Below the pieces are notes generated by a model. That model ran no database searches. It was not told where the DNA came from and saw only the letters and a list, made by a program, of their open reading frames with translations. A program made the translations under genes and the position numbers. A stretch of DNA of 64,000 nt from Goekera deserti. GTDB taxonomy: Bacteria; Actinomycetota; Actinomycetes; Mycobacteriales; Geodermatophilaceae. Shown in pieces: positions 1 to 64,000 of this stretch. Position 1 is the first letter of the stretch; every line of letters starts with the position of its first letter. The stretch lies in NCBI RefSeq assembly GCF_010685995.1, contig NZ_JAAGWK010000021.1, positions 62,001 through 126,000 of the forward strand. The letters run 5' to 3'.

Positions 1-111
1 TCGGGTCGTCCCGCTGCCCTGCACCGTCGTCGACGTCAGTCACCACCGCAGTCTGCCCGACCGGACCGCCCGGTGCGGACGACCGCCGGCGCCGACGCGC
101 CCGCACTGGGG

Positions 112-1812
112 TCAGGCGGTGTCCAGCCACGGGGACGGGTCGGCCACCCGCGCCTTCATCCAGCGGCCCAGGTCGGCGGCCGGCATCGCCCGGGCGAACA
201 GCCACCCCTGTGCGTAGTCGCAGCCGGCCTCGCTGACCATCCGCAGCTGGTCCAGGGTCTCCACGCCCTCCGCCGTCGAGCGCAGCCGCAGGCTGTCGGC
301 CAGCGCGACGATCGCCGACATGACGTCGACCCCGTCGGAGGCGCAAACACCCTGCAGCAGCGACCGGTCCAGCTTCAGGGTGTCCATCGGCATGGCGAGC
401 AGCCGGGCCAGGGTGGACCAGCCGGTGCCGAAGTCGTCGATCGCCAGCCGGACGCCCATGGCCACCAGCTCGCGCATCTGCTCACCACCGCGCACCGGGT
501 CCTCGGCGATGCTGGTCTCGGTGAGCTCGAGCACCAGGTGGTCGGCCGGCAGGTCGTGCGCCGACAGCGCCCGGCGGACGTCGGCGACCAGGGTCCCGGA
601 GCTCAGGTGGCAGGCGCTGATGTTGATGCCCACGCTCACGTCGACGCCCTCGACCGCCCACTCGGTGGTCTGCCGGATGACCTCGTCGAGCAACCAGCGG
701 GTCATCGGCACCACCGCGCCGGTCTCCTCGGCGACCGGGATGAACGAGTCGGGCATCATGAGCCCGCGCTCCGGGTGCCGCCACCGGATGAGCGCCTCCA
801 GCGCGCTGGCCTTGCCGCTGGGCAGGTGCATGATCGGCTGGTAGTGCACCTCGAGCTGGTCGTAGGTGGCCGGGTCGGCCAGCTTCGTGGCGACCTCCAG
901 CCGCCAGCGCGCGGCGTCCCGCAGCTCGCGGGTGAACAGGTGGACGCGGTCGCGGCCGGCGCCCTTCGCCGCGTACAGCGCGGCGTCGGCGTCCCCGATC
1001 AGGGTGTCGGCGTCCACGCTGCCCGTGCGGCCGGCGGAGCTGGCCACGCCGATGCTCGCGGTCAGCGACAGGCGCATGCCGGCCAGCGCGAACGGCTCGG
1101 CGAAGGCGCCGCGCAGGTCCTCGGCGAGGGCCAGGCCGCGTTCCCCGTCGCAGTCGTAGGCCAGCACCAGGAACTCGTCGCCGCCGAGGCGGCCCATCAC
1201 GTCGCTGACCCGGGCCCGGCGGCCCAGGCGGTCGGCCAGCACCCGGATGAGCAGGTCGCCGACCTGGTGGCCGAGGGAGTCGTTGACGGTCTTGAAACCG
1301 TCGACGTCGAGGTAGAGCACGGTGCAGGGCTGCGGCCCGGAGAGGGCATCGGCGACGAGCCCGTACAGCCGGGCGCGGCTGGGCAGGGCGGTCAGCGGGT
1401 CCAGCCCCGCCTGCCAGGCGCGCGTCTTCTCGTCCGACACCCGACGGGTCACGTCGGTGTGGGTGATCACGATGTTGCCCGCGTCGTCGATCCGGGAGGC
1501 CTCCAGGTGGAACCAGGCACGGCCCGAGCGGATGGAGCAGGAGTACTCGTACTGGAAGCAGGCGGTCGAGCCGTCCATCACCGCGGAGAGGCCGGCTCGG
1601 ATGGCCGAGCAGTCTGAGGTGGGCAGCACCCGGGCCATGGCCGCGTGGTAGTCCGCACCCTCCCCGCGGCGCTCGACGCCCTTCGGCAGCAGCGCCTCGC
1701 CGGCCTCCCACCACGCGCGGTTGGCCCAGCCGATGAGCCCGCCGGGTTCCATCACCACTGTCGGCGAGGGCAGCGCGTCCAGTGCCGCGCTGCCCAGGTT
1801 CGGCTCATGCAT
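112..1812 (-). CDS. PAS-GGDEF-EAL cyclic-di-GMP turnover protein
   Basis: Predicted bifunctional diguanylate cyclase/phosphodiesterase of about 566 residues. A PAS-like sensor occupies roughly residues 10-125, a GGDEF domain 137-295 with an intact GGDEF signature at 210-214, and an EAL domain 305-560 with EAL at 339-341 and the DDFGTG metal-binding loop. Both catalytic signatures are intact, so the sequence alone does not say which activity dominates. There is no transmembrane segment, so it should be cytosolic. The frame stays open upstream to 2070, but that extension is Arg-rich and unlike PAS sequence, so the ATG at 1812 was chosen; a GTG just upstream is possible. The family call is secure, the ligand is unknown. 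Confidence 0.9.
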   Translation of the reverse strand: MHEPNLGSAALDALPSPTVVMEPGGLIGWANRAWWEAGEALLPKGVERRGEGADYHAAMARVLPTSDCSAIRAGLSAVMDGSTACFQYEYSCSIRSGRAWFHLEASRIDDAGNIVITHTDVTRRVSDEKTRAWQAGLDPLTALPSRARLYGLVADALSGPQPCTVLYLDVDGFKTVNDSLGHQVGDLLIRVLADRLGRRARVSDVMGRLGGDEFLVLAYDCDGERGLALAEDLRGAFAEPFALAGMRLSLTASIGVASSAGRTGSVDADTLIGDADAALYAAKGAGRDRVHLFTRELRDAARWRLEVATKLADPATYDQLEVHYQPIMHLPSGKASALEALIRWRHPERGLMMPDSFIPVAEETGAVVPMTRWLLDEVIRQTTEWAVEGVDVSVGINISACHLSSGTLVADVRRALSAHDLPADHLVLELTETSIAEDPVRGGEQMRELVAMGVRLAIDDFGTGWSTLARLLAMPMDTLKLDRSLLQGVCASDGVDVMSAIVALADSLRLRSTAEGVETLDQLRMVSEAGCDYAQGWLFARAMPAADLGRWMKARVADPSPWLDTA

Positions 1813-2118
1813 GTCCGGGCTCGCCACCTCGACGGTCAGCACGACGACGTCCGCCGTCGCATGACGCGGGCATGCGGCATCGGAGTTCCTCGGATGTCTG
1901 CCTCCCCGGCCGTTCCCCCACCCCGTGTGGCGTCGGATCTGTGGGGATCCGAGGCCGGGCCTTCCTGGCAACCTTCGCGCGATCTCAGGGAGTAAGGGAG
2001 CGGCAACGCGCTGTCGCAGCGTGTTGCATACAGAGCGTGAGTGGCATGGCCGACCTGTGCGACGAGTCACGCCCCAGGAGTCACATCCATGTAGTTCGTC
2101 GTGGGGTGCGGTCCCGGT
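1813..2118. other. 306-base intergenic region with an 11-base-arm hairpin
   Basis: No gene is seen between the SRPBCC gene and the GGDEF-EAL gene. The one clear structure is an inverted repeat at 2003-2027 (arms GCAACGCGCTG and CAGCGTGTTGC, one mismatch, loop TCG). It lies downstream of the SRPBCC stop and upstream of the GGDEF-EAL start, so it could end the first transcript or act as an operator for the second. Confidence 0.5.
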
Positions 2119-2568
2119 TCACCCGTACGCTTGCGGCCCCGGGGGTGGCTCCGCCGGGGTACCCGGGCGACCCGGGTCCATGGTCACCAGCCGGTGCAGG
2201 GCGAGCTGGGCCAGCGGTGTGTAGCCGGCCAGCACGGGCAGCGGACCGCGCATCCGCAGCCCGGTCGTCGACCCGCCCCCGGGTGCCCCGGCCACCCAGT
2301 GCTCGAGTGTCAGCCGGACCGGCCCGGCCTGCACCTCCCAGGTCCACGAGCGGGCGGCCCCGTCGACCTGGAGCACCGTGAACGGCACCCGGACGGCGAG
2401 CGGACCGTGCACGCGCCCGGTCACCCCCGGGGCGATCCGCGGCGCGCTCGCGTCGGCGCCGAGGATGTGCGGCGACCACTCCGACCAGCGGCGCGGCAGG
2501 GCGTAGCGCTCCCACGCCTCCGCGGGCGCGACCGGGCCGGTGGCGTGCAGCGTGAGGGTCGATGCCAT
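2119..2568 (-). CDS. SRPBCC (START/Bet v 1 fold) family protein
   Basis: A 149-residue single-domain protein of the polyketide cyclase/SRPBCC superfamily, small hydrophobic-ligand binding folds. The opening has the usual beta strand, then a helix with AxxAWxxYxxPxRWxxWSPHI, followed by alternating strands and a C-terminal helix around residues 110-130. The tail after residue 133 is Pro/Gly-rich and probably disordered. Start is the ATG at 2568. It is divergent from the RsbW-like gene at 2727 across 158 bases. The substrate cannot be deduced. Confidence 0.75.
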   Translation of the reverse strand: MASTLTLHATGPVAPAEAWERYALPRRWSEWSPHILGADASAPRIAPGVTGRVHGPLAVRVPFTVLQVDGAARSWTWEVQAGPVRLTLEHWVAGAPGGGSTTGLRMRGPLPVLAGYTPLAQLALHRLVTMDPGRPGTPAEPPPGPQAYG

Positions 2569-2726
2569 GACGGCATACTGCCCACGGACGTCGCCCCGGC
2601 AACCTGCGCGGTCGGCGTCCCCCGTCCTCCCTCCTGCGGTTCGTGACCCCGACCGTCAAGATGGGGGCCCGGTCGGCACCGCGCCGGCCGACCGTGGCCG
2701 CACACCGTTCCCGGGAGGCTCAGCAG

Positions 2727-3242
2727 ATGGCCCAGTCGAGGTGGTCGCCGGCGCCGGTCCCCGCCGTCTCCGGTGACGTGTGGCGGTGGAGCCTGCCCGC
2801 CATCAGCCACCTGACCCGGGTGCGCGGCGATCTCCGGGCCCGGGTGACCCACCCCTCGGTGATCCTGAACAGCTCCGAGGACGCCCGCGACGGCCTGTTC
2901 CTCGTGTTCGAGGAGCTCGCCTCCAACGCGCTGCGGCACGGCGGCGGCGAGGTCACCGCCCTGGTCGTCGTGGAGCAGGACGGCTGGCTGCTGAGCCTCA
3001 GCGACGAGGCCCCTGACCGCCCGCCGGTGCCGGCCGTCGACCGGGACCCCTCGCTCGGCGGCATGGGCCTCTACCTGGTGGCCGAGCTCGCGTGGGCGCA
3101 CGGCTGGTGCGTGGACGGCCGGCGCAAGGACGTGTGGGCCCGGCTGTCGGCCGGGGTGCCGGAGTCGCAGGACGGCCCGCCCCCCCGCGAGGCGCGCCTC
3201 GACCCGCCCACCCCCCGGCAACCCCGGCACGACGAGGACTGA
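2727..3242 (+). CDS. RsbW-like ATP-binding anti-sigma regulatory protein
   Basis: A 171-residue GHKL-type ATPase domain (HATPase_c_2), the fold of anti-sigma-factor kinases such as RsbW and SpoIIAB. The N box is visible as FEELASNALRHG near residues 61-72, a D-containing box at LSDEAPDRPP, and the glycine lid as GGMGLYLV at 111-118. Start is ATG 2727, preceded by GGGAGG at 2713-2718. The last 25 residues are polar and low-complexity. No sigma factor or anti-anti-sigma gene is adjacent, so the partner is unknown. Two paralogues lie at 19054 and 45041. Confidence 0.82.
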   Translation: MAQSRWSPAPVPAVSGDVWRWSLPAISHLTRVRGDLRARVTHPSVILNSSEDARDGLFLVFEELASNALRHGGGEVTALVVVEQDGWLLSLSDEAPDRPPVPAVDRDPSLGGMGLYLVAELAWAHGWCVDGRRKDVWARLSAGVPESQDGPPPREARLDPPTPRQPRHDED

Positions 3243-3251
3243 GCGGGCCGC

Positions 3252-4538
3252 TCAGGCCGGCGGGCCACCGGCCAGCAGCGACCGCAGCAGCTGCATCGCG
3301 ACCGTGACCGTGCGCTCCCGCACGGCCTGGCGCGAACCCGGCACCACCAGGGACCGCTCGCGCGTCCCGTCCGGGCCGACGGCGCACAGGTGCACGGTGC
3401 CCACCGGCTTGGCCTCGGAGCCGCCCCCCGGCCCGGCGATGCCGGTGACGCCCACCCCGACGTCGGCGCCGAACGTCTCGCGCGCCCCGGAGGCCAGCGC
3501 GGCCGCGACCTCCGTGCTCACCGCGCCGACCCGGGCCAGCAGCTCGGCGGGCACGCCGAGGAGCTGCTGCTTGGCCGGGTCCGCGTAGGCCGTGACGCCC
3601 CCGAGCACCCAGCCGGAGGAGCCCGCCCGGGCGGTGAGCCGGGCGGACAGCAGCCCGCCGGTGCACGACTCGGCCGTGGCGACGGTCAGCCCGCCGTCGG
3701 CCAGCGCCCGGGCCACCAGGTCGTCCACCGTGGACCCGTCGGTGGACACCAGCGTGCCGGCGTACTCGTCCCGGACCGCGGCGAGCAGCGCGTCGTACCG
3801 CGGCTGGGCGTCCGGGGCGTACCGGGTGACGATCTCGAGCTCGCCGTCGCGCAGGCAGGTGGTCACCTCCAGTCCGTCCAGCGCGCTCTCCAGCCGGCGC
3901 AGGGTGACCGCGAGCGTGCTCTCCTGGGTGCCCCACAGCCGGATCGTCTGCTGCCGCAGCTCGACACGCGCGCCCAGCGCCGCCTGCACCGTCGGGTCGG
4001 CGACCGCGTCCGGCCACATGCCCTGCAGCTCCGAGGGCGGGCCGGGCAGCACCAGCACGAGCGGCCCGCTGCGCCCGGCGGCCGGCGGCACGACCAGCCC
4101 CGGGGCGGTGCCGACCGGCTCCAGCACCGTGGAACCCGCGGGCACCCGGGCCTGCTTGCGGACGCCGGCCGCCGCAGCGGCCGGGTCCACCCGCCAGTTC
4201 CGCCGTGCGCTCAACCGCTCGACGACGGCCGCGATCCGGTGCTCCAGCTCGGGGTCGACCTCCGACGGGCGGTGCTGCCACGTGCCGACGACCTCGGCGG
4301 TGAGGTCGTCCGCCGTCGGGCCGAGCCCCCCGCTGGTGACCACCAGGTCGACCCCGGTGCCGGCCAGGAAGTCCAGCGCCGCCCGCACCTCGCCCGGCCG
4401 GTCGCCGACCACCACCACGTGGCCGACGTCGACACCGAGCACCCGCAGCTGCTCGGCCAGCCAGGGGCCGTTGCGGTCGGCCACCCGCCCGGTCAGCACC
4501 TCGGTGCCGGTCACCACGATGCTCGCCCGCGCTGTCAC
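3252..4538 (-). CDS. cinA: CinA-family competence/damage-inducible protein with nicotinamide-nucleotide amidase domain
   Basis: About 428 residues, the normal length for CinA. The N-terminal half is a molybdopterin-binding (MoCF) domain with [14 protein letters not shown] near the start and [11 protein letters not shown]. The C-terminal half is the PncC-type amidase domain with ESCTGG, GVTAYA and [11 protein letters not shown]. The family recycles pyridine nucleotides by deamidating nicotinamide mononucleotide, and some members hydrolyse ADP-ribose. A GTG at 4538 begins the conserved ASIVVTGTE strand; the open frame continues upstream but is Pro-rich and unrelated. The gene ends nine bases from the end of the converging ATPase gene. 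Confidence 0.92.
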
Positions 4539-4601
4539 CCCTGCGACCCTAGGCTCCCCTCCCCCCGCCCCCCGCCGAGCAGGCACCACCCCTCGCGCCC
4601 T

Positions 4602-4627
4602 CCCGCCAAGATGGCCATCTTGGCGGG
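4602..4627. repeat. 26-base perfect palindrome, dispersed repeat family member
   Basis: CCCGCCAAGATGG and its exact complement form a 26-base palindrome in the divergent region between cinA and the membrane protein at 4801. It is followed by AGTTCGTGTCGGTTC. Near-copies of both the palindrome and the tail occur at 38587-38610 and 38639-38664, with a right-half copy at 63004-63027, so this is a dispersed element and not a gene-specific operator. Confidence 0.8.
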
Positions 4628-4800
4628 GAGTTCGTGTCGGTTCCTGCGCCGACCGACCGGGCGGGCGGACGGGAGGCGGCGGGGTGGCGGGTGCGGGGGC
4701 CGTTGCCAGCCGACGTCGATACGGTGGTCCGACGACCCGACCCGGACGGGGGCGGGCACGCCCGCCGCCGGTCCGGGGCGGTGAGGTGGAGAGGACCCGA

Positions 4801-5904
4801 GTGACCCAGCCCCCGCGCGACCGGCCCGCGGACGACGAGCCGCACACGCAGTCGATCGCCGTCCAGAAGGCCGCTCCCGCGCAGCCGGGTCCCCCGCCGG
4901 ACGGCCCTGCGCCGGGCGCGTACCGGTCCGACGCCGGCCCCGCGGCGGGTGACCCGGCGTCCGGCGGCTGGTCGCCGGGCGGCTGGCAGCAGGGCGGGTG
5001 GCCGCAGGAGGGTGGTCCGCAGGGCGCCTCGGCGTACCAGCCCGGCGGCCCGACGCACCAGCCCGGCGGTCCGGGACCGCAGTCCGGCGGCACCGGGCAG
5101 TACGAGGGCACGGGTCCCCGGTACGGGGGGCCCGGTCCTCGGTCCAGCGGGCCGGTCCCCGTCGTGCACCCGTCCGCCGGGACCGTGCCCGGGGTGCCGG
5201 CCGGGTACCGGTCCGAGGTGCCGTCGGGTCACCAGCCCAGTGGCCCCGTGCCGGACCACCCCGCGGGGACGGCGTGGCCCGACCCGGCCGCCGGCCCGCC
5301 GTTCGGCGCCCCTGACGGCGCCCCTCAGCGGGGGCAGGACCCGCCCACCGCCGTCCAGCCGGCGGTGGGCCCCTGGCAGCAGCCGACCGACGTCGTGCCG
5401 CCGTCCCCGCCGGGCTGGGGCGCGCCCGGGCGTGAGCACGTGCGGTCCACCGGGCCGGTCGACCAGGTGCCGGTGCCCCCGGCGCTGCGCCCGGGCCGCG
5501 TATCCGGGCCGGCCGACGCCGGCGAGGGGTCCCCGCGCGCCCGGGACCGTGCGGCCCTGACCGGTCTGGCCCTGGCCGCGCTGGCGCTGGTGGTGCTGCA
5601 GGTCGGGCTGTCGCTGCGCTTCGACGACGGCCCGCGGCTGTGGGAGGTGCTGCCCACGTGGTCGGCGTTCGCCACGGTGGCGGTGCTGCTGCTCGCCGTC
5701 CCGGTGGCGGCGCGGTCGGGTCGGGCCGGTGGCGTGGGAGCGGGCACGGCGTGGCAGGTGGCCGCGGGTGGGGTGGCCTGCCTGGCGGCCTTCTGGGTCC
5801 TCGTCGTGCTGCCGTTCGTGGCCAGCGACCGCGGGTTCACCCTCACCGCGGCGCTGGCGCTGGCGGCGGGTGCACTGTGGCTGTCGCCCGGCCGGACGCG
5901 GTGA
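4801..5904 (+). CDS. Pro/Gly/Gln-rich protein with C-terminal four-helix membrane domain
   Basis: 367 residues. The first 240 or so are low-complexity Pro, Gly, Gln and Ser with many PGG and GP repeats, expected to be disordered in the cytoplasm. The C-terminal 120 residues contain about four hydrophobic segments (starting at [50 protein letters not shown] and [13 protein letters not shown]). Start is GTG 4801 with GGAGAGGA just upstream. It overlaps the next gene by four bases (GTGA), so the two are probably translated together. I do not recognise a family. Confidence 0.75.
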
Positions 5905-6221
5905 CGCCGGCGGCCCGGCGCTGGCTGGCCCTGGCCGCCGTGCTGGCCGTCGTCTCCCTCGGGCTGCCGTGGACCGCCGCCGGCACGGTCGGTGCCGCCG
6001 CCCCTGCCCGGGCCCTGGTGGTGGGTGCCGGGGTGCTGGCCGTGGTGGGCCTGCGCACCCGTGCCCCCGCGGCGCTCACCGCGGCCCTCGCCGTCGGGGT
6101 GTCCGGGGTGCTGCTCGGCGGGCTGCAGGTGACGCCCGGCCGGCTGGTCCTGGCTGCGGCGGTCAGCTCCCTGGCCCTGGGCCTGCGCGGCGCCCGTCCG
6201 GCTCTGCTGCGCCGCGGCTGA
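5901..6221 (+). CDS. Small multi-pass membrane protein
   Basis: 106 residues, almost entirely hydrophobic, with three or four predicted transmembrane helices (LALAAVLAVVSLGLPW, ALVVGAGVLAVVGL, TAALAVGVSGVLLGGL, LVLAAAVSSLALGL). Start is a GTG overlapping the stop of the preceding membrane protein gene by four bases. The last 59 bases overlap the 3' end of the convergent phosphatase gene at 6163. Function unknown; it is most likely a partner of the upstream membrane protein. Confidence 0.65.
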   Translation: MTPAARRWLALAAVLAVVSLGLPWTAAGTVGAAAPARALVVGAGVLAVVGLRTRAPAALTAALAVGVSGVLLGGLQVTPGRLVLAAAVSSLALGLRGARPALLRRG

Positions 6222-8118
6222 CCGCGGGGGCCAGCGCCGGGTCGTCGCGGTGCACGCGCAGGGCCAGCAGGGCGACGTCGTCGTCGGTGCCGCCGGACAG
6301 CTCGGACAGCAGCTCGTCGCAGAACCGCTCCAGCGGCAGGTCGCGCAGCTCGGTGACCCGGTCGACGAGCCAGGCCGCGCCCTCGTCCAGGTCCGGCCCG
6401 CGCCGCTCGACGAGCCCGTCGGTGTAGAGCAGCACCGTCGACCCGGGCGACAGCAGCAGCTCGTGGTCCGAGCGGGCGGCGTCGGGGTCCAGGCCCAGCA
6501 GCAGCTCCGGCCGGGTGTCCAGCAGGCGGACCGCACCCGCGGGGTCCACCAGCAGCGGCGGCGGGTGGCCGGCGTTGGACCACCGGAGCCGGCGGGGCCC
6601 ACCGCCCGTGACGGGACCGTCCGGCTCGGCCTCGATGGTGGCCAGCAGCCCGGTGGCGTAGGTGCCGACGGCGAGGTCGCGCATCGCCCGGTCCAGCGCC
6701 GAGAGCACCTCCGCCGGGGTGCCGGGCAGGGCCGAGGCGATGCCGCGCAGCACGTTGCGCACCTGGGCCATCGCGGCCGCCGCCTCCTGGTCGTGGCCCG
6801 AGACGTCCCCGATGACCAGGGTGGTGCGGCCGTCGGCCAGCACGAACGAGTCGTACCAGTCGCCGCCGACCTGCGCCTCGCGCGCCGCGGGCAGGTACCG
6901 GACGGCGATCTGCAGGTGCTCCGGTTCCGGGGGCTCGGTCAGCAGCGTGCGCTGCAGCGCCTCCGCCAGCCCCCGGACGACGACGAGCGTCTCCCGCTCG
7001 GCCTCCCGGACCCGCAGCCGGTCCAGGGTCTGGGCGCACTGCACGGCGAAGGCCACCATCAGCTCGCGGTCGGCGGCCGGGAACTCCTGCGGCGCGGCCC
7101 AGCCGAGGGTCAGTGCCCCGAGCACCCGGTCACCCACCCGCAGCGGCAACGACGCCCACGCCTGGCACCCCGTGGTCCGGGCCACCTCGGCCATCGCCGC
7201 GCAGTACGCGAGGCTCTCCGCCGCGTCGCGCAGCAGGACCGGGCGGCCGGTGCGGGCCGCCACGCTGGCCGGCAGCGGACCGTCCAGCGGCAGGTGGGCG
7301 TACAGCTCCTGCGCCTCGCGGCCCAGGCCGTCGGTGATCACCATCTCCAGGACCGGCCCCCGCCGCACGGCCACCGCGCCGCCGTGCGCGCCGAGCGCCG
7401 ACAGCCCCCGGGTCATCACGACGTGGGACAGCTCGGCGACGGACTCGGCGCCGGCGACCTCCAGCGCCACGGCCGCCAGCGCGGCCAGCCGGCGCGCGGC
7501 GGCCGCCTCGGCGTCCCGGGCGTGCTGGAGCTCCACCCCGCGGGCGTACAGGCTGCTCTCCGCCTCCACGACACGCCGCCGCCACGCCTCCCCCCGCGCC
7601 GCCTCGTCGACCCCGCGCGCCATGTCGGTGACGTACTCGGTGATGTCCTCGACGCGCTGCAGCAGGTGCCGGCAGCGGCCGAGCTCGTCGGGCACCGGGA
7701 TGCTGGTCAGGCTCCAGAAGCGCGGCGTCGTGCCACCCGCCCCGTCCGGGACGGCGTACTCCTGCACCGGCATCGTGTCCGGCCGGCCGGTGTCCCGGGC
7801 CCGCTCCAGCGACACGCGCACCGGCGACCCGCCGTCCGGGGCGGTGACCGGGCTGCCCGGGAACACGTCGACCAGCTCGTGGCCGACCAGCTCGGCCAGG
7901 GTGCGCCGAACGGTGCGCAGGTAGGCCGGGTTGGCGTCCAGGACCACCAGGTCGGGATCCAGCACCAGGTACGGCGTGGGCATCGCGAGGAACACGGCCG
8001 CCCGGTCGGCCGGCGACAGCGCCGCCACCGGACGGCGCCCGGCGGCCGGTGGCGAGGGCGGCGCCGGCCGCCGGCGCCCGGCAGCCGCCGTGCGCACCCG
8101 CGCGGCGGATGCCCGCAC
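6163..8118 (-). CDS. PAS-GAF-SpoIIE (PP2C-type) serine phosphatase
   Basis: 651 residues. Domains in order: a PAS domain (about 40-165), a helical linker, a GAF domain (about 205-350), and a SpoIIE/RsbU-type PP2C phosphatase domain (about 400-640) with VGGDWYDSF, IGDVSGHD, LYTDGLVE and GTDDDVALLAL carrying the metal-binding aspartates. Such proteins dephosphorylate anti-anti-sigma factors in partner-switching cascades. It lies 44 bases downstream of the PASTA kinase gene on the same strand, giving a kinase-phosphatase pair. The listed start is a GTG without a clear ribosome site; an internal start before residue 46 is possible. Confidence 0.87.
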   Translation of the reverse strand: MRASAARVRTAAAGRRRPAPPSPPAAGRRPVAALSPADRAAVFLAMPTPYLVLDPDLVVLDANPAYLRTVRRTLAELVGHELVDVFPGSPVTAPDGGSPVRVSLERARDTGRPDTMPVQEYAVPDGAGGTTPRFWSLTSIPVPDELGRCRHLLQRVEDITEYVTDMARGVDEAARGEAWRRRVVEAESSLYARGVELQHARDAEAAAARRLAALAAVALEVAGAESVAELSHVVMTRGLSALGAHGGAVAVRRGPVLEMVITDGLGREAQELYAHLPLDGPLPASVAARTGRPVLLRDAAESLAYCAAMAEVARTTGCQAWASLPLRVGDRVLGALTLGWAAPQEFPAADRELMVAFAVQCAQTLDRLRVREAERETLVVVRGLAEALQRTLLTEPPEPEHLQIAVRYLPAAREAQVGGDWYDSFVLADGRTTLVIGDVSGHDQEAAAAMAQVRNVLRGIASALPGTPAEVLSALDRAMRDLAVGTYATGLLATIEAEPDGPVTGGGPRRLRWSNAGHPPPLLVDPAGAVRLLDTRPELLLGLDPDAARSDHELLLSPGSTVLLYTDGLVERRGPDLDEGAAWLVDRVTELRDLPLERFCDELLSELSGGTDDDVALLALRVHRDDPALAPAVSRGAAEPDGRRAGPGPGS

Positions 8119-8162
8119 CGCCCGGAGCAGCCGCGGTCGGCGCGCAGCCCCGCGGTCGGCGT

Positions 8163-10049
8163 TCAGCGGCCGTTCCCGTTCCCGTTGCCCCTGCCGTTCC
8201 CGTTGCCGTTGCCGTTGCCGTTGCCCGGGCTGTCGTCCTCGTCCTCGTCGCCGTCGTCGCCGCCGTCACCGCCGCCGTCGTCCCCGGTGGCGGTCGGGGG
8301 CGCCGGGGCCGGTGCGGGAGCCGGGACAGGGGCGGGCTCGGGGGCCGGGACCGGGGTGGCCCCGAGCGAGGTGCCGGTGGTCGCACCGACCGGGGCACCG
8401 GGGTCGGTGGTGGCGCCCGCGGCGTCGTCGACGGGCACCGCGTAGCGCACCACGACGGTGTCCCCGGCGCTCAACGGCCGGCCCACCGGGTCCAGCGAGG
8501 TGACCAGGTCCGGCGCCCGGTCCGAGCGGGGGTCGGGCACCGGCTGGACCTGCAGGCCTCGTGCCTCCAGGTCGGCGGTCACCTCGGCCAGTGGCCGGCC
8601 GACGTGGTCGGCCGCGGCCAGTACGGCCGCGGCGGACGAGGAGGGCGCCGCCCCGGTGGCGGCCGGCGTGCGGGCGGGGGTGCCCGACCCGGCCAGCAGC
8701 AGGACGGTCGCCGCGCCACCGACCAGCACGGCCAGCACGGCAGCCAGGACGGCGACCGTGCGCCGGCGCACCCGGGACGCCGCGGCGTCGGCCTGGCTGT
8801 CCCGGGGCTGCGGGGTCTCCCCGGTCGTCGTGGCCAGCTCGGAGAACAGCGGGAAGGTGTCCGTCGGCCCCGGTCCGCCGCCGGTCAGTGGGATGCCGGG
8901 CGCGCCGGCGGGCAGGGCCGCCGCGGGCAGGCCCCCCGTGGGCAGGGCCGCCGCGGTCAGGGCGGCCGCCGTCGGGGTGGTCTCCGTCGGGCTGGCCGCC
9001 CTCCCGGGGGGCGGGCTCGGCACGGGCGCGTCCGCGGCGGCCGGCGACACCTGCGCGCCACCCGCTCCGCCGGGCAGCGGTGCCCCGGCTCCGTCGGCCG
9101 TGGGCAGCGGAGCCGGGCGGGACGGAGCCGAGCGGGACGGAGCCGGGCGGGACAGGGCCGGCAGAGGCAGGGCCGGCAGCGACAGGGCCGGGAGGGGCCG
9201 GCCCGCGCGCACCGCGTCGACGGCGGCGACGAAGGCCGCGCCGTCCGGGATGCGGGCAGCCGGGTCCTTGACCAGGCACGCGTCGACGAGCTCCCGCACG
9301 CCCGCCGGCACGTGCAGCGGCAGCGGGTCCGGCCGGCTGCGCAGCTGCATCAGCGCGATGGCCACCGAGTTCTCGCCGTCGAAGGCCCGCCGGCCGGCGA
9401 GGCACTCGTAGGCGATCATCCCGAGGGAGTAGACGTCGCTGGCCGCCGTCGCGGGCAGCCCCTGGGCCTGCTCGGGCGAGAGGTACTGGGCGGTGCCGAC
9501 CACCTGGCCGGTGCGGGTCAGCGGCACGCTGCCGGCCGACCAGGCGATGCCGAAGTCGGTCACCTTGACGGTGTCGTCCGGGCACACCAGCACGTTGCGC
9601 GGCGTCACGTCGCGGTGCACCACGCCGGCGGCATGGGCCGCGGTCAGCGCGAGCCCGGTCTGGCGCAGCAGGTGCAGCGTCCGCTCGGCAGGCAGCCCGC
9701 CGGACCCGTGCAGCACGTCCGACAGCGGCACGCCGTCGACCAGCTCCATCACCAGGTACGCCACGTGCTCACCGGAGTCGCCGGCCGGCTGCTGCTCGCC
9801 GTAGTCGAAGAGCGCAGCGATGTTGCGGTGCCCCACCGCGGCGGTGTGGTGGGCCTCGCTGCGGAACCGGCTCAGGAACACCGGGTCACCGGTGTACTCC
9901 GAACGCAGCACCTTCACCGCCACCGGGCGGCCCAGCAGGGCGTCCCGCCCCCGCCACACCTGGCCCATGCCGCCGGTGGCGATCAGGCTCTCGAGCTCGT
10001 ACCGGTCGCCCAGCACCCGGACCGGGACGCGGCGCACCGGCTCACCCAT
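8163..10049 (-). CDS. Membrane Ser/Thr protein kinase with one PASTA domain and atypical catalytic loop
   Basis: 628 residues. Kinase domain 1-285 with the ATP-anchoring lysine (VAVK, K46), HRD at 145-147 and DFG at 165-167. The catalytic loop reads HRDVTPRN, so the usual lysine two residues after the aspartate is Thr149. A Pro/Ala-rich linker leads to one transmembrane helix (VAVLAAVLAVLVGGAATVLLL), one extracellular PASTA-like domain, and an acidic tail ending in GN repeats. Start is ATG 10049 with GAGGAG six bases upstream; the open frame upstream is not kinase-like. The phosphatase gene follows directly. Confidence 0.9.
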   Translation of the reverse strand: MGEPVRRVPVRVLGDRYELESLIATGGMGQVWRGRDALLGRPVAVKVLRSEYTGDPVFLSRFRSEAHHTAAVGHRNIAALFDYGEQQPAGDSGEHVAYLVMELVDGVPLSDVLHGSGGLPAERTLHLLRQTGLALTAAHAAGVVHRDVTPRNVLVCPDDTVKVTDFGIAWSAGSVPLTRTGQVVGTAQYLSPEQAQGLPATAASDVYSLGMIAYECLAGRRAFDGENSVAIALMQLRSRPDPLPLHVPAGVRELVDACLVKDPAARIPDGAAFVAAVDAVRAGRPLPALSLPALPLPALSRPAPSRSAPSRPAPLPTADGAGAPLPGGAGGAQVSPAAADAPVPSPPPGRAASPTETTPTAAALTAAALPTGGLPAAALPAGAPGIPLTGGGPGPTDTFPLFSELATTTGETPQPRDSQADAAASRVRRRTVAVLAAVLAVLVGGAATVLLLAGSGTPARTPAATGAAPSSSAAAVLAAADHVGRPLAEVTADLEARGLQVQPVPDPRSDRAPDLVTSLDPVGRPLSAGDTVVVRYAVPVDDAAGATTDPGAPVGATTGTSLGATPVPAPEPAPVPAPAPAPAPPTATGDDGGGDGGDDGDEDEDDSPGNGNGNGNGNGRGNGNGNGR

Positions 10050-10171
10050 GCCCGCTCCTCGTCCGTCCCAGCCCCGCACCGGTGCACAGGTTGCCACGTC
10101 GGGCGCCCGCCGGCCGCCCCACCCCGCGGTGTGTCCCCGCCGGTGTGCGCGGGTCCGCCCACGACCAGGGC

Positions 10172-11479
10172 TCAGGCGAACAGCGCGCGCCCCCACCAGT
10201 CGTCCGGCCCGGTGACGCCGGGCGGGCAGGCGAAGACCGCCGAGGAGGTGTGCTGCACGTACTCGTTCATCGCGTCGTCGCGCAGGTTCTGCTGCACCTG
10301 CACGAACCCGGTCGCGGGGTCGCGCTGGTAGCAGATGAAGAACAGCCCGGCGTCCAGCCGGCCGAGGCCGTCGGACCCGTCGACGAAGCTGTACCCGCGG
10401 CGCAGGATCGCCGTCCCGGAGTTGGTCGGGTGCGCGAGGAACACGTGCGAGGTCTGCGGCACCGCGAACTCGCCGTCGACCTGCTTGGTGAAGTCGACCG
10501 GGTCGAACTCGGCCTGCTGGCCCAGCGGGGCACCGGTGCCCTTGGCGCGGCCGATGGTCTGCTCCTGGTCGTTCAGGGTCGCGGTGTCCCACTGCTCGAT
10601 CCGCATGCGGATGCGGCGGGCGACCAGGTAGGAGCCGCCGGCCAGCCAGTCCTGGTCGTCGTCGCCGACCCAGACGAACTGGTCCAGCGTGCTGGTGTTC
10701 TCCGCCTTGAGGTTGTCGGTGCCGTCCTTGAAGCCGAACAGGTTGCGCGCGGTGTCCTGCCCGGTGGACGTCGACGACGTGCGGCCGAAGCCCAGCTGCG
10801 ACCAGCGCACGCTGATCACCCCGGCGCCCAGGCGGGCCAGGTTGCGGATCGCGTGCACCGCCACCTGCGGGTCGTTGGAGCAGGCCTGCAGGCAGATGTC
10901 GCCGCCGCTGCGCGCCGGGTCGATCGCGTCGCCACGGAAGGACGGCAGCTCGACCAGCGGCGCCGGACGCCGGTCGGCCAGCCCGAAGCGGTCGACGCCG
11001 TCCGCGGTGGTGAACAGGGTGGGGCCGAAGCCGACGGTGAGCGTGAGCCCGGCCGGCGGCAGGCCGAGAGCCTCGCCGGTGTCGTCGGGCACGTCGTACT
11101 GGCCGCCCCCGACGGCCCCGACGCTGCCGGCGTCCAGCCCTGCGGTCATCCGCCGGGCGGCCGTCGTCCAGGCCTGGAGCATCGCGACGAGCTCGTCGCG
11201 GTCCTCGGTGATCACGTCGAAGGAGACGAAGTGCAACCGGTCCTGGGCCGGGGTGACGATCCCGGCCTGGTGCGCACCGGTGAACTCGACCGCGCCGGTG
11301 GCCGCTGCGGGCCCCGGTGCGCCCTCGTCGGCGGTGGCCCGGCCGATGACCCCACCGGCCGTGCCGGCCACCAGGACCCCCGCCGTACCGGCCCCGGCCA
11401 GGCCGAAGAACCGCCGCCGGGACAGCCCGGCGGCAGCGTCGTCCCCGGTCGCGTCGCGTCCCGGTCCCCAGCCCCTCAT
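10172..11479 (-). CDS. efeB: EfeB, Tat-exported Dyp-type haem peroxidase
   Basis: 435 residues with a twin-arginine signal (SRRRFFGLAGAG near residue 20) and the Dyp peroxidase signature GFKDGTDN, whose Asp is the distal haem residue. A His in TSHVFLAHPTN is the likely haem ligand. In the EfeUOB system it works outside the membrane with EfeO, oxidising ferrous iron before uptake through EfeU. Start is ATG 11479, overlapping the efeO stop by four bases, which places it last in an efeU-efeO-efeB operon. The longer frame to 11935 is antisense-like readthrough of efeO. Confidence 0.94.
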   Translation of the reverse strand: MRGWGPGRDATGDDAAAGLSRRRFFGLAGAGTAGVLVAGTAGGVIGRATADEGAPGPAAATGAVEFTGAHQAGIVTPAQDRLHFVSFDVITEDRDELVAMLQAWTTAARRMTAGLDAGSVGAVGGGQYDVPDDTGEALGLPPAGLTLTVGFGPTLFTTADGVDRFGLADRRPAPLVELPSFRGDAIDPARSGGDICLQACSNDPQVAVHAIRNLARLGAGVISVRWSQLGFGRTSSTSTGQDTARNLFGFKDGTDNLKAENTSTLDQFVWVGDDDQDWLAGGSYLVARRIRMRIEQWDTATLNDQEQTIGRAKGTGAPLGQQAEFDPVDFTKQVDGEFAVPQTSHVFLAHPTNSGTAILRRGYSFVDGSDGLGRLDAGLFFICYQRDPATGFVQVQQNLRDDAMNEYVQHTSSAVFACPPGVTGPDDWWGRALFA

Positions 11480-12624
11480 CGCTGGGCGACCACCGCGGCG
11501 ACCTGGCTGACCGACTCGGTCAGCGCCGTGATGCTGTCCGACAGGCCACGCAGCTGCTCCTCGCTCAGCTGGTCGTACAGCGTCCAGCCGTCGCCGACCT
11601 GGTACTGCGCGAGCTCGGCCTGGGTGGCGGCGAAGCGCTCGTCGATCTTGCCGACCAGCTCGGGGTCGGCCTCCTCCAGGTACGGGCGCAGCGCCTGGAC
11701 GGCGGCCTGGGACCCGTCGAGGTTGGCCTTGAAGTCCCAGAGGTCGGTGTGCGAGTACCGGTCCTCCTCGCCGGTGATCTTGCCGGTGGCGATCTCGTCC
11801 AGCAGGGCCTTGGCGCCGTTGGCCAGCTGCAGCGGGTCGAGGGTCTCCTCGTTGGCCAGGTCGACGATCTGCTGCACGTCGCTCACCAGCCGGTCGGCGT
11901 AGGGGCCCATGTCGGACACGTCGCCGGCCTCCCACAGCGCCTTCTCGATCCGGTGGTAGCCGGTGAAGTCCTCGCCGGGGGCCTGGTCGCCCTCGCGGCC
12001 GTCGATGATCGGGTCCAGGTCGCCGAAGATCTCCGCTACCGGCTCGATCCGCTCCCAGTAGGTGCGGGCCACCGGGTACAGCGTCTTGGCGCCCTCGATG
12101 TCACCGGCCTTGACCGCGTCGGCGAAGGCGGTGGTCTGCTCCAGCAGCGCGCCGGTCTGGCTCTGCACGTAGCGCTGGTAGTCGGCACTGGCCTGGGAGA
12201 GGGTCTCGTCCTCCGACAGCGTCTGCGACTCACCGGAGACGGTCAGCACCGAGCGGATGCCGTCGCCCACCATGCCGGGCTTGCAGGCCGTCTCGTAGGA
12301 GCCGGCGGGCAGCTCGACGAGCAGGTCGCGAGCCACACCGGGGGCGATGTTCTCGACCTCGGCCATGACCCGGTCGCCCTCGGCGTAGACGTAGAACTCG
12401 GTGACCTTGCTGCCGGAGTTGGTCACGGTGAACTGGTGCGTCCCGGCCTGCAGGTCGGTGGTGGCGACATCGCAGCTGTCGTCGCTGGCGGCCACCGCGA
12501 TGTCGTCGGCGGCCGCCGAGGAGGTGTCCCCGGACCCGTCGGAGCCGCAGGCCGCGAGCAGCGTGACGCCGGTCAGGGAGAGGGCGGCCAGGACTGCGCG
12601 CGAGCTACGCAGGTGCGTCGACAT
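11476..12624 (-). CDS. efeO: EfeO, iron-uptake lipoprotein with cupredoxin and M75 domains
   Basis: 382 residues. A lipoprotein signal ends in LLAAC with the lipidated Cys near residue 26. Next comes a cupredoxin-like domain (about 40-135), then an imelysin/M75 domain (about 145-380) with the HxxE metal motif in TGYHRIEKALW. EfeO binds iron outside the membrane and hands it to the EfeU permease. Start is ATG 12624, which lies inside the efeU 3' end with a 20-base overlap. Confidence 0.95.
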   Translation of the reverse strand: MSTHLRSSRAVLAALSLTGVTLLAACGSDGSGDTSSAAADDIAVAASDDSCDVATTDLQAGTHQFTVTNSGSKVTEFYVYAEGDRVMAEVENIAPGVARDLLVELPAGSYETACKPGMVGDGIRSVLTVSGESQTLSEDETLSQASADYQRYVQSQTGALLEQTTAFADAVKAGDIEGAKTLYPVARTYWERIEPVAEIFGDLDPIIDGREGDQAPGEDFTGYHRIEKALWEAGDVSDMGPYADRLVSDVQQIVDLANEETLDPLQLANGAKALLDEIATGKITGEEDRYSHTDLWDFKANLDGSQAAVQALRPYLEEADPELVGKIDERFAATQAELAQYQVGDGWTLYDQLSEEQLRGLSDSITALTESVSQVAAVVAQR

Positions 12625-13504
12625 GCGGGGAGGACTCCGTCGTGGTGGTGGGGGTGGCCGGGGTTGCGGTGGCCGGGGTTGCGGTGCGGCGGGCGGTGCG
12701 CCCGGGCAGCAGGAACAGGGCGAGCACCGGCACGAGGTAGGCCACGTAGGCCACCATCTCGAGCACGGTCGGCGCCGGGGTGATGTTGAGGACGCCGGCG
12801 ATCACCGCGCCGTACCAGGAGCTCGGGTCGAGCGTGCCGGAGATGTCGAAGGCCGTGGTGGTCAGGCCGGGCAGCACGCCGGCCTCCTGGAAGTCGTGCA
12901 CGGCGTACTTGAAGATGCCGGCCGCGACGAGGACCAGCAGGGCCCCGCTGACGGTGAAGAACGCCGACAGGTTGATCCGCACGGCACCGGCGTACAGCGC
13001 CACGCCGAGCACCACCGCGGTGGCCAGGCCGGCGAGCAGGCCGAGCAGCGGGCTGCTGGTGGTCGCGCCCTGCGCGGAGGCGAAGAACAGCAGCGTCGTC
13101 TCCAGCCCCTCCCGGACGACGGCGAGGAAGGCGATGCCGACCACCGCGCCGATGCCCAGCCCGACGGCGTCGTCCAGCTTGCCGCGCAGCTCGCCGGACA
13201 GCCGGCGCGCGGTGCGGCGCATCCAGAACACCATCCAGGTGACCAGCGCGACGGCGACGGTGGAGGTGATCGCGTCGAACAGCTCCTGCTCCGGGCCGCC
13301 CAGGACGGTGGAGGAGACGTAGCTGAGCAGCCAGCCGAAGCCGATGGACAGCGCGGCGGCCGCGGCCACCCCGGCCCACATCGGCGGCAGCTGGCGCCGG
13401 CGCCCGGTCTTGACCAGGTAGGCGACGAGCACGCTGATGATGAGGACCATCTCCAGGCCCTCGCGCAGACCGATCAGGTAGCTGGCGAGGAAGACGTCGC
13501 CCAT
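12605..13504 (-). CDS. efeU: EfeU, FTR1-type iron permease
   Basis: 299 residues with about seven transmembrane helices and two REGLE motifs (GLREGLEMVL near residue 12, VVREGLETTL near residue 134), the iron-translocating signature of FTR1/EfeU permeases. The C-terminal tail is a Thr/Pro/Ala-rich cytoplasmic stretch. Start is ATG 13504 with GGAGG upstream. It is the first gene of efeU-efeO-efeB, and a candidate iron box lies 42 bases upstream. Confidence 0.95.
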   Translation of the reverse strand: MGDVFLASYLIGLREGLEMVLIISVLVAYLVKTGRRRQLPPMWAGVAAAAALSIGFGWLLSYVSSTVLGGPEQELFDAITSTVAVALVTWMVFWMRRTARRLSGELRGKLDDAVGLGIGAVVGIAFLAVVREGLETTLLFFASAQGATTSSPLLGLLAGLATAVVLGVALYAGAVRINLSAFFTVSGALLVLVAAGIFKYAVHDFQEAGVLPGLTTTAFDISGTLDPSSWYGAVIAGVLNITPAPTVLEMVAYVAYLVPVLALFLLPGRTARRTATPATATPATPTTTTESSPHVDAPA

Positions 13505-13824
13505 GGCCGCACCTCCCGTCCCTCCGTGGGTCCCCGTCGCCCGGCGTAGGGCAGGCTGACCTCAGTTCGCGGACGACCGTACGCCCGTGTCCCCCGTCGC
13601 GGGAGGGAACGCCGCGACGTCCTCCCCCACAGGCGCGACGGCCCCTGCAGCTGGCAGCAGTCGCGGTGTGACGCGCTGCCACGGCGCACCGCGGACAGTC
13701 GCCGCCGGGCGGACGTTGCACCCGGCTTGACACCCGCGGCGCCCCGCTGTGACGGTGCTCACGGAGGTCCGGGCCGGTTCCCGGCCCTCCCGTCCCACTG
13801 TCGAGACCCTGCGAGAGGTGCCCT
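13505..13824. other. 320-base divergent control region between efeU and the cyclase-family gene
   Basis: No gene is seen. It contains the candidate iron box at 13546-13564. On the + strand a TTGACA at 13727-13732 could be a -35 element for the gene at 13825, but the matching -10 is poor. The rest shows no convincing motif. Confidence 0.5.
13546..13564 (-). promoter_or_regulatory. Candidate IdeR/DmdR iron box upstream of efeU
   Basis: The 19 bases GTAGGGCAGGCTGACCTCA match 14 of 19 positions of the known actinobacterial consensus TWAGGTWAGSCTWACCTWA by hand alignment. The site is 42 bases upstream of the efeU start. Iron-replete repression of efeUOB by a DtxR-family regulator would be the expected logic. 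Confidence 0.5.
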
Positions 13825-14778
13825 GTGGCCGATGTGCCCGACCTGACCGAGCTGCTGGCCGGCGCGCCCACCAACTGGGGCAAGTGGGGCGACGACGACG
13901 AGGTCGGGGCGCTCAACTACCTCACCGCCGAGGAGGTGCTGCGCGGTGTCGCGCACGTGCTGACCGGCGAGGTGTTCACCCTGCAGCGGCTGATCGGCGA
14001 CCCGAAGGGCGACCCGGTGTGGCCCGGCCGCACGCCCGCCGAGCGCACGATGCTGCTGGACGAGTCGACCTGGGACTCCGACGACGCCCCGCAGTACCCC
14101 GGCGGCCTGCACTACGCCGACGACAAGATCAACGCCTTCCTGCAGGGCTCCACGCAGTACGACGCGCTGGGCCACCTCTGGTACGGCGGGAAGATCTGGA
14201 ACGGCTACGACGCCCGGACGACGGTCGGCGGGCTGGACAAGGCCAGCGTCGAGCCGATCGCCCAGCGCGGCGTGGTCGGGCGGGGCGTGCTGCTGGACAT
14301 GGCCCGCTTCCGCGGCAAGGCCTCGCTGGACAAGGGCGAGACGTTCACCCACGAGGACCTGCTGGCCTGCGCCGAGGCCCAGGGGCACACCATCGACAAG
14401 CGCGACGTGCTGGTGGTGCGCACCAACTTCCTGCAGCAGTTCTTCGAGCAGGGACCGGCCTTCTACGAGGGCTTCAACGAGCCGGGCCTGGTGTACAGCC
14501 CGGAGCTGGTGCGCTGGTTCCAGGACATGGAGATCCCCAACCTGGCCACCGACACGATCGCCAACGAGGTCACCACCGACCCCAACAACGGCGTCGCGCT
14601 GGTGCTGCACAACGCCCTGATGCGCAACCTCGGCGTCACCCTCACCGAGATCTGCGACCTGGAGACGCTGGCCGACAGCTGCGCCGCCGACGGCCGGTAC
14701 ACGTTCCTCTACGCCGCCGCCCCGCTCAAGGTGCACCGGGCGACCGGCTCCCCGGTCAACCCGCTGGCGATCAAGTAG
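13825..14778 (+). CDS. Cyclase-family (kynurenine-formamidase-like) metal-dependent hydrolase
   Basis: 317 residues of the cyclase/KynB-like superfamily. Features include NWGKWGDDDEVGALNYLT near the N-terminus, typical of the actinobacterial long branch, QYDALGHLWYGG with a metal-binding D-x-x-x-H, and a C-terminal metal-site region (NNGVALVLHNAL). These enzymes hydrolyse amide or lactone bonds of small acyl substrates; the substrate here is not known. Start is GTG 13825 with GAGAGG upstream. It precedes the 3-hydroxyacyl-CoA dehydrogenase on the same strand, separated by a repeat cluster. Confidence 0.85.
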   Translation: MADVPDLTELLAGAPTNWGKWGDDDEVGALNYLTAEEVLRGVAHVLTGEVFTLQRLIGDPKGDPVWPGRTPAERTMLLDESTWDSDDAPQYPGGLHYADDKINAFLQGSTQYDALGHLWYGGKIWNGYDARTTVGGLDKASVEPIAQRGVVGRGVLLDMARFRGKASLDKGETFTHEDLLACAEAQGHTIDKRDVLVVRTNFLQQFFEQGPAFYEGFNEPGLVYSPELVRWFQDMEIPNLATDTIANEVTTDPNNGVALVLHNALMRNLGVTLTEICDLETLADSCAADGRYTFLYAAAPLKVHRATGSPVNPLAIK

Positions 14779-14800
14779 GTCCACCCCCGCCCACCAGCGG

Positions 14801-14887
14801 CCACTTCCGCGGAAACGGCCGGCACCACCGGCGGCCACTTCCGCGGAAACGGCCGGCTCCAGCAGCCACTTCCGCGGAAACGGCCGG
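14801..14887. repeat. Three copies of a 22-base unit containing TTCCGCGGAA
   Basis: Identical units reading CCACTTCCGCGGAAACGGCC followed by GG occur at 14801-14822, 14835-14856 and 14866-14887 (spacing 34 and 31). Each contains the 10-base palindrome TTCCGCGGAA. They fill most of the gap between the cyclase-family stop and the dehydrogenase start. They could be an operator array or a small mobile or structural repeat. Confidence 0.85.
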
Positions 14888-14959
14888 GGCGTTGGGGGGC
14901 GTCCTCGCGGGCGGGGCCGGACGGCGGGCGGGCCGGGGAGCGGTGAGAGGGTGGCGGGC

Positions 14960-15811
14960 ATGAGCGCACCGGAGCGGGTCGGCGTCATCGGCGGCGGGCG
15001 GATGGGGGCGGGGATCGCCCAGGTCCTGCTCGGGGTGGGTACCACCGTGCACCTCGTGGAGGCCGGCGACGCGGCCGCTGCGGCCGCCCGGGCACGGGTC
15101 GCCGACGGCCTGGAGGAGGCCGCCCGCCGGGGCAAGCTGGACGGCGGGGTGGACGATGCGCTGGCCCGGCTGCACATGGTCGACTCACCGGCCCTGCTGC
15201 CGGCGGACACGGGGTTGGTCGTGGAGGCCGTGCCGGAGCAGGTGTCGGTGAAGCTGCAGGTCCTGCGCGCCGCGGAGGAGGCACTGGGCCCGGACGCCGT
15301 GCTGGCCACCAACACCAGCTCGCTGTCGCTGACCGAGCTGGCCGCCGCGCTGGACCGGCCGGCCCGCTTCGTGGGCATGCACTTCTTCAACCCGGTGCCC
15401 GCCTCGAAGCTCGTCGAGGTGGTCGTGGCCCCGGAGACCGCCCCGGACGTCGTGGAGACGGCGCGGGCGTGGACCCGCCGGCTGGGCAAGACCGACGTGG
15501 TCGTGCGGGACTCCCCCGGGTTCGCGTCGTCCCGGCTGGGCGTGCTGCTCGGGCTGGAGGCCATCCGCATGCTGGAGGAGGGCGTCGCCGACGCCGAGGC
15601 CATCGACACCGCGATGGAGCTGGGCTACCGGCACCCGATGGGGCCGCTGCGCTCCACCGACCTGGTCGGCCTGGACGTGCGGCTGGCCATCGCCGAGTAC
15701 CTCACCGGCACCCTGGGTGAGCGGTTCGCCCCGCCGCAGCTGCTGCGTGACAAGGTGGCCGCGGGCGAGCTGGGCCGCAAGAGCGGCCGCGGCTTCCACA
15801 CCTACTCCTGA
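14960..15811 (+). CDS. 3-hydroxyacyl-CoA dehydrogenase
   Basis: 283 residues. The NAD-binding Rossmann start is VGVIGGGRMGAGIAQ (about residues 7-21), followed by the family motifs VVEAVPE, ATNTSSLS, and GMHFFNPVPASKLVEVV containing the catalytic His. The C-terminal dimer domain includes ELGRKSGRGFHTY. It oxidises L-3-hydroxyacyl-CoA to 3-oxoacyl-CoA. Start is ATG 14960 with GAGAGG nine bases upstream. The enoyl-CoA hydratase gene follows after 17 bases, so the pair can run two consecutive beta-oxidation or aromatic-acid degradation steps. Confidence 0.92.
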   Translation: MSAPERVGVIGGGRMGAGIAQVLLGVGTTVHLVEAGDAAAAAARARVADGLEEAARRGKLDGGVDDALARLHMVDSPALLPADTGLVVEAVPEQVSVKLQVLRAAEEALGPDAVLATNTSSLSLTELAAALDRPARFVGMHFFNPVPASKLVEVVVAPETAPDVVETARAWTRRLGKTDVVVRDSPGFASSRLGVLLGLEAIRMLEEGVADAEAIDTAMELGYRHPMGPLRSTDLVGLDVRLAIAEYLTGTLGERFAPPQLLRDKVAAGELGRKSGRGFHTYS

Positions 15812-15828
15812 GCACAGAGAGGACGCCG

Positions 15829-16608
15829 GTGACCGAGCCGACCGTCACCCGCACCGACGCAGACGGCGTCGCCACCATCACCCTGCTGGCGCCGGGCCTG
15901 TCGCACCGGTCGCGGGCCGAGCTGACCGCGGCGTTCACCGCCGTCTCCGCCGACCCGACGGTGCGGGCGGTGGTGCTCACCGGCGCCGGCCGGGCGTTCT
16001 GCGTCGGGCAGGACCTCGGCGAGCACGTGCAGGCCCTGCAGGGTGACGCCAGCACCTCGCTGAACGTGGTGTCGGACTCCTACAACCCGCTGCTGCTGCT
16101 CGTGGCGAGCCTGCGGGTGCCGCTGGTGGTGGGCATCAACGGCGCGTGCGTGGGCGCCGGGCTGGGGCTGGCCCTGGCCGGTGACCTGCGGGTGGCCGCG
16201 GCCGGCGCGAAGCTCGGCACGGCGTTCGCTGGCATCGGGCTGTCCAGCGACTCGGCGCTGGCGTCGCGGCTGGTGCACTGCGTGGGCGGCTCGCGGGCCA
16301 CCGAGCTGCTGCTGTTCCCGGACACGTTCACCGCCGAGACGGCGGCGCAGTGGGGCCTGGTGCACCGGGTGGTGCCCGCCGACCAGGTGCTGGTCGAGGC
16401 GCAGGTGCTCGCCGGCCGGCTGGCGCAGGGCCCGACCGCGGCCTACGCGGCGATCAAGACGGTGCTGGCGACGGCGGCGACGGACTCGCTGGAGGACACC
16501 CTCGCCCTGGAGGCGCGCCTGCAGCAGCAGCTGGGCAGCACCCGGGACCACCGCGAGGCGGTCGAGGCGTTCCTGGCCAAGCGGGCACCCACCTTCACCG
16601 GGTCCTGA
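15829..16608 (+). CDS. Enoyl-CoA hydratase/isomerase family protein
   Basis: 259 residues of the crotonase superfamily. The oxyanion-hole strands are visible as GRAFCVGQDLGEH and INGACVGAGLGLALAGDLRVAA. FCxGQDL is reminiscent of PaaG-type ring isomerases of the phenylacetate pathway, but no other paa gene is present, so only the family is assigned. Start is GTG 15829 with AGAGAGGA upstream. It forms a two-gene operon with the preceding dehydrogenase. Confidence 0.88.
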   Translation: MTEPTVTRTDADGVATITLLAPGLSHRSRAELTAAFTAVSADPTVRAVVLTGAGRAFCVGQDLGEHVQALQGDASTSLNVVSDSYNPLLLLVASLRVPLVVGINGACVGAGLGLALAGDLRVAAAGAKLGTAFAGIGLSSDSALASRLVHCVGGSRATELLLFPDTFTAETAAQWGLVHRVVPADQVLVEAQVLAGRLAQGPTAAYAAIKTVLATAATDSLEDTLALEARLQQQLGSTRDHREAVEAFLAKRAPTFTGS

Positions 16609-16743
16609 ACCGCGCGGTGCGGTCACGCGGGCCCGCGCACACCGGGTGCCGACGCGCGGGGACCGCGTCAGGATCGGCGCCCCGGGTGTCAAGGACGCGT
16701 CACGAACCGGTCCGGGGGCCGGCGCCGCGCCCATGCTGAGCCC

Positions 16744-17010
16744 ATGAGCGCACCGATCCTGCTGGTCCGTACCGCCTGCTCACCCGGCTACGTCTCCGGC
16801 CACAGCCGTCGGTCCGGCACCGGCGCCGACGCGGTGGTGCACGCCGTCGCCGTCCACCGTGACCCGGCCGAGCTGCTGGCCGAGCCCGAGCTCGCCGTCT
16901 GCGGCGCCATCGTGCTCGTGGACGCCGAGGCGCCCACCGGTGCGTGCACCGCCGCCCCCAGCTGCCCGGAGTGCCAGCTCGTGACCGGGGCTCTGCTCCG
17001 CCGACGCTGA
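16744..17010 (+). CDS. Small Cys-containing protein, paralogue of the product at 17065
   Basis: 88 residues, family not recognised. Its core HAVAVHRDPAEL, ELAVCG and CPEC aligns with HAVEVHRAPSE, ELTVCG and CPTC in the convergent neighbour. Conserved cysteines in VCG and CPxC suggest a metal or redox site. Start is ATG 16744 with no strong ribosome site. The two genes face each other across a 54-base gap holding a hairpin. Confidence 0.6.
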   Translation: MSAPILLVRTACSPGYVSGHSRRSGTGADAVVHAVAVHRDPAELLAEPELAVCGAIVLVDAEAPTGACTAAPSCPECQLVTGALLRRR

Positions 17011-17033
17011 CCCGACGCCGTCAGGTCACGCCA

Positions 17034-17057
17034 GGCCGGGCCGCGCCGCGCCCGGCC
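17034..17057. terminator. Hairpin between convergent paralogues
   Basis: GGCCGGGC and GCCCGGCC form an 8-base stem with an 8-base loop between the stops at 17010 and 17065. Its position suits a bidirectional terminator. There is no T-run, as is usual in such GC-rich genomes. Confidence 0.5.
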
Positions 17058-17064
17058 GGGGGGC

Positions 17065-17283
17065 TCAGGCGAGGACGGTGCAGGTGGGGCAGACGTCGCG
17101 GGTCGAGACCGGCCACGGCTGGTCCGGGACGACGCGGGCGAGGGTGCCGCAGACGGTCAGCTCGCAGGCACCGTCGATCTCCGACGGCGCGCGGTGCACC
17201 TCGACGGCGTGCCACAGCGCGCTGGTCGGCCCGTGGGCCCGGCTGCGCGCGGCGATGAACGTGGTGGTCAGGGTGGTCGTCAC
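17065..17283 (-). CDS. Small Cys-containing protein, paralogue of the product at 16744
   Basis: 72 residues from a GTG at 17283, chosen because the protein then aligns end to end with the 88-residue neighbour. A longer frame reaches a GTG at 17376. Shared motifs are HAVEVHRAP, ELTVCG and CPTC. The upstream region contains ACACT-CGTC-AGTGT at 17356-17369, a possible small operator. Function unknown. Confidence 0.55.
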   Translation of the reverse strand: MTTTLTTTFIAARSRAHGPTSALWHAVEVHRAPSEIDGACELTVCGTLARVVPDQPWPVSTRDVCPTCTVLA

Positions 17284-17486
17284 AGCAGAGGTGTCGGCGC
17301 GGCGCCGGTGGTCCTCGACCCGGAACGGCCCGTCCCACCCGAGAGAGTCAGACCGACACTCGTCAGTGTTTGCCACTCAAGGTCCGGTCACGGCGCGTCG
17401 TGGCGCCCCCACGTGACCGGCCGCACAGCACGGACACGACGTGTCCGGTACGCCCGCTGTGCACCGGCTGGGTGCACGATGCCCCC

Positions 17487-18125
17487 ATGGAGCTGACCAA
17501 GTACGGCCACGCGTGCGTCGTCCTCAGCGAGGGCGAGCAGCGGCTCGTCATCGACCCCGGCGCGTTCACCGACCCGGCGGCGCTGGAGGGTGCCGGTGCG
17601 GTGCTGGTCACCCACGAGCACGCCGACCACGTGGTGCCCGATCGGCTGCGCGCGGCCCTGGACGCCGACCCGGCGCTGGAGGTCTGGACGAACGCCGCGG
17701 TGGCGGCCCTGCTGGAGGGCGCCGGCACCCGGGTGCACGTGGTGGGCGCCGGTGACGCGGTCACCGTGGCCGGCTTCGAGGTCACCGTGCACGGGGAGCT
17801 GCACGCGGTCGTGCACCCGGAGATCCCGCGGATCACGAACATCGGCTTCCTGGTGGGGGGCGAGGTGTTCCACCCGGGCGACGCGCTGACGGTGCCGGAC
17901 GAGCCGGTCACCACGCTGCTGGTCCCGGCGTCGGCCCCGTGGTCGTCGACCGGCGAGCTGATCGACTACGTCCGCGCCGTGGACGCCGACCAGGCCTACG
18001 GCGTGCACGACGCGCTGCTCAGCGAGATCGGCATCGGCCTGGTCGCCGGGCTGCTCGGCGAGCGGGGCCCGGGCACCTCGACGCCGTTCACGACGCTGGC
18101 GACGGGCGAGACCGTCACGGTCTGA
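17487..18125 (+). CDS. Metallo-beta-lactamase-fold hydrolase (UlaG-like)
   Basis: 212 residues. The metal-binding signature THEHADH lies near residue 48, an early GHACV strand near residue 7, and later ligands in VHGELHAVVHP and FHPGDALTVP. This matches the L-ascorbate lactonase-like (UlaG/beta-lactamase superfamily 3) branch. Start is ATG 17487, where the conserved MELTKYGHAC begins; the upstream frame is unrelated. The substrate is unknown. Confidence 0.86.
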   Translation: MELTKYGHACVVLSEGEQRLVIDPGAFTDPAALEGAGAVLVTHEHADHVVPDRLRAALDADPALEVWTNAAVAALLEGAGTRVHVVGAGDAVTVAGFEVTVHGELHAVVHPEIPRITNIGFLVGGEVFHPGDALTVPDEPVTTLLVPASAPWSSTGELIDYVRAVDADQAYGVHDALLSEIGIGLVAGLLGERGPGTSTPFTTLATGETVTV

Positions 18126-18204
18126 CCTTCCCCCGGTCCGCGGACGCTGCCGGGCCCGGAGCGGTCCGTGCGGCTCGGCTCACCCCACGGGCCGGGTGCA
18201 CCCG

Positions 18205-19011
18205 TCAGCTGCGGTGCGCGGCGCCCTCCCGGTTGGCGGCGGCCTTGAGCCGGTCGGGCAGCAGCCGGTTGGCCATGCCCTGCGCCTTGACCGCCAGGGA
18301 GGCGGCCAGCACCTTGTCCCGGTGGGCGAACAGTGCCTCGACGCCCTGCTCGGCGACGGCCTGGGGCGTGTCCTTGGGGCCCGTGCCCATCGCGGTGTCG
18401 GTCATCCCGGCCCGCTCGAAGAACTCGGTGTCCACCGGGCCGGGCATCAGGGTGGTCACCTGCACCGCCGAGTCCTCCAGCTCCGCCTGCAGGGCCTCGG
18501 CGAAGGACTGCAGGAACGACTTCGAGGCGTTGTAGACCGACTGGTTGCCGCCGGGCATGGTGGCGGCGATCGACGAGGTGATCAGCAGGTGGCCCTCGTC
18601 CCGGGCGACCATGTCGCGCAGCAGCAGCTTCGCCAGGTGCACGTTGGCGGTGACGTTCAGGTCGATGACCGAGAACTCGTCGGCGAGCTCGGTCTCCACG
18701 AAGGGCCCGCCGACGCCGATCCCGGCGTTCAGCGCGGCAGCGCCGACCGGCCGGCCGAGCGTGACGACGGCGGCCCAGAGCTGCTCGACGCCCTCGTGCG
18801 TGCGCAGGTCCACCTGCACGGGGTGGATCTCGGCCCCGACGTCCGGGATGTCGTGGGCGGCGGTGGTCAGCTCGTCGTCCTCGGCGGTGACGACGAGGTC
18901 GTAGCCGCGCTGCGCGAACTGCTTGGCGATCTCCAGCCCGATGCCGCTGGAGGCACCGGTGACGAGGGCGAGGGGGCGGTTGTCGGCCGTGTTGGCGGTG
19001 GGTTCGGTCAT
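18205..19011 (-). CDS. Short-chain dehydrogenase/reductase
   Basis: 268 residues, classical SDR. The cofactor-binding TGASSGIG lies near residue 19, NAG follows as LNAGIGVGG, and the active site is S-Y-x3-K in SSIAATMPGGN and YNASK. Start is ATG 19011. It lies 42 bases downstream of the RsbW-like gene at 19054 on the same strand and may be cotranscribed. The substrate is unknown. Confidence 0.9.
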   Translation of the reverse strand: MTEPTANTADNRPLALVTGASSGIGLEIAKQFAQRGYDLVVTAEDDELTTAAHDIPDVGAEIHPVQVDLRTHEGVEQLWAAVVTLGRPVGAAALNAGIGVGGPFVETELADEFSVIDLNVTANVHLAKLLLRDMVARDEGHLLITSSIAATMPGGNQSVYNASKSFLQSFAEALQAELEDSAVQVTTLMPGPVDTEFFERAGMTDTAMGTGPKDTPQAVAEQGVEALFAHRDKVLAASLAVKAQGMANRLLPDRLKAAANREGAAHRS

Positions 19012-19053
19012 GCCGGCGTGGCTACCCACCCGGCGCGGGGTCACGCAGGTGGT

Positions 19054-19479
19054 TCAGCGCCGCCGCGGGATCGTCGCCCAGACCGACTTAGTCTCGCCGT
19101 CGGGCCACCAGCCGTGCTCGGTGGCCATGTCGGCGATGATGTACAGCCCCAGGCCGCCGAGGGCGGGGTCGCGGCCGACGGCGGGCGCCGGCGCCCGGGT
19201 GGCCGCGTGGTCCTGGACCTCCACCAGCCAGTGCCCGGGGGCCTCCCGGACGCACGCCTTCACGGGTGCCCGGCCGTGCCGCAGGGCGTTGGAGGCCATC
19301 TCGTCGAAGGAGAGCACCACCTGTTCGGACACCTCGACGGCGTCCCGGCCCTGGATGCGGGCCCGGAGCTCGGACCGGGCCTGAGGCAGGTCACCGAGCT
19401 CGTCCAGGTCCCAGTGCCAGCCGCCGACGCTGTCCGGGGCGACCCGGGAGGGCCACGGGGTCCCGGAGGGCTCGCTCAC
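19054..19479 (-). CDS. RsbW-like ATP-binding anti-sigma regulatory protein
   Basis: 141 residues, second HATPase_c_2 paralogue in the window. N box FDEMASNALRHG, ATP-binding glycine motif GGLGLYIIAD after VGRDPAL. Start is GTG 19479, preceded closely by GGAGGGAGG; the open frame upstream is not conserved sequence. It lies upstream of the SDR gene. No sigma factor is adjacent. Confidence 0.82.
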   Translation of the reverse strand: MSEPSGTPWPSRVAPDSVGGWHWDLDELGDLPQARSELRARIQGRDAVEVSEQVVLSFDEMASNALRHGRAPVKACVREAPGHWLVEVQDHAATRAPAPAVGRDPALGGLGLYIIADMATEHGWWPDGETKSVWATIPRRR

Positions 19480-19662
19480 GTGACCTCCCTCCGCTCGCGC
19501 CGGGCGACTCGGGAACACCGGGCCATGAGCTCCCACCATCGCACAGTCCCGCGCTGACCTGGGACTCCGACCCCAGGTCACCGTCGGCGCGGCGTGCCGT
19601 GCGGGCGGCGGACCGGCCCTGCCGCCGCCGGTCGCGGGGACGGCGGGCCGGGTGCGCACGGC

Positions 19663-20127
19663 TCAGTCGGTGAGCGCGGCCACGTGGTCGTCGACCTTGG
19701 CGAGCTCGGCGGCGACCAGCCGCCGCACCATCCGGGCCATCGACGTGCGCTGGACGAGCCGGACGACGCGCCCGGTGCCGGTCGGCTCGTGGGTCACCGT
19801 GATCGTCACCCGGGTGCTGCCCGTCGTGGCGCCGTCGGCGAGCTCGATCCGCGTCGTCCACACCTCCGGGGTGAGCGACAGCCGCGTCTCCACCACGGAC
19901 TGCGGACGCCACTGCACGATCTCCCCGCGCGGCGCCGTGGCGGCGGGCGCCCGGCCGGGTTCGAGCCGGCCGGGCTGGCACACGAAGGTGGCGCCGCGGC
20001 GAACCGCGCCGGTGACGACGTAGGAGACGTCGCACACCGCGCAGTAGGGCTGCAGGACGGCCAGCGCCCGCCACACCCGGTCCCGCGGGTGGGCGACCTC
20101 TCGGCTGGCGGCGGCGGTGGTCGTCAT
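19663..20127 (-). CDS. SRPBCC family protein
   Basis: 154 residues with the START-like pattern: an N-terminal strand and helix (ASREVAHPRDRVWRAL), central strands (VVETRLSLTPEVWTTRIEL, RVTITVTHEP) and a long C-terminal helix (MARMVRRLVAAELAKVDDHVAAL). Cysteines in YCAVCDVSY are unusual for the family. Start is ATG 20127, 21 bases after the EthD-like gene, so it probably belongs to the MarR-headed operon. Confidence 0.75.
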   Translation of the reverse strand: MTTTAAASREVAHPRDRVWRALAVLQPYCAVCDVSYVVTGAVRRGATFVCQPGRLEPGRAPAATAPRGEIVQWRPQSVVETRLSLTPEVWTTRIELADGATTGSTRVTITVTHEPTGTGRVVRLVQRTSMARMVRRLVAAELAKVDDHVAALTD

Positions 20128-20148
20128 GCAGCTCCTGTCAGGCGGGGG

Positions 20149-20487
20149 TCACCCGGTGGCGTCGGCCCCGGCCGAGCCCGGGCGGTGCGGCTCGGCGGAG
20201 AACATCGTGGCCAGCTCGATGCCGCCCCACTCTCGCAAGTCGTCCCCGGCGGCGGTCCACTCGGGGGACGTCAGGGCCTGCTCCATGGCCTCGGCGGACT
20301 CGAACACCAGCTCGGCGATCAGGTGGTAGGCGGGCTTGCCGACGAACTGGCGGATGACCCGGTGCACCCGGTTCTCCACCAGACCGGGGACCTTCTCCAC
20401 CAGCGGGACGTGGGTGCCGGCGTAGTGCTGCTCGAAGTCGGTCGGGTCGGCGGGCGTCTGGTACAGGGCGAAGTAGCTGACGGTCAT
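20149..20487 (-). CDS. EthD-domain (dimeric alpha-beta barrel) protein
   Basis: 112 residues with the EthD-like pattern of about 100 residues: FALYQTPADPTDFEQHYAGTHVPLVEKVPGL, then AYHLIAELVFESAEAMEQALTSPEW. Such proteins are ferredoxin-like barrels that include ether degradation accessory proteins and cyclase-type enzymes. Start is ATG 20487, 10 bases after the MarR gene stop. The order MarR, EthD, SRPBCC suggests an aromatic or polyketide-like substrate response. Confidence 0.8.
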   Translation of the reverse strand: MTVSYFALYQTPADPTDFEQHYAGTHVPLVEKVPGLVENRVHRVIRQFVGKPAYHLIAELVFESAEAMEQALTSPEWTAAGDDLREWGGIELATMFSAEPHRPGSAGADATG

Positions 20488-20497
20488 GCCGTTGCCC

Positions 20498-20989
20498 CTA
20501 CCCCGCGGAGCGCGCCTGCACATCCGGTTGTCCGCCATCTCCTCGCGCATCCGGTTCGGCCGGTGCCACCTCCGCCAGGACCGCCCGGGCGACGGCGTAG
20601 CGCTCGGCGCCCACCTGGGCCGCCCACCCGCGCTCGACCTCGGCCAGCCGGTCGCGGACGGCCGCGTTCACCGTCCGTCCGCGCTCGGTGAGCCGGACCA
20701 GGCGCGCCCGCCCGTCGGTCGGGTCGGGGACGACGTCCACGTACCCGCCGCGCTCCAGGGGAACCAGCGCCTGCGCCATCGCCTGCTTGGTGAGCCCGCT
20801 CGCGGCCGTGAGCTGGCTGAGCCGGGCGCCGCCCGGGGGCAGGAAGGACAGCGTCCGGTAGTGCCGCGTGCGCAGCCCCGGGAAGGACGTGTCGCTGAGC
20901 TCGTACAACTCGGCCCGGAGCCGGTGCATCGCGTGCTCCAGCAGGACCACCACGAGCGGCGCGCCGTCGTCGTTGACAGAACTGGACAA
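20498..20989 (-). CDS. MarR-family transcriptional regulator
   Basis: 163 residues with a MarR winged helix-turn-helix (RLSQLTAASGLTKQAMAQALVPLERGGYVDVVPDPTDGRARLVRLTERG) across about residues 55-105. The listed start is a TTG at 20989 with GGTGA six bases upstream; an internal ATG at 20929 would remove 20 residues. Two CAAGC-N-GCTTG palindromes flank the start, suggesting autoregulation. It heads the operon with the EthD and SRPBCC genes. Confidence 0.85.
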   Translation of the reverse strand: MSSSVNDDGAPLVVVLLEHAMHRLRAELYELSDTSFPGLRTRHYRTLSFLPPGGARLSQLTAASGLTKQAMAQALVPLERGGYVDVVPDPTDGRARLVRLTERGRTVNAAVRDRLAEVERGWAAQVGAERYAVARAVLAEVAPAEPDARGDGGQPDVQARSAG

Positions 20990-21025
20990 GCTGCTTCACC
21001 ATCTCCTCATCAGACAAGCAGCTTG
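20987..21025. promoter_or_regulatory. Paired palindromes, candidate MarR operator
   Basis: AAGCTGCTT at 20988-20996 and CAAGCAGCTTG at 21015-21025 are odd-length palindromes whose centres are 28 bases apart, overlapping the proposed TTG start and the upstream promoter region of the MarR gene. Two spaced inverted repeats are the usual binding arrangement for MarR dimers. Confidence 0.5.
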
Positions 21026-21142
21026 ACCATCCCACACGAGGTGCGCGATGACGACTCTCCCGGCCATGGACCGCTGGTCGCTCCTGCTGCCCCGCAGCTC
21101 GCCCCGGCGGCCGGTCCGTCCTGCGCCTCCCCGCCCGGTCCG

Positions 21143-22270
21143 GTGACCGGCCTCCCCGGCGGCCTGCCGGTCGACGAGCTGGCCGATGCCCTCCAGCGGT
21201 GGACGCACCGGCCCGGCCTGGCTGTGGACGACGTGCGCTGTGCGCCGATCCGGCACCGCATCTCCGCGCCGACCACCCGGGCGCTCACCCGTGTGACCGT
21301 CGCCGCCTCCGACGCGGACGGCCCGGTGACGCTCTCCCTGGTGACCAAGGAGCTGCAGGCCGCCCGGTACGGCCTGCCGCCACAGATGCCCGACGAGGCG
21401 CGGGCCCACCTGGACACCGTCATCCCCTGGCGGCTGGAGGCCGAGGCCTACGCCTCCCCTGCGGCCGACCGGATGCCCGACGGGCTGCGGATGCCCGACC
21501 TCGTCGCGGTGCACGAGCAGCCCGGGGACCGGATGACGCTGTGGCTGGAGGACGTCGACCCGGTGGACACGCCCTGGACGGACGACGACCACGTCCGGGC
21601 CGCCGGGTTGCTGGGCCGGCTCGCCGCCCGCCGCGCCGGCGACGACCGGCTGCTCCCGAGGGGAGGCGAGTTCCTCACCACGTACCTGCGCGACAACCTG
21701 CTCGGCTGGTCGGGCCCACTGCTGTGCGGCGACGAGATCTGGCGGCACCCGCTGTTCACGCTGCCCTCCGTGGCCGCCCTGCGCCCCGACCTCACCGCGC
21801 TCGCCGGACGGGTCGACGCGCTGTTCGCCCGGCTCGACGGCCTGCCCGAGGTGCTGTGCCACGGCGACGCGACACCGATGAACCTGCTGCGCCCGCGCGC
21901 GCGGCCGGCCGACTTCGTCGCCGTCGACTGGGGCACGGCGACCCCGGCGCCGGTCGGCTTCGACGTCGTCCCGCTGGTGTTCGGGCGGGCCGAGGCGGGC
22001 ACGGGCGACGCCGACGAGTCCCCCCGGCTGCTCGAGCTCGCCGTCCCGGCCTACCACGAGGGCCTGGCGGCCGAGGGGATGGAGGTGCCGCTGGAGACCG
22101 TCCGGACAGCCGTCGTCCTCGCGGCCCTGCTGCGCTACCCGTCGAGCAGCCTGCCGCTGGAGGCGTTCCTGGGCGGCGCCCCGGTCACCGACGAGGCGGT
22201 CGCCCGCACCGTGCAGCGCGCGGCGTTCGTCCGGATGGTGCTCGACCTGGAACGCGACCTGCCCCGCTAG
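21143..22270 (+). CDS. APH-family phosphotransferase-like protein
   Basis: About 375 residues. The catalytic signature of aminoglycoside/choline kinase folds is present: LCHGDATPMNLL followed by VAVDWGTA. The N-terminal lobe is divergent. The start is uncertain; GTG 21143 was chosen, with GTG 21041 as an alternative, and neither has a clear ribosome site. It is divergent from the MarR operon across 153 bases, so the MarR operator could also control it. The substrate is unknown, and resistance cannot be inferred. Confidence 0.72.
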   Translation: MTGLPGGLPVDELADALQRWTHRPGLAVDDVRCAPIRHRISAPTTRALTRVTVAASDADGPVTLSLVTKELQAARYGLPPQMPDEARAHLDTVIPWRLEAEAYASPAADRMPDGLRMPDLVAVHEQPGDRMTLWLEDVDPVDTPWTDDDHVRAAGLLGRLAARRAGDDRLLPRGGEFLTTYLRDNLLGWSGPLLCGDEIWRHPLFTLPSVAALRPDLTALAGRVDALFARLDGLPEVLCHGDATPMNLLRPRARPADFVAVDWGTATPAPVGFDVVPLVFGRAEAGTGDADESPRLLELAVPAYHEGLAAEGMEVPLETVRTAVVLAALLRYPSSSLPLEAFLGGAPVTDEAVARTVQRAAFVRMVLDLERDLPR

Positions 22271-22318
22271 TGGAATCCCACGGGCGCAGGCTCAGCGCCG
22301 GAGGACTCCACCAGCGCG

Positions 22319-23092
22319 TCAGCGACCGCCGACGGAGACCTCGAACTCGACCTGGCTGACGTCGGGCCGCAGCCGGGAGAAGCTGTGCACCAGCGGCTGG
22401 CCCTCCCGGTCGCGCACCGTGGTGCGCACCACCAGCAACGGCGAGCCGGTGACGACGGCCAGCAGGTCGGCCTCGTCGATGGCCGCGGTGCCGACGTCGA
22501 CGAAGATCCGCGCGTGGGCGAGGTCGGCCTCGTACTCCCGGCGCAGGAACTCGTACAGCGACCCGTGGCTGAAGTCCTCGTGGGCCGCCTTGGGGAAGCG
22601 GTCGGCGGGCAGGAAGCTGCGGGAGACGTGGTTCGGCGCGCCGTCGATGCTGCGCAGCCGGACGACCTCGACCACCTCGTCGGCCACGTCCAGCCCCAGC
22701 TCGGTGGCGATGGCCGGCGCCGCCGGGACGATGTGCTGGGCGAGCACCGAGGTGCCGACCTGGGCGCCCTGCTCGGTCATGACCGAGTGGAAGCCGGCGA
22801 TCCGGTGCACGAAGCTCTCGCGGTACTCGTGCCGGATGCCCGGGCGGGTGACGAACGTGCCCCGGCCCTGCTCGCGCACCAGGTGGCCGTCGGCGACCAG
22901 GCCGTCGACGGCCCGGCGCAGGGTGATCCGGCTGACGCCGTACTCGTCGCACAGCACCGGCTCGGGGGGCAGCAGGGTGTGCTCGGGCAGCGCGGAGACG
23001 CGACGCCGCAGGTGTTCGCGGACCGCGAGGTACTTCGGGCCCGACTCCGGACTGGCCACGCCGACGAAGGTACTGCACCAGTAGACGTCCAT
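22319..23092 (-). CDS. GntR/HutC-family transcriptional regulator
   Basis: 257 residues. The N-terminal winged helix (KYLAVREHLRRRV, LPPEPVLCDEYGVSRITLRRAVDGLVADGHLVREQGRGTFV) is followed by a C-terminal UTRA effector domain. Start is ATG 23092, with a possible internal GTG at 23059; no ribosome site is seen before either. The 10-base palindrome CGTCATGACG directly upstream may be an operator. The VOC gene lies 27 bases upstream on the same strand. Confidence 0.88.
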   Translation of the reverse strand: MDVYWCSTFVGVASPESGPKYLAVREHLRRRVSALPEHTLLPPEPVLCDEYGVSRITLRRAVDGLVADGHLVREQGRGTFVTRPGIRHEYRESFVHRIAGFHSVMTEQGAQVGTSVLAQHIVPAAPAIATELGLDVADEVVEVVRLRSIDGAPNHVSRSFLPADRFPKAAHEDFSHGSLYEFLRREYEADLAHARIFVDVGTAAIDEADLLAVVTGSPLLVVRTTVRDREGQPLVHSFSRLRPDVSQVEFEVSVGGR

Positions 23093-23094
23093 AC

Positions 23095-23104
23095 GTCATG
23101 ACGA
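23095..23104. promoter_or_regulatory. 10-base palindrome at the GntR gene start
   Basis: CGTCATGACG lies three bases upstream of the GntR-family ATG, inside the short gap after the VOC gene. Its position would allow binding to block translation initiation or transcription. A role as autoregulatory operator is inference. Confidence 0.35.
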
Positions 23105-23119
23105 ATACCCGCCAGGATG

Positions 23120-23563
23120 TCAGTCCCAGCGGAAGAAGGTGAGCAGGTTGCCGTCCAGGTCCAGCGCCGAGAACTCCCGGCTGCCGAACGTCTGGTCCAC
23201 TGGAGCGCCGGTGTCGGTGGGGTGCAGGACGCCGGCCGCGGACAGCTCGGCGTGCAGCCCGTCGACGTCGACCACGCGGATGCGACAGCTGGCCGTGCCG
23301 GCCAGGAAGCTCTCCGCACCGCTGCGCACCGGGCTGCCGGCGGTGTCCCGGTGCGTCCAGCGCTCGTCCGCCGCCTCCCACAGGTGCAGCTCGGCGGCGT
23401 CGCGCCGGACGACGGCGAACCCGGCGTCCTCGTGAACCGCGGGGAAGCCCAGCCGGGAGGCGTAAAAGCGGACGGCCGCCTCGACGTCGCGGACCGGGAG
23501 CGCCGGGACGGTCTCGGACAGGCCCGCCTCGACCCGTCGGTCCGCCCCGCCCTCGTCCGCCAC
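23120..23563 (-). CDS. VOC-superfamily (glyoxalase/bleomycin-resistance-like) protein
   Basis: 147 residues. The VOC pattern is clear: VPALPVRDVEAAVRFYASRLGFPAVHED, then CRIRVVDVDGLHAEL and FSALDLDGNLLTFF. Such proteins are metal-dependent dioxygenases, lyases or drug-binding proteins. Start is GTG 23563. It lies 27 bases upstream of the GntR-family gene, and the two are probably one transcript. Confidence 0.82.
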   Translation of the reverse strand: MADEGGADRRVEAGLSETVPALPVRDVEAAVRFYASRLGFPAVHEDAGFAVVRRDAAELHLWEAADERWTHRDTAGSPVRSGAESFLAGTASCRIRVVDVDGLHAELSAAGVLHPTDTGAPVDQTFGSREFSALDLDGNLLTFFRWD

Positions 23564-23600
23564 GGCAGCAGCGTAGGACCGGGACCCGGCCGCGGCCAGA

Positions 23601-23633
23601 CTGTGCACCCACTGTGCACAGCGATCTGCACAG
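23601..23633. promoter_or_regulatory. Three CTGTGCAC-like motifs upstream of the VOC gene
   Basis: CTGTGCAC at 23601, the palindrome CTGTGCACAG at 23612-23621, and CTGCACAG at 23626-23633 lie 38-70 bases upstream of the VOC start. The clustering suggests a regulator-binding region, possibly for the neighbouring GntR protein. Confidence 0.35.
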
Positions 23634-23711
23634 CCTGGGGACAACGCGGTGGACGGCGGGACATCCCAGCTCAGCGCGCCGGGCGGGGTGTGGACACCCT
23701 GGGGACGACGC

Positions 23712-24983
23712 TCAGCGGGCCGGCCCCTCCCCGGGCTGCCAGAGCTCCACCACGGTGACCTCCGGGCGCGCCCCGACGCGCACCGGTGGCCCGAAGTAGC
23801 CGGCCCCCGAGGTGACGTAGAGCTGCGTGTCCCCGTGCGTGCTGTACCCCTCCACGGACGGCTGGTCGAGCCGGACGGCGTAGTCGAACGGCCACATCTG
23901 GCCGCCGTGCGTGTGCCCGGACAGCTGCAGGCCGACCCCGGCCCGCTGCGCCTGCTCGACCTGCACCGGCTGGTGGGCCAGCAGCACCACCGGCACGGCG
24001 TCGTCCCGGCCGTCGAGGGCGGCGTCGAGGTCCGCGCCGTGACCGGGGAGCCCCGAGGAGGCGGCGGTGCGATCGTCGATGCCGGCCAGGTCGACGCTGG
24101 CGCTGCCCCGCCGGATCGGCACCCGCTCGTTGCGCAGCACGTCCACCCCCAGCGTGGGCAGGTGCCGCAGCCAGGCGGTGGTGTCCACGAAGTACTCGTG
24201 GTTGCCGGTGACGAAGTAGACACCCTGCTCGCTGACCAGGTCGGCCAGCGGGGCGACGTCCTCGCGCAGGTCGGCCAGCTCGCCGTCGACCAGGTCGCCG
24301 ACGATCGCCACCACGTCCGGCCGCTGGGCGTTGACCGTCTCCACCACCCGCTCGAACCGCCGCCCGCCGTAGGTGGCCGACAGGTGACCGTCGGAGAAGG
24401 TGACGATCCGCAGGCCGTTCAGCTCCGGGGCCAGGCCCTGCAGCCGGATCGGCACCCGCCGCACGACCGGAGCCGTGTTGGCCCAGTACGCCCCGGCGCC
24501 CACCGTGCCCACGGCCACCACCCCGGCGCCGACCGCCAGGCTGCGGCCGAGGAACAGCCGCCGGGACACGTCGGCCGGCTCGGACTCGGCCGGGGCTGCC
24601 GGTGCCGGACCGGCCGGCACCGCGGCCGGGTCGGACGCCGGGGACGCCGCCGTGGTGGCCGCAGTGGACGCCGCAGTGGTGGCCGCAGTGGTGGCCGCCG
24701 GGTCGGGACCACGGCGGCGCTGGGCCAGCCGGACCGCCAGCCGGACCGGCTCCAGCACGAGCAGGGTCAGGAACAGGTAGAACATCAGCCCGAGCCACAC
24801 GAAGCCCACCCAGCTCAGCGGGGTGGCCACCGAGAGCGGGATGCGGCCGCGGGTCACCAGTGCGGCGGTGGCGAGCAGCGCCAACCCGACCAGCCCCCAC
24901 GTCAGCCGCCGGCGCAGCCGCCCGGGGCGGGTGGTGGCCCGCACCAGCCGGGACCACAGGTAGGCGTGCAGCAGCACGACCAC
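23712..24983 (-). CDS. Membrane-anchored metallophosphoesterase
   Basis: 423 residues as listed. Two or three N-terminal hydrophobic segments, an Ala/Thr/Pro linker, a second hydrophobic segment after SRRLFLGRS (Tat-like), then a calcineurin-type phosphoesterase domain with FSDGHL, GDLVDG, GNHEY and GHTHGGQ metal motifs. The active site should lie outside the membrane. The listed start is the first standard codon, GTG 24983, but it cuts the first helix. The frame continues in hydrophobic sequence to a CTG at 25028 preceded by GAGGAG at 25035-25040, which may be the true start. Confidence 0.86.
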   Translation of the reverse strand: MVVLLHAYLWSRLVRATTRPGRLRRRLTWGLVGLALLATAALVTRGRIPLSVATPLSWVGFVWLGLMFYLFLTLLVLEPVRLAVRLAQRRRGPDPAATTAATTAASTAATTAASPASDPAAVPAGPAPAAPAESEPADVSRRLFLGRSLAVGAGVVAVGTVGAGAYWANTAPVVRRVPIRLQGLAPELNGLRIVTFSDGHLSATYGGRRFERVVETVNAQRPDVVAIVGDLVDGELADLREDVAPLADLVSEQGVYFVTGNHEYFVDTTAWLRHLPTLGVDVLRNERVPIRRGSASVDLAGIDDRTAASSGLPGHGADLDAALDGRDDAVPVVLLAHQPVQVEQAQRAGVGLQLSGHTHGGQMWPFDYAVRLDQPSVEGYSTHGDTQLYVTSGAGYFGPPVRVGARPEVTVVELWQPGEGPAR

Positions 24984-25028
24984 CAGGACGACGAACAGTG
25001 CGAAGCCGAGCAGACCGATGACGGCCAG

Positions 25029-25612
25029 GGGGTGCTCCTCGGGGAGGGTCGGCGGGGGACGGGGTCAGCGGCCGGTCAGGGAGGCCGGTGTCCGTCGATC
25101 ACGCCCGCCACTGTGCCGCATGCCGGGGCCGGTCCGCTCCAGGTCCGACGCCCCTCGGGAGGCCACCCCCGGGACGCCGCCCGCGAAGGCAGACAGTGGC
25201 CCGACACCGGCCGCTCCCGGCCCAGAACCGGCCGACAGCGGGCCAATGCTCCGGTCCGACCCCTTTGGGCCACGCGCGGCGGCCAGGTCGCCCGCCAGGC
25301 AGCAGGCAATGGCCCGACACGGGCCGTTCGGGGCCCAGGACCGGCCGACAGCGGGCCAATGCTCCGGTCCGGGCCCCCGCGTGGGCCGCGCGCACGCCGC
25401 CCGGCGCGTCCAGGTCGCCCACCAGACGGCCCGCCAGGCGGGCGGGCGGGCGGCAGGGCGGCAGGCACTGGCCCGACACCGGCCGTTCCCGACCCAGGAC
25501 CGGCCAGCAGAGGGCCGATGCTCTGATCCGGCCCCGCGTGGGTCACGCGCGCAGGTGGGTGCCGAGCGGGCTGGCGGCCACCTGGTGATCTCCGACCCGG
25601 TCGCCGACGTCC
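25029..25612. other. 584-base gene-free region with three copies of a GC-rich repeat
   Basis: No gene is supported here. Frames open on both strands are low-complexity readings of repeats. Three imperfect copies of a roughly 72-base unit lie at 25188-25263, 25305-25376 and 25464-25535, and the spacers between them also share sequence. Confidence 0.6.
25188..25535. repeat. Repeat cluster 1 (three copies)
   Basis: Each unit reads approximately GGCARTGGCCCGACACCGGCC, then GTTCCC, CCCAGGACCGGCC, GACAGCGGGCC and AATGCTCCGG. Inverted CCGGCC/GGCCGG segments could form stems. The same family, with better stems, is found at 27189-27470, on the other side of the soxR module. Confidence 0.75.
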
Positions 25613-26695
25613 TCAGTTGATCAGCGCGGCCGCCCGCAGCGCCGCACCGGCCGCGGTGGGCACCCCGCGCGACGCCGACTCCAGCGCGACCTCGGCGAAC
25701 TTCAGCGCGTGCTCGTCCCCCGACCGCACCGCTGCGGCCACCACCTCCTCCGCCGAGCCGCCTCGGGCGGGGTCGGGCAGCGCGGCGGCGGGCCGGTAGA
25801 GCGCCGCGATCGCCGCGGCGGCCGTCCAGGCGGCCTGGTGGGTGAGCGGCCACAGCTCAGGGGGCAGCGCCGGGAGCACCAGGGCGGCGGCGCGCGGCGC
25901 GGTGGCCGCGTGCACCAGCATCACCGGGGAGCCGGGGGCCCAGCGGCCGTACCGGACCACCGCCGCGTCCACCAGGCGGGTCAGCGCCGCGGGCACCTCG
26001 GCCACCGGGACGTCCGCGGCCGCCCGCAGCGCCGGCCGCCAGCCGGGGTGCAGGCCGAGCCGGTCCAGCCGGGCGCGGAGGTCCCCGGCGGCACCCAGCA
26101 CCGGGACGCCGTCCAGGGCCTCGCCCGGCGGGCGGCCGCCGACCGGGGGCACGGCGCCGACCGGGGGCGCGATGGCGCTCCTGGGCACGATGCCGACCGG
26201 GGGCACGGCGCCGCTCAGGGGCGCGGAGCCGGGCATCGGCTGCCAGCGGGCGGCCCAGTACCCCAGCGCGGCAGCGAGCTCGGCCCGGCGGGGTGCGGTC
26301 TCCACCTCGCGCAGCGCCCGCACCGCGTGCCCGGTGCGGATCAGGCAGTGCGTGGCCGAGGCGATCGAGCCGGGCACCAGCCGGGGCCACCACCGCGCCA
26401 GCACGTCCGGCCACGGCGCACCGGCCAGCTCGCGGTCGAAGAACGCCAGCCAGTCACCCAGCCGGCCGGCGTCGCCGAGCGCCTCGTGCCAGTCGTCGCC
26501 GGTCACCGGCCACCGCTCCCCGGGCGCCTGCTCCAGCCGGCCGACGTACCCGTCGACCCAGCGGTGCACGTCGGCCGACGGGTCGATCCGCAGCAGCGCG
26601 TCGGCGGCCATCGGCCCGTGGTTGGACAGCCAGCCGTCGAACTCCGGGCCGGTCGACCGCAACCGCTCGTACACCTCGTCCAGTGCTCCGTCCAC
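25613..26695 (-). CDS. Questin-oxidase-like (DUF4243) protein
   Basis: 360 residues. It begins DEVYERLRSTGPEFDGWLSNHGPMAADALL and continues with HRWVDGYVGRLE, which I recognise as the questin oxidase-like family. Fungal members open an anthraquinone ring; bacterial roles are unknown. Residues 180-205 are a Pro/Gly/Val repeat insert. Start is GTG 26695; a GTG at 26722 lies inside the SoxR operator and would be upstream of the predicted transcript start. The promoter places this gene under the divergent SoxR. Family assignment is by eye. Confidence 0.72.
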   Translation of the reverse strand: MDGALDEVYERLRSTGPEFDGWLSNHGPMAADALLRIDPSADVHRWVDGYVGRLEQAPGERWPVTGDDWHEALGDAGRLGDWLAFFDRELAGAPWPDVLARWWPRLVPGSIASATHCLIRTGHAVRALREVETAPRRAELAAALGYWAARWQPMPGSAPLSGAVPPVGIVPRSAIAPPVGAVPPVGGRPPGEALDGVPVLGAAGDLRARLDRLGLHPGWRPALRAAADVPVAEVPAALTRLVDAAVVRYGRWAPGSPVMLVHAATAPRAAALVLPALPPELWPLTHQAAWTAAAAIAALYRPAAALPDPARGGSAEEVVAAAVRSGDEHALKFAEVALESASRGVPTAAGAALRAAALIN

Positions 26696-26709
26696 GGCGC
26701 CAGCCGACC

Positions 26710-26732
26710 ACCTGCAGTGCACTTCAGGTCAA
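26710..26732 (-). promoter_or_regulatory. SoxR-type operator/promoter for the questin-oxidase-like gene
   Basis: On the minus strand the sequence reads TTGACC as -35 (26732-26727) running directly into a 20-base dyad ACCTGAAGTGCACTGCAGGT with one mismatched pair. This matches the known SoxR architecture, in which a dyad fills an overlong 19-20 base spacer. A -10 would fall at about 26707-26702 and transcription would begin at about the GTG at 26695, giving a leaderless message. Confidence 0.72.
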
Positions 26733-26747
26733 GGGCACACTGCACGC

Positions 26748-27305
26748 GTGGAGCTCACCGTCGGCGAGGTCGCCCGCCGGTCCGGCGTCTCGGTGGCCGC
26801 GCTGCGCTTCTACGAGCAGCAGGGCCTGATCAGCAGCCGCCGCACCCCGGGCAACCAGCGCCGCTACGAGCGCGGCGTGCTGCGCCGGCTCGCCTTCGTC
26901 GCCGCGGCCCAGCGGGTCGGGCTCACCCTGGCGCAGGTGCGGGCCGCCCTGGACACGCTGCCCGCCGGGCGCACACCGACCCGGGCCGACTGGACGGCGC
27001 TGTCCACCGGCTGGCGGGCCCTGGTCGACGCCCGCATCGCGGAGCTGCAGCGCCTGCGCGAGGACCTCGACGGCTGCATCGGCTGCGGCTGCCTCAGCCT
27101 GCCGGTGTGCGCGTTGTACAACCCCGGCGACCAGGCCGGCGCCGAGGCCCCGGGCTCGCGCTGGCTGCGGCGCGCCCTGGACCGCCCCGGTCAGCCCGCC
27201 GACTCGGGCAGTGACCCGCTCGCAGCCGTTCCCCAGCCAGGAACGGCCGACCGAGGGCCGATGCCCGCTGGCCCCGCCCGGGCAGCCCACCGACTCGGGC
27301 AGTGA
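26748..27305 (+). CDS. soxR: SoxR, redox-sensing MerR-family activator
   Basis: 185 residues. N-terminal MerR helix-turn-helix (VGEVARRSGVSVAALRFYEQQGLI, RTPGNQRRYERGVLRRLAFV), dimerisation helix, then CIGCGCLSLPVC, the exact CX2CXCX5C [2Fe-2S] ligand set of SoxR. The cluster is oxidised by redox-active small molecules. Start is GTG 26748. The last 38 or so residues, after WLRRALDRPG, are low-complexity and are encoded by the first unit of repeat cluster 2, so the protein is longer than the usual 150 residues. Confidence 0.93.
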   Translation: MELTVGEVARRSGVSVAALRFYEQQGLISSRRTPGNQRRYERGVLRRLAFVAAAQRVGLTLAQVRAALDTLPAGRTPTRADWTALSTGWRALVDARIAELQRLREDLDGCIGCGCLSLPVCALYNPGDQAGAEAPGSRWLRRALDRPGQPADSGSDPLAAVPQPGTADRGPMPAGPARAAHRLGQ

Positions 27306-27470
27306 CCTGACCCCGGCCGTCCCACACCCGGGAACAGCCGACTGAGGGCCCAGGCCCCGGGGCCCGCCGGCCGCATCCGGGCAGCCCGCCAGTCCAGGCA
27401 ATGACCCGACCGCGGCCGTTCTCCAGCCAGGAACGGCCGACTGAGGGCCGATGCCCGCCGGGGGGCCAGC
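27189..27470. repeat. Repeat cluster 2 (three copies, hairpin-forming)
   Basis: Units start at about 27205, 27296 and 27395. The first has GCCGTTCC (27225-27232) and GGAACGGC (27240-27247); the third has GGCCGTTC (27414-27421) and GAACGGCC (27431-27438). The middle unit has decayed stems. Shared flanks read GGGCAGTGACCCG before and GAGGGCCGATGCCC after. The first copy lies inside the soxR reading frame, the others may terminate its transcript. Confidence 0.8.
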
Positions 27471-27486
27471 CGGCTCCCTAGGGGGC

Positions 27487-27509
27487 GGCCGGCTCCCCGG
27501 GGGCCGGCC
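27487..27509 (-). terminator. Hairpin after the CYTH-CHAD gene
   Basis: GGCCGGC (27487-27493) and GCCGGCC (27503-27509) form a 7-base stem about 30 bases beyond the CYTH-CHAD stop codon. Placement suits termination of that gene, although it could equally serve soxR from the other side. Confidence 0.4.
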
Positions 27510-27538
27510 AGCCCTCGGGGAGCACGGGCGCAGGTGCG

Positions 27539-29332
27539 TCAGGGGCGCAGGTGGGTGGCCGCGCGCAGGGCGGGACGCAGGGTCGGCCACAGCGCCCAGA
27601 AGTCGGCCTCGGCCGCGGCGGAGCGGGCCTCCTCCAGGGCGTGCAGCCGGCCGTGGGTGAACGCGCTCTCCCCCGCCGCCGACGCCTCCCCGCCCAGTCG
27701 CAGGCACTGCTCGCGGGTCACCACGGTGTCCTGCCGGTCGCCCAGCACCTCCTGCAGCTGCTTCATCACCGACACCAGGCCGCCCACCGGGGAGCCGAGC
27801 GTGCCGGCGGCCACCTCGGCGGTGTAACGCACCCGCTTGGCCGCCTTGCGCACCTCGTGCAGCGCCAGGTCGCGGGCCTCGTCGTCGGCGGCGTCCTCGG
27901 CGGCGCGGACGAACCGGCGCAGCCGCTTCACCGTCTTCGCCACCACCGCGGCCAGCGCCGGCCCGGCGGGGCCGGCGGCCTCCTCGGTCAGCGGCGGGTC
28001 TGCGACCAGCGCGAACAGCCGGTCCAGCAGCTCCAGGTGCCGGGTCTGCCGCAGCACCGCGACGCCCGCCCCGCCGGCCGAGGTGTCCTCGGCGGCCTGC
28101 TCGGCGGCCCGCAGCTGCTCGACCACCGGGCCGACGACGAGCTCGGCCGGCTGGTCGGCCACGACCTGCAGCAGGTGGGCCAGCGACACCTCGGAGTCCC
28201 GGGCTCCGGACAGCTCCTGACCCAGCCAGCGCAGCTCCTCGCGCACCGGGTCGGTGTGCTCGCGCTGCAGCACCGGGCGGTAGGCGGCCAGGATGCTGCG
28301 CAGCCGGCGGGCGGCCACCCGCACCTGGTGCACGCCGTCGGGCTGACCGGTGCGCACCATGAGGTCGGCTCGCTGGAGCGCGGCCAGCTGCTGCTGCACC
28401 GCGGCGACCACGACGGCGCCGGCGTCCTGCGGCTGGTCGGGCTCGTCGTCGCCCGTCGACCCGGCCTTCCCCTTGCCCTTCGCCTTGCCCTTCGCCTTCC
28501 CCTTGTCCTTCGCCTTGCCCTGTCCCTTGTCCTTCGTCTTCGCCTTGCCCTTCGCCTTGCCGCGGGGGGACGCGCCCTCGGCCTCGGACGTCGACCCCGC
28601 ACCGTCCGCCTCGCGGGCCGTCTCGTCGTCGTCGGTGGGGGCGGGGGCCGCCTCCATGTCCACCGGGGCCGTGTCGGCGTCGTCGTCGGAGGGCACCGCG
28701 GGCCGGTCCAGGCCGGCCAACCGGTCGGCGAGCACCCGCTCGACCTTCGCCCGCGAACGCGAGACCCGGGCCCCGGAGACGACCAGCTCGGCGGCCACCG
28801 CGGCCAGCACCTCCTCGTCGCCGTCGACCAGCTCGACCTCCAGCTCCCGCCAGGTGGTGACCACCGCGGCCTCGCCCGGGCCGGTGGACACGGCCGTGCC
28901 GGTCACGTGGTCGTCGGCCACCTCGGCCAGCACCCGACCGTCGGCGGCCAGCAGCGGGGTGACCAGCCGGCGGGTCGACAGGGTCGCGACGACGGCGGTC
29001 GGGGCCCGCCGGACGATGCCCAGCACCGGGTCCAGCACCGCCTTCGGAACCGTCTTGACCGCGCGCCCGAGCGGCGACTGGAGCTCGCGGCGGGCGCCGG
29101 CCTCGGCCGGCAGCTTCACGTGCCAGCCGGCGTCGGGGCCGCCGGTGCGGCGCCGCAGGGTCACCTTGGCCCGCAGCAACCGCAGGTCGGCGGTGTCGTG
29201 GTAGCTGGCCTGCAACTGGTGCACCACCGGCTCACCGACCGAGTGGACGCCGTCGACGCCGGACAGGTCGGGGAGGACGTAGCCCTCCTCGACGTCGAAC
29301 TTGCGCTCGATCTCGATGTGCTCGCTGGCCAC
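27539..29332 (-). CDS. CYTH-CHAD domain protein (triphosphate tunnel metalloenzyme plus polyphosphate-binding domain)
   Basis: 597 residues. The N-terminal CYTH domain begins EIERKFDVEE, the family's ExExK motif, and covers about 1-200. A Lys/Gly-rich linker (repeated GKAKGK) follows near residues 255-305. The CHAD domain (about 320-590) has VHQVRVAARRLRSIL and LHEVRKAAKRVRY, the conserved His/Arg helices that bind polyphosphate. Predicted to act on inorganic tri- or polyphosphate. Start is GTG 29332 with GAGGAG eight bases upstream. It is divergent from cheA. Confidence 0.92.
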   Translation of the reverse strand: MASEHIEIERKFDVEEGYVLPDLSGVDGVHSVGEPVVHQLQASYHDTADLRLLRAKVTLRRRTGGPDAGWHVKLPAEAGARRELQSPLGRAVKTVPKAVLDPVLGIVRRAPTAVVATLSTRRLVTPLLAADGRVLAEVADDHVTGTAVSTGPGEAAVVTTWRELEVELVDGDEEVLAAVAAELVVSGARVSRSRAKVERVLADRLAGLDRPAVPSDDDADTAPVDMEAAPAPTDDDETAREADGAGSTSEAEGASPRGKAKGKAKTKDKGQGKAKDKGKAKGKAKGKGKAGSTGDDEPDQPQDAGAVVVAAVQQQLAALQRADLMVRTGQPDGVHQVRVAARRLRSILAAYRPVLQREHTDPVREELRWLGQELSGARDSEVSLAHLLQVVADQPAELVVGPVVEQLRAAEQAAEDTSAGGAGVAVLRQTRHLELLDRLFALVADPPLTEEAAGPAGPALAAVVAKTVKRLRRFVRAAEDAADDEARDLALHEVRKAAKRVRYTAEVAAGTLGSPVGGLVSVMKQLQEVLGDRQDTVVTREQCLRLGGEASAAGESAFTHGRLHALEEARSAAAEADFWALWPTLRPALRAATHLRP

Positions 29333-29729
29333 GGGTGGGGCTCCTCTGTTCCGGTCACGGTGCTGGACTGCCGATGACGACGTGGCGTGCACGGTAGGCG
29401 GCCGCGGTGGACCGTGGCTGCCCGACCGGCCTCCCGGTGCAGGTCGGGATCTCACCGCAGGCCCCCGACAGGCCCGCCGCGACGCTGCTGCGGAACGGCC
29501 GGCGCACCCGCGACATCACCATGTCGACAGGTGCGGAACGGTCGGCGCGCGCCATTCCCAGGCAATGTCGACAAATGGCGGACAATGGCGCCGCGTGCAT
29601 TCGGCAACATCGGAGAATGCTTGAGGAATTCCTGCCTGTCCGGCTTCACCCGGGCGGGGGACCGCCGATAGACCCTGTGCTGTCGCAGCGGGACCGGCCC
29701 GCGGCGCATCGAGGGGAAGCAGACGAAAA
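29333..29729. other. 397-base divergent region between the CYTH-CHAD gene and cheA
   Basis: No gene is supported. Two TGTCGACA palindromes lie at 29522-29529 and 29566-29573, 44 bases apart. The stretch 29560-29650 is less GC-rich than its surroundings. A sigma-28-like -10 element lies at 29664-29671. Confidence 0.55.
29645..29671 (+). promoter_or_regulatory. Candidate sigma-28 (FliA/WhiG-type) promoter of cheA-cheW
   Basis: GCCGATAG at 29664-29671 matches seven of eight bases of the known GCCGATAA -10 element of flagellar sigma factors. Fifteen bases upstream is TTCA, a partial match to TAAA. It lies 59 bases before the cheA start. The -35 is weak, so confidence rests on the -10 and on a second site before cheB. 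Confidence 0.45.
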
Positions 29730-32096
29730 GTGGACGGTCTGGACGACATCGTCGGCGAGTTCCTGGTGGAGAGCCACGAGAACCTCGACCAGCTGGACCG
29801 TGACCTGGTCGCGCTGGAGCAGGAGCCCAACTCCCGGGAGCGGATGTCGAGCATCTTCCGCACGATCCACACGATCAAGGGCACCAGCGGCTTCCTCGCC
29901 TTCAACCGGCTGGAGGAGGTCACCCACGTCGGGGAGAACATGCTCTCCAAGATGCGCGACGGCGTGCTGGAGCTGACCCCGTTCCGCACCGACGTGCTGC
30001 TGCGCATGGTCGACTGCGTGCGCTCGCTGCTCGCCGCGATCGAGGCCGACGGGACCGAGGGCTCGGTCGACGTGTCCGAGGTCGTCGCCGCCATCAGTGC
30101 CGCGCTGGAGGACCGTGCGCCGGCCGCCTCCTCCGTCGCGACGCTGGCGCCCGCCGCCCCGGTCGCGCCCGCCGCCCCCGCCGTCGAGGAACTGCACGAC
30201 GAGGACAACGACGACGAGCACGACGAGGACCACGACGACCACGAGGACGACGCCGCGCACGCGCCGGGCCCGGTCGCCGCCGCACCCGCCGCCCCGCCCG
30301 CCGTCCCCACCGAGCCCGCCGCCCAGCCGGCCGCTGCCGCTGCCGCGCCCAAGCTGGAGCCGGAGCCCGGCACCGGGCCGCAGAAGGGCCGCGGCATCGC
30401 CGACAGCACCATCCGCGTGGACGTCGACCTGCTCGACGCGCTCATGCAGCTGGTCGGGGAGCTGGTGCTGACCCGCAACCAGATCGTCCAGTACGCCTCC
30501 CAGGAGACCGGCACCGACCTGGTGCGCGCCTCGCAGCGGCTGAACCTGATCGCCAGCGAGCTGCAGGAGGGCGTCATGCGCACCCGCATGCAGCCCATCG
30601 ACCACATCTGGTCCAAGCTGCCCCGCGTCGTCCGGGACCTGGGCCAGCAGGTCGGCAAGTCGGTGCGGCTGGAGATGGAGGGCAAGGAGACCGAGCTCGA
30701 CAAGACCCTGCTCGAGGCCGTCAAGGACCCGCTGACCCACCTGGTGCGCAACTCCGTCGACCACGGCATCGAGAAGGCCGAGGTCCGCCTGGCCGCCGGC
30801 AAGCCCTCCGACGGCGTGCTGAGCCTGCGCGCCCGGCACGAGAGCGGCCAGGTCGTCGTGGAGATCTCCGACGACGGCGCCGGCATGGACCCCGCCCGGA
30901 TCGGCGCCAAGGCCGTCGAGCGCGGCCTGATCACCGCCGAGCAGATGGCCCGCATGTCCACCCAGGACATCCTGCAGCTGACCTTCCTGCCCGGCTTCTC
31001 CACCGCCGCCGCGGTCACCAACGTCTCCGGCCGCGGTGTCGGCATGGACGTCGTGAAGACCAACATCGAGGCCATCGGCGGCACCATCGAGGTCGAGTCG
31101 GTCGTCGGCAAGGGCACCAGCACCCGGCTGCGCATCCCGCTGACCCTGGCGATCATGCCGGCGCTGACCATCGAGTGCGCCGGCGAGCGCTACGCCATCC
31201 CGCAGGTCAGCCTGCAGGAGCTGGTGGCCCTGGACGCCGAGAAGGCCGCCGCGGCCGTCGAGGAGGTCGGCGGGGCGCCGGTCTACCGGCTGCGCGGCGA
31301 GCTGCTGCCGCTGGTGCAGCTGGCCGACGTCTTCGGGCTCACCTCCGACCGGCACGACGGCCACCTGGTCATCGCCGTGCTCCGCTCGGAGGGACGCCGC
31401 TTCGGCCTCGTGGTCGACCGGGTCATCAACACCGAGGAGATCGTGGTCAAGGCCGTCGGCGGCCAGCTCAAGGCGGTCGGCCTGTACTCCGGCGCCACGA
31501 TCCTCGGCGACGGCGCGGTGGCCCTGATCCTCGACGTCCAGGCACTGTCCCGCCGGGCGATGCGGCCCGAGGCCGCCGAGCGGCAGGAAGCCCGCGCCGC
31601 CGCGGCAGCCGCCAGCCTCAACGCCAGCGTCGCCGAGCGTCAGCGGATGCTGCTGGCCGCGATCGGCGGGGGCCGCCAGGTGGCGATCCCGCTGGACACG
31701 GTCACCCGGCTCGAGCAGGTCAAGTCCGCGACGGTGGAGCGGATCGGCTCCCGCGAGGTCGTGCAGTACCGCGGCGCGATCCTCCCGATCGTCCGGCTCG
31801 ACCGGCACCTGGGTGCCTACGGCGAGAGCGAGCGCGAGGTGCTCGAGGTCGTCGTCTACGCCGACCACGGGCGCAGCGTGGCGATCGTGGTCGAGGAGAT
31901 CCTCGACATCGTGGACGGCGAGGCCGCCGTGCACAGCGACATCGACGACATGGGCCTGCTCGGCGCGGCGGTGTTCGGCGACAAGGTGACCGAGCTGCTG
32001 GACGTGCGCGCGGCCATCCTCGCCGCCGACCCGATGTTCTTCACCGCCATCCACGACGCCTCCCTGGGCGTCCCGTCCGGACTCCTGGAGGTCTGA
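29730..32096 (+). CDS. cheA: CheA, chemotaxis histidine kinase with two C-terminal CheW domains
   Basis: 788 residues. The Hpt (P1) domain carries the phosphorylated His47 in IFRTIHTIKGTSGFL. A long acidic, His-rich and Pro/Ala linker (about 120-215) stands where a CheY-binding P2 domain would be. Then come the P3 dimerisation helices (VDLLDALMQLVGELVLTRNQ), the P4 ATPase domain with LVRNSVDHG and SDDGAGMD, and two CheW-like P5 domains (about 475-620 and 635-788). It transfers phosphate to CheY and CheB. Start is GTG 29730 with GAGGGGA upstream. cheW follows after one base. Confidence 0.96.
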   Translation: MDGLDDIVGEFLVESHENLDQLDRDLVALEQEPNSRERMSSIFRTIHTIKGTSGFLAFNRLEEVTHVGENMLSKMRDGVLELTPFRTDVLLRMVDCVRSLLAAIEADGTEGSVDVSEVVAAISAALEDRAPAASSVATLAPAAPVAPAAPAVEELHDEDNDDEHDEDHDDHEDDAAHAPGPVAAAPAAPPAVPTEPAAQPAAAAAAPKLEPEPGTGPQKGRGIADSTIRVDVDLLDALMQLVGELVLTRNQIVQYASQETGTDLVRASQRLNLIASELQEGVMRTRMQPIDHIWSKLPRVVRDLGQQVGKSVRLEMEGKETELDKTLLEAVKDPLTHLVRNSVDHGIEKAEVRLAAGKPSDGVLSLRARHESGQVVVEISDDGAGMDPARIGAKAVERGLITAEQMARMSTQDILQLTFLPGFSTAAAVTNVSGRGVGMDVVKTNIEAIGGTIEVESVVGKGTSTRLRIPLTLAIMPALTIECAGERYAIPQVSLQELVALDAEKAAAAVEEVGGAPVYRLRGELLPLVQLADVFGLTSDRHDGHLVIAVLRSEGRRFGLVVDRVINTEEIVVKAVGGQLKAVGLYSGATILGDGAVALILDVQALSRRAMRPEAAERQEARAAAAAASLNASVAERQRMLLAAIGGGRQVAIPLDTVTRLEQVKSATVERIGSREVVQYRGAILPIVRLDRHLGAYGESEREVLEVVVYADHGRSVAIVVEEILDIVDGEAAVHSDIDDMGLLGAAVFGDKVTELLDVRAAILAADPMFFTAIHDASLGVPSGLLEV

Positions 32097-32097
32097 C

Positions 32098-32559
32098 ATG
32101 AGCACCGCGACCACCACGACCACGCCCACGCTCGCCGGGGGCAACGCCCAGCTGGCCACGTTCTGGCTGGACAACGACCTCTACGGCGTGGAGGTGGAGC
32201 ACGTGCAGGAGGTGCTCCGCAGCCAGGGCATCACCCAGGTGCCGCTGTCCCCGCCCGCGGTGGCCGGCCTGATCAACCTGCGGGGCCAGGTGGTCACGGC
32301 CATCGAGCTGCGCGAGCTGCTGGGCCGCCCGCCGCGCGCCGAGGGCACCGACCCGGTGGTCATCGTCGTCCGGCTGCACGGGGAGGCCGTCAGCCTGCTC
32401 GTCGACGCGATCGCCGACGTCGTCGACGTCAACGCCCGCGACTTCGAGTCCCCGCCGGACACCCTGGACGGCAAGGCCCGCGAGCTGATCCTCGGTGCCT
32501 ACAAGCTGGACGGGCAGCTGCTGCTCGCCCTGGACGTCAACCGCGCGGTCGGCGTCTGA
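32098..32559 (+). CDS. cheW: CheW, chemotaxis coupling protein
   Basis: 153 residues, single CheW domain: FWLDNDLYGVEVEHVQEVL, PLSPPAVAGLINLRGQVV and VSLLVDAIADVVDV. It bridges receptors to CheA at the inner face of the membrane. Start is ATG 32098, one base after the cheA stop. A strong hairpin follows the stop, so cheA-cheW is a closed two-gene unit. Confidence 0.96.
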   Translation: MSTATTTTTPTLAGGNAQLATFWLDNDLYGVEVEHVQEVLRSQGITQVPLSPPAVAGLINLRGQVVTAIELRELLGRPPRAEGTDPVVIVVRLHGEAVSLLVDAIADVVDVNARDFESPPDTLDGKARELILGAYKLDGQLLLALDVNRAVGV

Positions 32560-32570
32560 CCCCCTGATCC

Positions 32571-32610
32571 GGGCGGGTCCGCCGGCACTTCCCCGCCGGC
32601 GGACCTGCCC
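32571..32610 (+). terminator. Hairpin terminator of cheA-cheW
   Basis: GGGCGGGTCCGCCGGC (32571-32586) pairs with GCCGGCGGACCTGCCC (32595-32610) along 16 bases with one G-U, loop of eight, starting 11 bases after the cheW stop. There is no T-run. Confidence 0.7.
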
Positions 32611-32813
32611 AGTACGCCTGCACCGCCGCACACCCGTACCACCCGGGCGGCTCCCGCAGAGCTCCCCAACATCTACGCAGAGTGACGAAGCGGGCGCCCA
32701 GAGCGGTGCGGCGCGCAACACGCACCGGATCGGTGTCCCGCCACAGAGTGATGTACGTCTGGCGGGTCGCGCCGCGGACCGGGAACATGGGTGCCCTACC
32801 CCAGGAGGCATCT

Positions 32814-33731
32814 GTGCCGTACTCCCTCGTCAGCGCGTCCACGCTCGGCTTCGACCTCGTCCGGCTGTCCTCCGGCCGCCAGGTCGCCGACGTCCTGCTG
32901 ACCGGGCTCGCCGCCGACGGTGCCGCCCTGGACTCGCTCGCCGCCCACCACCCCGGGCCGGCCCGCACCTCCGCCGAGCGCTCCGCCGCCGCCGTCCGCG
33001 GCCGCAAGGCCCGCGAGCTCGCCGCCACCGCCGTGCCGCAGCTGCGCACCGGCGACTTCGGCGCCGAGCCGGGCACCGGGACCGACGGCGTGGACCGGCA
33101 GGAGGCCCTGGTCGCCCTGCTCGAGCGCAGCACGATCGGTGACGCACCGACCCTGGAGCGGCTGCTGCGCGAGGACGTGCTCGGCCCCGACCACATCGGG
33201 ATGGCCGTCTCCGAGGAGCACGTCCGCGACCGGGCGGCCGACGTGCTGGCCGACGCCGCGCTCGCCTTCTGGGCCGTCGACGCCCTTCCCCCCGTGGTGT
33301 TCCGCGACCTCGTGGCCCCCTTCCGCGCCGCCACCTCCGCCGCGCCGCTCACCGCCCCCGACCTGGAGGCCGACCTCGGCCCGTCGTCGGCGGTCGTGCA
33401 CGAGCTGCTCGCCGCCGTCCGCGGGCTGGACGGCGTGGGCCGCGGGCGCTGGCGGGTCGCCGTCGACGAGGTCCGCGAGCTGCGCCGGCCCTGGGCGACG
33501 GCCATGCACGAGGCCTCCTGGGCGGCGCACGTCTCGGGCCGCACCCGCACCCTGGCCGCGAGCCAGCTGCTCGCCGTCCAGGCGTTCGTGGACGGCGGCT
33601 TCACCGCCTCCGACGGCGCCCTGGGCGCCTGGAACGCGCTGTCCGGCTGCGTCCAGGGCCTGGCCATGGCCGACATGCTCGACGAGCAGTCCCTCGCGGT
33701 GCTCCTGGCCCCCTGGACCATGCTGAACTGA
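32814..33731 (+). CDS. Unrecognised 305-residue protein within the chemotaxis locus
   Basis: Not recognised. Starts at GTG 32814 with a very good AGGAGG six bases upstream. Predicted mostly alpha-helical and soluble, with no signal or membrane segment. An early block (LVRLSSGRQVADVLLTGLAADGAALDSLAAHHPGPART) is followed by Arg/Lys-rich RGRKARELA. A conserved-looking C-terminus contains RRPWATAMHEASWAAHVSGRTRTLAASQLLAVQAFVDGGFTASDGALGAWNALSGCVQGLAMADML. It lies between the cheA-cheW terminator and a hairpin repeat, so it is its own transcription unit. Its position suggests a motility or chemotaxis role, which is inference. Confidence 0.8.
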   Translation: MPYSLVSASTLGFDLVRLSSGRQVADVLLTGLAADGAALDSLAAHHPGPARTSAERSAAAVRGRKARELAATAVPQLRTGDFGAEPGTGTDGVDRQEALVALLERSTIGDAPTLERLLREDVLGPDHIGMAVSEEHVRDRAADVLADAALAFWAVDALPPVVFRDLVAPFRAATSAAPLTAPDLEADLGPSSAVVHELLAAVRGLDGVGRGRWRVAVDEVRELRRPWATAMHEASWAAHVSGRTRTLAASQLLAVQAFVDGGFTASDGALGAWNALSGCVQGLAMADMLDEQSLAVLLAPWTMLN

Positions 33732-33745
33732 CCCGGCCACCCCGA

Positions 33746-33830
33746 CGGTGATCAGCTGAGCTGATCACCGTACGGCCGGGCTCACCAGCGTTGGTGATCC
33801 AGGCCGGACGTCGGTGATCTCCGCGGCCTG
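33746..33830. repeat. Hairpin repeat element shared with 60906-60990
   Basis: CGGTGATCAGCT-G-AGCTGATCACCG at 33746-33770 is a perfect 12-base-arm inverted repeat. A smaller CACCA-GCGT-TGGTG hairpin follows at 33783-33796, then GGCCGGACGTCGGTGATC. The same three-part order recurs at 60906-60990. The first stem lies 15 bases beyond the stop at 33731 and may terminate that gene. Confidence 0.8.
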
Positions 33831-33893
33831 GGCACCCATGCTCCTGGCAGGCAGATCGAGTCACATTCGTCCCAGGTGCCCCCTGCGTTCCAC

Positions 33894-33921
33894 TCAAGTC
33901 CCAGTGTGCCGGTGCCGATAC
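33894..33921 (+). promoter_or_regulatory. Candidate sigma-28 (FliA/WhiG-type) promoter of the cheB operon
   Basis: TCAAGTCC, then 12 bases, then GCCGATAC at 33914-33921 resembles TAAAGTTT-N11-GCCGATAA, the flagellar sigma consensus, matching five of the first six -35 bases and seven of eight -10 bases. It lies 49 bases before the cheB start. Confidence 0.55.
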
Positions 33922-33969
33922 TCGGTGTGACGGCCCGCTGGCGGGACAGAGCTGCACCAGGGGGACCGC

Positions 33970-35079
33970 GTGAACCCGATCCGCGTGATGGTGGTCGACG
34001 ACTCCGTCGTCGTCCGCAAGATCGTGACCGACGTGCTGTCGCAGGACCCGATGATCGAGGTCGTGGGCACGGCGGCGAACGGCCGGCTGGCCATGGCGAA
34101 GATCGGCGGGCTCAAGCCCGACCTGGTCACCATGGACATCGAGATGCCGGAGATGAACGGCATCGAGACGGTCCGCGCGATCCGCGCCACCCGCAACCGG
34201 GTGCCGATCATCATGTTCAGCACGCTCACCGAGCGGGGCGCCTCCGCCACCCTGGACGCGCTGTCCTCCGGTGCCAACGACTACGTGACGAAGCCGGCCA
34301 ACGTCGGCAGCGTCGCCCTGTCGATGGAGAGCGTGCGCGAGCAGCTCGTACCCAAGATCAAGGCGCTCACCGGCCGCCCGACGGGCCCCGGCCCCGGCAT
34401 GGCGCCCCCCCGGCCGATGGCCGGCCCGCCGCGGGAGCCCCAGCCGCGCACCGGTCCCCGCAAGGACCCCTCCGTCCTGGTGATCGGCTCCTCCACCGGA
34501 GGCCCCGAGGCGCTGACCAAGCTGCTGCCGGCGCTGCCCGCGAACCTGCCCGTGCCGGTGTTGCTCGTGCAGCACATGCCACCGGTGTTCACCCGCCAGT
34601 TCGCCCAGCGGCTTGACCGGCTGTGCGGCTTCCGCGTGGTCGAGGCCGTCGACGGCACCCCGCTCGCGCCGGGCACCGTGCACCTGGCCCCCGGCGACCA
34701 CCACCTGACCGTGCGCACCAACGGCCGGCAGAAGGCCACCCAGCTCAACCAGGGCCCGCCGGAGAACTTCTGCCGCCCCGCGGTGGACGTGCTCTTCCGC
34801 TCCGCCGTCACCGCCTTCGACGGGGCCGTGCTCGGCGTCGTCCTGACCGGGATGGGCTCCGACGGTCGCATCGGCACCGGCCTCATCCGGGAGGCCGGAG
34901 GCTCGGTCATCGCGCAGGACCAGGCCACCTCGGTGGTCTGGGGCATGCCCGGTGCGGTGACCCAGGCCGGCTTCGCCGACCAGGTCCTCCCGATCGACCG
35001 CATCGCCGAGGCGATCATGCGCCACTTCACCGGGTCCCGGTCCACGGGTCCCGCCGTCCTGACCGGAGGAGCCCGATGA
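33970..35079 (+). CDS. cheB: CheB, chemotaxis methylesterase response regulator
   Basis: 369 residues. Receiver domain 1-125 with VVDDS and phosphoacceptor Asp56 in TMDIEMPEMNG, a Pro/Arg-rich linker, and a methylesterase domain with the catalytic Ser in GSSTGGPEAL, His in LLVQHMPPVFTRQFA and Asp in GMGSDG. It removes methyl groups from, or deamidates, chemoreceptors for adaptation. Start is GTG 33970 with AGGGGGA upstream. It overlaps cheR by four bases. Confidence 0.96.
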   Translation: MNPIRVMVVDDSVVVRKIVTDVLSQDPMIEVVGTAANGRLAMAKIGGLKPDLVTMDIEMPEMNGIETVRAIRATRNRVPIIMFSTLTERGASATLDALSSGANDYVTKPANVGSVALSMESVREQLVPKIKALTGRPTGPGPGMAPPRPMAGPPREPQPRTGPRKDPSVLVIGSSTGGPEALTKLLPALPANLPVPVLLVQHMPPVFTRQFAQRLDRLCGFRVVEAVDGTPLAPGTVHLAPGDHHLTVRTNGRQKATQLNQGPPENFCRPAVDVLFRSAVTAFDGAVLGVVLTGMGSDGRIGTGLIREAGGSVIAQDQATSVVWGMPGAVTQAGFADQVLPIDRIAEAIMRHFTGSRSTGPAVLTGGAR

Positions 35080-35900
35080 CGCTGACAGCGACCAGCTTCG
35101 ACTACGTGCGCCAGCTGGTGCACCGCGAGAGCGCCATCGTCCTCCAGCCGGGCAAGGAGTACCTCGTCGAGGCGCGCCTGATGCCCATCGCCCAGAAGCT
35201 GGGCCTGGCAGGCGTGTCCGAGCTGGTGGAGACGGTGCGCAAGCGCCCGGACCCGGCCAGCACCCGCCGCATCGTCGAGGCGCTGACCACCAACGAGACG
35301 TCGTGGTTCCGGGACGGCGATCCGTTCACCGCCCTGACCAGCACCGTCCTGCCCCAGCTGACCGCTGCCCGCGGCGCCAACGAGACCATCCAGATCTGGT
35401 CGGCCGCCTCCTCCAGCGGCCAGGAGCCGTACACGATCGCCATGCTGCTGCGCGACGCCATGCCCACCGCGTCGTCCCGGGTGCGGATCACCGCGACCGA
35501 CCTCTCCCGCGAGATGGTCGAGCGCACCCGCGCCGGGCGCTTCAGCCAGCTCGAGGTCAACCGGGGCCTGCCCGCCCCGATGCTGGTGCGGCACTTCACG
35601 CGCGCCGGCAGCGAGTGGGAGATCTCCCCGGAGCTGCGCCGCATGGTCACCGCCTCGGAGTGCAACCTCGCCGCGCCCCTGCCGCGGATGGGCCCGTTCG
35701 ACGTCGTCTACCTGCGCAACGTGCTCATCTACTTCGACCTGGCCACCAAGCAGGCGATCCTCGGCCGGGTGAAGCAGCTCATGCGGCCCGATGGCTGGCT
35801 GTTCCTCGGCGCCGCCGAGACCACGCTCGGCATCGACAACACCTGGGAGCGGGTCGTCGTCGGCCGCAGCTCCGCTTACCGCCCTCTGAAAGGGGTCTGA
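35076..35900 (+). CDS. cheR: CheR, chemoreceptor methyltransferase
   Basis: 274 residues. N-terminal helical domain (YVRQLVHRESAIVLQPGKEYLVEARL), then the SAM-binding domain with TTNETSWFRDGDPF, IWSAASSSGQEPYTIAM and FDVVYLRNVLIYFD, all standard CheR landmarks. It methylates receptor glutamates, opposing CheB. Start is ATG 35076 with GGAGGA upstream, overlapping the cheB stop (ATGA). Confidence 0.96.
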   Translation: MTLTATSFDYVRQLVHRESAIVLQPGKEYLVEARLMPIAQKLGLAGVSELVETVRKRPDPASTRRIVEALTTNETSWFRDGDPFTALTSTVLPQLTAARGANETIQIWSAASSSGQEPYTIAMLLRDAMPTASSRVRITATDLSREMVERTRAGRFSQLEVNRGLPAPMLVRHFTRAGSEWEISPELRRMVTASECNLAAPLPRMGPFDVVYLRNVLIYFDLATKQAILGRVKQLMRPDGWLFLGAAETTLGIDNTWERVVVGRSSAYRPLKGV

Positions 35901-35902
35901 CC

Positions 35903-36282
<380 letters not shown>

Positions 36283-36286
<4 letters not shown>

Positions 36287-36774
36287 CCGCCCCGCCCATC
36301 ACCGAACTGATCGACGCCGGGACCGTCCAGGGCATCGCCGACGAGGTCTGGGTCGCGATGCTCGGCGAGGACGAGTTCCTCGTCCCGCTGCCCGCGGAGC
36401 TGCCCACCGAGACCGTGAGCGCCTGGGTGTCGGTCTCCGGCCCCTGGAACGGCGCCGTCGTGCTCACCTGCGCGCCGGCGACCGCCGAGGAGCTCACCCG
36501 CTTCGTGCTCCAGGCCCACCCGCCGGAGCTGCTGGAGAACGGTGACGTCACCGACGCGTTCGGCGAGCTCGCCAACGTGCTCGGCGGCAACGTCAAGTCC
36601 CTGCTCCCCGGCCCGTCCAAGCTCGGCCTCCCCGAGGTCGGAACCACCCCGTCGGCCGGCTCCCCGGTCGACACCTGCCGCGTCGACGCCGTCTGGCGCG
36701 GTCACCCCCTGTCAATCACCGTGCAGGGCGCTGCGGCGCCCGTGCACCCCGAGCGGAACGAGGTGCCGCTGTGA
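36283..36774 (+). CDS. cheX: CheX-family CheY-P phosphatase
   Basis: 163 residues. The helix DVTDAFGELANVLGGNVKSLL contains Glu95 and Asn98, the E-x2-N active pair of CheX-type phosphatases. Flanking strands (VSAWVSVSGPWNGAVVLTC) match the CheC/CheX fold. It would dephosphorylate CheY-P and reset the motor signal. Start is ATG 36283, overlapping cheY; it overlaps the second cheY by four bases. Confidence 0.85.
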
Positions 36775-37133
36775 AGATCCTGGTCGCTGACGACAGCAGC
36801 GTGATGCGGAAGATCGTCATCCGGACGCTCCGGCAGGCCGGCTTCGACGACCACGACGTCGTCGAGGCGGAGAACGGTCGCGACGCCTACGACAAGGTCG
36901 GCTCGGAGAAGCCCGACCTGGTCCTGTCGGACTGGAACATGCCCGAGATGACCGGGATCGAGTGCCTCCAGGCGCTGCGCAACAGCGGCTCGCAGGTCCC
37001 CTTCGGGTTCGTGACCTCCGAGGGCTCGGCCGAGATGCGGGAGAAGGCCGCCGACGCCGGCGCCCTGTTCCTCATCGCCAAGCCGTTCAACGCCGACAGC
37101 TTCGCCGACGCCCTGGACGGGATCCTGGCATGA
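36771..37133 (+). CDS. cheY: CheY-like response regulator, second copy
   Basis: 120-residue receiver domain: VADDSSVMRKIV, phosphoacceptor Asp54 in VLSDWNMPEMTG, FVTSEGSAEM and LIAKPFNADSF. Start is GTG 36771, overlapping cheX by four bases; its own stop overlaps the next gene by four bases. Two CheY proteins usually mean one switches the motor and the other acts as a phosphate sink. Confidence 0.93.
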   Translation: MKILVADDSSVMRKIVIRTLRQAGFDDHDVVEAENGRDAYDKVGSEKPDLVLSDWNMPEMTGIECLQALRNSGSQVPFGFVTSEGSAEMREKAADAGALFLIAKPFNADSFADALDGILA

Positions 37134-37615
37134 GCACCACGCTGCTCCCCGCCCCCAAGGACATCCGCGACCTGCTGACCGACCTGGTCGGCCGCGAGGT
37201 CACCGTCGCCCCCGGCGAGCCGGTCATGCCCACGCCGCGGGAGAAGTCCTCGGTGTCGATCTTCGTCGACCCGCAGCTGAAGGTGCTCGCGGTGTGCGTC
37301 ATGGACCTGCCCCTCTCGGGCTGGACCGCCGCCGCCCTGGCGCTGCTGCCCCCCGGCGGCGTGCAGGACGCCGTCGCCGACGGCGAGCTGTACCCGATGC
37401 ACGTCGAGGCGCTGTACGAGGTCGTGAACGTGCTGTCCTCGATCTTCAACACCCCGGGTGCACCGCACGCCAAGCTGCACGCCCTGCACGCGCCGGGCGA
37501 GACCATCCCGCTGGACGTGCTGGGCATCGCCTCGTCGCTCGGCAACCGGATCGACCTGGACGCCACGGTCGCCGGCTACGGGAAGGGCAAGATCTCCATC
37601 GTCCTGCCGTTCTGA
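37130..37615 (+). CDS. Diverged CheX-like protein, last gene of the che operon
   Basis: 161 residues, not obviously in a named family, but HVEALYEVVNVLSSIFN contains Glu97-x2-Asn100, the same active-pair spacing as the CheX protein two genes upstream, within a similar helix. The preceding SVSIFVDPQLKVLAVCVMDL strands also fit the CheC/CheX fold. It is probably a second or non-catalytic phosphatase. Start is ATG 37130 in a four-base overlap; a strong terminator follows. Confidence 0.75.
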   Translation: MSTTLLPAPKDIRDLLTDLVGREVTVAPGEPVMPTPREKSSVSIFVDPQLKVLAVCVMDLPLSGWTAAALALLPPGGVQDAVADGELYPMHVEALYEVVNVLSSIFNTPGAPHAKLHALHAPGETIPLDVLGIASSLGNRIDLDATVAGYGKGKISIVLPF

Positions 37616-37628
37616 CGGACGTGCCGTG

Positions 37629-37662
37629 CCGCCGTCCGGGGCCCTCGTGCCCCGGACGGCGG
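37629..37662 (+). terminator. Hairpin terminator of the cheB operon
   Basis: CCGCCGTCCGGGGC and GCCCCGGACGGCGG form a perfect 14-base stem with a six-base loop, 13 bases after the stop at 37615. Confidence 0.75.
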
Positions 37663-37791
37663 GTCGGCGCCACCGCCGTCCGGGATGACCCTCGGGTACC
37701 CCCACCCCCCGGACGGACACCGTCCGCATGTGAACAGCGTGTCAACTCCGCACGCCGTCGGCGCGCGCCTCGCGTCGTGGTCGTGTCGGGG

Positions 37792-38577
37792 TCAGCCGCG
37801 CCGGTCGGCCAGGAAGCGGAACCGCTCACGGGTGGCCGCCACCTCCGCCGCCGACACGTCGGCCAGCACCATCGTCTCGACCCCCGCCGCCGTCGCGAGC
37901 AGCTCGCCCGTCGGGGACACGATCCGGCTGTCGCCGCAGTGCTCGGTGCCGTCGCCGGCCGTACCGACCCGGTTGCAGCCCACCACGTACGCCTGGTTCT
38001 CGATCGCGCGCGCCTGCAGCAGCGCCTGCCAGTGCAGCCGCCGGGGTGCGGGCCAGTTCGCCGGCACCAGGTACACGTCGGTGTCCGGGGCCAGCCGCCA
38101 GAACTCGTCGGCGAAGCGCAGGTCGTAGCAGACGAACAGTGACACGCGCAGCTCCCCGACCTGCACGGTCACCGGCCGGTCGCCGGCCCGGAAGTACTCG
38201 TGCTCGCCGGCGTGGGTGAACGGGTGCAGCTTCCGGTAGCGGTGCACGGTGCCGTCCGGCCCGGCCAGCACGAAGGAGTTGTACGGCCGCGGGTCGCCGT
38301 CGCCGGCCAGCTCCGGGCAGGTCCCGCCCACCCAGACGCCGTGCTCGGCCGCCTGCTCGACGAGGAAACCGGCCGACTCACCGCCCTCCGGCTCCCCCAG
38401 CCCCGGGCTCATCGAGAAGCCGGTGGAGAACGTCTCGGTGAGCAGCACCAGCCCCGCCCCCGCGCCCACCGCCGCGGCCACCCGGGGCGCCAGCCGCTCG
38501 AGGTTCGCCGCGCGGTCCTCCCAGACGATGTCGTGCTGCAGCGCCGCGATCCTCACGCCGTCCCCCTCGCTGCCCAT
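37792..38577 (-). CDS. Carbon-nitrogen hydrolase (omega-amidase-like nitrilase)
   Basis: 261 residues with the Glu-Lys-Cys catalytic triad: LLTETF, YRKLHPF and FVCYDLRF. The short length and HPFTHAGEHEYFRAG match the omega-amidase/Nit2-like branch that hydrolyses alpha-ketoglutaramate and 2-oxo-4-methylthiobutanoate amides. An aminotransferase gene lies just upstream on the same strand, which supports that reading because glutamine transaminases make these amides. Start is ATG 38577; a GTG at 38556 is an alternative. Confidence 0.85.
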   Translation of the reverse strand: MGSEGDGVRIAALQHDIVWEDRAANLERLAPRVAAAVGAGAGLVLLTETFSTGFSMSPGLGEPEGGESAGFLVEQAAEHGVWVGGTCPELAGDGDPRPYNSFVLAGPDGTVHRYRKLHPFTHAGEHEYFRAGDRPVTVQVGELRVSLFVCYDLRFADEFWRLAPDTDVYLVPANWPAPRRLHWQALLQARAIENQAYVVGCNRVGTAGDGTEHCGDSRIVSPTGELLATAAGVETMVLADVSAAEVAATRERFRFLADRRG

Positions 38578-38586
38578 GCCCCCCCA

Positions 38587-38664
38587 CCGCCAAGATGGCC
38601 ATCATGGCGGGCTGTTCGTGTCGATCCTGGCGGGCCGCCCCGCCACGATGGCCATTGTGGCGGG
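38587..38664. repeat. Two copies of the CCGCCA-GATGGCCATC-TGGCGG palindrome
   Basis: Copies at 38587-38610 and 38639-38664 each have one mismatched pair, and both are followed by GGCTG-TCGTGTCGATC, the same tail as after the perfect palindrome at 4602-4627. They fill the gap between the aminotransferase stop and the nitrilase start. Confidence 0.8.
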
Positions 38665-38714
38665 CTGATCGTGTCGATCGTGGTGCGGGGCGGCACCCAG
38701 GACGGCGGGGGCGA

Positions 38715-39902
38715 TCAGGCCAGGCGGGACAGGCGGCGCGCGGCGTCGGCGACGACCTCGTCGCGCTTGCAGAACGCGAAGCGCACCAGGTGCCGGCCCA
38801 GGTGGGCGTGCGACGGGTCGTAGAACACCACCGTCGGGACGGCGACGACGCCCACCCGCCCGGGCAGCTCCCGGCAGAAGGCCCAGCCGTCGCCGTCGGG
38901 CTGCACGCCGCGCACGTCCACGGTGGCGAAGTAGGTGCCCTGCGGCGCGATCGCCGGCAGCCCGGCCGCCGCGAGCCCGGTCAGCAGCAGGTCCCGGCGG
39001 CGCTCGAGCACCGCGGCGCCGCGGTGGAAGTACGCGTCGGGCAGGCCGAGCCCGGCGGCGATCGCCGGCTGGAACGGCCCGCCGTTGACGTAGGTGAGGA
39101 ACTGCTTCGCCGTACGGACGGCGGCGACCAGCGCGGCCGGTCCGCACACCCAGCCGATCTTCCAGCCGGTCGTGTGGAACGTCTTGCCGCCGCTGGACAC
39201 CACCAGCGTGCGCTCGCGCATGCCCGGCAGCGTGGCGATCGAGACGTGCTCGGACCCGCTGAACACCAGGTGCTCGTACACCTCGTCGGTGAGCACCAGC
39301 AGGTCGTGCTCGACGGCCAGGTCGGCGACCAGTTGCAGCTCCGCCCGGGAGAACACCTTGCCGGTGGGGTTGTGCGGGGTGTTGAGCAGCACCACGCGGG
39401 TGCGCCCGGTGACGGCGGCGCGCAGCTCCACCGGGTCGAACTCCCAGACCCCGCCGCCGCCCGGCGCGGGCGGGCGCAGCGGCACCGGGCGGGCCACCGC
39501 GCCGGCCATCGCGATGCCCGCGGCGTAGGAGTCGTACATCGGCTCGAAGACGACGACCTCGTCACCGGTGTCGAGCAGGCCCAGCAGCGCCCCGGCCAGT
39601 GCCTCGGTGGCGCCCGCGGTGACCAGCACCTCGGCGTCGGGGTCGTAGGTCAGCCCGCGGAACCGCAACTGGTGCGCGGCGATCGCCTCGCGCAGCACCG
39701 GCAGGCCCGGTCCGGGCGGGTACTGGTCCAGCCCGGTGCCGATCGCGGCCCGCGCGACGTCGAGCACCTCGTCCGGGCCGGGTTCGTCGGGGAACCCCTG
39801 GCCCAGGTTCACCGCACCGGTGGCGAGGGCGAGCGCGCTCATCTCGGCGAAGACCGTCGTCCCGAAGCCCTGGAGCCGAGCCGACAGGTACGGGGTGCGC
39901 AC
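38715..39902 (-). CDS. PLP-dependent class I/II aminotransferase
   Basis: 395 residues, fold type I. Features: VNLGQGFPDEPGP, LDQYPPGPGLPVLREAIA, NTPHNPTGKVF, LTDEVYEHLVF, and the PLP lysine in SSGGKTFHTTGWKIGW. The pattern is that of the kynurenine/glutamine-K/methionine transaminase branch and of actinobacterial DapC-like enzymes. Start is GTG 39902; the extended frame to 39983 adds an unconserved Arg-rich leader. Next to the omega-amidase-like gene it suggests a glutamine transaminase plus omega-amidase route. Confidence 0.87.
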   Translation of the reverse strand: MRTPYLSARLQGFGTTVFAEMSALALATGAVNLGQGFPDEPGPDEVLDVARAAIGTGLDQYPPGPGLPVLREAIAAHQLRFRGLTYDPDAEVLVTAGATEALAGALLGLLDTGDEVVVFEPMYDSYAAGIAMAGAVARPVPLRPPAPGGGGVWEFDPVELRAAVTGRTRVVLLNTPHNPTGKVFSRAELQLVADLAVEHDLLVLTDEVYEHLVFSGSEHVSIATLPGMRERTLVVSSGGKTFHTTGWKIGWVCGPAALVAAVRTAKQFLTYVNGGPFQPAIAAGLGLPDAYFHRGAAVLERRRDLLLTGLAAAGLPAIAPQGTYFATVDVRGVQPDGDGWAFCRELPGRVGVVAVPTVVFYDPSHAHLGRHLVRFAFCKRDEVVADAARRLSRLA

Positions 39903-39941
39903 ACCCCCGACCCTACGCAGCCCCCGGCGACCAGCCCCCGC

Positions 39942-39997
39942 GATCACGGAGCTGCGTGAGCGGCGCGCCGGCGTGTCGCTCACCCAGCTCCATGATC
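39942..39997. repeat. Large inverted repeat, 21-base arms
   Basis: GATCACGGAGCTGCGTGAGCG (39942-39962) and its near-complement (39977-39997) pair with two mismatches around a 14-base loop, in the gap upstream of the aminotransferase and downstream of the RNB gene on the same strand. It could terminate the RNB transcript. Confidence 0.7.
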
Positions 39998-40026
39998 ACG
40001 CCCGACCCCCGCCCGGGCGGGTGGGC

Positions 40027-41442
40027 TCAGGCGGGGACGAAGCGGACGGCGCGGGTGGCCGGGTCGGCCTGGGTGAGGCGCACGGTGACCCGCTCGCCGG
40101 GGCGCTGGCCGGCACCGTCGCAGCGCGCCCGGACGGCGAGGTCGTCCAGCACCACCGTGGCGCGGTCCCCGCCGGCGTCGAGCACCACCGCGGGGAACGT
40201 CTCGCCCACCCGGCCGGCCAGCAGCGCTGCCTCGGTGGCGTCGACCACGGCGCGCTCGACCTCCTTGGTGTGCCGGTCGGAGGCGGCCATCAGCGCCGGC
40301 AGCAGCGGCAGCGTGGCGCGCAGCTCCGGCTCGGGCTCGGCACCCGCGGCCAGGGCCAGGCACACCTCGGTGCCGAACCGGTCGACCAGCCGGCGCAGCG
40401 GCGCGGTCACGTGCGCGTAGGGCCCGCCGACGCCGCCGTGGCCGGGCTCGGCCGGCGGCGTGCCGTCGAAGGCGGTGTACGCCGCACCGCGCAGCAGGCT
40501 CGCGGCCTCGTCCAGGAACGCGGCGTGCCGGGGCAGGGCCGGGTCCAGCCCGGCGATCACCGCACCGGGGGCCGCGCCCTCGGGCCAGTCCACGTCCAGG
40601 GCGGGGGCGAGCCGGCGCAGGGCGGCCACGTCGGCGGGGGCCGGCGGCGGCAGGGTGCGCAGCACGCCCACCCCGCCGTCCAGCATCAGCCGCGCGGCGC
40701 AGCCACCGGTGAGCAGCGAGACCTGGGCGTTCCAGTCCTCGACGTCGGCCTGCCCGCGGAACACCACCCGCCAGCCGTCCGGCCCGGCCTCCACCTCCTG
40801 GGACGGCGTGCCCAGCTCGATCGCGCCGCGGGCCAGCGCCCGGGCGTGCAGCAGGGCGCCGATCTCGGGCAGCAGCGCCAGCGGCCCGTCCAGCGCGCCC
40901 GCGTCGACCTGGGCCTGCACCGCGGCGTAGTCCAGCTGGGCCCGGCTGCGCACCTGCGCCCGGCGCAGGTCGACCGCGGTCACCTCGCCGTCGCCGTCCA
41001 GGTCGATCGTCCACAGCGCGGCCGGGGCGAGCTGGCCGGGCAGCAGGCTGGCCGCGCCCTCCGACAGCTCCGCCGGGTGCAGCGGGGTGCGCCCGTCGGG
41101 GCAGTACAGCGTCTGCCCGCGCCGGCGGGCCTCGGCGTCCAGCGCCCCGCCGAGGACGACGAAGCCGCCCACGTCGGCGATCGCGTAGGAGACCCGGTAG
41201 CCGCCCGCCCGCCGCTGCAGGTGCACGGCCTGGTCCAGGTCGCGGCTGCCCAGCGGGTCCAGGGTGACCAGCTCGAGGTCGGTCCGGTCGTGCTCGGGCA
41301 GCGGCGGGTCGGCCGCCACCCGCACCGCCTCGGCGACGACGTCGTCACCGAACCGCAGCGGGACGTCGAACTCGGCGCGGACGGCGTCGAAGTCCGGTCC
41401 GACCACCCCCGCGGTCGTGCGCAGCACCCGGCGTACGGCCAC
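40027..41442 (-). CDS. RNB-domain exoribonuclease
   Basis: 471 residues of the RNase II/R catalytic family. The RNB signature is seen as VTLDPLGSRDLDQAVHLQR, with the metal-binding aspartates, then YAIADVGGFV and YAHVTAPLRRLVDRFG. The cold-shock and S1 flanking domains of full RNase II are reduced, leaving a short C-terminal OB-like end. Start is GTG 41442, because GGGGAGG lies seven bases upstream; a GTG at 41469 lacks this. Predicted 3'-5' RNA degradation in the cytosol. Confidence 0.88.
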   Translation of the reverse strand: MAVRRVLRTTAGVVGPDFDAVRAEFDVPLRFGDDVVAEAVRVAADPPLPEHDRTDLELVTLDPLGSRDLDQAVHLQRRAGGYRVSYAIADVGGFVVLGGALDAEARRRGQTLYCPDGRTPLHPAELSEGAASLLPGQLAPAALWTIDLDGDGEVTAVDLRRAQVRSRAQLDYAAVQAQVDAGALDGPLALLPEIGALLHARALARGAIELGTPSQEVEAGPDGWRVVFRGQADVEDWNAQVSLLTGGCAARLMLDGGVGVLRTLPPPAPADVAALRRLAPALDVDWPEGAAPGAVIAGLDPALPRHAAFLDEAASLLRGAAYTAFDGTPPAEPGHGGVGGPYAHVTAPLRRLVDRFGTEVCLALAAGAEPEPELRATLPLLPALMAASDRHTKEVERAVVDATEAALLAGRVGETFPAVVLDAGGDRATVVLDDLAVRARCDGAGQRPGERVTVRLTQADPATRAVRFVPA

Positions 41443-41484
41443 CTGCCACCTCCCCTGTCCGGCGCCCACCCTCGCAGACGGGCC

Positions 41485-41500
41485 GGTTCCACGTGGAACC
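41485..41500. promoter_or_regulatory. Candidate parS chromosome-partition site
   Basis: GGTTCCACGTGGAACC is a 16-base perfect palindrome. Its inner 14 bases GTTCCACGTGGAAC are identical to the core of known ParB-binding parS sites of the TGTTCCACGTGGAACA type and two changes from GTTTCACGTGAAAC. It is intergenic, between the RNB and S4 genes, in a segment that is origin-proximal by gene order. Confidence 0.72.
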
Positions 41501-41547
41501 GCGGGGGCCCGTCGCGAGGCCGCGGGTGGGGGCAGGAGGGCCCGTCC

Positions 41548-41763
41548 TCAGGCGATGCGGACGTCCGGCAGCCCAGCCACCGACACGACGTCGCCACGGC
41601 GCAGCTGGCGCCCGCGGCGCTCCTCCGGCTCCCCGTTGACCCGCACGTCGCCGCTGGTGAGCACGTCCTTCACCTGCGCTCCGGACGGGACGGCGTCGAC
41701 CAGCTTCAGCAGCTGCCCGAGCCGGATGGACTCCTCACCGGGGCGGATCTCGACGGTGCGCAC
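41548..41763 (-). CDS. RNA-binding S4 domain protein
   Basis: 71 residues, a stand-alone S4 domain of the YbcJ/RqcP-like type: SIRLGQLLKLVDAVPSGAQVKDVLTSGDVRVNGEPEERRGRQLRRGDVV. Expected to bind structured RNA or ribosomal subunits. Start is GTG 41763 with GGGGAGA upstream. It lies 105 bases beyond the RNB gene start and 23 bases after the MOSC gene end. Confidence 0.88.
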   Translation of the reverse strand: MRTVEIRPGEESIRLGQLLKLVDAVPSGAQVKDVLTSGDVRVNGEPEERRGRQLRRGDVVSVAGLPDVRIA

Positions 41764-41786
41764 CCGCCCAGTCTCCCCGGCGGCGC

Positions 41787-42524
41787 TCAGCCACCGGCGT
41801 GCAGCTCCGCGCCGGCCGGGCTGAGCACCGCGTCGCCCACCGCGATCGGGCCGGGCCGGGCCACCAGCGCGCCCACGGCCAGCGTGCCGCCGTGCTCCCG
41901 GTGCACCGCGCGCAGCACGCTGGTGTCCCGGGTGATGCCGCCGGGCTGCGGGCGGGTGGTCATGACGCAGCGCGACACCTGCCGGACGACGTCCAGCACG
42001 GCACCGCCCAGGGTGACCCGGGAGCCGACCAGCCCGTCCTCGCCGGCGCCGTCGAGCACCACGTTGGCGCGGAACCGACGGCGGTCCCAGCTGCCCAGGC
42101 TGGCCGTGCTGATCAGCGACACCCGCACGTCGTCGCTGTCGTGGAACGCACCACCGGCGCCGTCCCAGGCGTGCCAGCGGCCACCCTCGTCCTCGGCGTC
42201 GTCCGGGTTCTCGAACCGGCGGCGGGTCGGCTGGCCGGTGGAGCGCAGCGCCACCCGGCGGCCGGTCCAGTCCGAGAGCACCGCGTCGTCGCGGGTGACG
42301 GTGCCGTCGGGCAGCTCGATCTCCACGCCGCCGACGGGGGTGAGCCGGGCCGAGGCGAACAGCAGCTCGGGCACCCGGCGGGCGGTGAGCCCGTAGCCGG
42401 TGTCCAGGTCGAACAGCGCCCAGCCGCGGTCACCGTGCAGGCCGTGGGCGCCGAGCTCGCCGGCCTCGACCTGCTCGCCCTGCAGCGACTTGACCGGGAA
42501 CCGCCAGATCTCCGCGATGCGCAC
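41787..42524 (-). CDS. MOSC-domain protein
   Basis: 245 residues. An N-terminal MOSC beta-barrel region (IAEIWRFPVKSLQGEQVEA, HGDRGWALFD) and a MOSC core with FRANVVLDG, a conserved Cys in VSRCVMTTRPQPGG, and GDAVLSP. The family binds molybdenum cofactor sulfur or reduces N-hydroxylated compounds (YcbX/mARC-like). Start is GTG 42524, where the conserved strand begins. Confidence 0.87.
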   Translation of the reverse strand: MRIAEIWRFPVKSLQGEQVEAGELGAHGLHGDRGWALFDLDTGYGLTARRVPELLFASARLTPVGGVEIELPDGTVTRDDAVLSDWTGRRVALRSTGQPTRRRFENPDDAEDEGGRWHAWDGAGGAFHDSDDVRVSLISTASLGSWDRRRFRANVVLDGAGEDGLVGSRVTLGGAVLDVVRQVSRCVMTTRPQPGGITRDTSVLRAVHREHGGTLAVGALVARPGPIAVGDAVLSPAGAELHAGG

Positions 42525-42587
42525 GGCCCCACGGTGCGCCACCGGGCCGGGTGAGTCCAACCGGGTGACCCACCCGTCACAGCAGGC

Positions 42588-43544
42588 TCAGGCGGGCTGC
42601 CACCCCAGCGCCCAGCTGCCCGACCACGCGTCGCCGGGTGCGAGCACGACCAGGTCGGTGCCGTCGGCCAGCGCGTTGGGCGGGCAGGTCATCGGCTCGA
42701 CGGCGAGGCTGCGCCGCCGCTGGCCCTCCGGGAGGGTGTCGGCGGAGAAGACCTGCAGCCACGGCCACGCCTGGTCCACCGCCAGGGTCAGCTCGCCCCC
42801 GGGGCCGGCCAGCCGCAGCCGCGCCCAGCCGTCGTCGTCCCGCGTCAGGTCGGTGAGCGCGTCGTCCAGCACCCGGTCGCCGAGCCGCCCGACGTCCCCG
42901 TCGAAGGGGCTGCGGCCGCCGGCGGGCAGCCCGCCGTCGAGGTCCAGCGCGGTGCGGGCCGGCACGTGCAGCGTGGCCTCGCCGAGGTCGCCGTCCGCGC
43001 CGTCGGTGGCCTGGCCGGCGCCGACGTGCAGGTAGGGGTGCATGCCCACGCCGACGGGCGCGTCCTGGTCGCCGAGGTTGCGCACCCGCACCGTCACCCG
43101 CAGCCCGGTGGCGCTCAGGGCATGGTCGACGGCGACGGCGAGACGGAACGGGTAGCCCGGCCGGGGCTCGACCGTGGTGCCGACGGTCACCGCGTCCTCG
43201 GTCGCGGCGAGCACCGCGAACGGCTGCCAGGACAGCAGCCCGTGCATCGCGTTCGGCGAGGAGGGCGAGGCGACGTCCAGCTGCAGGTCGGTGCCCTGCC
43301 AGGACCACCGCCCGTCGCGCAGCCGGTTGGGCCAGGGCAGCAGCAGGCCGCCGCGCCGGCCCTTCGGCACGGCCCCCGCCGGGTAGCCGTCCAGCACCGC
43401 CCAGTCGCCGACGACGAGCTCGCGCAGCCCCCCGCCGCGCAGGGACACCACCAGCCGGGCGTCCCCGGCGCGCAGCTGCACCTCGGTGGGCTCGGCGGCA
43501 GGCCACGCCGGGGACGACGGGCTGGCGGACGGGGACGACGTCAC
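42588..43544 (-). CDS. Aldose 1-epimerase family protein
   Basis: 318 residues of the galactose-mutarotase-like superfamily. Features: LLLPWPNRLRDGRWSW, HGLLSWQPF (catalytic His region), VGVGMHPYLH and a late LAVEPMTCPPNALADG with the acidic base. It interconverts sugar anomers. Start is GTG 43544 with AGGAGG six bases upstream. Confidence 0.88.
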   Translation of the reverse strand: MTSSPSASPSSPAWPAAEPTEVQLRAGDARLVVSLRGGGLRELVVGDWAVLDGYPAGAVPKGRRGGLLLPWPNRLRDGRWSWQGTDLQLDVASPSSPNAMHGLLSWQPFAVLAATEDAVTVGTTVEPRPGYPFRLAVAVDHALSATGLRVTVRVRNLGDQDAPVGVGMHPYLHVGAGQATDGADGDLGEATLHVPARTALDLDGGLPAGGRSPFDGDVGRLGDRVLDDALTDLTRDDDGWARLRLAGPGGELTLAVDQAWPWLQVFSADTLPEGQRRRSLAVEPMTCPPNALADGTDLVVLAPGDAWSGSWALGWQPA

Positions 43545-43724
43545 GGGAGGCCTCCTGGGTGTGCGCCCGACCCGGCAGCGCCGGGGGCCGGACCAGCTCA
43601 CCACAGCGGGCAGGGGTCCGCCCGCGCAGCGGGGACGGGTGTACCGGCCACCTCGTGACGTCCGTCAGTACCGCCCGGCCGGGGTGCTGGACAGACTGGT
43701 CGCACACCGACCGAGGGAGTCCCG

Positions 43725-44159
43725 ATGACCCAGCCAGACCTCCGCGCAGCCGACACCGACCGCGCCCGGGTGGCCGGTGAGCTGGGCCGCTCCCAGGCCG
43801 CCGGCCGGCTCACCGTCGCCGAGTACGACGAGCGGCTGACCCGGGCCTACGCCGCCCGCACCCTGGGCGAGCTGGCCGGGCTCACCGCCGACCTACCGGC
43901 CGACCGGCCCGCCCCGGCGCCGGGTCCCGCCGCGGTCGCGGGCTGTGGCGCCGGGCAGCTGACGAACGCCTGGCGCGGCTGGCTGACCGTGGCCCTGATC
44001 GTGCTGGCCGTCTGGGCGATGTCGTCGCTGGGCACCCGGGACCTGCAGCCGTTCTGGCCCGGCTGGGTGATCGGCCCGTGGGGCGCGGCGCTGCTGGCCC
44101 GCACCCTCACCGGCGGGCACGGCGGCCGGCTGCGGCACCGCGCGCGCACCGCCGGCTGA
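43725..44159 (+). CDS. DUF1707 (SHOCT-like) membrane protein
   Basis: 144 residues. The N-terminal DUF1707 motif (RAADTDRARVAGELGRSQAAGRLTVAEYDERLTRAYAARTLGELAGLTADLP) is followed by two hydrophobic segments (LTVALIVLAVWAMSSL, WPGWVIGPWGAALLARTL). The family is common in actinobacteria with unknown role. Start is ATG 43725 with GAGGGAG upstream. Confidence 0.85.
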   Translation: MTQPDLRAADTDRARVAGELGRSQAAGRLTVAEYDERLTRAYAARTLGELAGLTADLPADRPAPAPGPAAVAGCGAGQLTNAWRGWLTVALIVLAVWAMSSLGTRDLQPFWPGWVIGPWGAALLARTLTGGHGGRLRHRARTAG

Positions 44160-44211
44160 GGCCTCTCGCCGTTCACCCGATCGGGGGACACCGCCCCGGC
44201 GTCCCGGCGGG

Positions 44212-45012
44212 GTGGTCAAGCCGGGCTCCCGGCGTCCCGATGTGGTCGAGGTGACCTGGTTCGCGCGCCGAGTACGAGTGCAGCTGTCCGCCCATCTGGC
44301 CGACGGCGAGTCGGTGGTGACCCACACCGACTGCGCACCGCTGGGCTCCGAGCCGCCCGGTGAGGACGTGCAGCGCACCGCCGTGCTCACCGACCGATCG
44401 CTGTACTACGTGGTGGGCACCCCGCGCGGTGGCGACCAGCAGGTGGTCTCCCTGCCGCTGGCCCGGATGCAGCAGGTGGCGCGGCAGGGCCTGGCGCTGC
44501 TGTCGTTCACCATCGACGACGCCCCGGTGACCTGGGAGCTGCGCAGCCCCACGTTCGCCGCGCGGGCCGAGCGCCAGTTCCGGGTGCACGAGCTGCAGAC
44601 CCACCGCGAGTGGGTCGGGGGGCGCGAGCCGGCCGGCTTCATGTACCGCGCGCACCACGACCTGCTGGCGCGGATGAGCGCCGGGGTCGCCTACCACGAC
44701 GCCGTCGCGGCCCAGCACGAGTACGTGGCCGGCGTGGTCTACGCCGACACGCAGAACCGGGCCGCCGCCCGCGCCGCCGCGCGCCGGCTGCGCCGGGTGC
44801 ACACCCTGCTGTTCGCCGAGCTGCAGCAGCTGCAGGCGGCCCTGCCCACCGCCCCGGCGGCCCAGCACGCGCAGGCCCTGGCGGCCAAGCCGGCCCCGTG
44901 GCCGGAGGACGGCGTCCCCGCCGACGACGGCGGCCCGCTGGACGACGGCGCACCGGCCGGCCAGGCGGCAGCGGACTCCCCCGCCGACCGGCAGGGCTCC
45001 CCCGTCGGCTGA
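44212..45012 (+). CDS. Unrecognised 266-residue protein with PH-like N-terminus
   Basis: Not recognised. The N-terminal 130 residues (GESVVTHTDCAPLG, VLTDRSLYYVVG, VSLPLARMQQVARQGLALLSFTIDD) look like a bacterial PH or GRAM-type beta domain. A helical part with HHDLLARMSAGVAYHDAVAAQHEY and a long Ala/Arg helix follows, then an acidic Pro/Ala tail. No membrane segment. The start is uncertain: GTG 44212, 44242 or 44251 are all in frame. Confidence 0.7.
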   Translation: MVKPGSRRPDVVEVTWFARRVRVQLSAHLADGESVVTHTDCAPLGSEPPGEDVQRTAVLTDRSLYYVVGTPRGGDQQVVSLPLARMQQVARQGLALLSFTIDDAPVTWELRSPTFAARAERQFRVHELQTHREWVGGREPAGFMYRAHHDLLARMSAGVAYHDAVAAQHEYVAGVVYADTQNRAAARAAARRLRRVHTLLFAELQQLQAALPTAPAAQHAQALAAKPAPWPEDGVPADDGGPLDDGAPAGQAAADSPADRQGSPVG

Positions 45013-45040
45013 CCGGGGCCTGGCCGCCGCGCGCGGGCGC

Positions 45041-45523
45041 TCAGTCGTCCGCGGCGTCCGGCGGCAGGTCGCCGGGGGTGAACGGCAGGTAGGCCCACAC
45101 GTGCTTGCGGTCGCCGTCGGTCACCCAGCCGTAGGTGCCGGCCAGCGTCGCGGTGAGCTTGAGCCCCAGCCCGCCCAGCGCCGGGTCCCGGTCCACCGCC
45201 TCGGCCGGCGGCCGGTCGCCGGCGGCATCGGTGACCGACAGCAGCCAGCCCTCGTCGCCCGCGGTGACCGCGGTGCGCACCGGCAGCTCGCCGTGCCGCA
45301 GCGCGTTGGAGGTCAGCTCCTCTACGGCCAGCAGCAGCCGCTCCCCCGACGGCGAGTGCGCCGCGGGGCCCCGCCGGTCGACGTCCAGGCAGTCCCGGAC
45401 CCCGGCCCGGAGGGCGGCGAGCTCCCGCACCGAGGTGACGTCCCAGCGCCACACCGGGCCCTGCACGTCCGGCATCGCGCGCGCCGGCCAAGCGGGTTGC
45501 GGTGCGTGCAGTGGTGATCCCAC
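45041..45523 (-). CDS. RsbW-like ATP-binding anti-sigma regulatory protein
   Basis: 160 residues, third HATPase_c_2 paralogue in the window. N box VEELTSNALRHG, DAAGDRPP box, and glycine motif GGLGLKLTATL after AVDRDPAL. Start is GTG 45523 with GAGGA upstream; ATG at 45475 is possible. It ends 28 bases from the convergent gene at 44212. No sigma factor or antagonist is adjacent. Confidence 0.82.
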   Translation of the reverse strand: MGSPLHAPQPAWPARAMPDVQGPVWRWDVTSVRELAALRAGVRDCLDVDRRGPAAHSPSGERLLLAVEELTSNALRHGELPVRTAVTAGDEGWLLSVTDAAGDRPPAEAVDRDPALGGLGLKLTATLAGTYGWVTDGDRKHVWAYLPFTPGDLPPDAADD

Positions 45524-45665
45524 GGACCTGTCCTCGTCGGTGAACGTGCACCGGTCCAGGCACCGGCCGGTGGTGGAGGGTGGAGGGTACCGGTACGCGC
45601 GTCTCCGGGCCGGCGCGTCGGTGCCGGGACCGCTGGTCGATGGAGACGGGCATGCCCAGGGACGA

Positions 45666-45701
45666 CCAGAGCGCCGGACCCCGAGGGGTCCGGCGCTCTG
45701 G
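45666..45701 (-). terminator. Terminator of tRNA-Leu
   Basis: A 17-base perfect stem with a two-base loop (CCAGAGCGCCGGACCCC and its complement) begins nine bases beyond the tRNA-Leu 3' end on the minus strand. Confidence 0.85.
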
Positions 45702-45709
45702 CCTCACGG

Positions 45710-45792
45710 TGGGCAAGGGGGGAGTTGAACCCCCACGTCCTCTCGGACACACGGACCTGAACCGTGCGCGTCTGCCATTCCGCCACTTGCCC
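45710..45792 (-). tRNA. tRNA-Leu (anticodon CAG)
   Basis: 83 bases on the minus strand. The acceptor stem GGGCAAG pairs with CTTGCCC followed by discriminator A. The D-arm is TGGCGGAATGGCAGACGC, the anticodon loop TTCAGGT gives CAG, a class II variable arm TGTCCGAGAGGACG follows, then the T-arm GGGGGTTCAACTCCCCC. The CCA end is not encoded. Confidence 0.97.
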
Positions 45793-45980
45793 TGGCGAGC
45801 GGCAACGATAGCAGCCACCGGTCGGCACCCCGCGCGGGGGCCCGCCGCAGAGGTCCGGTGGGTCGCGCCCACCGGAGATCGCCCGGGGCGTCGGATGCTC
45901 GCCGACCGGTCGCGGAGCGCCCTCCCGGTTACGATCGGCGGTGGAGCACTGCGAGGCCGACCGAGCGTGGAGGAGCGACT

Positions 45981-46805
45981 GTGGGTGTGCTGCAGCGCTT
46001 CGAGCGGCGTCTCGAGGGCATGGTCGGCCTGGCGTTCGCCCGCGTCTTCAAGGGCAAGGTGCACCCGGCCGAGATCGCCAAGGCCCTCCAGCGGGAGGCC
46101 ACCGAGCAGCGCTCGGTGGTGGGTGAGGGCCGCGTCCTGGCGCCCAACGTGTACGTCGTCCGGCTGGGCACGGTCGACTACGACCACCTGTCCGAGTGGT
46201 CGGACCAGCTGGCCGCCGAGCTCGCCGACATGGTCACCGAGCACATCGAGGCCGAGGGCTTCCAGACCTTCGACGACGTCCGGGTGCAGCTCGAGCTGGC
46301 CGAGGAGCTGCCCACCGGCGTGTTCGAGGTCTCCTCGCACGTCGCCGACCCGGCCCGGCCGCCCGCACCGGCCCGGCCGGACGCCGCCCCGGTGTCCGGG
46401 GTCCGCGGTCCGGGGGCCGGCCGACCCGCACTCCCGCCGCTGCCCCCGCTGCGCGGGCGCTCGGAGAGCGGTGCGCTGCGCCCGCCGGTGGTCGGCCGCG
46501 CCGGTCAGCACCCCGGCGTCACCCACGTGCTGGTCGTCGACGGCCCGGGCACCCGGCACGAGCTCACCACCGGCCGCAACGTGATCGGGCGCGGCACCGA
46601 GGCCGACATCCGGCTGCCGGACACCGGCGTCAGCCGCAAGCACGTGGACATCGAGCTGGAGGGCGGCACCGCCACGGTGGTCGACCTGGGCTCCACCAAC
46701 GGCACCCTGGTGAACGGCCGCCGGGTCGCCCGGCAGCCGCTGGCCGACGGCGACGTCATCCGGATCGGCCACTCGGTGCTGGTCTACCGGCAGGACGGGG
46801 CATGA
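45981..46805 (+). CDS. fhaA: FhaA, FHA-domain protein
   Basis: 274 residues. The N-terminal DUF3662 domain (LQRFERRLEGMVGLAFARVFKGKVHPAEIAKALQREA) is followed by a Pro-rich linker and a C-terminal FHA domain with IGRGTEADIRLPDTGVSRKHVDI and STNGTLVNG, the phosphothreonine-reading residues. In mycobacteria FhaA binds the phosphorylated pseudokinase that regulates peptidoglycan synthesis. Start is GTG 45981 with GGAGGAG six bases upstream. It is first in the seven-gene kinase/cell-wall cluster. Confidence 0.95.
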   Translation: MGVLQRFERRLEGMVGLAFARVFKGKVHPAEIAKALQREATEQRSVVGEGRVLAPNVYVVRLGTVDYDHLSEWSDQLAAELADMVTEHIEAEGFQTFDDVRVQLELAEELPTGVFEVSSHVADPARPPAPARPDAAPVSGVRGPGAGRPALPPLPPLRGRSESGALRPPVVGRAGQHPGVTHVLVVDGPGTRHELTTGRNVIGRGTEADIRLPDTGVSRKHVDIELEGGTATVVDLGSTNGTLVNGRRVARQPLADGDVIRIGHSVLVYRQDGA

Positions 46806-46842
46806 CCCCGGGCCACCGGTCACCGCTCGCCACGGACGTCGC

Positions 46843-47307
46843 GTGACCGCCGAGATCGTGCTGCAGGTCTTCCGCTTCGGGTTCCTGCTCCTGCTGTGGC
46901 TGTTCATCTTCGCCGCCTTCCGGGTGGTGCGGGCCGACCTGTTCGGCGGCCGCACCGGCCGGGTGGCGGCCGTCCCGCCGCGCGCGGCCCCGGCGGCCAA
47001 GCGCAAGGGCCAGCGCGGGCTGCGTACCCTGCTCGTCACGGCCGGGCCGCTGACCGGCACCCGGATCAACCTGGGCGAGCAGGCGATCCTGATCGGGCGG
47101 GCGGACGACTCCACGCTCGTGCTCACCGACGACTTCGCCAGTTCCCGGCACGCCCGGCTGACCAACCGCGGAGGCCAGTGGTACGTGGAGGACCTCGGAT
47201 CGACGAACGGCACGTACCTCGACCAGCAGCGGGTGCAGGGTCCCCTGCTCGTGGCACCCGGCCAGCCCATCCGGATCGGCCAGACCGTCCTGGAACTCCG
47301 CTCGTGA
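46843..47307 (+). CDS. fhaB: FhaB (FipA-associated type), membrane-anchored FHA protein
   Basis: 154 residues. One N-terminal transmembrane helix (FRFGFLLLLWLFIFAAFRVV), a basic linker, then an FHA domain with LIGRADDSTLVLTDDFASSRHARL and GSTNGTYLD. In mycobacteria it is phosphorylated by PknA/PknB and coordinates cell division. Start is GTG 46843, 37 bases after fhaA. Confidence 0.93.
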   Translation: MTAEIVLQVFRFGFLLLLWLFIFAAFRVVRADLFGGRTGRVAAVPPRAAPAAKRKGQRGLRTLLVTAGPLTGTRINLGEQAILIGRADDSTLVLTDDFASSRHARLTNRGGQWYVEDLGSTNGTYLDQQRVQGPLLVAPGQPIRIGQTVLELRS

Positions 47308-47386
47308 GCGGCCCCACCCCCCGGCGCGCAGCCGTCCCCGCACCCCGGACCGCTGCCGCCCAGACACCCGTCAGCGAGGCGCCCGC

Positions 47387-48781
47387 ATGAGCCTCGTCCT
47401 CCGGTACGCCGCCCGCTCCGACCGCGGCCTGATCCGCGGCAGCAACCAGGACTCCGTCTACGCCGGCCCCCGGCTGCTCGCCGTCGCCGACGGCATGGGC
47501 GGCCACGCCGCCGGCGACGTCGCCAGCAAGGTGGTCATCGCCGCCCTGGAGCACCTGGACGACGACTCCCCCTCCGGTGACCTGCTGCAGGCGCTGCGCG
47601 AGGCGGTGTTCGACGGCAGCGAGCACCTGCGCGAGGTGATCCGGGAGTCCCCGCAGCTGGAGGGCATGGGCACCACCCTCACCGCGGTGCTGTTCGCCGG
47701 CGGCCGGCTGGCGCTGTGCCACGTCGGCGACTCCCGCGCCTACCTGGTGCGCGACGGCGAGCTGAACCAGATCACCCACGACGACACGTTCGTGCAGACG
47801 CTGATCGACGACGGCCGGATCACCGAGGAGGAGGCCAACAGCCACCCGCAGCGCTCGCTGCTGCTGCGCGCCCTCAACGGCCAGGACGTCGAGCCGGACC
47901 TGTCGATGCGCGAGGCGCGCCTGGGCGACCGGTACCTGATCTGCTCCGACGGGCTGTCCGGCGTGGTCAGCACCGAGACCCTCGCCGACGCGCTGCGCGA
48001 CCCCGACCCGCAGGCCACCGCCGACCGGCTGATCGAGCTGGCGCTGCGCAGCGGCGGCCCGGACAACATCACCTGCATCGTCGCCGACGTCGTCGAGGAC
48101 GGCGGGCGCGGCAGCTCACCGGTCGACCCCGTCGTCGACGGCGCCGCCGGGGACAACCGCGGCCAGCGCGAGGTCGACCCCCGCTCGGCGGCCGGGCGCG
48201 CGGCGCTGGCCGACCCGCGCCCGTCGAGCACGCCGACGGTGATGACCAACGCCCCGGCGCCGCGCCGCCGCCGGCCGCTGCGCACCGCCCTGGTCGCGCT
48301 GGCCACGGTGATCGCCCTCGGCGCGGCCGCGGTGGGCACCTACCTGTTCGTGATGGACCACTGGTTCGTCGGCGTGACCGAGCAGGCCGAGGGCGAGGAG
48401 GTGGGGGTCTTCCAGGGTCTGGAGGCCTCGTTCCTCGGGTTCGACTTCTTCCGGCTGGAGTCCACCACCGGCCTGCCGACCACCGACCTCACCCAGGCGG
48501 CGCGCACCCGGGTCACCAACGGCATCACCGCCACCGACCGGGACGACGCCGAGCGCATCCTGGCCAACCTGCTCGGGCAGCGCCTGCGGGTCTGCCCCGC
48601 CGACCCGAGCACCGCGACCACCGCGCCCACGACGCCCACGACCACGACGTCGGCACCGACGCCCGGTACCGACGCGACGCCGACCGACCCCGGCGCGGTG
48701 ACCACCACGGCCGCCGCGCCCACCACCACGACGTCGACCCGTACCCAGGAGCCCGGAGTGGACTGCCGGGAGGCGGACTGA
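47387..48781 (+). CDS. pstP: PstP, membrane PP2C-type Ser/Thr phosphatase
   Basis: 464 residues. A cytosolic PP2C domain (1-245) with GLIRGSNQDS, AVADGMGGHAAGD, CHVGDSRAYL, ICSDGLSG and GGPDNITC carrying the metal aspartates, one transmembrane helix (TALVALATVIALGAAAVGTYLFV), and an extracellular domain ending in a Thr/Pro-rich tail. It reverses PknA/PknB phosphorylation. Start is ATG 47387. Its stop overlaps the rodA start by one base. Confidence 0.95.
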   Translation: MSLVLRYAARSDRGLIRGSNQDSVYAGPRLLAVADGMGGHAAGDVASKVVIAALEHLDDDSPSGDLLQALREAVFDGSEHLREVIRESPQLEGMGTTLTAVLFAGGRLALCHVGDSRAYLVRDGELNQITHDDTFVQTLIDDGRITEEEANSHPQRSLLLRALNGQDVEPDLSMREARLGDRYLICSDGLSGVVSTETLADALRDPDPQATADRLIELALRSGGPDNITCIVADVVEDGGRGSSPVDPVVDGAAGDNRGQREVDPRSAAGRAALADPRPSSTPTVMTNAPAPRRRRPLRTALVALATVIALGAAAVGTYLFVMDHWFVGVTEQAEGEEVGVFQGLEASFLGFDFFRLESTTGLPTTDLTQAARTRVTNGITATDRDDAERILANLLGQRLRVCPADPSTATTAPTTPTTTTSAPTPGTDATPTDPGAVTTTAAAPTTTTSTRTQEPGVDCREAD

Positions 48782-50223
48782 TGTCCCCGGCCCAGCCCCC
48801 GGCCCGCGGGCCCGGCACCGACCCCCGGGCCGCTGCTGCCCCCGGCGTGGACGCCCCGCCGAAGCGGCGCAACACCGAGCTGGCCCTGCTGGGCTTCGCC
48901 GTCGTCATCACGATCGCCGGGCAGTGCATCGTCGACATCACCGTCACCGACGCGCTCAGCCCGGAGCTGGCGACCTTCAGCGCCTGGTTCGCCGCGATCT
49001 GGCTGGTCGCGCACCTGGTGGTGCGGAGGATCGCGCCGTACGCCGATCCGCTGATCCTGCCGTGCGTGGCCCTGCTGTCCGGGATCGGCCTGGCCATGAT
49101 CCACCGCCTGGACATCGCCGGTGACCAGATCGGCAGCGCCGCCAGCCGGGAGGACGCCCCCGTCCAGCTGCTGTGGGCCACGGTCGGGCTGGCCCTGTTC
49201 ATCGGTGTGCTGCTGGTCGTGCGCGACCACCGGGTGCTGTCCCGCTACGCGTACACCCTGGCCCTGGTCGGCATCGCGCTGCTGGCGCTGCCCGCGCTGC
49301 TGCCGGACTCCATCTCCGAGGTCAACGGCGCCAAGATCTGGATCCGGGTGGCCGGCTTCTCCATCCAGCCCGGTGAGTTCGCCAAGATCTGCATGATCGT
49401 CTTCTTCGCCGCCTACCTGGTCGACAAGCGCGACGTGCTGGCGCTGGCCAGCCGGCGCGTGCTCGGCCTGGAGCTGCCCCGCGGGCGCGACCTGGGTCCG
49501 GTGCTGGTCGCCTGGGCGCTGTCGATCCTGGTGCTGGTGTTCGAGCGTGACCTGGGCAGCTCGCTGCTGCTGTTCGGCATCTTCGTGGTGATGCTCTACG
49601 TGGCCACCGAGCGGGTCAGCTGGCTGGTGATCGGCCTGGGCCTGTTCGCCGTCGGCGCCACCGCGGCCTACCGCCTGTTCGGCCACGTGCAGGCCCGGGT
49701 CGACGTGTGGCTGGACCCGTTCGCCTACCGCAACGGCGCCGGCTACCAGCTGGTCCAGTCGCTGTTCGGCCTGGGCACCGGCGGGCTGTTCGGCGCCGGC
49801 CTGGGTGGTGGGCGGCCGGACCAGGTGCCCGTGGCCAAGACCGACTTCATCGCCGCCGCCCTCGGTGAGGAGCTGGGCCTGTTCGGGCTGGTCGCGATCA
49901 TCGTGGTGTACCTGCTGCTGGTCGAGCGCGGGCTGCGCACCTCGCTGATCGTGCGCGACGGGTTCGGCAAGCTGCTGGCCGCGGGGCTCGCCTTCGGCGT
50001 CGCCTGGCAGCTGTTCGTCGTCCTGGGCGGGGTGACCGGGCTGCTCCCGCTGACCGGGCTCACCACGCCGTTCGTCGCCTACGGCGGCTCGTCGCTGGTG
50101 GCCAACTTCGCCCTCGTGGCGGTGCTGGTCCGGATCAGCGACGCCGCCCGCCGCCCCGCCGCCCCGCCCGCGCCCGCGCCGCCGCGCCTGGGCGACGCAC
50201 CCACCGAGATCGTGCAGCGGTGA
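48781..50223 (+). CDS. rodA: RodA/FtsW-type SEDS peptidoglycan polymerase
   Basis: 480 residues with about ten transmembrane helices. SEDS landmarks include WIRVAGFSIQPGEFAKICMIVFFAAYL, FERDLGSSLLLFGIF (catalytic Asp region), FAYRNGAGYQLVQSLFGLGTGGLFGAGLG, DFIAAALGEELG and PFVAYGGSSLVANF. Paired with the class B penicillin-binding protein encoded next, as is standard for SEDS-bPBP complexes. Start is ATG 48781 (TGATG overlap with pstP); it overlaps pbpA by four bases. Confidence 0.95.
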   Translation: MSPAQPPARGPGTDPRAAAAPGVDAPPKRRNTELALLGFAVVITIAGQCIVDITVTDALSPELATFSAWFAAIWLVAHLVVRRIAPYADPLILPCVALLSGIGLAMIHRLDIAGDQIGSAASREDAPVQLLWATVGLALFIGVLLVVRDHRVLSRYAYTLALVGIALLALPALLPDSISEVNGAKIWIRVAGFSIQPGEFAKICMIVFFAAYLVDKRDVLALASRRVLGLELPRGRDLGPVLVAWALSILVLVFERDLGSSLLLFGIFVVMLYVATERVSWLVIGLGLFAVGATAAYRLFGHVQARVDVWLDPFAYRNGAGYQLVQSLFGLGTGGLFGAGLGGGRPDQVPVAKTDFIAAALGEELGLFGLVAIIVVYLLLVERGLRTSLIVRDGFGKLLAAGLAFGVAWQLFVVLGGVTGLLPLTGLTTPFVAYGGSSLVANFALVAVLVRISDAARRPAAPPAPAPPRLGDAPTEIVQR

Positions 50224-51668
50224 ACGCCCCGCTGCGCCGGGTGGCCATCAGCGTGCTGGTGCTGTTCACGCTGCTGATCGTCAACGTCAACTACATCCAG
50301 GTCTGGCGCTCCGCCGACCTGCGCGCCGACCCGGGCAACACCCGCGTGCTGTCCGAGGAGTACGACCGGCAGCGCGGCTCCATCGTGGTGGCCGGCAACG
50401 AGATCGCCGTCTCCACCCGCACCGACGACGCGCTCACCTACCTGCGCCAGTACCCGCAGGGCGAGCTGTACGCCGCCGTCACCGGGTACTACTCGCTGCT
50501 CTACTCCTCCTCCGGGCTGGAGCGCACCGAGAACGACGTGCTCACCGGCTCCGACCCGCGGCTGTTCGGCCGGCGCCTGGCCGACCTGTTCACCGGCCGC
50601 GACCTCACCGGCGGCAACGTCGTCCTGACGCTGGACCCGGCCGCGCAGCAGGCCGGCATGGAGGGCCTGGACGGCGTGACCGGCGCGGTCGTCGCCCTGG
50701 AGCCGTCCACCGGCAAGGTGCTGGCACTGGGCAGCACGCCCAGCTACGACCCGACCCTGCTCTCCAGCCACGACCCGGACGCGATCCGGGCCTACGCCGA
50801 CGAGCTCGGCGCCCAGGACCCGGACCCGCGGCTGAACCAGGCGACCAGCGAGATCTACCCGCCCGGCTCGATCTTCAAGGTCATCGTCTCGGCCGCGGCG
50901 CTGGAGGACGGCTACACCCCGCAGACCACCGTGCCCGCCCCCGACGTGCTGACCCTGCCGGGCACCGAGACCCCGCTGAGGAACTTCGGCAACAGCAGCT
51001 GCAACGGCGGCGCCGACCAGAGCCTGATCGACGCGCTGACCATCTCCTGCAACACGGCCTTCGCCCAGCTCGGCATCGACCTGGGCGAGGAGAAGGTGCG
51101 GGACATGGCCGAGGCGTTCGGGATGACCGACGAGACGACCGAGCTGCCCCTGGAGGTCACCGGCAGCACGATGGGCGAGATCGAGAGCGACGCCGCGCTC
51201 GGCCAGGCGTCCATCGGGCAGCGCAACGTGCGGATGACGCCGGTGCAGGCCGCCCTCATCGCCGCCACCGTGGCCAACGGCGGCACCCAGATGAAGCCCT
51301 ACCTGGTCGACCAGATCCAGGCCCCGGACCTCACGGTGGAGGACCAGACCGAGCCGGAGGAGAGCGGCTCGCCGATCTCGGCGGAGACCGCGGACGAGCT
51401 CACCGACATGATGGTCAGCGTCGTGGAGAACGGCAGCGGCCGACGCGCGCAGATCGACGGCGTCGAGGTGGCCGGCAAGACCGGCACCGCGCAGACCGGC
51501 AACGACACCCCCGACCACAACTGGTTCATCGGGTTCGCCCCGGCCGACGACCCGCAGATCGCCGTCGCCGTGTTCGTGGCCAACGGTGGCGGCACCGGCG
51601 GCGACGTGTCCGCCCCGATCGCCCAGCGCGTGATGTCGGCGTACCTGCAGGCCCAGGGCAGCGACTGA
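50220..51668 (+). CDS. pbpA: PbpA, class B penicillin-binding protein
   Basis: 482 residues. A single N-terminal transmembrane helix (VAISVLVLFTLLIVNVNYIQVW), a dimerisation region, then a transpeptidase domain with the active Ser in PPGSIFK (SxxK), SCN in TISCNTAFAQLG (SxN) and KTG in AGKTGTAQ. It cross-links peptidoglycan with RodA. Start is GTG 50220, overlapping the rodA stop (GTGA). Its stop overlaps the pknA ATG by one base. Confidence 0.96.
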   Translation: MNAPLRRVAISVLVLFTLLIVNVNYIQVWRSADLRADPGNTRVLSEEYDRQRGSIVVAGNEIAVSTRTDDALTYLRQYPQGELYAAVTGYYSLLYSSSGLERTENDVLTGSDPRLFGRRLADLFTGRDLTGGNVVLTLDPAAQQAGMEGLDGVTGAVVALEPSTGKVLALGSTPSYDPTLLSSHDPDAIRAYADELGAQDPDPRLNQATSEIYPPGSIFKVIVSAAALEDGYTPQTTVPAPDVLTLPGTETPLRNFGNSSCNGGADQSLIDALTISCNTAFAQLGIDLGEEKVRDMAEAFGMTDETTELPLEVTGSTMGEIESDAALGQASIGQRNVRMTPVQAALIAATVANGGTQMKPYLVDQIQAPDLTVEDQTEPEESGSPISAETADELTDMMVSVVENGSGRRAQIDGVEVAGKTGTAQTGNDTPDHNWFIGFAPADDPQIAVAVFVANGGGTGGDVSAPIAQRVMSAYLQAQGSD

Positions 51669-53335
51669 TGGCACTGCGCGTGGGCAGCGTGCTGGCCGGC
51701 CGGTACGAGATCACCGCACCGATCGCGGCCGGTGGCATGGGCGAGGTGTGGCTGGCCACCGACCGGGTGCTGATGCGCACCGTGGCCGCCAAGGTGCTCA
51801 AGTCCGAGTTCACCGGCGACCCCAGCTTCCTGTCCCGGTTCCGCAACGAGGCCCGGCACACCGCGGCCCTCACCCACCAGAACATCGCCTCGGTCTACGA
51901 CTACGGCGAGACCGAGGCGGACGGCCAGTCGCTGGCCTACCTGGTGATGGAGTACGTCGAGGGCGACCCGCTGGTCACCGTGCTGGCCCAGCGTGGCCGG
52001 CTGAGCCCTGCCGAGACCCTCGACGTCGTCGGGCAGGCCGCCGCCGGGCTGTCCGCGGCGCACCGCGCCGGGGTGGTGCACCGCGACATCAAGCCGGGCA
52101 ACCTGATCGTCCGCCCGGACGGCGTGGTGAAGCTGACCGACTTCGGCATCGCCCGCGCCCGGGACGCCACACCGCTGACCCGCACCGGCATGGTGGTGGG
52201 CACCGCCCAGTACCTCTCCCCGGAGCAGGCCCAGGGCTACGACGTGACGCCGGCCTCCGACGTCTACTCCCTCGGGGTGCTGACCTACGAGTGCCTGGTG
52301 GGCCGCCGTCCCTTCGACGGCGACTCCCAGGTGGCCATCGCCCTCGCCCAGGTCAACCGGCCGCCGCCGCCGCTGCCCGCCGACGTCCCGCCGTCGGTGC
52401 AGGCACTGGTGGAGCGCGCGCTGGCCAAGGACCCGGCCGCGCGCTGGCCGGACGGCGCCGCGTTCGCCGCCGCGGTGCGGCACGTCGCCGCGGGGGGCGG
52501 GCTGGCCCCGCCGACGACCGGCACCCAGGTGCTGGGCGCCGACGCCGGGCGGGATCCGGGGGCAGGGCGGGGGGCAGGGCAGGGGTCGGACGACCGCACC
52601 CGGGTGTTCCCGGCGTCCCCCGGGCCGCGCACCGGGCCGTCCACCGGACCGTCCACCGGTCAGGGCGGCCGGCAGATGCCGCCGCTGCACGGCCCACCGG
52701 TCAACGACCCGACCACCACCTTCCCCCGCGGTGCCGCACTCGGCGGTGCCGCGGGCGCGGGCGCGCTCGCCGGAGGTGCCGCCGGGGGCCGAGGTGCCGC
52801 GGCGTCGTCGCCGGACGCCCCGCCGTCCCGGCGGCGTCGCCTGCTGCTCATCGGCGCAGCGGCCCTGGTCCTGGTGCTCGGCGGCGGTGTCGCCGCCGCG
52901 CAGCTGTTCGACACCGACGAGCGCGGCGGCGGCGTCGCGCCCAGCACCTCGGTGAGCACCAGCACCGCGCCCGCCACGACGTCGCAGTCGGCACCCACCA
53001 CCACCGACCGGGACGACGAGGAGGACGAGCCGACGACCGAGCCGGAGGCCACCACCACCGAGCCGACGGCACCCACCACCACCGCCGTGCCCACGACCAC
53101 GGCGGCGCCCACCACGACCAGCACCCCGGCACCCACCACGACGGCGGCGCCCACCACGACCACGAGTGCGTCCACCCAGACCACCACGACCGCGCCCGGC
53201 AACGGGAACAGCGGCGGGAACGGCGGCGGCACCGGTTCCCCGACGCCGCCCACCCCGACCACGGACGGCGTGGGCGGTGGCGACGGCGACGGTGGCGACG
53301 ACGAGGGTGGCGCGACGGCAGGGCGGGACAGGTGA
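51668..53335 (+). CDS. pknA: PknA, membrane Ser/Thr kinase
   Basis: 555 residues. A kinase domain with the ATP lysine K42 (VAAKVLK), HRD at 138-140 with the normal IKPGN, and DFG at 158-160. The juxtamembrane linker is low-complexity, with one transmembrane helix (LLLIGAAALVLVLGGGVAAAQLF), and the extracellular part is a Thr/Pro stalk without PASTA repeats. It lies between pbpA and pknB as in other actinobacteria. Start is ATG 51668. It is followed by a 205-base gap, so pknB may have its own promoter. Confidence 0.95.
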   Translation: MALRVGSVLAGRYEITAPIAAGGMGEVWLATDRVLMRTVAAKVLKSEFTGDPSFLSRFRNEARHTAALTHQNIASVYDYGETEADGQSLAYLVMEYVEGDPLVTVLAQRGRLSPAETLDVVGQAAAGLSAAHRAGVVHRDIKPGNLIVRPDGVVKLTDFGIARARDATPLTRTGMVVGTAQYLSPEQAQGYDVTPASDVYSLGVLTYECLVGRRPFDGDSQVAIALAQVNRPPPPLPADVPPSVQALVERALAKDPAARWPDGAAFAAAVRHVAAGGGLAPPTTGTQVLGADAGRDPGAGRGAGQGSDDRTRVFPASPGPRTGPSTGPSTGQGGRQMPPLHGPPVNDPTTTFPRGAALGGAAGAGALAGGAAGGRGAAASSPDAPPSRRRRLLLIGAAALVLVLGGGVAAAQLFDTDERGGGVAPSTSVSTSTAPATTSQSAPTTTDRDDEEDEPTTEPEATTTEPTAPTTTAVPTTTAAPTTTSTPAPTTTAAPTTTTSASTQTTTTAPGNGNSGGNGGGTGSPTPPTPTTDGVGGGDGDGGDDEGGATAGRDR

Positions 53336-53540
53336 GGTCACTGGCACCTCCGCGGCGGCCCGGTCCCCGGGCGCACACCCGCGCGTCCCACGTGTGCCCG
53401 ACCCGGGCGGTTACGCTGCCCGGCGGTCACCCCTCGGGTCGACCACGTCCCCGCCGGCGCACGGTGCCGGAACCGGGGGACACCTCGGCACCGGCGCCGG
53501 CCGTTCGCCCGTCCCTGCGCGCAGCCCGAGAGGACCTCCG

Positions 53541-55358
53541 ATGACCACCCCCCAGGTGCTCGGCGAGCGCTATGAGATCGGCGGGGTGCTCGGCCGCGGC
53601 GGCATGGCAGAGGTGCACCGCGGGCGCGACCTGCGGCTGGGTCGCGAGGTGGCCGTCAAGGTGCTGCGCAGCGACCTGGCCCGCGACCCGTCCTTCCAGG
53701 TGCGCTTCCGGCGCGAGGCGCAGGCCTCCGCGTCGCTGAACCACCCGGCGATCGTCGCGGTCTACGACACCGGCGAGGACCGCACCCCGCACGGGGCCAC
53801 GCCCTACATCGTCATGGAGTACGTCGAGGGCGAGACCCTGCGCGACGTGCTGCGCGCCGAGGGCCGGCTCACCCCTGAGCGGGCGATGAGCCTGACCGCC
53901 GACATCTGCGCGGCCCTGGACTTCAGCCACCGCAACGGCATCGTGCACCGCGACGTGAAGCCCGGCAACGTCATGATCACGCCGCAGGGCACCGTCAAGG
54001 TGATGGACTTCGGCATCGCCCGGGCCGTCTCGGACTCCGCCGCGACCATGACCTCCACCGCCGCGGTCATCGGCACCGCGCAGTACCTCTCCCCCGAGCA
54101 GGCCCGCGGCGAGGGCGTCGACGCCCGCTCGGACGTCTACTCCGCCGGCTGCCTGCTGTACGAGCTGGTCACCGGGGCACCGCCGTTCACCGGCGACTCC
54201 CCCGTCGCGGTCGCCTACCAGCACGTGCGGGAGGACCCGAAGACGCCGTCGTCGATCAACCCGGAGATCCCGCCGGAGCTCGACGCGATCCTGCTGAAGT
54301 CGATGAGCAAGAACCCGGCCAACCGGTACCAGAGCGCCGCCGAGATGCGCAGCGACCTGCTGCGCGCCGTCGCCGGCCAGCGCGTCGAGGCCACCCCGGT
54401 GATGGGCGAGGCGGAGCGCACGTCGCTGATCGCCACCACCGGTGGTTACGGCGAGGGCGACTGGGACGACGAGGACGAGGCCGCGGCGGCCCGCCGCCGG
54501 CGCGGGATCATCGCCGCGGTGGTGGCCCTGCTGGTGGTGCTGATCGGCGTCGTCGCGGTCGTGGTCGTCATGAACAGCGGCGACGACGCCCCGCCGCCCA
54601 CCACGTCGGTGACCGTGCCCGCCGGTCTGGTGACCATGACCCGGGACGAGGCGGTCGCCGCCCTGCAGGCCGTGGGCCTGGACTTCACCGAGACGTCCGC
54701 CGAGAGCACCGCCGAGCAGCTGAACACGGTGCTCAGCACCGACCCGCCCAGCGGCGCCTCCGTCGACCCGGGCGCCAGCGTGGCCCTGGTCATCGGGGCC
54801 GGGCCGGGCACCATCACGATCCCGCAGGTCGTCGGTCTCAGCCAGGAGGACGCGATCAGCAACCTGAGGACGCAGGGCTTCACCACCCCGCCGAGCACCC
54901 GCCAGGTGAGCTCGCTGGAGCCGGAGGGCACCGTGGTGTCCGTCGACCCGCCCTTCAACGCGGCCGTGGCGCCGGACAGCTCGATCACCCTGGGCGTCTC
55001 CACCGGCTCGGTCACGCTGCCCGACGTCCGCAACCAGACCGAGCAGGACGCCCGCAACGCGCTCATCGAGGCCGGCTTCGAGGAGGGCGACATCCTGCGG
55101 ATGGACGTCGAGCGCGACGACGTGGCGCCGGACACCGTGGTCGGCTCCGACCCGGCACCCCAGACCCAGGTGAGCGCCGGCCAGGAGATCACCCTGCAGG
55201 TGGCCGTCCCCACGCCCGCCACGACGCCGACGACACCGTCCGCCCCCACCACCGGCCCGACGTCCGGGCCCATCGGCACGACCACGCCGACGGCACCGAC
55301 CACGACGACCCCGCCGGCCGCCCCCTCCCTCGCCCCCCTCCCCCTCCCCGGCGGCTGA
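53541..55358 (+). CDS. pknB: PknB, membrane Ser/Thr kinase with PASTA domains
   Basis: 605 residues. Kinase domain with K40 (AVK), D138 and K140 in HRDVK, DFG at 156-158, and activation-loop Thr171 and Thr173, the same numbering as the two autophosphorylation sites of mycobacterial PknB. One transmembrane helix (IIAAVVALLVVLIGVVAVVVV), then three PASTA domains (VTMTRDEAVAALQAVGLDF, IPQVVGLSQEDAISNLRTQGF, LPDVRNQTEQDARNALIEAGF) that sense muropeptides, and a Thr/Pro tail. Start is ATG 53541 after GAGAGGA. Confidence 0.97.
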   Translation: MTTPQVLGERYEIGGVLGRGGMAEVHRGRDLRLGREVAVKVLRSDLARDPSFQVRFRREAQASASLNHPAIVAVYDTGEDRTPHGATPYIVMEYVEGETLRDVLRAEGRLTPERAMSLTADICAALDFSHRNGIVHRDVKPGNVMITPQGTVKVMDFGIARAVSDSAATMTSTAAVIGTAQYLSPEQARGEGVDARSDVYSAGCLLYELVTGAPPFTGDSPVAVAYQHVREDPKTPSSINPEIPPELDAILLKSMSKNPANRYQSAAEMRSDLLRAVAGQRVEATPVMGEAERTSLIATTGGYGEGDWDDEDEAAAARRRRGIIAAVVALLVVLIGVVAVVVVMNSGDDAPPPTTSVTVPAGLVTMTRDEAVAALQAVGLDFTETSAESTAEQLNTVLSTDPPSGASVDPGASVALVIGAGPGTITIPQVVGLSQEDAISNLRTQGFTTPPSTRQVSSLEPEGTVVSVDPPFNAAVAPDSSITLGVSTGSVTLPDVRNQTEQDARNALIEAGFEEGDILRMDVERDDVAPDTVVGSDPAPQTQVSAGQEITLQVAVPTPATTPTTPSAPTTGPTSGPIGTTTPTAPTTTTPPAAPSLAPLPLPGG

Positions 55359-55377
55359 CCCACCCCACGCCCGCTCC

Positions 55378-55475
55378 CTGTACAGAGAGCGCGACGCCTT
55401 CTGCACAAAGGCTCGCTGCTTTCTGTACAGAGAGCGTCGTCCTGCTGTGCAGGAAGGGTTGCGCCTGCGGTACAG
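55378..55475. repeat. Five CTGTACAG-like sites at 22-23 base spacing
   Basis: CTGTACAG at 55378, CTGCACAA at 55401, CTGTACAG at 55423, CTGTGCAG at 55445 and CGGTACAG at 55468. Start-to-start steps are 23, 22, 22 and 23. Flanking bases (GAGAGCG after the first and third) also repeat, so this is a degenerate tandem array in the gap between the convergent pknB and pabA genes. Confidence 0.8.
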
Positions 55476-55496
55476 GGGGAGGGCGTCGGACTGTGG

Positions 55497-56156
55497 TCAG
55501 ACGGTGGCGACCTGGAGGCGGCGGACGGTGGCGGCGGCCGCCTGGACGGCGGCCGGGTCGACCGGGACGCCGCAGCCGGCGAGCCAGGTCGCCAGCATCC
55601 GGTGGCCGCCCTCGGTGAGCACCGACTCCGGGTGGAACTGCACGCCCTCGATCGGCAGCTCGCGGTGCCGCAGCGCCATCACGATGCCGGACGGCGTGCG
55701 CCCGGTGACCTCCAGCTCGGCAGGCACGCTGTCCTCGGCCACCGCCAGCGAGTGGTAGCGGGTGGCGGTGAACGGCGAGGGCAGGCCGGCCAGCACGCCG
55801 GCGCCCTCGTGCACCACCGAGCTGGTCTTGCCGTGCAGCAGCTCGGGGGCGCGCACCACCCGGCCGCCGAAGGCCTCGGCGATCGCCTGGTGGCCCAGGC
55901 ACACCCCGAGCACCGGCAGGCCCGCGCCGGCGGCGGCCCGCACCATCGGCACGGTGACCCCGGCGTCGGTCGGCGTCCCGGGGCCGGGGGACAGCAGCAC
56001 GCCGGCGACGTCCAGGTCGGCGAGCTCGTCGACGTCGACCTCGTCGTTGCGGCGCACCAGGCAGCCCACGCCGAGCTGCCCCAGGTACTGCACGAGGTTG
56101 TAGACGAAGCTGTCGAAGTTGTCGACCACCAGCACCTGCGGCCGGGGAGTTGTCAC
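55497..56156 (-). CDS. pabA: PabA/TrpG-type glutamine amidotransferase
   Basis: 219 residues, class I glutamine amidotransferase: VVDNFDSFVYNLVQYL, LLSPGPGTP, VLGVCLGHQAIAE with the nucleophile Cys, and the His-Glu pair in GVQFHPESVLTEGG. It supplies ammonia for aminodeoxychorismate or anthranilate synthesis with a PabB or TrpE partner encoded elsewhere. Its place beside pknB is conserved in actinobacteria. Start is GTG 56156, overlapping the small membrane protein stop by three bases. Confidence 0.94.
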   Translation of the reverse strand: MTTPRPQVLVVDNFDSFVYNLVQYLGQLGVGCLVRRNDEVDVDELADLDVAGVLLSPGPGTPTDAGVTVPMVRAAAGAGLPVLGVCLGHQAIAEAFGGRVVRAPELLHGKTSSVVHEGAGVLAGLPSPFTATRYHSLAVAEDSVPAELEVTGRTPSGIVMALRHRELPIEGVQFHPESVLTEGGHRMLATWLAGCGVPVDPAAVQAAAATVRRLQVATV

Positions 56157-56311
56157 TGGTCCACCGTCACGTCGTCGTAGGGGAGATGGGGCGCGATCGC
56201 GGGGAAGACCACGAACAGCAGCAGCGCGCTGACCGCGGCGACGAGCAGCAGCGCGAGGACCGCCTTGCTGGCCGTCCCGCCGGGCAGGTGGCGCCAGATC
56301 CAGGTGTACAC
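56153..56311 (-). CDS. 52-residue single-pass membrane protein between sortase and pabA
   Basis: Short protein missed by length filters: begins VYTWIWRHLPGG, has one hydrophobic helix (AVLALLLVAAVSALLLFVVFPAIA) and ends APHLPYDDVTVDQ. Start is GTG 56311 with GGAG six bases upstream. Its stop overlaps the pabA GTG start. A similar small protein in this position is known from other actinobacteria, with no assigned function. Confidence 0.8.
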   Translation of the reverse strand: MYTWIWRHLPGGTASKAVLALLLVAAVSALLLFVVFPAIAPHLPYDDVTVDQ

Positions 56312-56333
56312 GAGGGGCTCCGCGTCGTCTCGG

Positions 56334-57164
56334 TCAGTCGCCGGTCAGGGCGGGTGGGCCGCCGGGGGCGTCGGCCTTGGCCACCGGCGCGCCGTCCAGC
56401 CGCGCGTGCACGACCAGCCGCTGGCGGGCGGAGTACTTCGGGTGGCAGGTGGTCAGCGTCAGGTAGGAGCCGGTCGCGGGCGCTGCCGGGTCGGCGTCCG
56501 GGGTCGGGGAGATGACGTCGACGTCGGTGGGGCTGACGACCTGCTGCCCGGGGATGCCGCTGGGGTCGGCGAGCAGGTCGCCGGTCGCCGGGTCGCCCAG
56601 CACGCGGTAGACGAACCAGGCGTCCGCCGTCTCCAGCACGACCGGGTCGCCGGGGCGCAGCCGGTCCAGGTCGAGGAACGGCGACCCGGTGCCCACCCGG
56701 TGCCCCGCGATGCCGACGTTGCCGGGCTGGCCGGGCATCGCGGTGCCCACGTAGTGGCCGGGCCCCTGCTCCAGCTGCTCCGGTCCGGTGCCCTCGACGA
56801 CCGCCCGGGACCAGTCCGGACCCAGCCGGGGCACGTGCAGGAACCCCACGCCCTGCCCCAGCGGCACCTGGGCCGGCGGCGCGGCCGGCGCGGCGGCGAC
56901 CGTGGGGTCCTCCGGGGCGCCGTCCCAGGTGGCACGCAGCTCGTCGGCGACCGCGTCCTGCCGCCGGTCGGCGAACAGGTCGGTGACGTACAGCTCATAG
57001 ACGACGAAGAGCAGCACCACCAGCCCGGCGGTCACCAGCGTCTGCCCGACGCCGCGGGCCACGGTGCGCCACAGGTCTCCGGGGCGGCGGTCGCGGTCCT
57101 GCCCCGCGGGGGAGCCGGTCGTCGGGGTGCTCACGGACTGCCCCCCTGGACGGGCCCCGGGCAT
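56334..57164 (-). CDS. Class E sortase
   Basis: 276 residues. One N-terminal transmembrane helix (QTLVTAGLVVLLFVVYELYV), a Pro/Ala stalk, and a sortase domain with the catalytic His in GIAGHRVGTGSPF, Cys in TLTTCHPKYS and Arg in ARQRLVVHA. Class E sortases anchor LAxTG-type proteins to the cell wall. ATG 57164 overlaps the DUF881 stop by one base; GTG 57134 is an alternative with a better ribosome site. Confidence 0.9.
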   Translation of the reverse strand: MPGARPGGQSVSTPTTGSPAGQDRDRRPGDLWRTVARGVGQTLVTAGLVVLLFVVYELYVTDLFADRRQDAVADELRATWDGAPEDPTVAAAPAAPPAQVPLGQGVGFLHVPRLGPDWSRAVVEGTGPEQLEQGPGHYVGTAMPGQPGNVGIAGHRVGTGSPFLDLDRLRPGDPVVLETADAWFVYRVLGDPATGDLLADPSGIPGQQVVSPTDVDVISPTPDADPAAPATGSYLTLTTCHPKYSARQRLVVHARLDGAPVAKADAPGGPPALTGD

Positions 57165-57907
57165 CAGCGTGCCGTGGCGAACTCGAGGTCGAGCGTGCCA
57201 TCGTAGGCGGGCAGGACCACGTCCGACCGGTCCCTCACCCGAAAGGTGAGCCCGAAGTCCTCCACGGCCTGCTCGAACACGTCGATGCCCGGGGAGTCGG
57301 CCAGCTCGGCCCGGATCGCGGTCACGTCGCCGATCGCGGTGATCACGAACGGCGGGGAGTACGTGCGGCCCTGCAGCAGCAGCGTGTTGCCGACGCAGCG
57401 CACCGCGCTGGTGGCGATCAGCCGCCGGCCCATCACCGCGACCCCGTCGGCGCCCGCCGCCCACACCGCGTTGACCACGGCCTGGACGTCGGACTGGTGG
57501 ATCACCACGTCGTCGGCGCGGGCGCCCACCGGCAGCGAGCCGTCCGCCCGCCGGGGGGCGTCGTCCAGGGTGATCTCCACCCCGCGGCCGGTGAGCGCAC
57601 TGAACCCGGCGGACGTCGCCCCGGCGTCGGCGGCCTCCCGGGCGGCGGCGACCGCGCCGTCGCGCCGGGCGGCGAGCTCGTTGAGGCGCTCGACCTCGGT
57701 GCGCAGCCGGTCCAGCTCGGTGCTCTGCCGGGCGTTGGCCGCCTCCCGCTCACGGATCAGCCCGGACAGCTGGCCGGTGTCCCCGCCGCGCAGGTCGGTG
57801 CCCTGCGCCGTCTGCCCCGAGGTGGCGAACAGCAACCCGGCCATCAGCGCCACCACGGGCACCAGCGCGGCCCAGCCGGACCGGAGCTGCAGGCTCGGGC
57901 GGGGCAT
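57164..57907 (-). CDS. DUF881 family membrane-anchored protein
   Basis: 247 residues. One N-terminal hydrophobic segment (WAALVPVVALMAGLLFATS), a coiled-coil (REREAANARQSTELDRLRTEVERLNELAARR), then the DUF881 fold with GRGVEITLDDAPR, VIHQSDVQAVVNAVWAAGADGVAVMGRRLI and PPFVITAIGD. The family is regularly next to crgA and sortase genes; its role is unknown. Start is ATG 57907 with AGGAGG upstream. Confidence 0.9.
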   Translation of the reverse strand: MPRPSLQLRSGWAALVPVVALMAGLLFATSGQTAQGTDLRGGDTGQLSGLIREREAANARQSTELDRLRTEVERLNELAARRDGAVAAAREAADAGATSAGFSALTGRGVEITLDDAPRRADGSLPVGARADDVVIHQSDVQAVVNAVWAAGADGVAVMGRRLIATSAVRCVGNTLLLQGRTYSPPFVITAIGDVTAIRAELADSPGIDVFEQAVEDFGLTFRVRDRSDVVLPAYDGTLDLEFATAR

Positions 57908-58093
57908 CGGGGACCTCCTGGCTGGGCGGGACGCGCGGACCGGGGCGGCGTACCGGCCCCACGGTGGCACCCCGACCGGGTCAGGTCGGCGTGCGACGCG
58001 CCTGGTCGCGCACGAACAGGGACCCTGTGCAGCTTAGGCTGGTGCGCGACGCGGCCGGGAGACGAGCGACCGGCCCTGGAGGGAGTTCGTCCG

Positions 58094-58366
58094 GTGCCCA
58101 AGTCCAAGGTGCGCAAGAAGTCGGTCTACACCCCGCCGCAGGGCGTGCTGCCCTCCGCTGCCGCGCGCAGCGCCGCGGCCGCACCCAGCCCGCGCTGGTA
58201 CGCCCCGGTCATGGTCGCGCTGATGGTGATCGGCCTGGTGTGGATCGTCGTCTACTACGTCGCCGGCGACCGCATCCCGTTCATGGTGTCGCTGGGCGCC
58301 TGGAACTTCGCCGTCGGCTTCGGCGCCATGGTGGCCGGCCTGATCATGTCGATGCGCTGGCGCTGA
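58094..58366 (+). CDS. crgA: CrgA, cell-division protein
   Basis: 90 residues: a basic N-terminus (PKSKVRKKSVYTPP), then two transmembrane helices (WYAPVMVALMVIGLVWIVVYYVAG and LGAWNFAVGFGAMVAGLIMSM) with an extracytoplasmic RIPFM loop. CrgA localises FtsI and FtsZ-associated factors at the septum in actinobacteria. Start is GTG 58094 with GGAGGGAG upstream. A strong terminator follows. Confidence 0.95.
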   Translation: MPKSKVRKKSVYTPPQGVLPSAAARSAAAAPSPRWYAPVMVALMVIGLVWIVVYYVAGDRIPFMVSLGAWNFAVGFGAMVAGLIMSMRWR

Positions 58367-58379
58367 CCCACCCGCCCCC

Positions 58380-58410
58380 GAGGCCCCCGTCCCCCAGGGA
58401 CGGGGGCCTC
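58380..58410 (+). terminator. Terminator of crgA
   Basis: GAGGCCCCCGTCCC and GGGACGGGGGCCTC form a perfect 14-base stem with a three-base loop, 13 bases after the crgA stop. Confidence 0.85.
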
Positions 58411-59211
58411 GTGCGTTCTCGGCCCCGACCACCGGCCGTCGGACGCCGCCCGGACCGACCCTGGTCGTCCGCTGTCCACAGGACGGGGCTGTGCTGCCCC
58501 TCGGGACGCCGCGGTACCGCAGCCGCTGCGGACACGGCCGGGGACGACGCGACGCGCCCGGGCGGACTGCTCCGTCCAGGCCCTGCCGACCCTCCCGGCC
58601 GGGTCGACTCGACGACCGGTCGACGGGCCGGGGACGGCGACCTCGACCCCCCTGCTTCCACAGGCCCCCCGCCGGGGTTTCCCTCAGGTTTGTCCACCGC
58701 TGTGGACAGACGCCGGGGGTCCGAGCGCCCCGATGGGCCCCGAAGTCCCGGACGACCGCGGGAGAGAGCGCCGGGCCCGTCCCCAACTACACCGGTGTAA
58801 GTCCGTCCCCAGTTGTGCACACAGCTGTGGAGAGCGGGGGACGGCCGCGAAGGCGGCGTGTCCGGCCCGTGACACGCCGTCATGGTGACCGTCGCCGGGT
58901 CACCGGCCGACCCGCGAGTCACACGCGTCCCACCATCCACGGCGCGCCCGACGGAACGGCCCCTCACACCGCATCCGGAGCCCCTGCCGGGGGCCACCCG
59001 GGTCGCCGTCCACAGTGGTCGTCCCCCGGGCACCGGTGGACATGTGGACCCGCCTGTGGACGACGGAAGGCGTCGTCCGGCCTGCCCCACCGGTCCCGCC
59101 CACCCCGGGCGAGGAGAGGGCAGGTGAGCTGGCCAGGACGCAGCACAGCCCCCGTCCGCGGGCGGACGAGGGCTGTGCTGGCGGGGTGGGGGCGGCGCGG
59201 GGGGCCGCCGG
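58411..59211. other. Gene-free region with clustered DnaA-box-like 9-mers
   Basis: No coding region is supported in this stretch between crgA and the thiolase end. Near matches to the actinobacterial DnaA box TTGTCCACA occur at 58472 (CTGTCCACA), 58690 (TTGTCCACC), 58701 (inverted CTGTCCACA), 58813 (TTGTGCACA), 59006 (CCGTCCACA), 59043 (inverted, GGGTCCACA) and 59055 (inverted, TCGTCCACA). A 12-base palindrome TACACCGGTGTA lies at 58788-58799. Confidence 0.65.
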
Positions 59212-60372
59212 TCAGGCGTCGAGCAGCTCCAGCAGGGTGGCGTTGGCCATGCCGCCGCCCTCGCACATCGTCTGCAGGCCGTAGCGGGTGCCGGTGGCGT
59301 GCATGTGGTGCACCAGGGTGGTGGTGATGCGCGCGCCGGAGCCGCCGAGCGGGTGGCCCAGGGCGATGGCGCCGCCGTTGACGTTGATCCGGGACGGGTC
59401 GGCCCCGAGGTCGTGCAGCCAGGCCAGCGGCACCGGCGCGAAGGCCTCGTTGACCTCGTACACGCCGATGTCGGCCAGCGCGACCCCGGAGCGCTGCAGC
59501 AGCTTCTGCGTGGCCGGGATGGGCGCGGTGAGCATGATGACCGGGTCGTCGCCGGCCATCACGGTGGTGTGCACCCGCACGATCGGGGTCAGCCCGAGCT
59601 CGCGGGCCTTCTCCGACGTGGTCACCAGCAGCGCGGCCGCGCCGTCGGAGATCTGGCTGGCGTTGCCGGCGCTGATCACGCCGTCGGGCTTGAACGGGGT
59701 CTTGAGCGAGGCGAGCTTCTCCAGCGTGCCACCGGCGCGGATGCCCTCGTCCGCGCTGACCACGGTGCCGTCGGGGGTGGTGACCGGGGCGATCTGCTCG
59801 TCGAAGGCACCGTCGGCCTGCGCCTTGGCCGCCTTCTCGTGCGAGGAGAGCGAGTACTCGTCGAGCTGGGTGCGGGACAGGCCCCAGCGCTCGGCGATCA
59901 TCTCCGCGCCCACGCCCTGGTTGGGGTGCACGCCGTCGTAGCGCTGCAGGAACGCCTCCGACCAGGGCCGGCCCGGCGTGCCCTCGCCGGTCGAGGACCC
60001 CATGGGCACCCGGCTCATGGCCTCCACACCGCCGGCGACGATGACGTCGGCCTGGCCGCTGATCACCGTCGCGGCGGCGAACGCCAGCGCCTGCTGGGAG
60101 GAGCCGCACTGCCGGTCGATGGTGGTGGCCGGCACGGTCTCCGGCCAGCCGGCGGTGAGCACCGCGTTGCGCCCGATGTTGGCCGCCTGCTCGCCGACCT
60201 GGCTCACGCAGCCCCAGAACACGTCCTCGACCTCGGCCGGGTCGATCCCGGCGCGCTGCACCAGCGCGCCGAGCACGTGCGCGGAGAGGTCGACGGGGTG
60301 CACGCCGGACAGCCCCCCTCCCCGCTTGCCCACCGGGGTGCGCACGGCCTGGCAGATGACGGCATCTCGCAT
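59212..60372 (-). CDS. Acetyl-CoA acetyltransferase family thiolase
   Basis: 386 residues. Thiolase landmarks: the nucleophile Cys in DRQCGSSQQAL, VAGGVEAMSRVPMG, YEVNEAFAPVPLAW, NVNGGAIALGHPLGGSGAR (catalytic His) and the second Cys in QTMCEGGGMANA. It condenses or cleaves acetyl-CoA units; direction cannot be read from sequence. Start is ATG 60372 with GAGGAG nine bases upstream; the longer frame adds an unconserved leader. Confidence 0.93.
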   Translation of the reverse strand: MRDAVICQAVRTPVGKRGGGLSGVHPVDLSAHVLGALVQRAGIDPAEVEDVFWGCVSQVGEQAANIGRNAVLTAGWPETVPATTIDRQCGSSQQALAFAAATVISGQADVIVAGGVEAMSRVPMGSSTGEGTPGRPWSEAFLQRYDGVHPNQGVGAEMIAERWGLSRTQLDEYSLSSHEKAAKAQADGAFDEQIAPVTTPDGTVVSADEGIRAGGTLEKLASLKTPFKPDGVISAGNASQISDGAAALLVTTSEKARELGLTPIVRVHTTVMAGDDPVIMLTAPIPATQKLLQRSGVALADIGVYEVNEAFAPVPLAWLHDLGADPSRINVNGGAIALGHPLGGSGARITTTLVHHMHATGTRYGLQTMCEGGGMANATLLELLDA

Positions 60373-60495
60373 GGGGGACCACTCCTCGTCGACTGGCTCG
60401 AACCGGTGCGCACCGGTGGCGGTGGGCACCCTCGCCGCATCGTAACCCCGTTGGCCGTCAGTGCTGACTGTTCCCGACCTGGGACGCTGGGCGAC

Positions 60496-60900
60496 GTGCA
60501 GTGGTCCCCCCGCACCGGTCAGCCGGTCCTGCTCGCCCTGGGTGCCGTGCTGCTGGCCGGAGCGGCGCTCGGTGCCGACCCGGTGGGCCGCGCGCTGCTG
60601 GGTGCCGCGGCGCTGCTCCTGGCGGCCCTGGCGCTGCGCGACGTGCTGCTGCGGCCGAGGCTCGCCGTGGACGCCGACGGCGCCGTCGTCCGCACGCTGG
60701 GGGGTCGCGTGGCGGTCGGGTGGCCGCGGCTGCGGGCGACGGTGCGCACCACCCGGCGGCTGGGGACGCGCTCGCGCACCCTCGAGCTGGAGGACACCGG
60801 CGACGACGCCGTCCTGCTGGTGCTCGGCCGGTGGGACCTCGGCGCGGACCCCGAGGAGGTCGCCGCCGTCCTCTGGGCCCGGGGCGCCACCGGCCTGTGA
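60496..60900 (+). CDS. PH-domain membrane protein
   Basis: 134 residues. Two N-terminal hydrophobic helices (VLLALGAVLLAGAALG and LLGAAALLLAALALRDVLL), then a beta-rich bacterial PH-type domain (LAVDADGAVVRTLGGRVAVGWPRLRATVRTTRRLGTRSRTLELE). Start is GTG 60496. Divergent from the thiolase gene. Function unknown. Confidence 0.8.
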   Translation: MQWSPRTGQPVLLALGAVLLAGAALGADPVGRALLGAAALLLAALALRDVLLRPRLAVDADGAVVRTLGGRVAVGWPRLRATVRTTRRLGTRSRTLELEDTGDDAVLLVLGRWDLGADPEEVAAVLWARGATGL

Positions 60901-60905
60901 CCTCA

Positions 60906-60990
60906 GCGGTGATCAGCTCAGCTGATCAGACCCTCGCCGAGCTCACCAGCGCTGGTGAGCTCGGCCGGACGGTGATCAGCTCGGCTGATC
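60906..60990. repeat. Triple-hairpin element shared with 33746-33830
   Basis: TGATCAGCT-C-AGCTGATCA at 60910-60928, the perfect 28-base palindrome CCGAGCTCACCAGC/GCTGGTGAGCTCGG at 60937-60964, and GATCAGC-TCG-GCTGATC at 60974-60990. It fills the gap between the convergent PH-domain and rhomboid genes, where it could act as a two-way terminator. Confidence 0.85.
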
Positions 60991-61002
60991 GATCCTGCGG
61001 GC

Positions 61003-61851
61003 TCAGACCAGCCGGACCTGCGCGGCCAGCAGCACCACGCACACCAGGACCAGGACGACGACCGCCGCCACGGCCGCCCAGCGGGGCCGCAGGAGCAGGG
61101 CCGCGGCGGTGAGCACGCCGGCCACGAACCCGCCGACGTGGCCCAGCAGCGAGACACCGGGCAGGAAGCTGACGACGGCGTTGATGGCGATCAGCGTGAC
61201 CAGGCCGCGGATGTCCTGGCGGCGCTGCAGGAGCACCACGCCGAACGCGCCGAGCAGCCCGTAGATGGCCGCGGAGGCACCGACGACCCCGCCGAGGAAC
61301 GCACCGAACAGCTCGATGGCGACCGCGCCGCCCAGGGCGGAGACCAGGTAGACCGTGAGGAACCGTCCCCGTCCGATCATCCGCTCCAGCTCGGAGCCGA
61401 ACAGCAGCAGCGCGAGCATGTTGAACGCGAGGTGCACCAGGCTGACGTGGGTGAAGGCGCTGGTCGCCACCCGCCACCACTCGCCCTGGGCCAGGTCGTA
61501 GGGGCTGAGCCGGAAGGCGTCGGTCAGCGGCGAGGCAAAGGAGCTCACCGGGTTGCCGCCGGCCACCAGGGCGGACACGAAGGTGGCCACGCCGACGGTG
61601 AGGTTCACCGCGATCAGCGTGGAGGTGACCGGGCCGAAGCGCTGGCCGGCCAGGCGCAGCCCGGTGGTCCGCTTGGGCTGCCGGACGGTCGCCCGGCCCG
61701 CACGGACGCACTCCGGGCACTGGAACCCCACCGAGGCCGGCTGCATGCAGTCCGGGCAGATCCGTCGCCCGCACCGGACGCAGCTCACACCGGTGGCACG
61801 GTCGGGGTGCCGGTAGCAGGTGGTGGCCGGGGGCGCCGGCTGCTCGGTCAT
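61003..61851 (-). CDS. Rhomboid-family intramembrane serine protease with N-terminal zinc ribbon
   Basis: 282 residues. The N-terminal 60 residues hold a Cys/His cluster (CYRHPDR, CVRCGRRICPDC, FQCPECV) typical of actinobacterial rhomboids. The membrane domain has WWRVATSAFTHVSLVHLAFNM, the catalytic Ser in GASAAIYGLLGA and the His in GHVGGFVAG. It cleaves membrane proteins within the bilayer. Start is ATG 61851. ppiA lies upstream on the same strand, 64 bases away. Confidence 0.93.
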   Translation of the reverse strand: MTEQPAPPATTCYRHPDRATGVSCVRCGRRICPDCMQPASVGFQCPECVRAGRATVRQPKRTTGLRLAGQRFGPVTSTLIAVNLTVGVATFVSALVAGGNPVSSFASPLTDAFRLSPYDLAQGEWWRVATSAFTHVSLVHLAFNMLALLLFGSELERMIGRGRFLTVYLVSALGGAVAIELFGAFLGGVVGASAAIYGLLGAFGVVLLQRRQDIRGLVTLIAINAVVSFLPGVSLLGHVGGFVAGVLTAAALLLRPRWAAVAAVVVLVLVCVVLLAAQVRLV

Positions 61852-61915
61852 GCCGGCACCCCCCGGGCCGCCCGGGGGCCCGACGGTGCCGGACCCCCCG
61901 GACCGGTGCTCTCGT

Positions 61916-62452
61916 TCAGCTGCGCTGCACCTCGACCGAGGTGATCACGACGTCCTCCAGCGGGCGGTCACCGCGCGCGGTGGGCGTGGCCGCGATCGCG
62001 TCGACGACCTGGCGGCTGGCGTCGTCGGCCACCTCGCCGAAGATCGTGTGCTTGCGGTTGAGGTGCGGGGTGTTGGCGACGGTGATGAAGAACTGCGAGC
62101 CGTTGGTGCCCGGGCCGGCGTTGGCCATGGCCAGCAGGTACGGCTTGGAGAAGGCCAGGTCGGGGTGGAACTCGTCGCCGAAGCGGTAGCCGGGGCCGCC
62201 GGTGCCCTGACCGAGCGGGTCGCCGCCCTGGATCATGAAGTTGGGGATGACCCGGTGGAAGATGGTGCCGTCGTACAGCTTGTCGGTGGTCTTCTGCCGC
62301 GTCTGCGGGTGCGTCCACTCCCGGCTGCCCTCGGCCAGCTCCGCGAAGTTCGCGACCGTCTTGGGCGCGTGGTCGGGGAAGAGGTCGACGGTGATGTCGC
62401 CGTGGTTGGTGTGCAGGACGGCGCGCCGTGCGGCGGGGGTCTGTTCAGTCAC
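61916..62452 (-). CDS. ppiA: PpiA, cyclophilin-type peptidyl-prolyl isomerase
   Basis: 178 residues with the cyclophilin core: VLHTNHGDITVDLFPDHAPKTVANF, FHRVIPNFMIQGGDP, MANAGPGTNGSQFFIT and LNRKHTIFGEV. It isomerises prolyl bonds in the cytosol; no signal peptide. Start is GTG 62452. In other actinobacteria it lies between gyrA and crgA, which supports the orientation given here. It overlaps the next gene upstream by eight bases. Confidence 0.95.
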   Translation of the reverse strand: MTEQTPAARRAVLHTNHGDITVDLFPDHAPKTVANFAELAEGSREWTHPQTRQKTTDKLYDGTIFHRVIPNFMIQGGDPLGQGTGGPGYRFGDEFHPDLAFSKPYLLAMANAGPGTNGSQFFITVANTPHLNRKHTIFGEVADDASRQVVDAIAATPTARGDRPLEDVVITSVEVQRS

Positions 62453-62891
62453 GCCCACCACTGTCCCACCCCGGCCTGGACGGAGGGGCCGCACCCTCGT
62501 CGTCCGAGGCAGGTCGTGCGGCCCCACGGCGCGCTGGTCGGCCCGGCAGGGACAGGTCGAGGTCCCAGCGCAGCTGTTCCACACGCGGCAGCGCGACGGG
62601 GTCCTCGAGCCAGCCGGCCACCTCCAGGCTGGACAGCCAACCGTCGTGCACGAACAGCAGGAGCGTGGCGACCAGGTCCCCGTCGGCGTCCACGACCCCC
62701 ATGTCCACCTGCACGGGGTTCGCCGCCGACGACCGCGGCATTCCGTCCGGCACGTGGAGGTCCAGGGTGCCGCAGCCGCACGCGCACCCGGGGGACACCC
62801 GCACCTGGCGAGCCTGCTCTCGCAGCTCAAGTACACCGGGGAACTCGTGCCCGAGGACGGCGTCCAGCAGCTCTGCCTCGTCAGCGGTCAT
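62445..62891 (-). CDS. Small conserved-looking protein of unknown function
   Basis: 148 residues from ATG 62891 (an upstream GTG at 62939 is possible). A TADEAELLDAVLGHEFPGVLELREQARQVRV opening is followed by CACGCG, then VDADGDLVATLLLFVHDGWLSSLEVAGW and a Pro/Arg tail. It is acidic and soluble. I do not recognise the family. Its stop overlaps the ppiA start by eight bases, suggesting coupled translation. Confidence 0.7.
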   Translation of the reverse strand: MTADEAELLDAVLGHEFPGVLELREQARQVRVSPGCACGCGTLDLHVPDGMPRSSAANPVQVDMGVVDADGDLVATLLLFVHDGWLSSLEVAGWLEDPVALPRVEQLRWDLDLSLPGRPARRGAARPASDDEGAAPPSRPGWDSGGRD

Positions 62892-63150
62892 CGGCCGGGG
62901 GTCGGGGTCCCGCTGCGGGCTCACGCCCACCTGCACCACCGGCCCCCGGCCAGGAGCGACGACGACGGGGAGGAGCTCGGCGGCGACGACGTGGACTGCA
63001 TCAGGCCATCCTGGCGGGAGTTCGTGCCCCCCATGCCAGCCAGGTCGCTCGCCGGACAGGACCCAGGGCTGAGCTCGATGGTCCCTCGCTGTTCAGCGAG
63101 CGGTCGGGGCCGTGGACCCTCTCACGCCCGGAGCGACGCTGCTCGCCGGC

Positions 63151-63393
63151 TCACGTGAACCCCTCGGTCCAGGTGATCTCGTCCAGTGGGTGTGCTCCCA
63201 GGTAGAAGTCGTCCGGGTACTCGATGAAGCCAGGCTGGATGATCAACTGTCGGCGAGCGGCCTCTGCCTGAGCCTCGCTCGAGAAGACGCCGCAGAGCTT
63301 GTCGTCGGTCTCGATGGGGTCTACCTCGGGATCGAGCTCTTCCTGGCCCTCCAGCGGCCGCATGTGCCACAGCAGGTACACGTCCACGGGCAC
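63151..63393 (-). CDS. 80-residue DUF7336-like protein
   Basis: Sequence pattern VDVYLLWHMRPLEG, DDKLCGVFSSEAQAEAARRQL, PGFIEYPDDFYL and LDEITWTEGF resembles small soluble proteins annotated as DUF7336. Start is GTG 63393 with GGGAG four bases upstream. Role unknown. Confidence 0.72.
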   Translation of the reverse strand: MPVDVYLLWHMRPLEGQEELDPEVDPIETDDKLCGVFSSEAQAEAARRQLIIQPGFIEYPDDFYLGAHPLDEITWTEGFT

Positions 63394-63462
63394 CAGCTCC
63401 CGTGCGATGGTGGGCCTCGACGGACGAGAGCCGTCCGAGGCATGGCGACGTCGACGACGTGC

Positions 63463-63538
63463 TGGTGGAGACGAGGGGAATCGAACCCCTAACCCCCGCC
63501 TTGCAAAGGCGGTGCTCTGCCAATTGAGCTACGTCCCC
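63463..63538 (-). tRNA. tRNA-Ala (anticodon TGC)
   Basis: 76 bases on the minus strand including an encoded CCA end. Acceptor GGGGACG pairs with CGTCTCC, D-arm TAGCTCAATTGGCAGAGC, anticodon loop TTTGCAA gives TGC, and the T-arm is GGGGTTCGATTCCCC. Typical position beside gyrA with tRNA-Ile. Confidence 0.97.
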
Positions 63539-63546
63539 GGACGACG

Positions 63547-63570
63547 GGAGCGGGGCGGATGCCCCGCTCC
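63547..63570 (-). terminator. Hairpin after the DLW-39 gene
   Basis: GGAGCGGGGC and GCCCCGCTCC form a perfect 10-base stem with a four-base loop, ending five bases from the DLW-39 stop. Confidence 0.75.
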
Positions 63571-63574
63571 GACG

Positions 63575-63727
63575 TCAGCCGGTGGGCCTGCCGGTCGGTG
63601 TGCTGACGGACTGCGGACCGCGGGTGGCCTCGGCCCAGAGGTCGGCGTCGCCCGGGGTGGCCGACTTCCGGCGGACCGCGACCAGGGCGCCGGCGGCGAG
63701 GGCCGCGAGAGCCAGCTTCTTCAGCAC
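63575..63727 (-). CDS. DLW-39 family small protein
   Basis: 50 residues, below usual length cut-offs: VLKKLALAALAAGALVAV, then RRKS, DADLWAEAT and a polar tail. The DLW motif and one N-terminal hydrophobic helix define this actinobacterial family, which sits near gyrA and the tRNA-Ile/Ala genes. Start is GTG 63727 with GGAGGAG about seven bases upstream. Function unknown. Confidence 0.85.
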   Translation of the reverse strand: MLKKLALAALAAGALVAVRRKSATPGDADLWAEATRGPQSVSTPTGRPTG

Positions 63728-63777
63728 GCTTGGTCTCCTCCGCCGTCGCCCCGCCGGAGCGGTGACCGGACTGCCGG

Positions 63778-63799
63778 CCCACCGGAGAATCCCGGTGGG
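63778..63799 (-). terminator. Hairpin after tRNA-Ile
   Basis: CCCACCGG and CCGGTGGG form an 8-base stem with a six-base loop, 11 bases beyond the tRNA-Ile 3' end on the minus strand. Confidence 0.6.
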
Positions 63800-63810
63800 A
63801 GGTGCACGAG

Positions 63811-63884
63811 TGGGCCTGGGAGGACTTGAACCTCCGGCCTCATCCTTATCAGGGATGCGCTCTAACCGCCTGAGCTACAGGCCC
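63811..63884 (-). tRNA. tRNA-Ile (anticodon GAT)
   Basis: 74 bases on the minus strand, no encoded CCA. Acceptor GGGCCTG pairs with CAGGCCC followed by A. D-arm TAGCTCAGGCGGTTAGAGC, anticodon loop CTGATAA gives GAT, T-arm GGAGGTTCAAGTCCTCC. Confidence 0.97.
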
Positions 63885-64000
63885 GTGAACCTCGTCGAGC
63901 CTACCTGCCTGCCCGCCTGACCCATCACGGGGGGTGCGGGGATGGAACGGCCCCGCTGCAGGCGCTGGAACAGGCCCCGTCCCGAGGCTCGCCCCGCGCA

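Follow-up and report, generated by a model that had tools for sequence, protein, structure and literature searches.

The soxR gene of the window, the 64-kb stretch of DNA that was analysed, very probably controls its divergent neighbour, a gene of the PF14027 family (DUF4243, questin-oxidase-like), as judged from the sequence between the two genes and from its counterparts in relatives. The predicted fold of the neighbour's product is that of fungal ring-cleaving dioxygenases, and we consider it probable that the unit as a whole amounts to SoxR control of a ring-cleaving dioxygenase of the non-heme-iron type. This reading is compatible with two of the rival explanations discussed below, those that concern the substrate and the purpose of the enzyme. 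In many relatives the gene is preceded by the same promoter, which suggests that the sensing and destroying of quinone-like compounds by such a unit is widespread.

The sequence-only reading had placed soxR and a DUF4243/questin-oxidase-like gene divergently across 52 bases. This was confirmed, the gap being positions 26696-26747. The genes and the elements between them are as follows.

26748..27305, plus strand: soxR; GTG start at 26748, stop at 27305; 185 aa.
27075..27110, plus strand: SoxR cysteine motif CIGCGCLSLPVC, residues 110-121, read from the sequence.
25613..26695, minus strand: PF14027 (DUF4243, questin-oxidase-like) gene; GTG start at 26695; 360 aa.
26727..26732, minus strand: -35 element TTGACC, read from the sequence and kept in relatives.
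26710..26729, no strand assigned: predicted SoxR operator dyad ACCTGAAGTGCACTGCAGGT (minus-strand reading), from pattern searches and relatives.
26702..26707, minus strand: predicted -10 element TCGGCT, 19 bp past the -35; all 41 boxed relatives with such geometry have T as its last base.
26693..26695, minus strand: GTG start codon at the predicted (leaderless) transcript start; the distance from TTG to start is 37.

The product of soxR scored 208.7 bits against the equivalog model TIGR01950 (cut-off 116.9), which it matched over residues 2-141. It contains the pattern CX2CXCX5C, also found in other SoxR loci, which we take to be the holder of the [2Fe-2S] cluster. The last ~45 residues lie beyond the match, where the frame runs into a local repeat. 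This repeat, 114-122 bases long, occurs in three copies behind the PF14027 gene and in three copies at or behind the 3' end of soxR (25160-25553 and 27158-27461); the soxR frame enters the first of the latter, and its tail resembles the repeats downstream. At E 0.001, a 71-base piece of the repeat has matches in all three copies on the soxR side, in one on the opposite side (78%) and at one further place in the genome, C1:64830 (77%).

SoxR activates transcription by realigning an overlong 19-bp spacer upon oxidation. On the minus strand, the gap reads TTGACC, a 19-bp spacer with most of the dyad inside it, TCGGCT, 6 nt and the GTG at 26695. The earlier suggestion of a SoxR-type promoter, in which TTGACC runs into a dyad and the spacer is overlong, is supported by this spacing and by the conservation of the predicted layout in relatives. 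Within the 64-kb window, the SoxR box with 2 mismatches gave 4 matches (2 places, each on both strands) versus 0.26 expected, and the box with TTG in front and 3 mismatches was unique (1 match versus 0.00 expected). A loosened pattern, fitted to the deviations of two known sites (the window operator and the site of an ABC transporter), was found in the 4.84-Mb genome at 2 perfect places, at 1 with one mismatch and in 5 matches with two, as compared with 0 for the reversed pattern. The plain consensus with 3 mismatches gave 4 matches in the whole genome versus 10 for the reversed control, and this search is uninformative on its own because the reversed pattern produced the larger number. The weight of the case for the predicted operator lies mainly on its conservation in relatives. 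The second perfect box of the genome (G000:C22:92859, L044) precedes the ABC transporter gene (PF00664 and PF00005) in the same layout as in the window (-35, 19, -10, 6 nt, ATG).

A first search for relatives found a match in 11 of 59 genomes, the window's own included; no relatives of the enzyme were found among viral contigs. The closest homologues, all in Geodermatophilaceae (G005, G009, G015, G023 and G030), have the same promoter, with the -10 ending 6 or 7 bases before the ATG, and in G009 SoxR is divergent from the boxed PF14027 gene. The box was absent before more distant homologues (G025, two in G038, G042, G054, G055 and the second copy of G005). Species genomes were then scanned with the alignment A1, and the best 80 of 505 relatives were kept, so that the shares given here apply to the closest relatives. 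SoxR is divergent from and adjacent to the PF14027 gene in 11 of these best 80 (three Modestobacter, a Geodermatophilaceae MAG, two Nocardioides, a Nocardioidaceae MAG and four other uncultured actinobacteria), and the pairing noticed in the window thus recurs in its relatives. A SoxR-type box (score ≤3, within 150 bases upstream) was present in 46 of the 80 relatives versus 11 of 3859 windows drawn at random from their loci; as the 80 are mutually related, this count is not independent evidence for each locus. The box of one SoxR-adjacent relative (L052) has 6 mismatches. That a MerR-type gene has come to lie beside an ordinary gene by mere chance is hardly credible: the TTG-led box has an expectation of 0.00 in the window, and chance is contradicted by the conservation of the pairing (11 of 80), of the box (46 of 80) and of the start geometry, which is fixed.

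This geometry also bears on the proposal that the gene is transcribed without a leader. Counted from the first T of the -35, 41 of the 46 boxed loci have a start codon in frame at a distance of 37 bases (31 loci) or 38 bases (10 loci), and the final T of the -10 is common to all 41; neither feature was demanded by the box search. All 11 SoxR-adjacent relatives have their start at exactly 37 bases, as does the window; in L049 the 37-base spacing appears only with a start codon other than the nearest one. By consensus the -10 is poor (T at position 1 in 19 of 41, A at position 2 in 28 of 41), and a purine motif resembling a ribosome site is present in the short spacer between -10 and start in 3 of 41. 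With 6-7 bases between the end of the -10 and the start codon, transcription is expected to begin at this codon or directly beside it. The leaderless claim gains support from the fixed -35-to-start distance: the PF14027 promoter is conserved and probably leaderless, and for the gene in the window we hold leaderless transcription to be highly likely. In the five other boxed loci, from Kutzneria, Allokutzneria (two), Solihabitans and Saccharothrix, the distance from the -35 to the start is 60-69 bases, and a leaderless status was rejected for them.

We considered the possibility that the box serves a different regulator of the MerR family, the SoxR neighbour being incidental. MerR operators resemble one another, the Allokutzneria boxes deviate in sequence as well as in spacing to the start, and a Kutzneria locus (L053) has a MerR-type ORF just behind the enzyme, on the opposite strand. 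Yet the dyad lies in a gap shared with soxR, the divergent SoxR is kept in 11 of the best 80 relatives, and the same promoter drives another gene, encoding a short-chain dehydrogenase (SDR), beside SoxR in seven of eight Geodermatophilaceae SoxR loci, which makes a different regulator very unlikely.

In the window's family, 11 further genomes bear SoxR, and the eight loci come from 8 of them. In seven of the loci the promoter, its spacing (37 or 38 bases) and the divergent SoxR are as in the window, whereas the driven gene is an SDR instead; the eighth (L043) has another gene. One of the seven SDRs was checked by Pfam, and the SDR starts were located with tblastn. Relative to the window, these divergent SoxR-SDR pairs with the same spacing (L036-L042, L024-L027) represent a swap of partners. 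Four genomes of one genus (G005, G015, G023 and G030) have the SDR as the partner of SoxR, with the layout TTGACA-19-CATTCT-6-ATG, and their PF14027 gene has a box of its own on a contig other than that of SoxR. No match to the SoxR-linked SDR was found at E 1e-30 in the window's genome, in the three Modestobacter relatives or in G031. As the SDR takes the place of the PF14027 gene in relatives and has no match in the window's genome, the SoxR-linked slot has changed hands.

In a tree of the enzyme with 86 rows, on which the box classes were set by hand, the SoxR-adjacent state needs 3 changes versus a mean of 11.5 after shuffling (quick method). The window groups with the three Modestobacter (support 98) inside a group of ten, all SoxR-adjacent or boxed (support 99). 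SoxR-adjacent enzymes fall in two separate clades, and the boxed homologues are spread over several families.

A strict box pattern, drawn from the PF14027 promoters themselves, was sought in 11 genomes and found at 26 sites, spread over 9 of them, versus 1 for the reversed pattern; it had no match in the Modestobacter genomes G059 and G061, whose boxes deviate from it. Seven of the 26 sites precede PF14027 genes, two of them in Nocardioides psychrotolerans. The genome of this species (L173, L182) contains two SoxR genes as well as two PF14027 genes, both of the latter behind a SoxR-type promoter. Eleven of the other 19 downstream genes were scanned, some of the ORFs picked by script behind strict boxes looking like wrong frames: they comprised three zinc-type quinone/alcohol oxidoreductases, one FMN reductase, one NmrA-like protein, three MFS proteins, an ornithine-cyclodeaminase-like protein, a member of the SgcJ/EcaC family and a deazaflavin nitroreductase (below its cut-off). 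This set resembles the SoxR targets of S. coelicolor. In G079, a SoxR-like gene (123.6 bits) lies 63 bases from a box, divergent from the reductase gene of L169. The reductase genes behind SoxR-type boxes in Micromonospora are NmrA-like, by Pfam in L168 and by eye in L169.

The PF14027 model matched the protein with 30.1 bits (cut-off 27) over residues 63-125 only, and in a six-frame search with 24.1 bits, under the cut-off; the family call was weak until structures were compared. An AlphaFold2 model built on A1 (pLDDT 84.1, pTM 0.86) matched BTG13 (7y3w, 7y3x, 7y3y), PaD (8z4q, 8z4r) and AflY (8yxs) with Z 30.2-31.2 over 326-334 residues, the next solved chain being at Z 7.9; chains under Z 8 were taken as common helical arrangements. 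The whole-chain fold of the model is thus the one common to the fungal questin oxidase and ring-cleaving dioxygenases (GedK, MdpL, AgnL3, AflY, BTG13), with Z 31.0 to 7y3w and 30.2 to 8yxs; for BTG13 the match has Z 31.0-31.2 over 326-330 residues with an rmsd of 3.0. In Foldseek, PaD and AflY came first (E 3e-5 to 8e-5), followed by BTG13 (E about 0.01). Questin oxidase, hydroquinone dioxygenase and non-heme iron dioxygenase are the names given in the titles of the matched entries. Unlike the fungal dioxygenases, which have about 440 residues, the enzyme of the window has 360, is bacterial, is predicted to be SoxR-regulated and has no biosynthetic cluster visible nearby; its identity to the fold matches is 12-16%.

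At the sequence level, phmmer with the single protein found in the PDB only two designed helical proteins (E 0.034 and 0.18), and the profile of A1 reached AflY at E 0.08. With the profile A2, to which the divergent homologue L012 was added, PaD was matched at E 5.5e-7 and AflY at 1.1e-5, A2 being tilted by containing L012 twice (part P0001 and a nearly whole copy). In the alignment, N25-H26, H116, H262-x-x-T265, H329 and K332 are conserved in 85-86 of the 86 rows. PaD, with Z 30.5 and 15-16% identity, aligns directly at the histidines of TH, LxHxxT and HxxK and, via L012, at the NH motif; alignment with AflY covers some of the motif positions. The iron ligands of BTG13 are four histidines and a carboxylated lysine. 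On the strength of the model and of these conserved residues, the enzyme is likely a dioxygenase of the non-heme-iron type. BTG13 is called nonheme iron-dependent in the title of a reference, and the available part of PMC9890505 calls GedK cofactor-free, at odds with the titles that name iron. A proline/valine-rich insert, which arises from overlapping 18-base steps at 26120-26240 in the gene, faces mostly gaps in the remaining rows of A1 and is modelled with low confidence.

The sequence-only reading had proposed a quinone-ring oxygenase. The fold match to ring-cleaving dioxygenases favours this proposal, which we refine to a putative non-heme-iron-type dioxygenase acting on the reduced (hydro)quinone. 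By analogy with these relatives, we lean towards a quinone-type substrate, which cannot be read off directly because the identity is 12-16% and the Foldseek E of BTG13 about 0.01. If SoxR drives the gene, the substrate might also be another reduced aromatic compound, a quinol of the cell itself (e.g. menaquinol) or no quinone at all. Such a substrate would be in keeping with the low identity to the solved relatives and with the DUF4243 domain of MinC, which, in the available part of PMC8724604, belongs to the biosynthesis of minimycin, an oxazine C-nucleoside and not a quinone. In contrast, the sole strong fold matches carry the titles cited above, and the scanned genes behind like promoters are mostly quinone/flavin reductases and pumps; we therefore find such a substrate unlikely, if still worth bearing in mind.

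The available part of PMC4146615 lists six targets of S. coelicolor SoxR: an ABC transporter, a monooxygenase, an epimerase, a flavoprotein reductase, an oxidoreductase and a quinone oxidoreductase. As in the window, the box of this regulon (ecaA-ecaD, SCO2478, SCO0320ext) lies between -35 and -10 (PMC4146615, in the same part), and its transporter has a parallel in the boxed ABC transporter of the window's genome, next to quinone and flavin oxidoreductases as targets. Two differences are apparent from this source, as far as its available text goes: PF14027 is absent from the six listed targets, and soxR of S. coelicolor is not autoregulated, whereas soxR of the window shares its operator gap with the target (PMC4146615). 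The S. coelicolor protein responds to actinorhodin, pyocyanin, plumbagin, PMS and benzoquinone, not to paraquat, according to the available part of PMC5288332, and by analogy the SoxR of the window should respond to redox-active metabolites. Whereas the S. coelicolor regulon deals with redox-active antibiotics by export, or by reduction and tailoring, the SoxR regulon proposed here would break up the ring itself. A search of the open-licence literature by title and start of the abstract found no published link between SoxR and an enzyme of the PF14027/questin-oxidase type.

The same comparison raises the question of purpose. SoxR could drive the gene while the enzyme builds or tailors a secondary metabolite or pigment of the cell's own, rather than degrading foreign quinones. 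SoxR of S. coelicolor serves endogenous antibiotic production, its targets resembling tailoring enzymes (PMC4146615, available part), and the fungal relatives of the enzyme act within biosynthesis (PMC9890505, likewise in part). However, visual inspection of the ORFs listed for 22000-31000 showed no polyketide genes, and the spread of boxed homologues over several families also argues against a role of this kind, which we judge to be improbable, slightly more so than a different substrate.

Under SoxR control of a ring-cleaving dioxygenase, the events may be pictured as follows. A redox-active compound would oxidise the iron-sulphur cluster of SoxR, and the oxidised protein would realign the 19-bp spacer between TTGACC and TCGGCT and turn on the divergent PF14027 gene, whose transcript would start at or next to the start codon. 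Using O2, the enzyme would then cleave the ring in a hydroquinone or anthrahydroquinone and so remove the trigger of SoxR. Efflux through the second boxed target, the ABC transporter, would help. If this is true, the bacterial PF14027/DUF4243 family acquires a testable function and may comprise a class of enzymes of quinone degradation and quinone-antibiotic resistance; a conserved, leaderless SoxR-type promoter would also become available for study.

Ring opening in fungi begins with an NADPH reductase, after which the dioxygenase acts on the hydroquinone; nsrR is one such reductase gene and encodes an SDR (both from the available part of PMC9890505). Reductase and dioxygenase co-occur across fungal pathways, as stated in the available part of PMC9474520. 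We tentatively put forward, as a wider reading that we regard as rather doubtful, that a SoxR-governed catabolic defence of actinomycetes repeats this two-enzyme logic: a reductase would produce the hydroquinone, the PF14027 dioxygenase, expressed from a leaderless SoxR promoter, would cut the ring, and the SoxR-linked slot would be swapped between the two. The NAD(P)H reductase would then be the SDR in Geodermatophilaceae and an NmrA-like or zinc-type quinone reductase in Micromonosporaceae. Among the boxed sites identified in the window's genome, none belongs to a reductase able to make a hydroquinone; for this strain the full two-enzyme reading is weaker on that account, and general quinone reductases could supply the step.

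A score above 3 was obtained for 34 of the 80 relatives. One of these (L081) is still boxed at the right place, leaving 33 box-less loci, to which belong the set's 21 Streptomyces and 10 Streptosporangiaceae without exception, plus 2 others; SoxR control is therefore not family-wide. SoxR was present in 8 of 9 tested Streptomyces and Streptosporangiaceae genomes of this group. Mere presence of SoxR says little, because 33 of the 35 genomes tested have it, whether or not the enzyme is boxed; in L059, one of the two without, SoxR is cut by the contig end. In the window's family, SoxR scored above the cut-off in 17 of 35 genomes and is present in all 6 with a boxed enzyme, 4 of which belong to one genus. 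No SoxR was found in the flanks of the PF14027 gene in any of the 29 Micromonosporaceae of the set, and no MerR-type ORF adjoins the enzyme in the 18 tested, one lying 2.5 kb off in L085. Many Micromonosporaceae boxes deviate at 4-7 places, and beside the main SoxR genes examined in this family (L140-L145) no box of this type turned up. As the regulator genes are not next to the enzyme and many boxes are deviant, we infer that SoxR would act in trans there; support comes from the types of gene found behind the boxes and from the SoxR-like gene near a box in G079.

The box-less loci have features of their own. An upstream motif like CTAGGTCC was present in 16 of the 33, versus 98 of 1650 random windows and 2 of 47 boxed loci, with a pattern drawn up after looking at the box-less loci. 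It lies 75-77 bases upstream of the PF14027 gene in L054, L057, L063, L064, L067, L077, L082, L084 and L089, and a TAGCGTC-like -10 is found near the start in 20 of the 33. The Streptomyces and Streptosporangiaceae homologues are perhaps under another regulator, and their transcription is possibly again leaderless. The SDR of G009 (L161), which is without a SoxR box, shows a similar CCTAGGACC.
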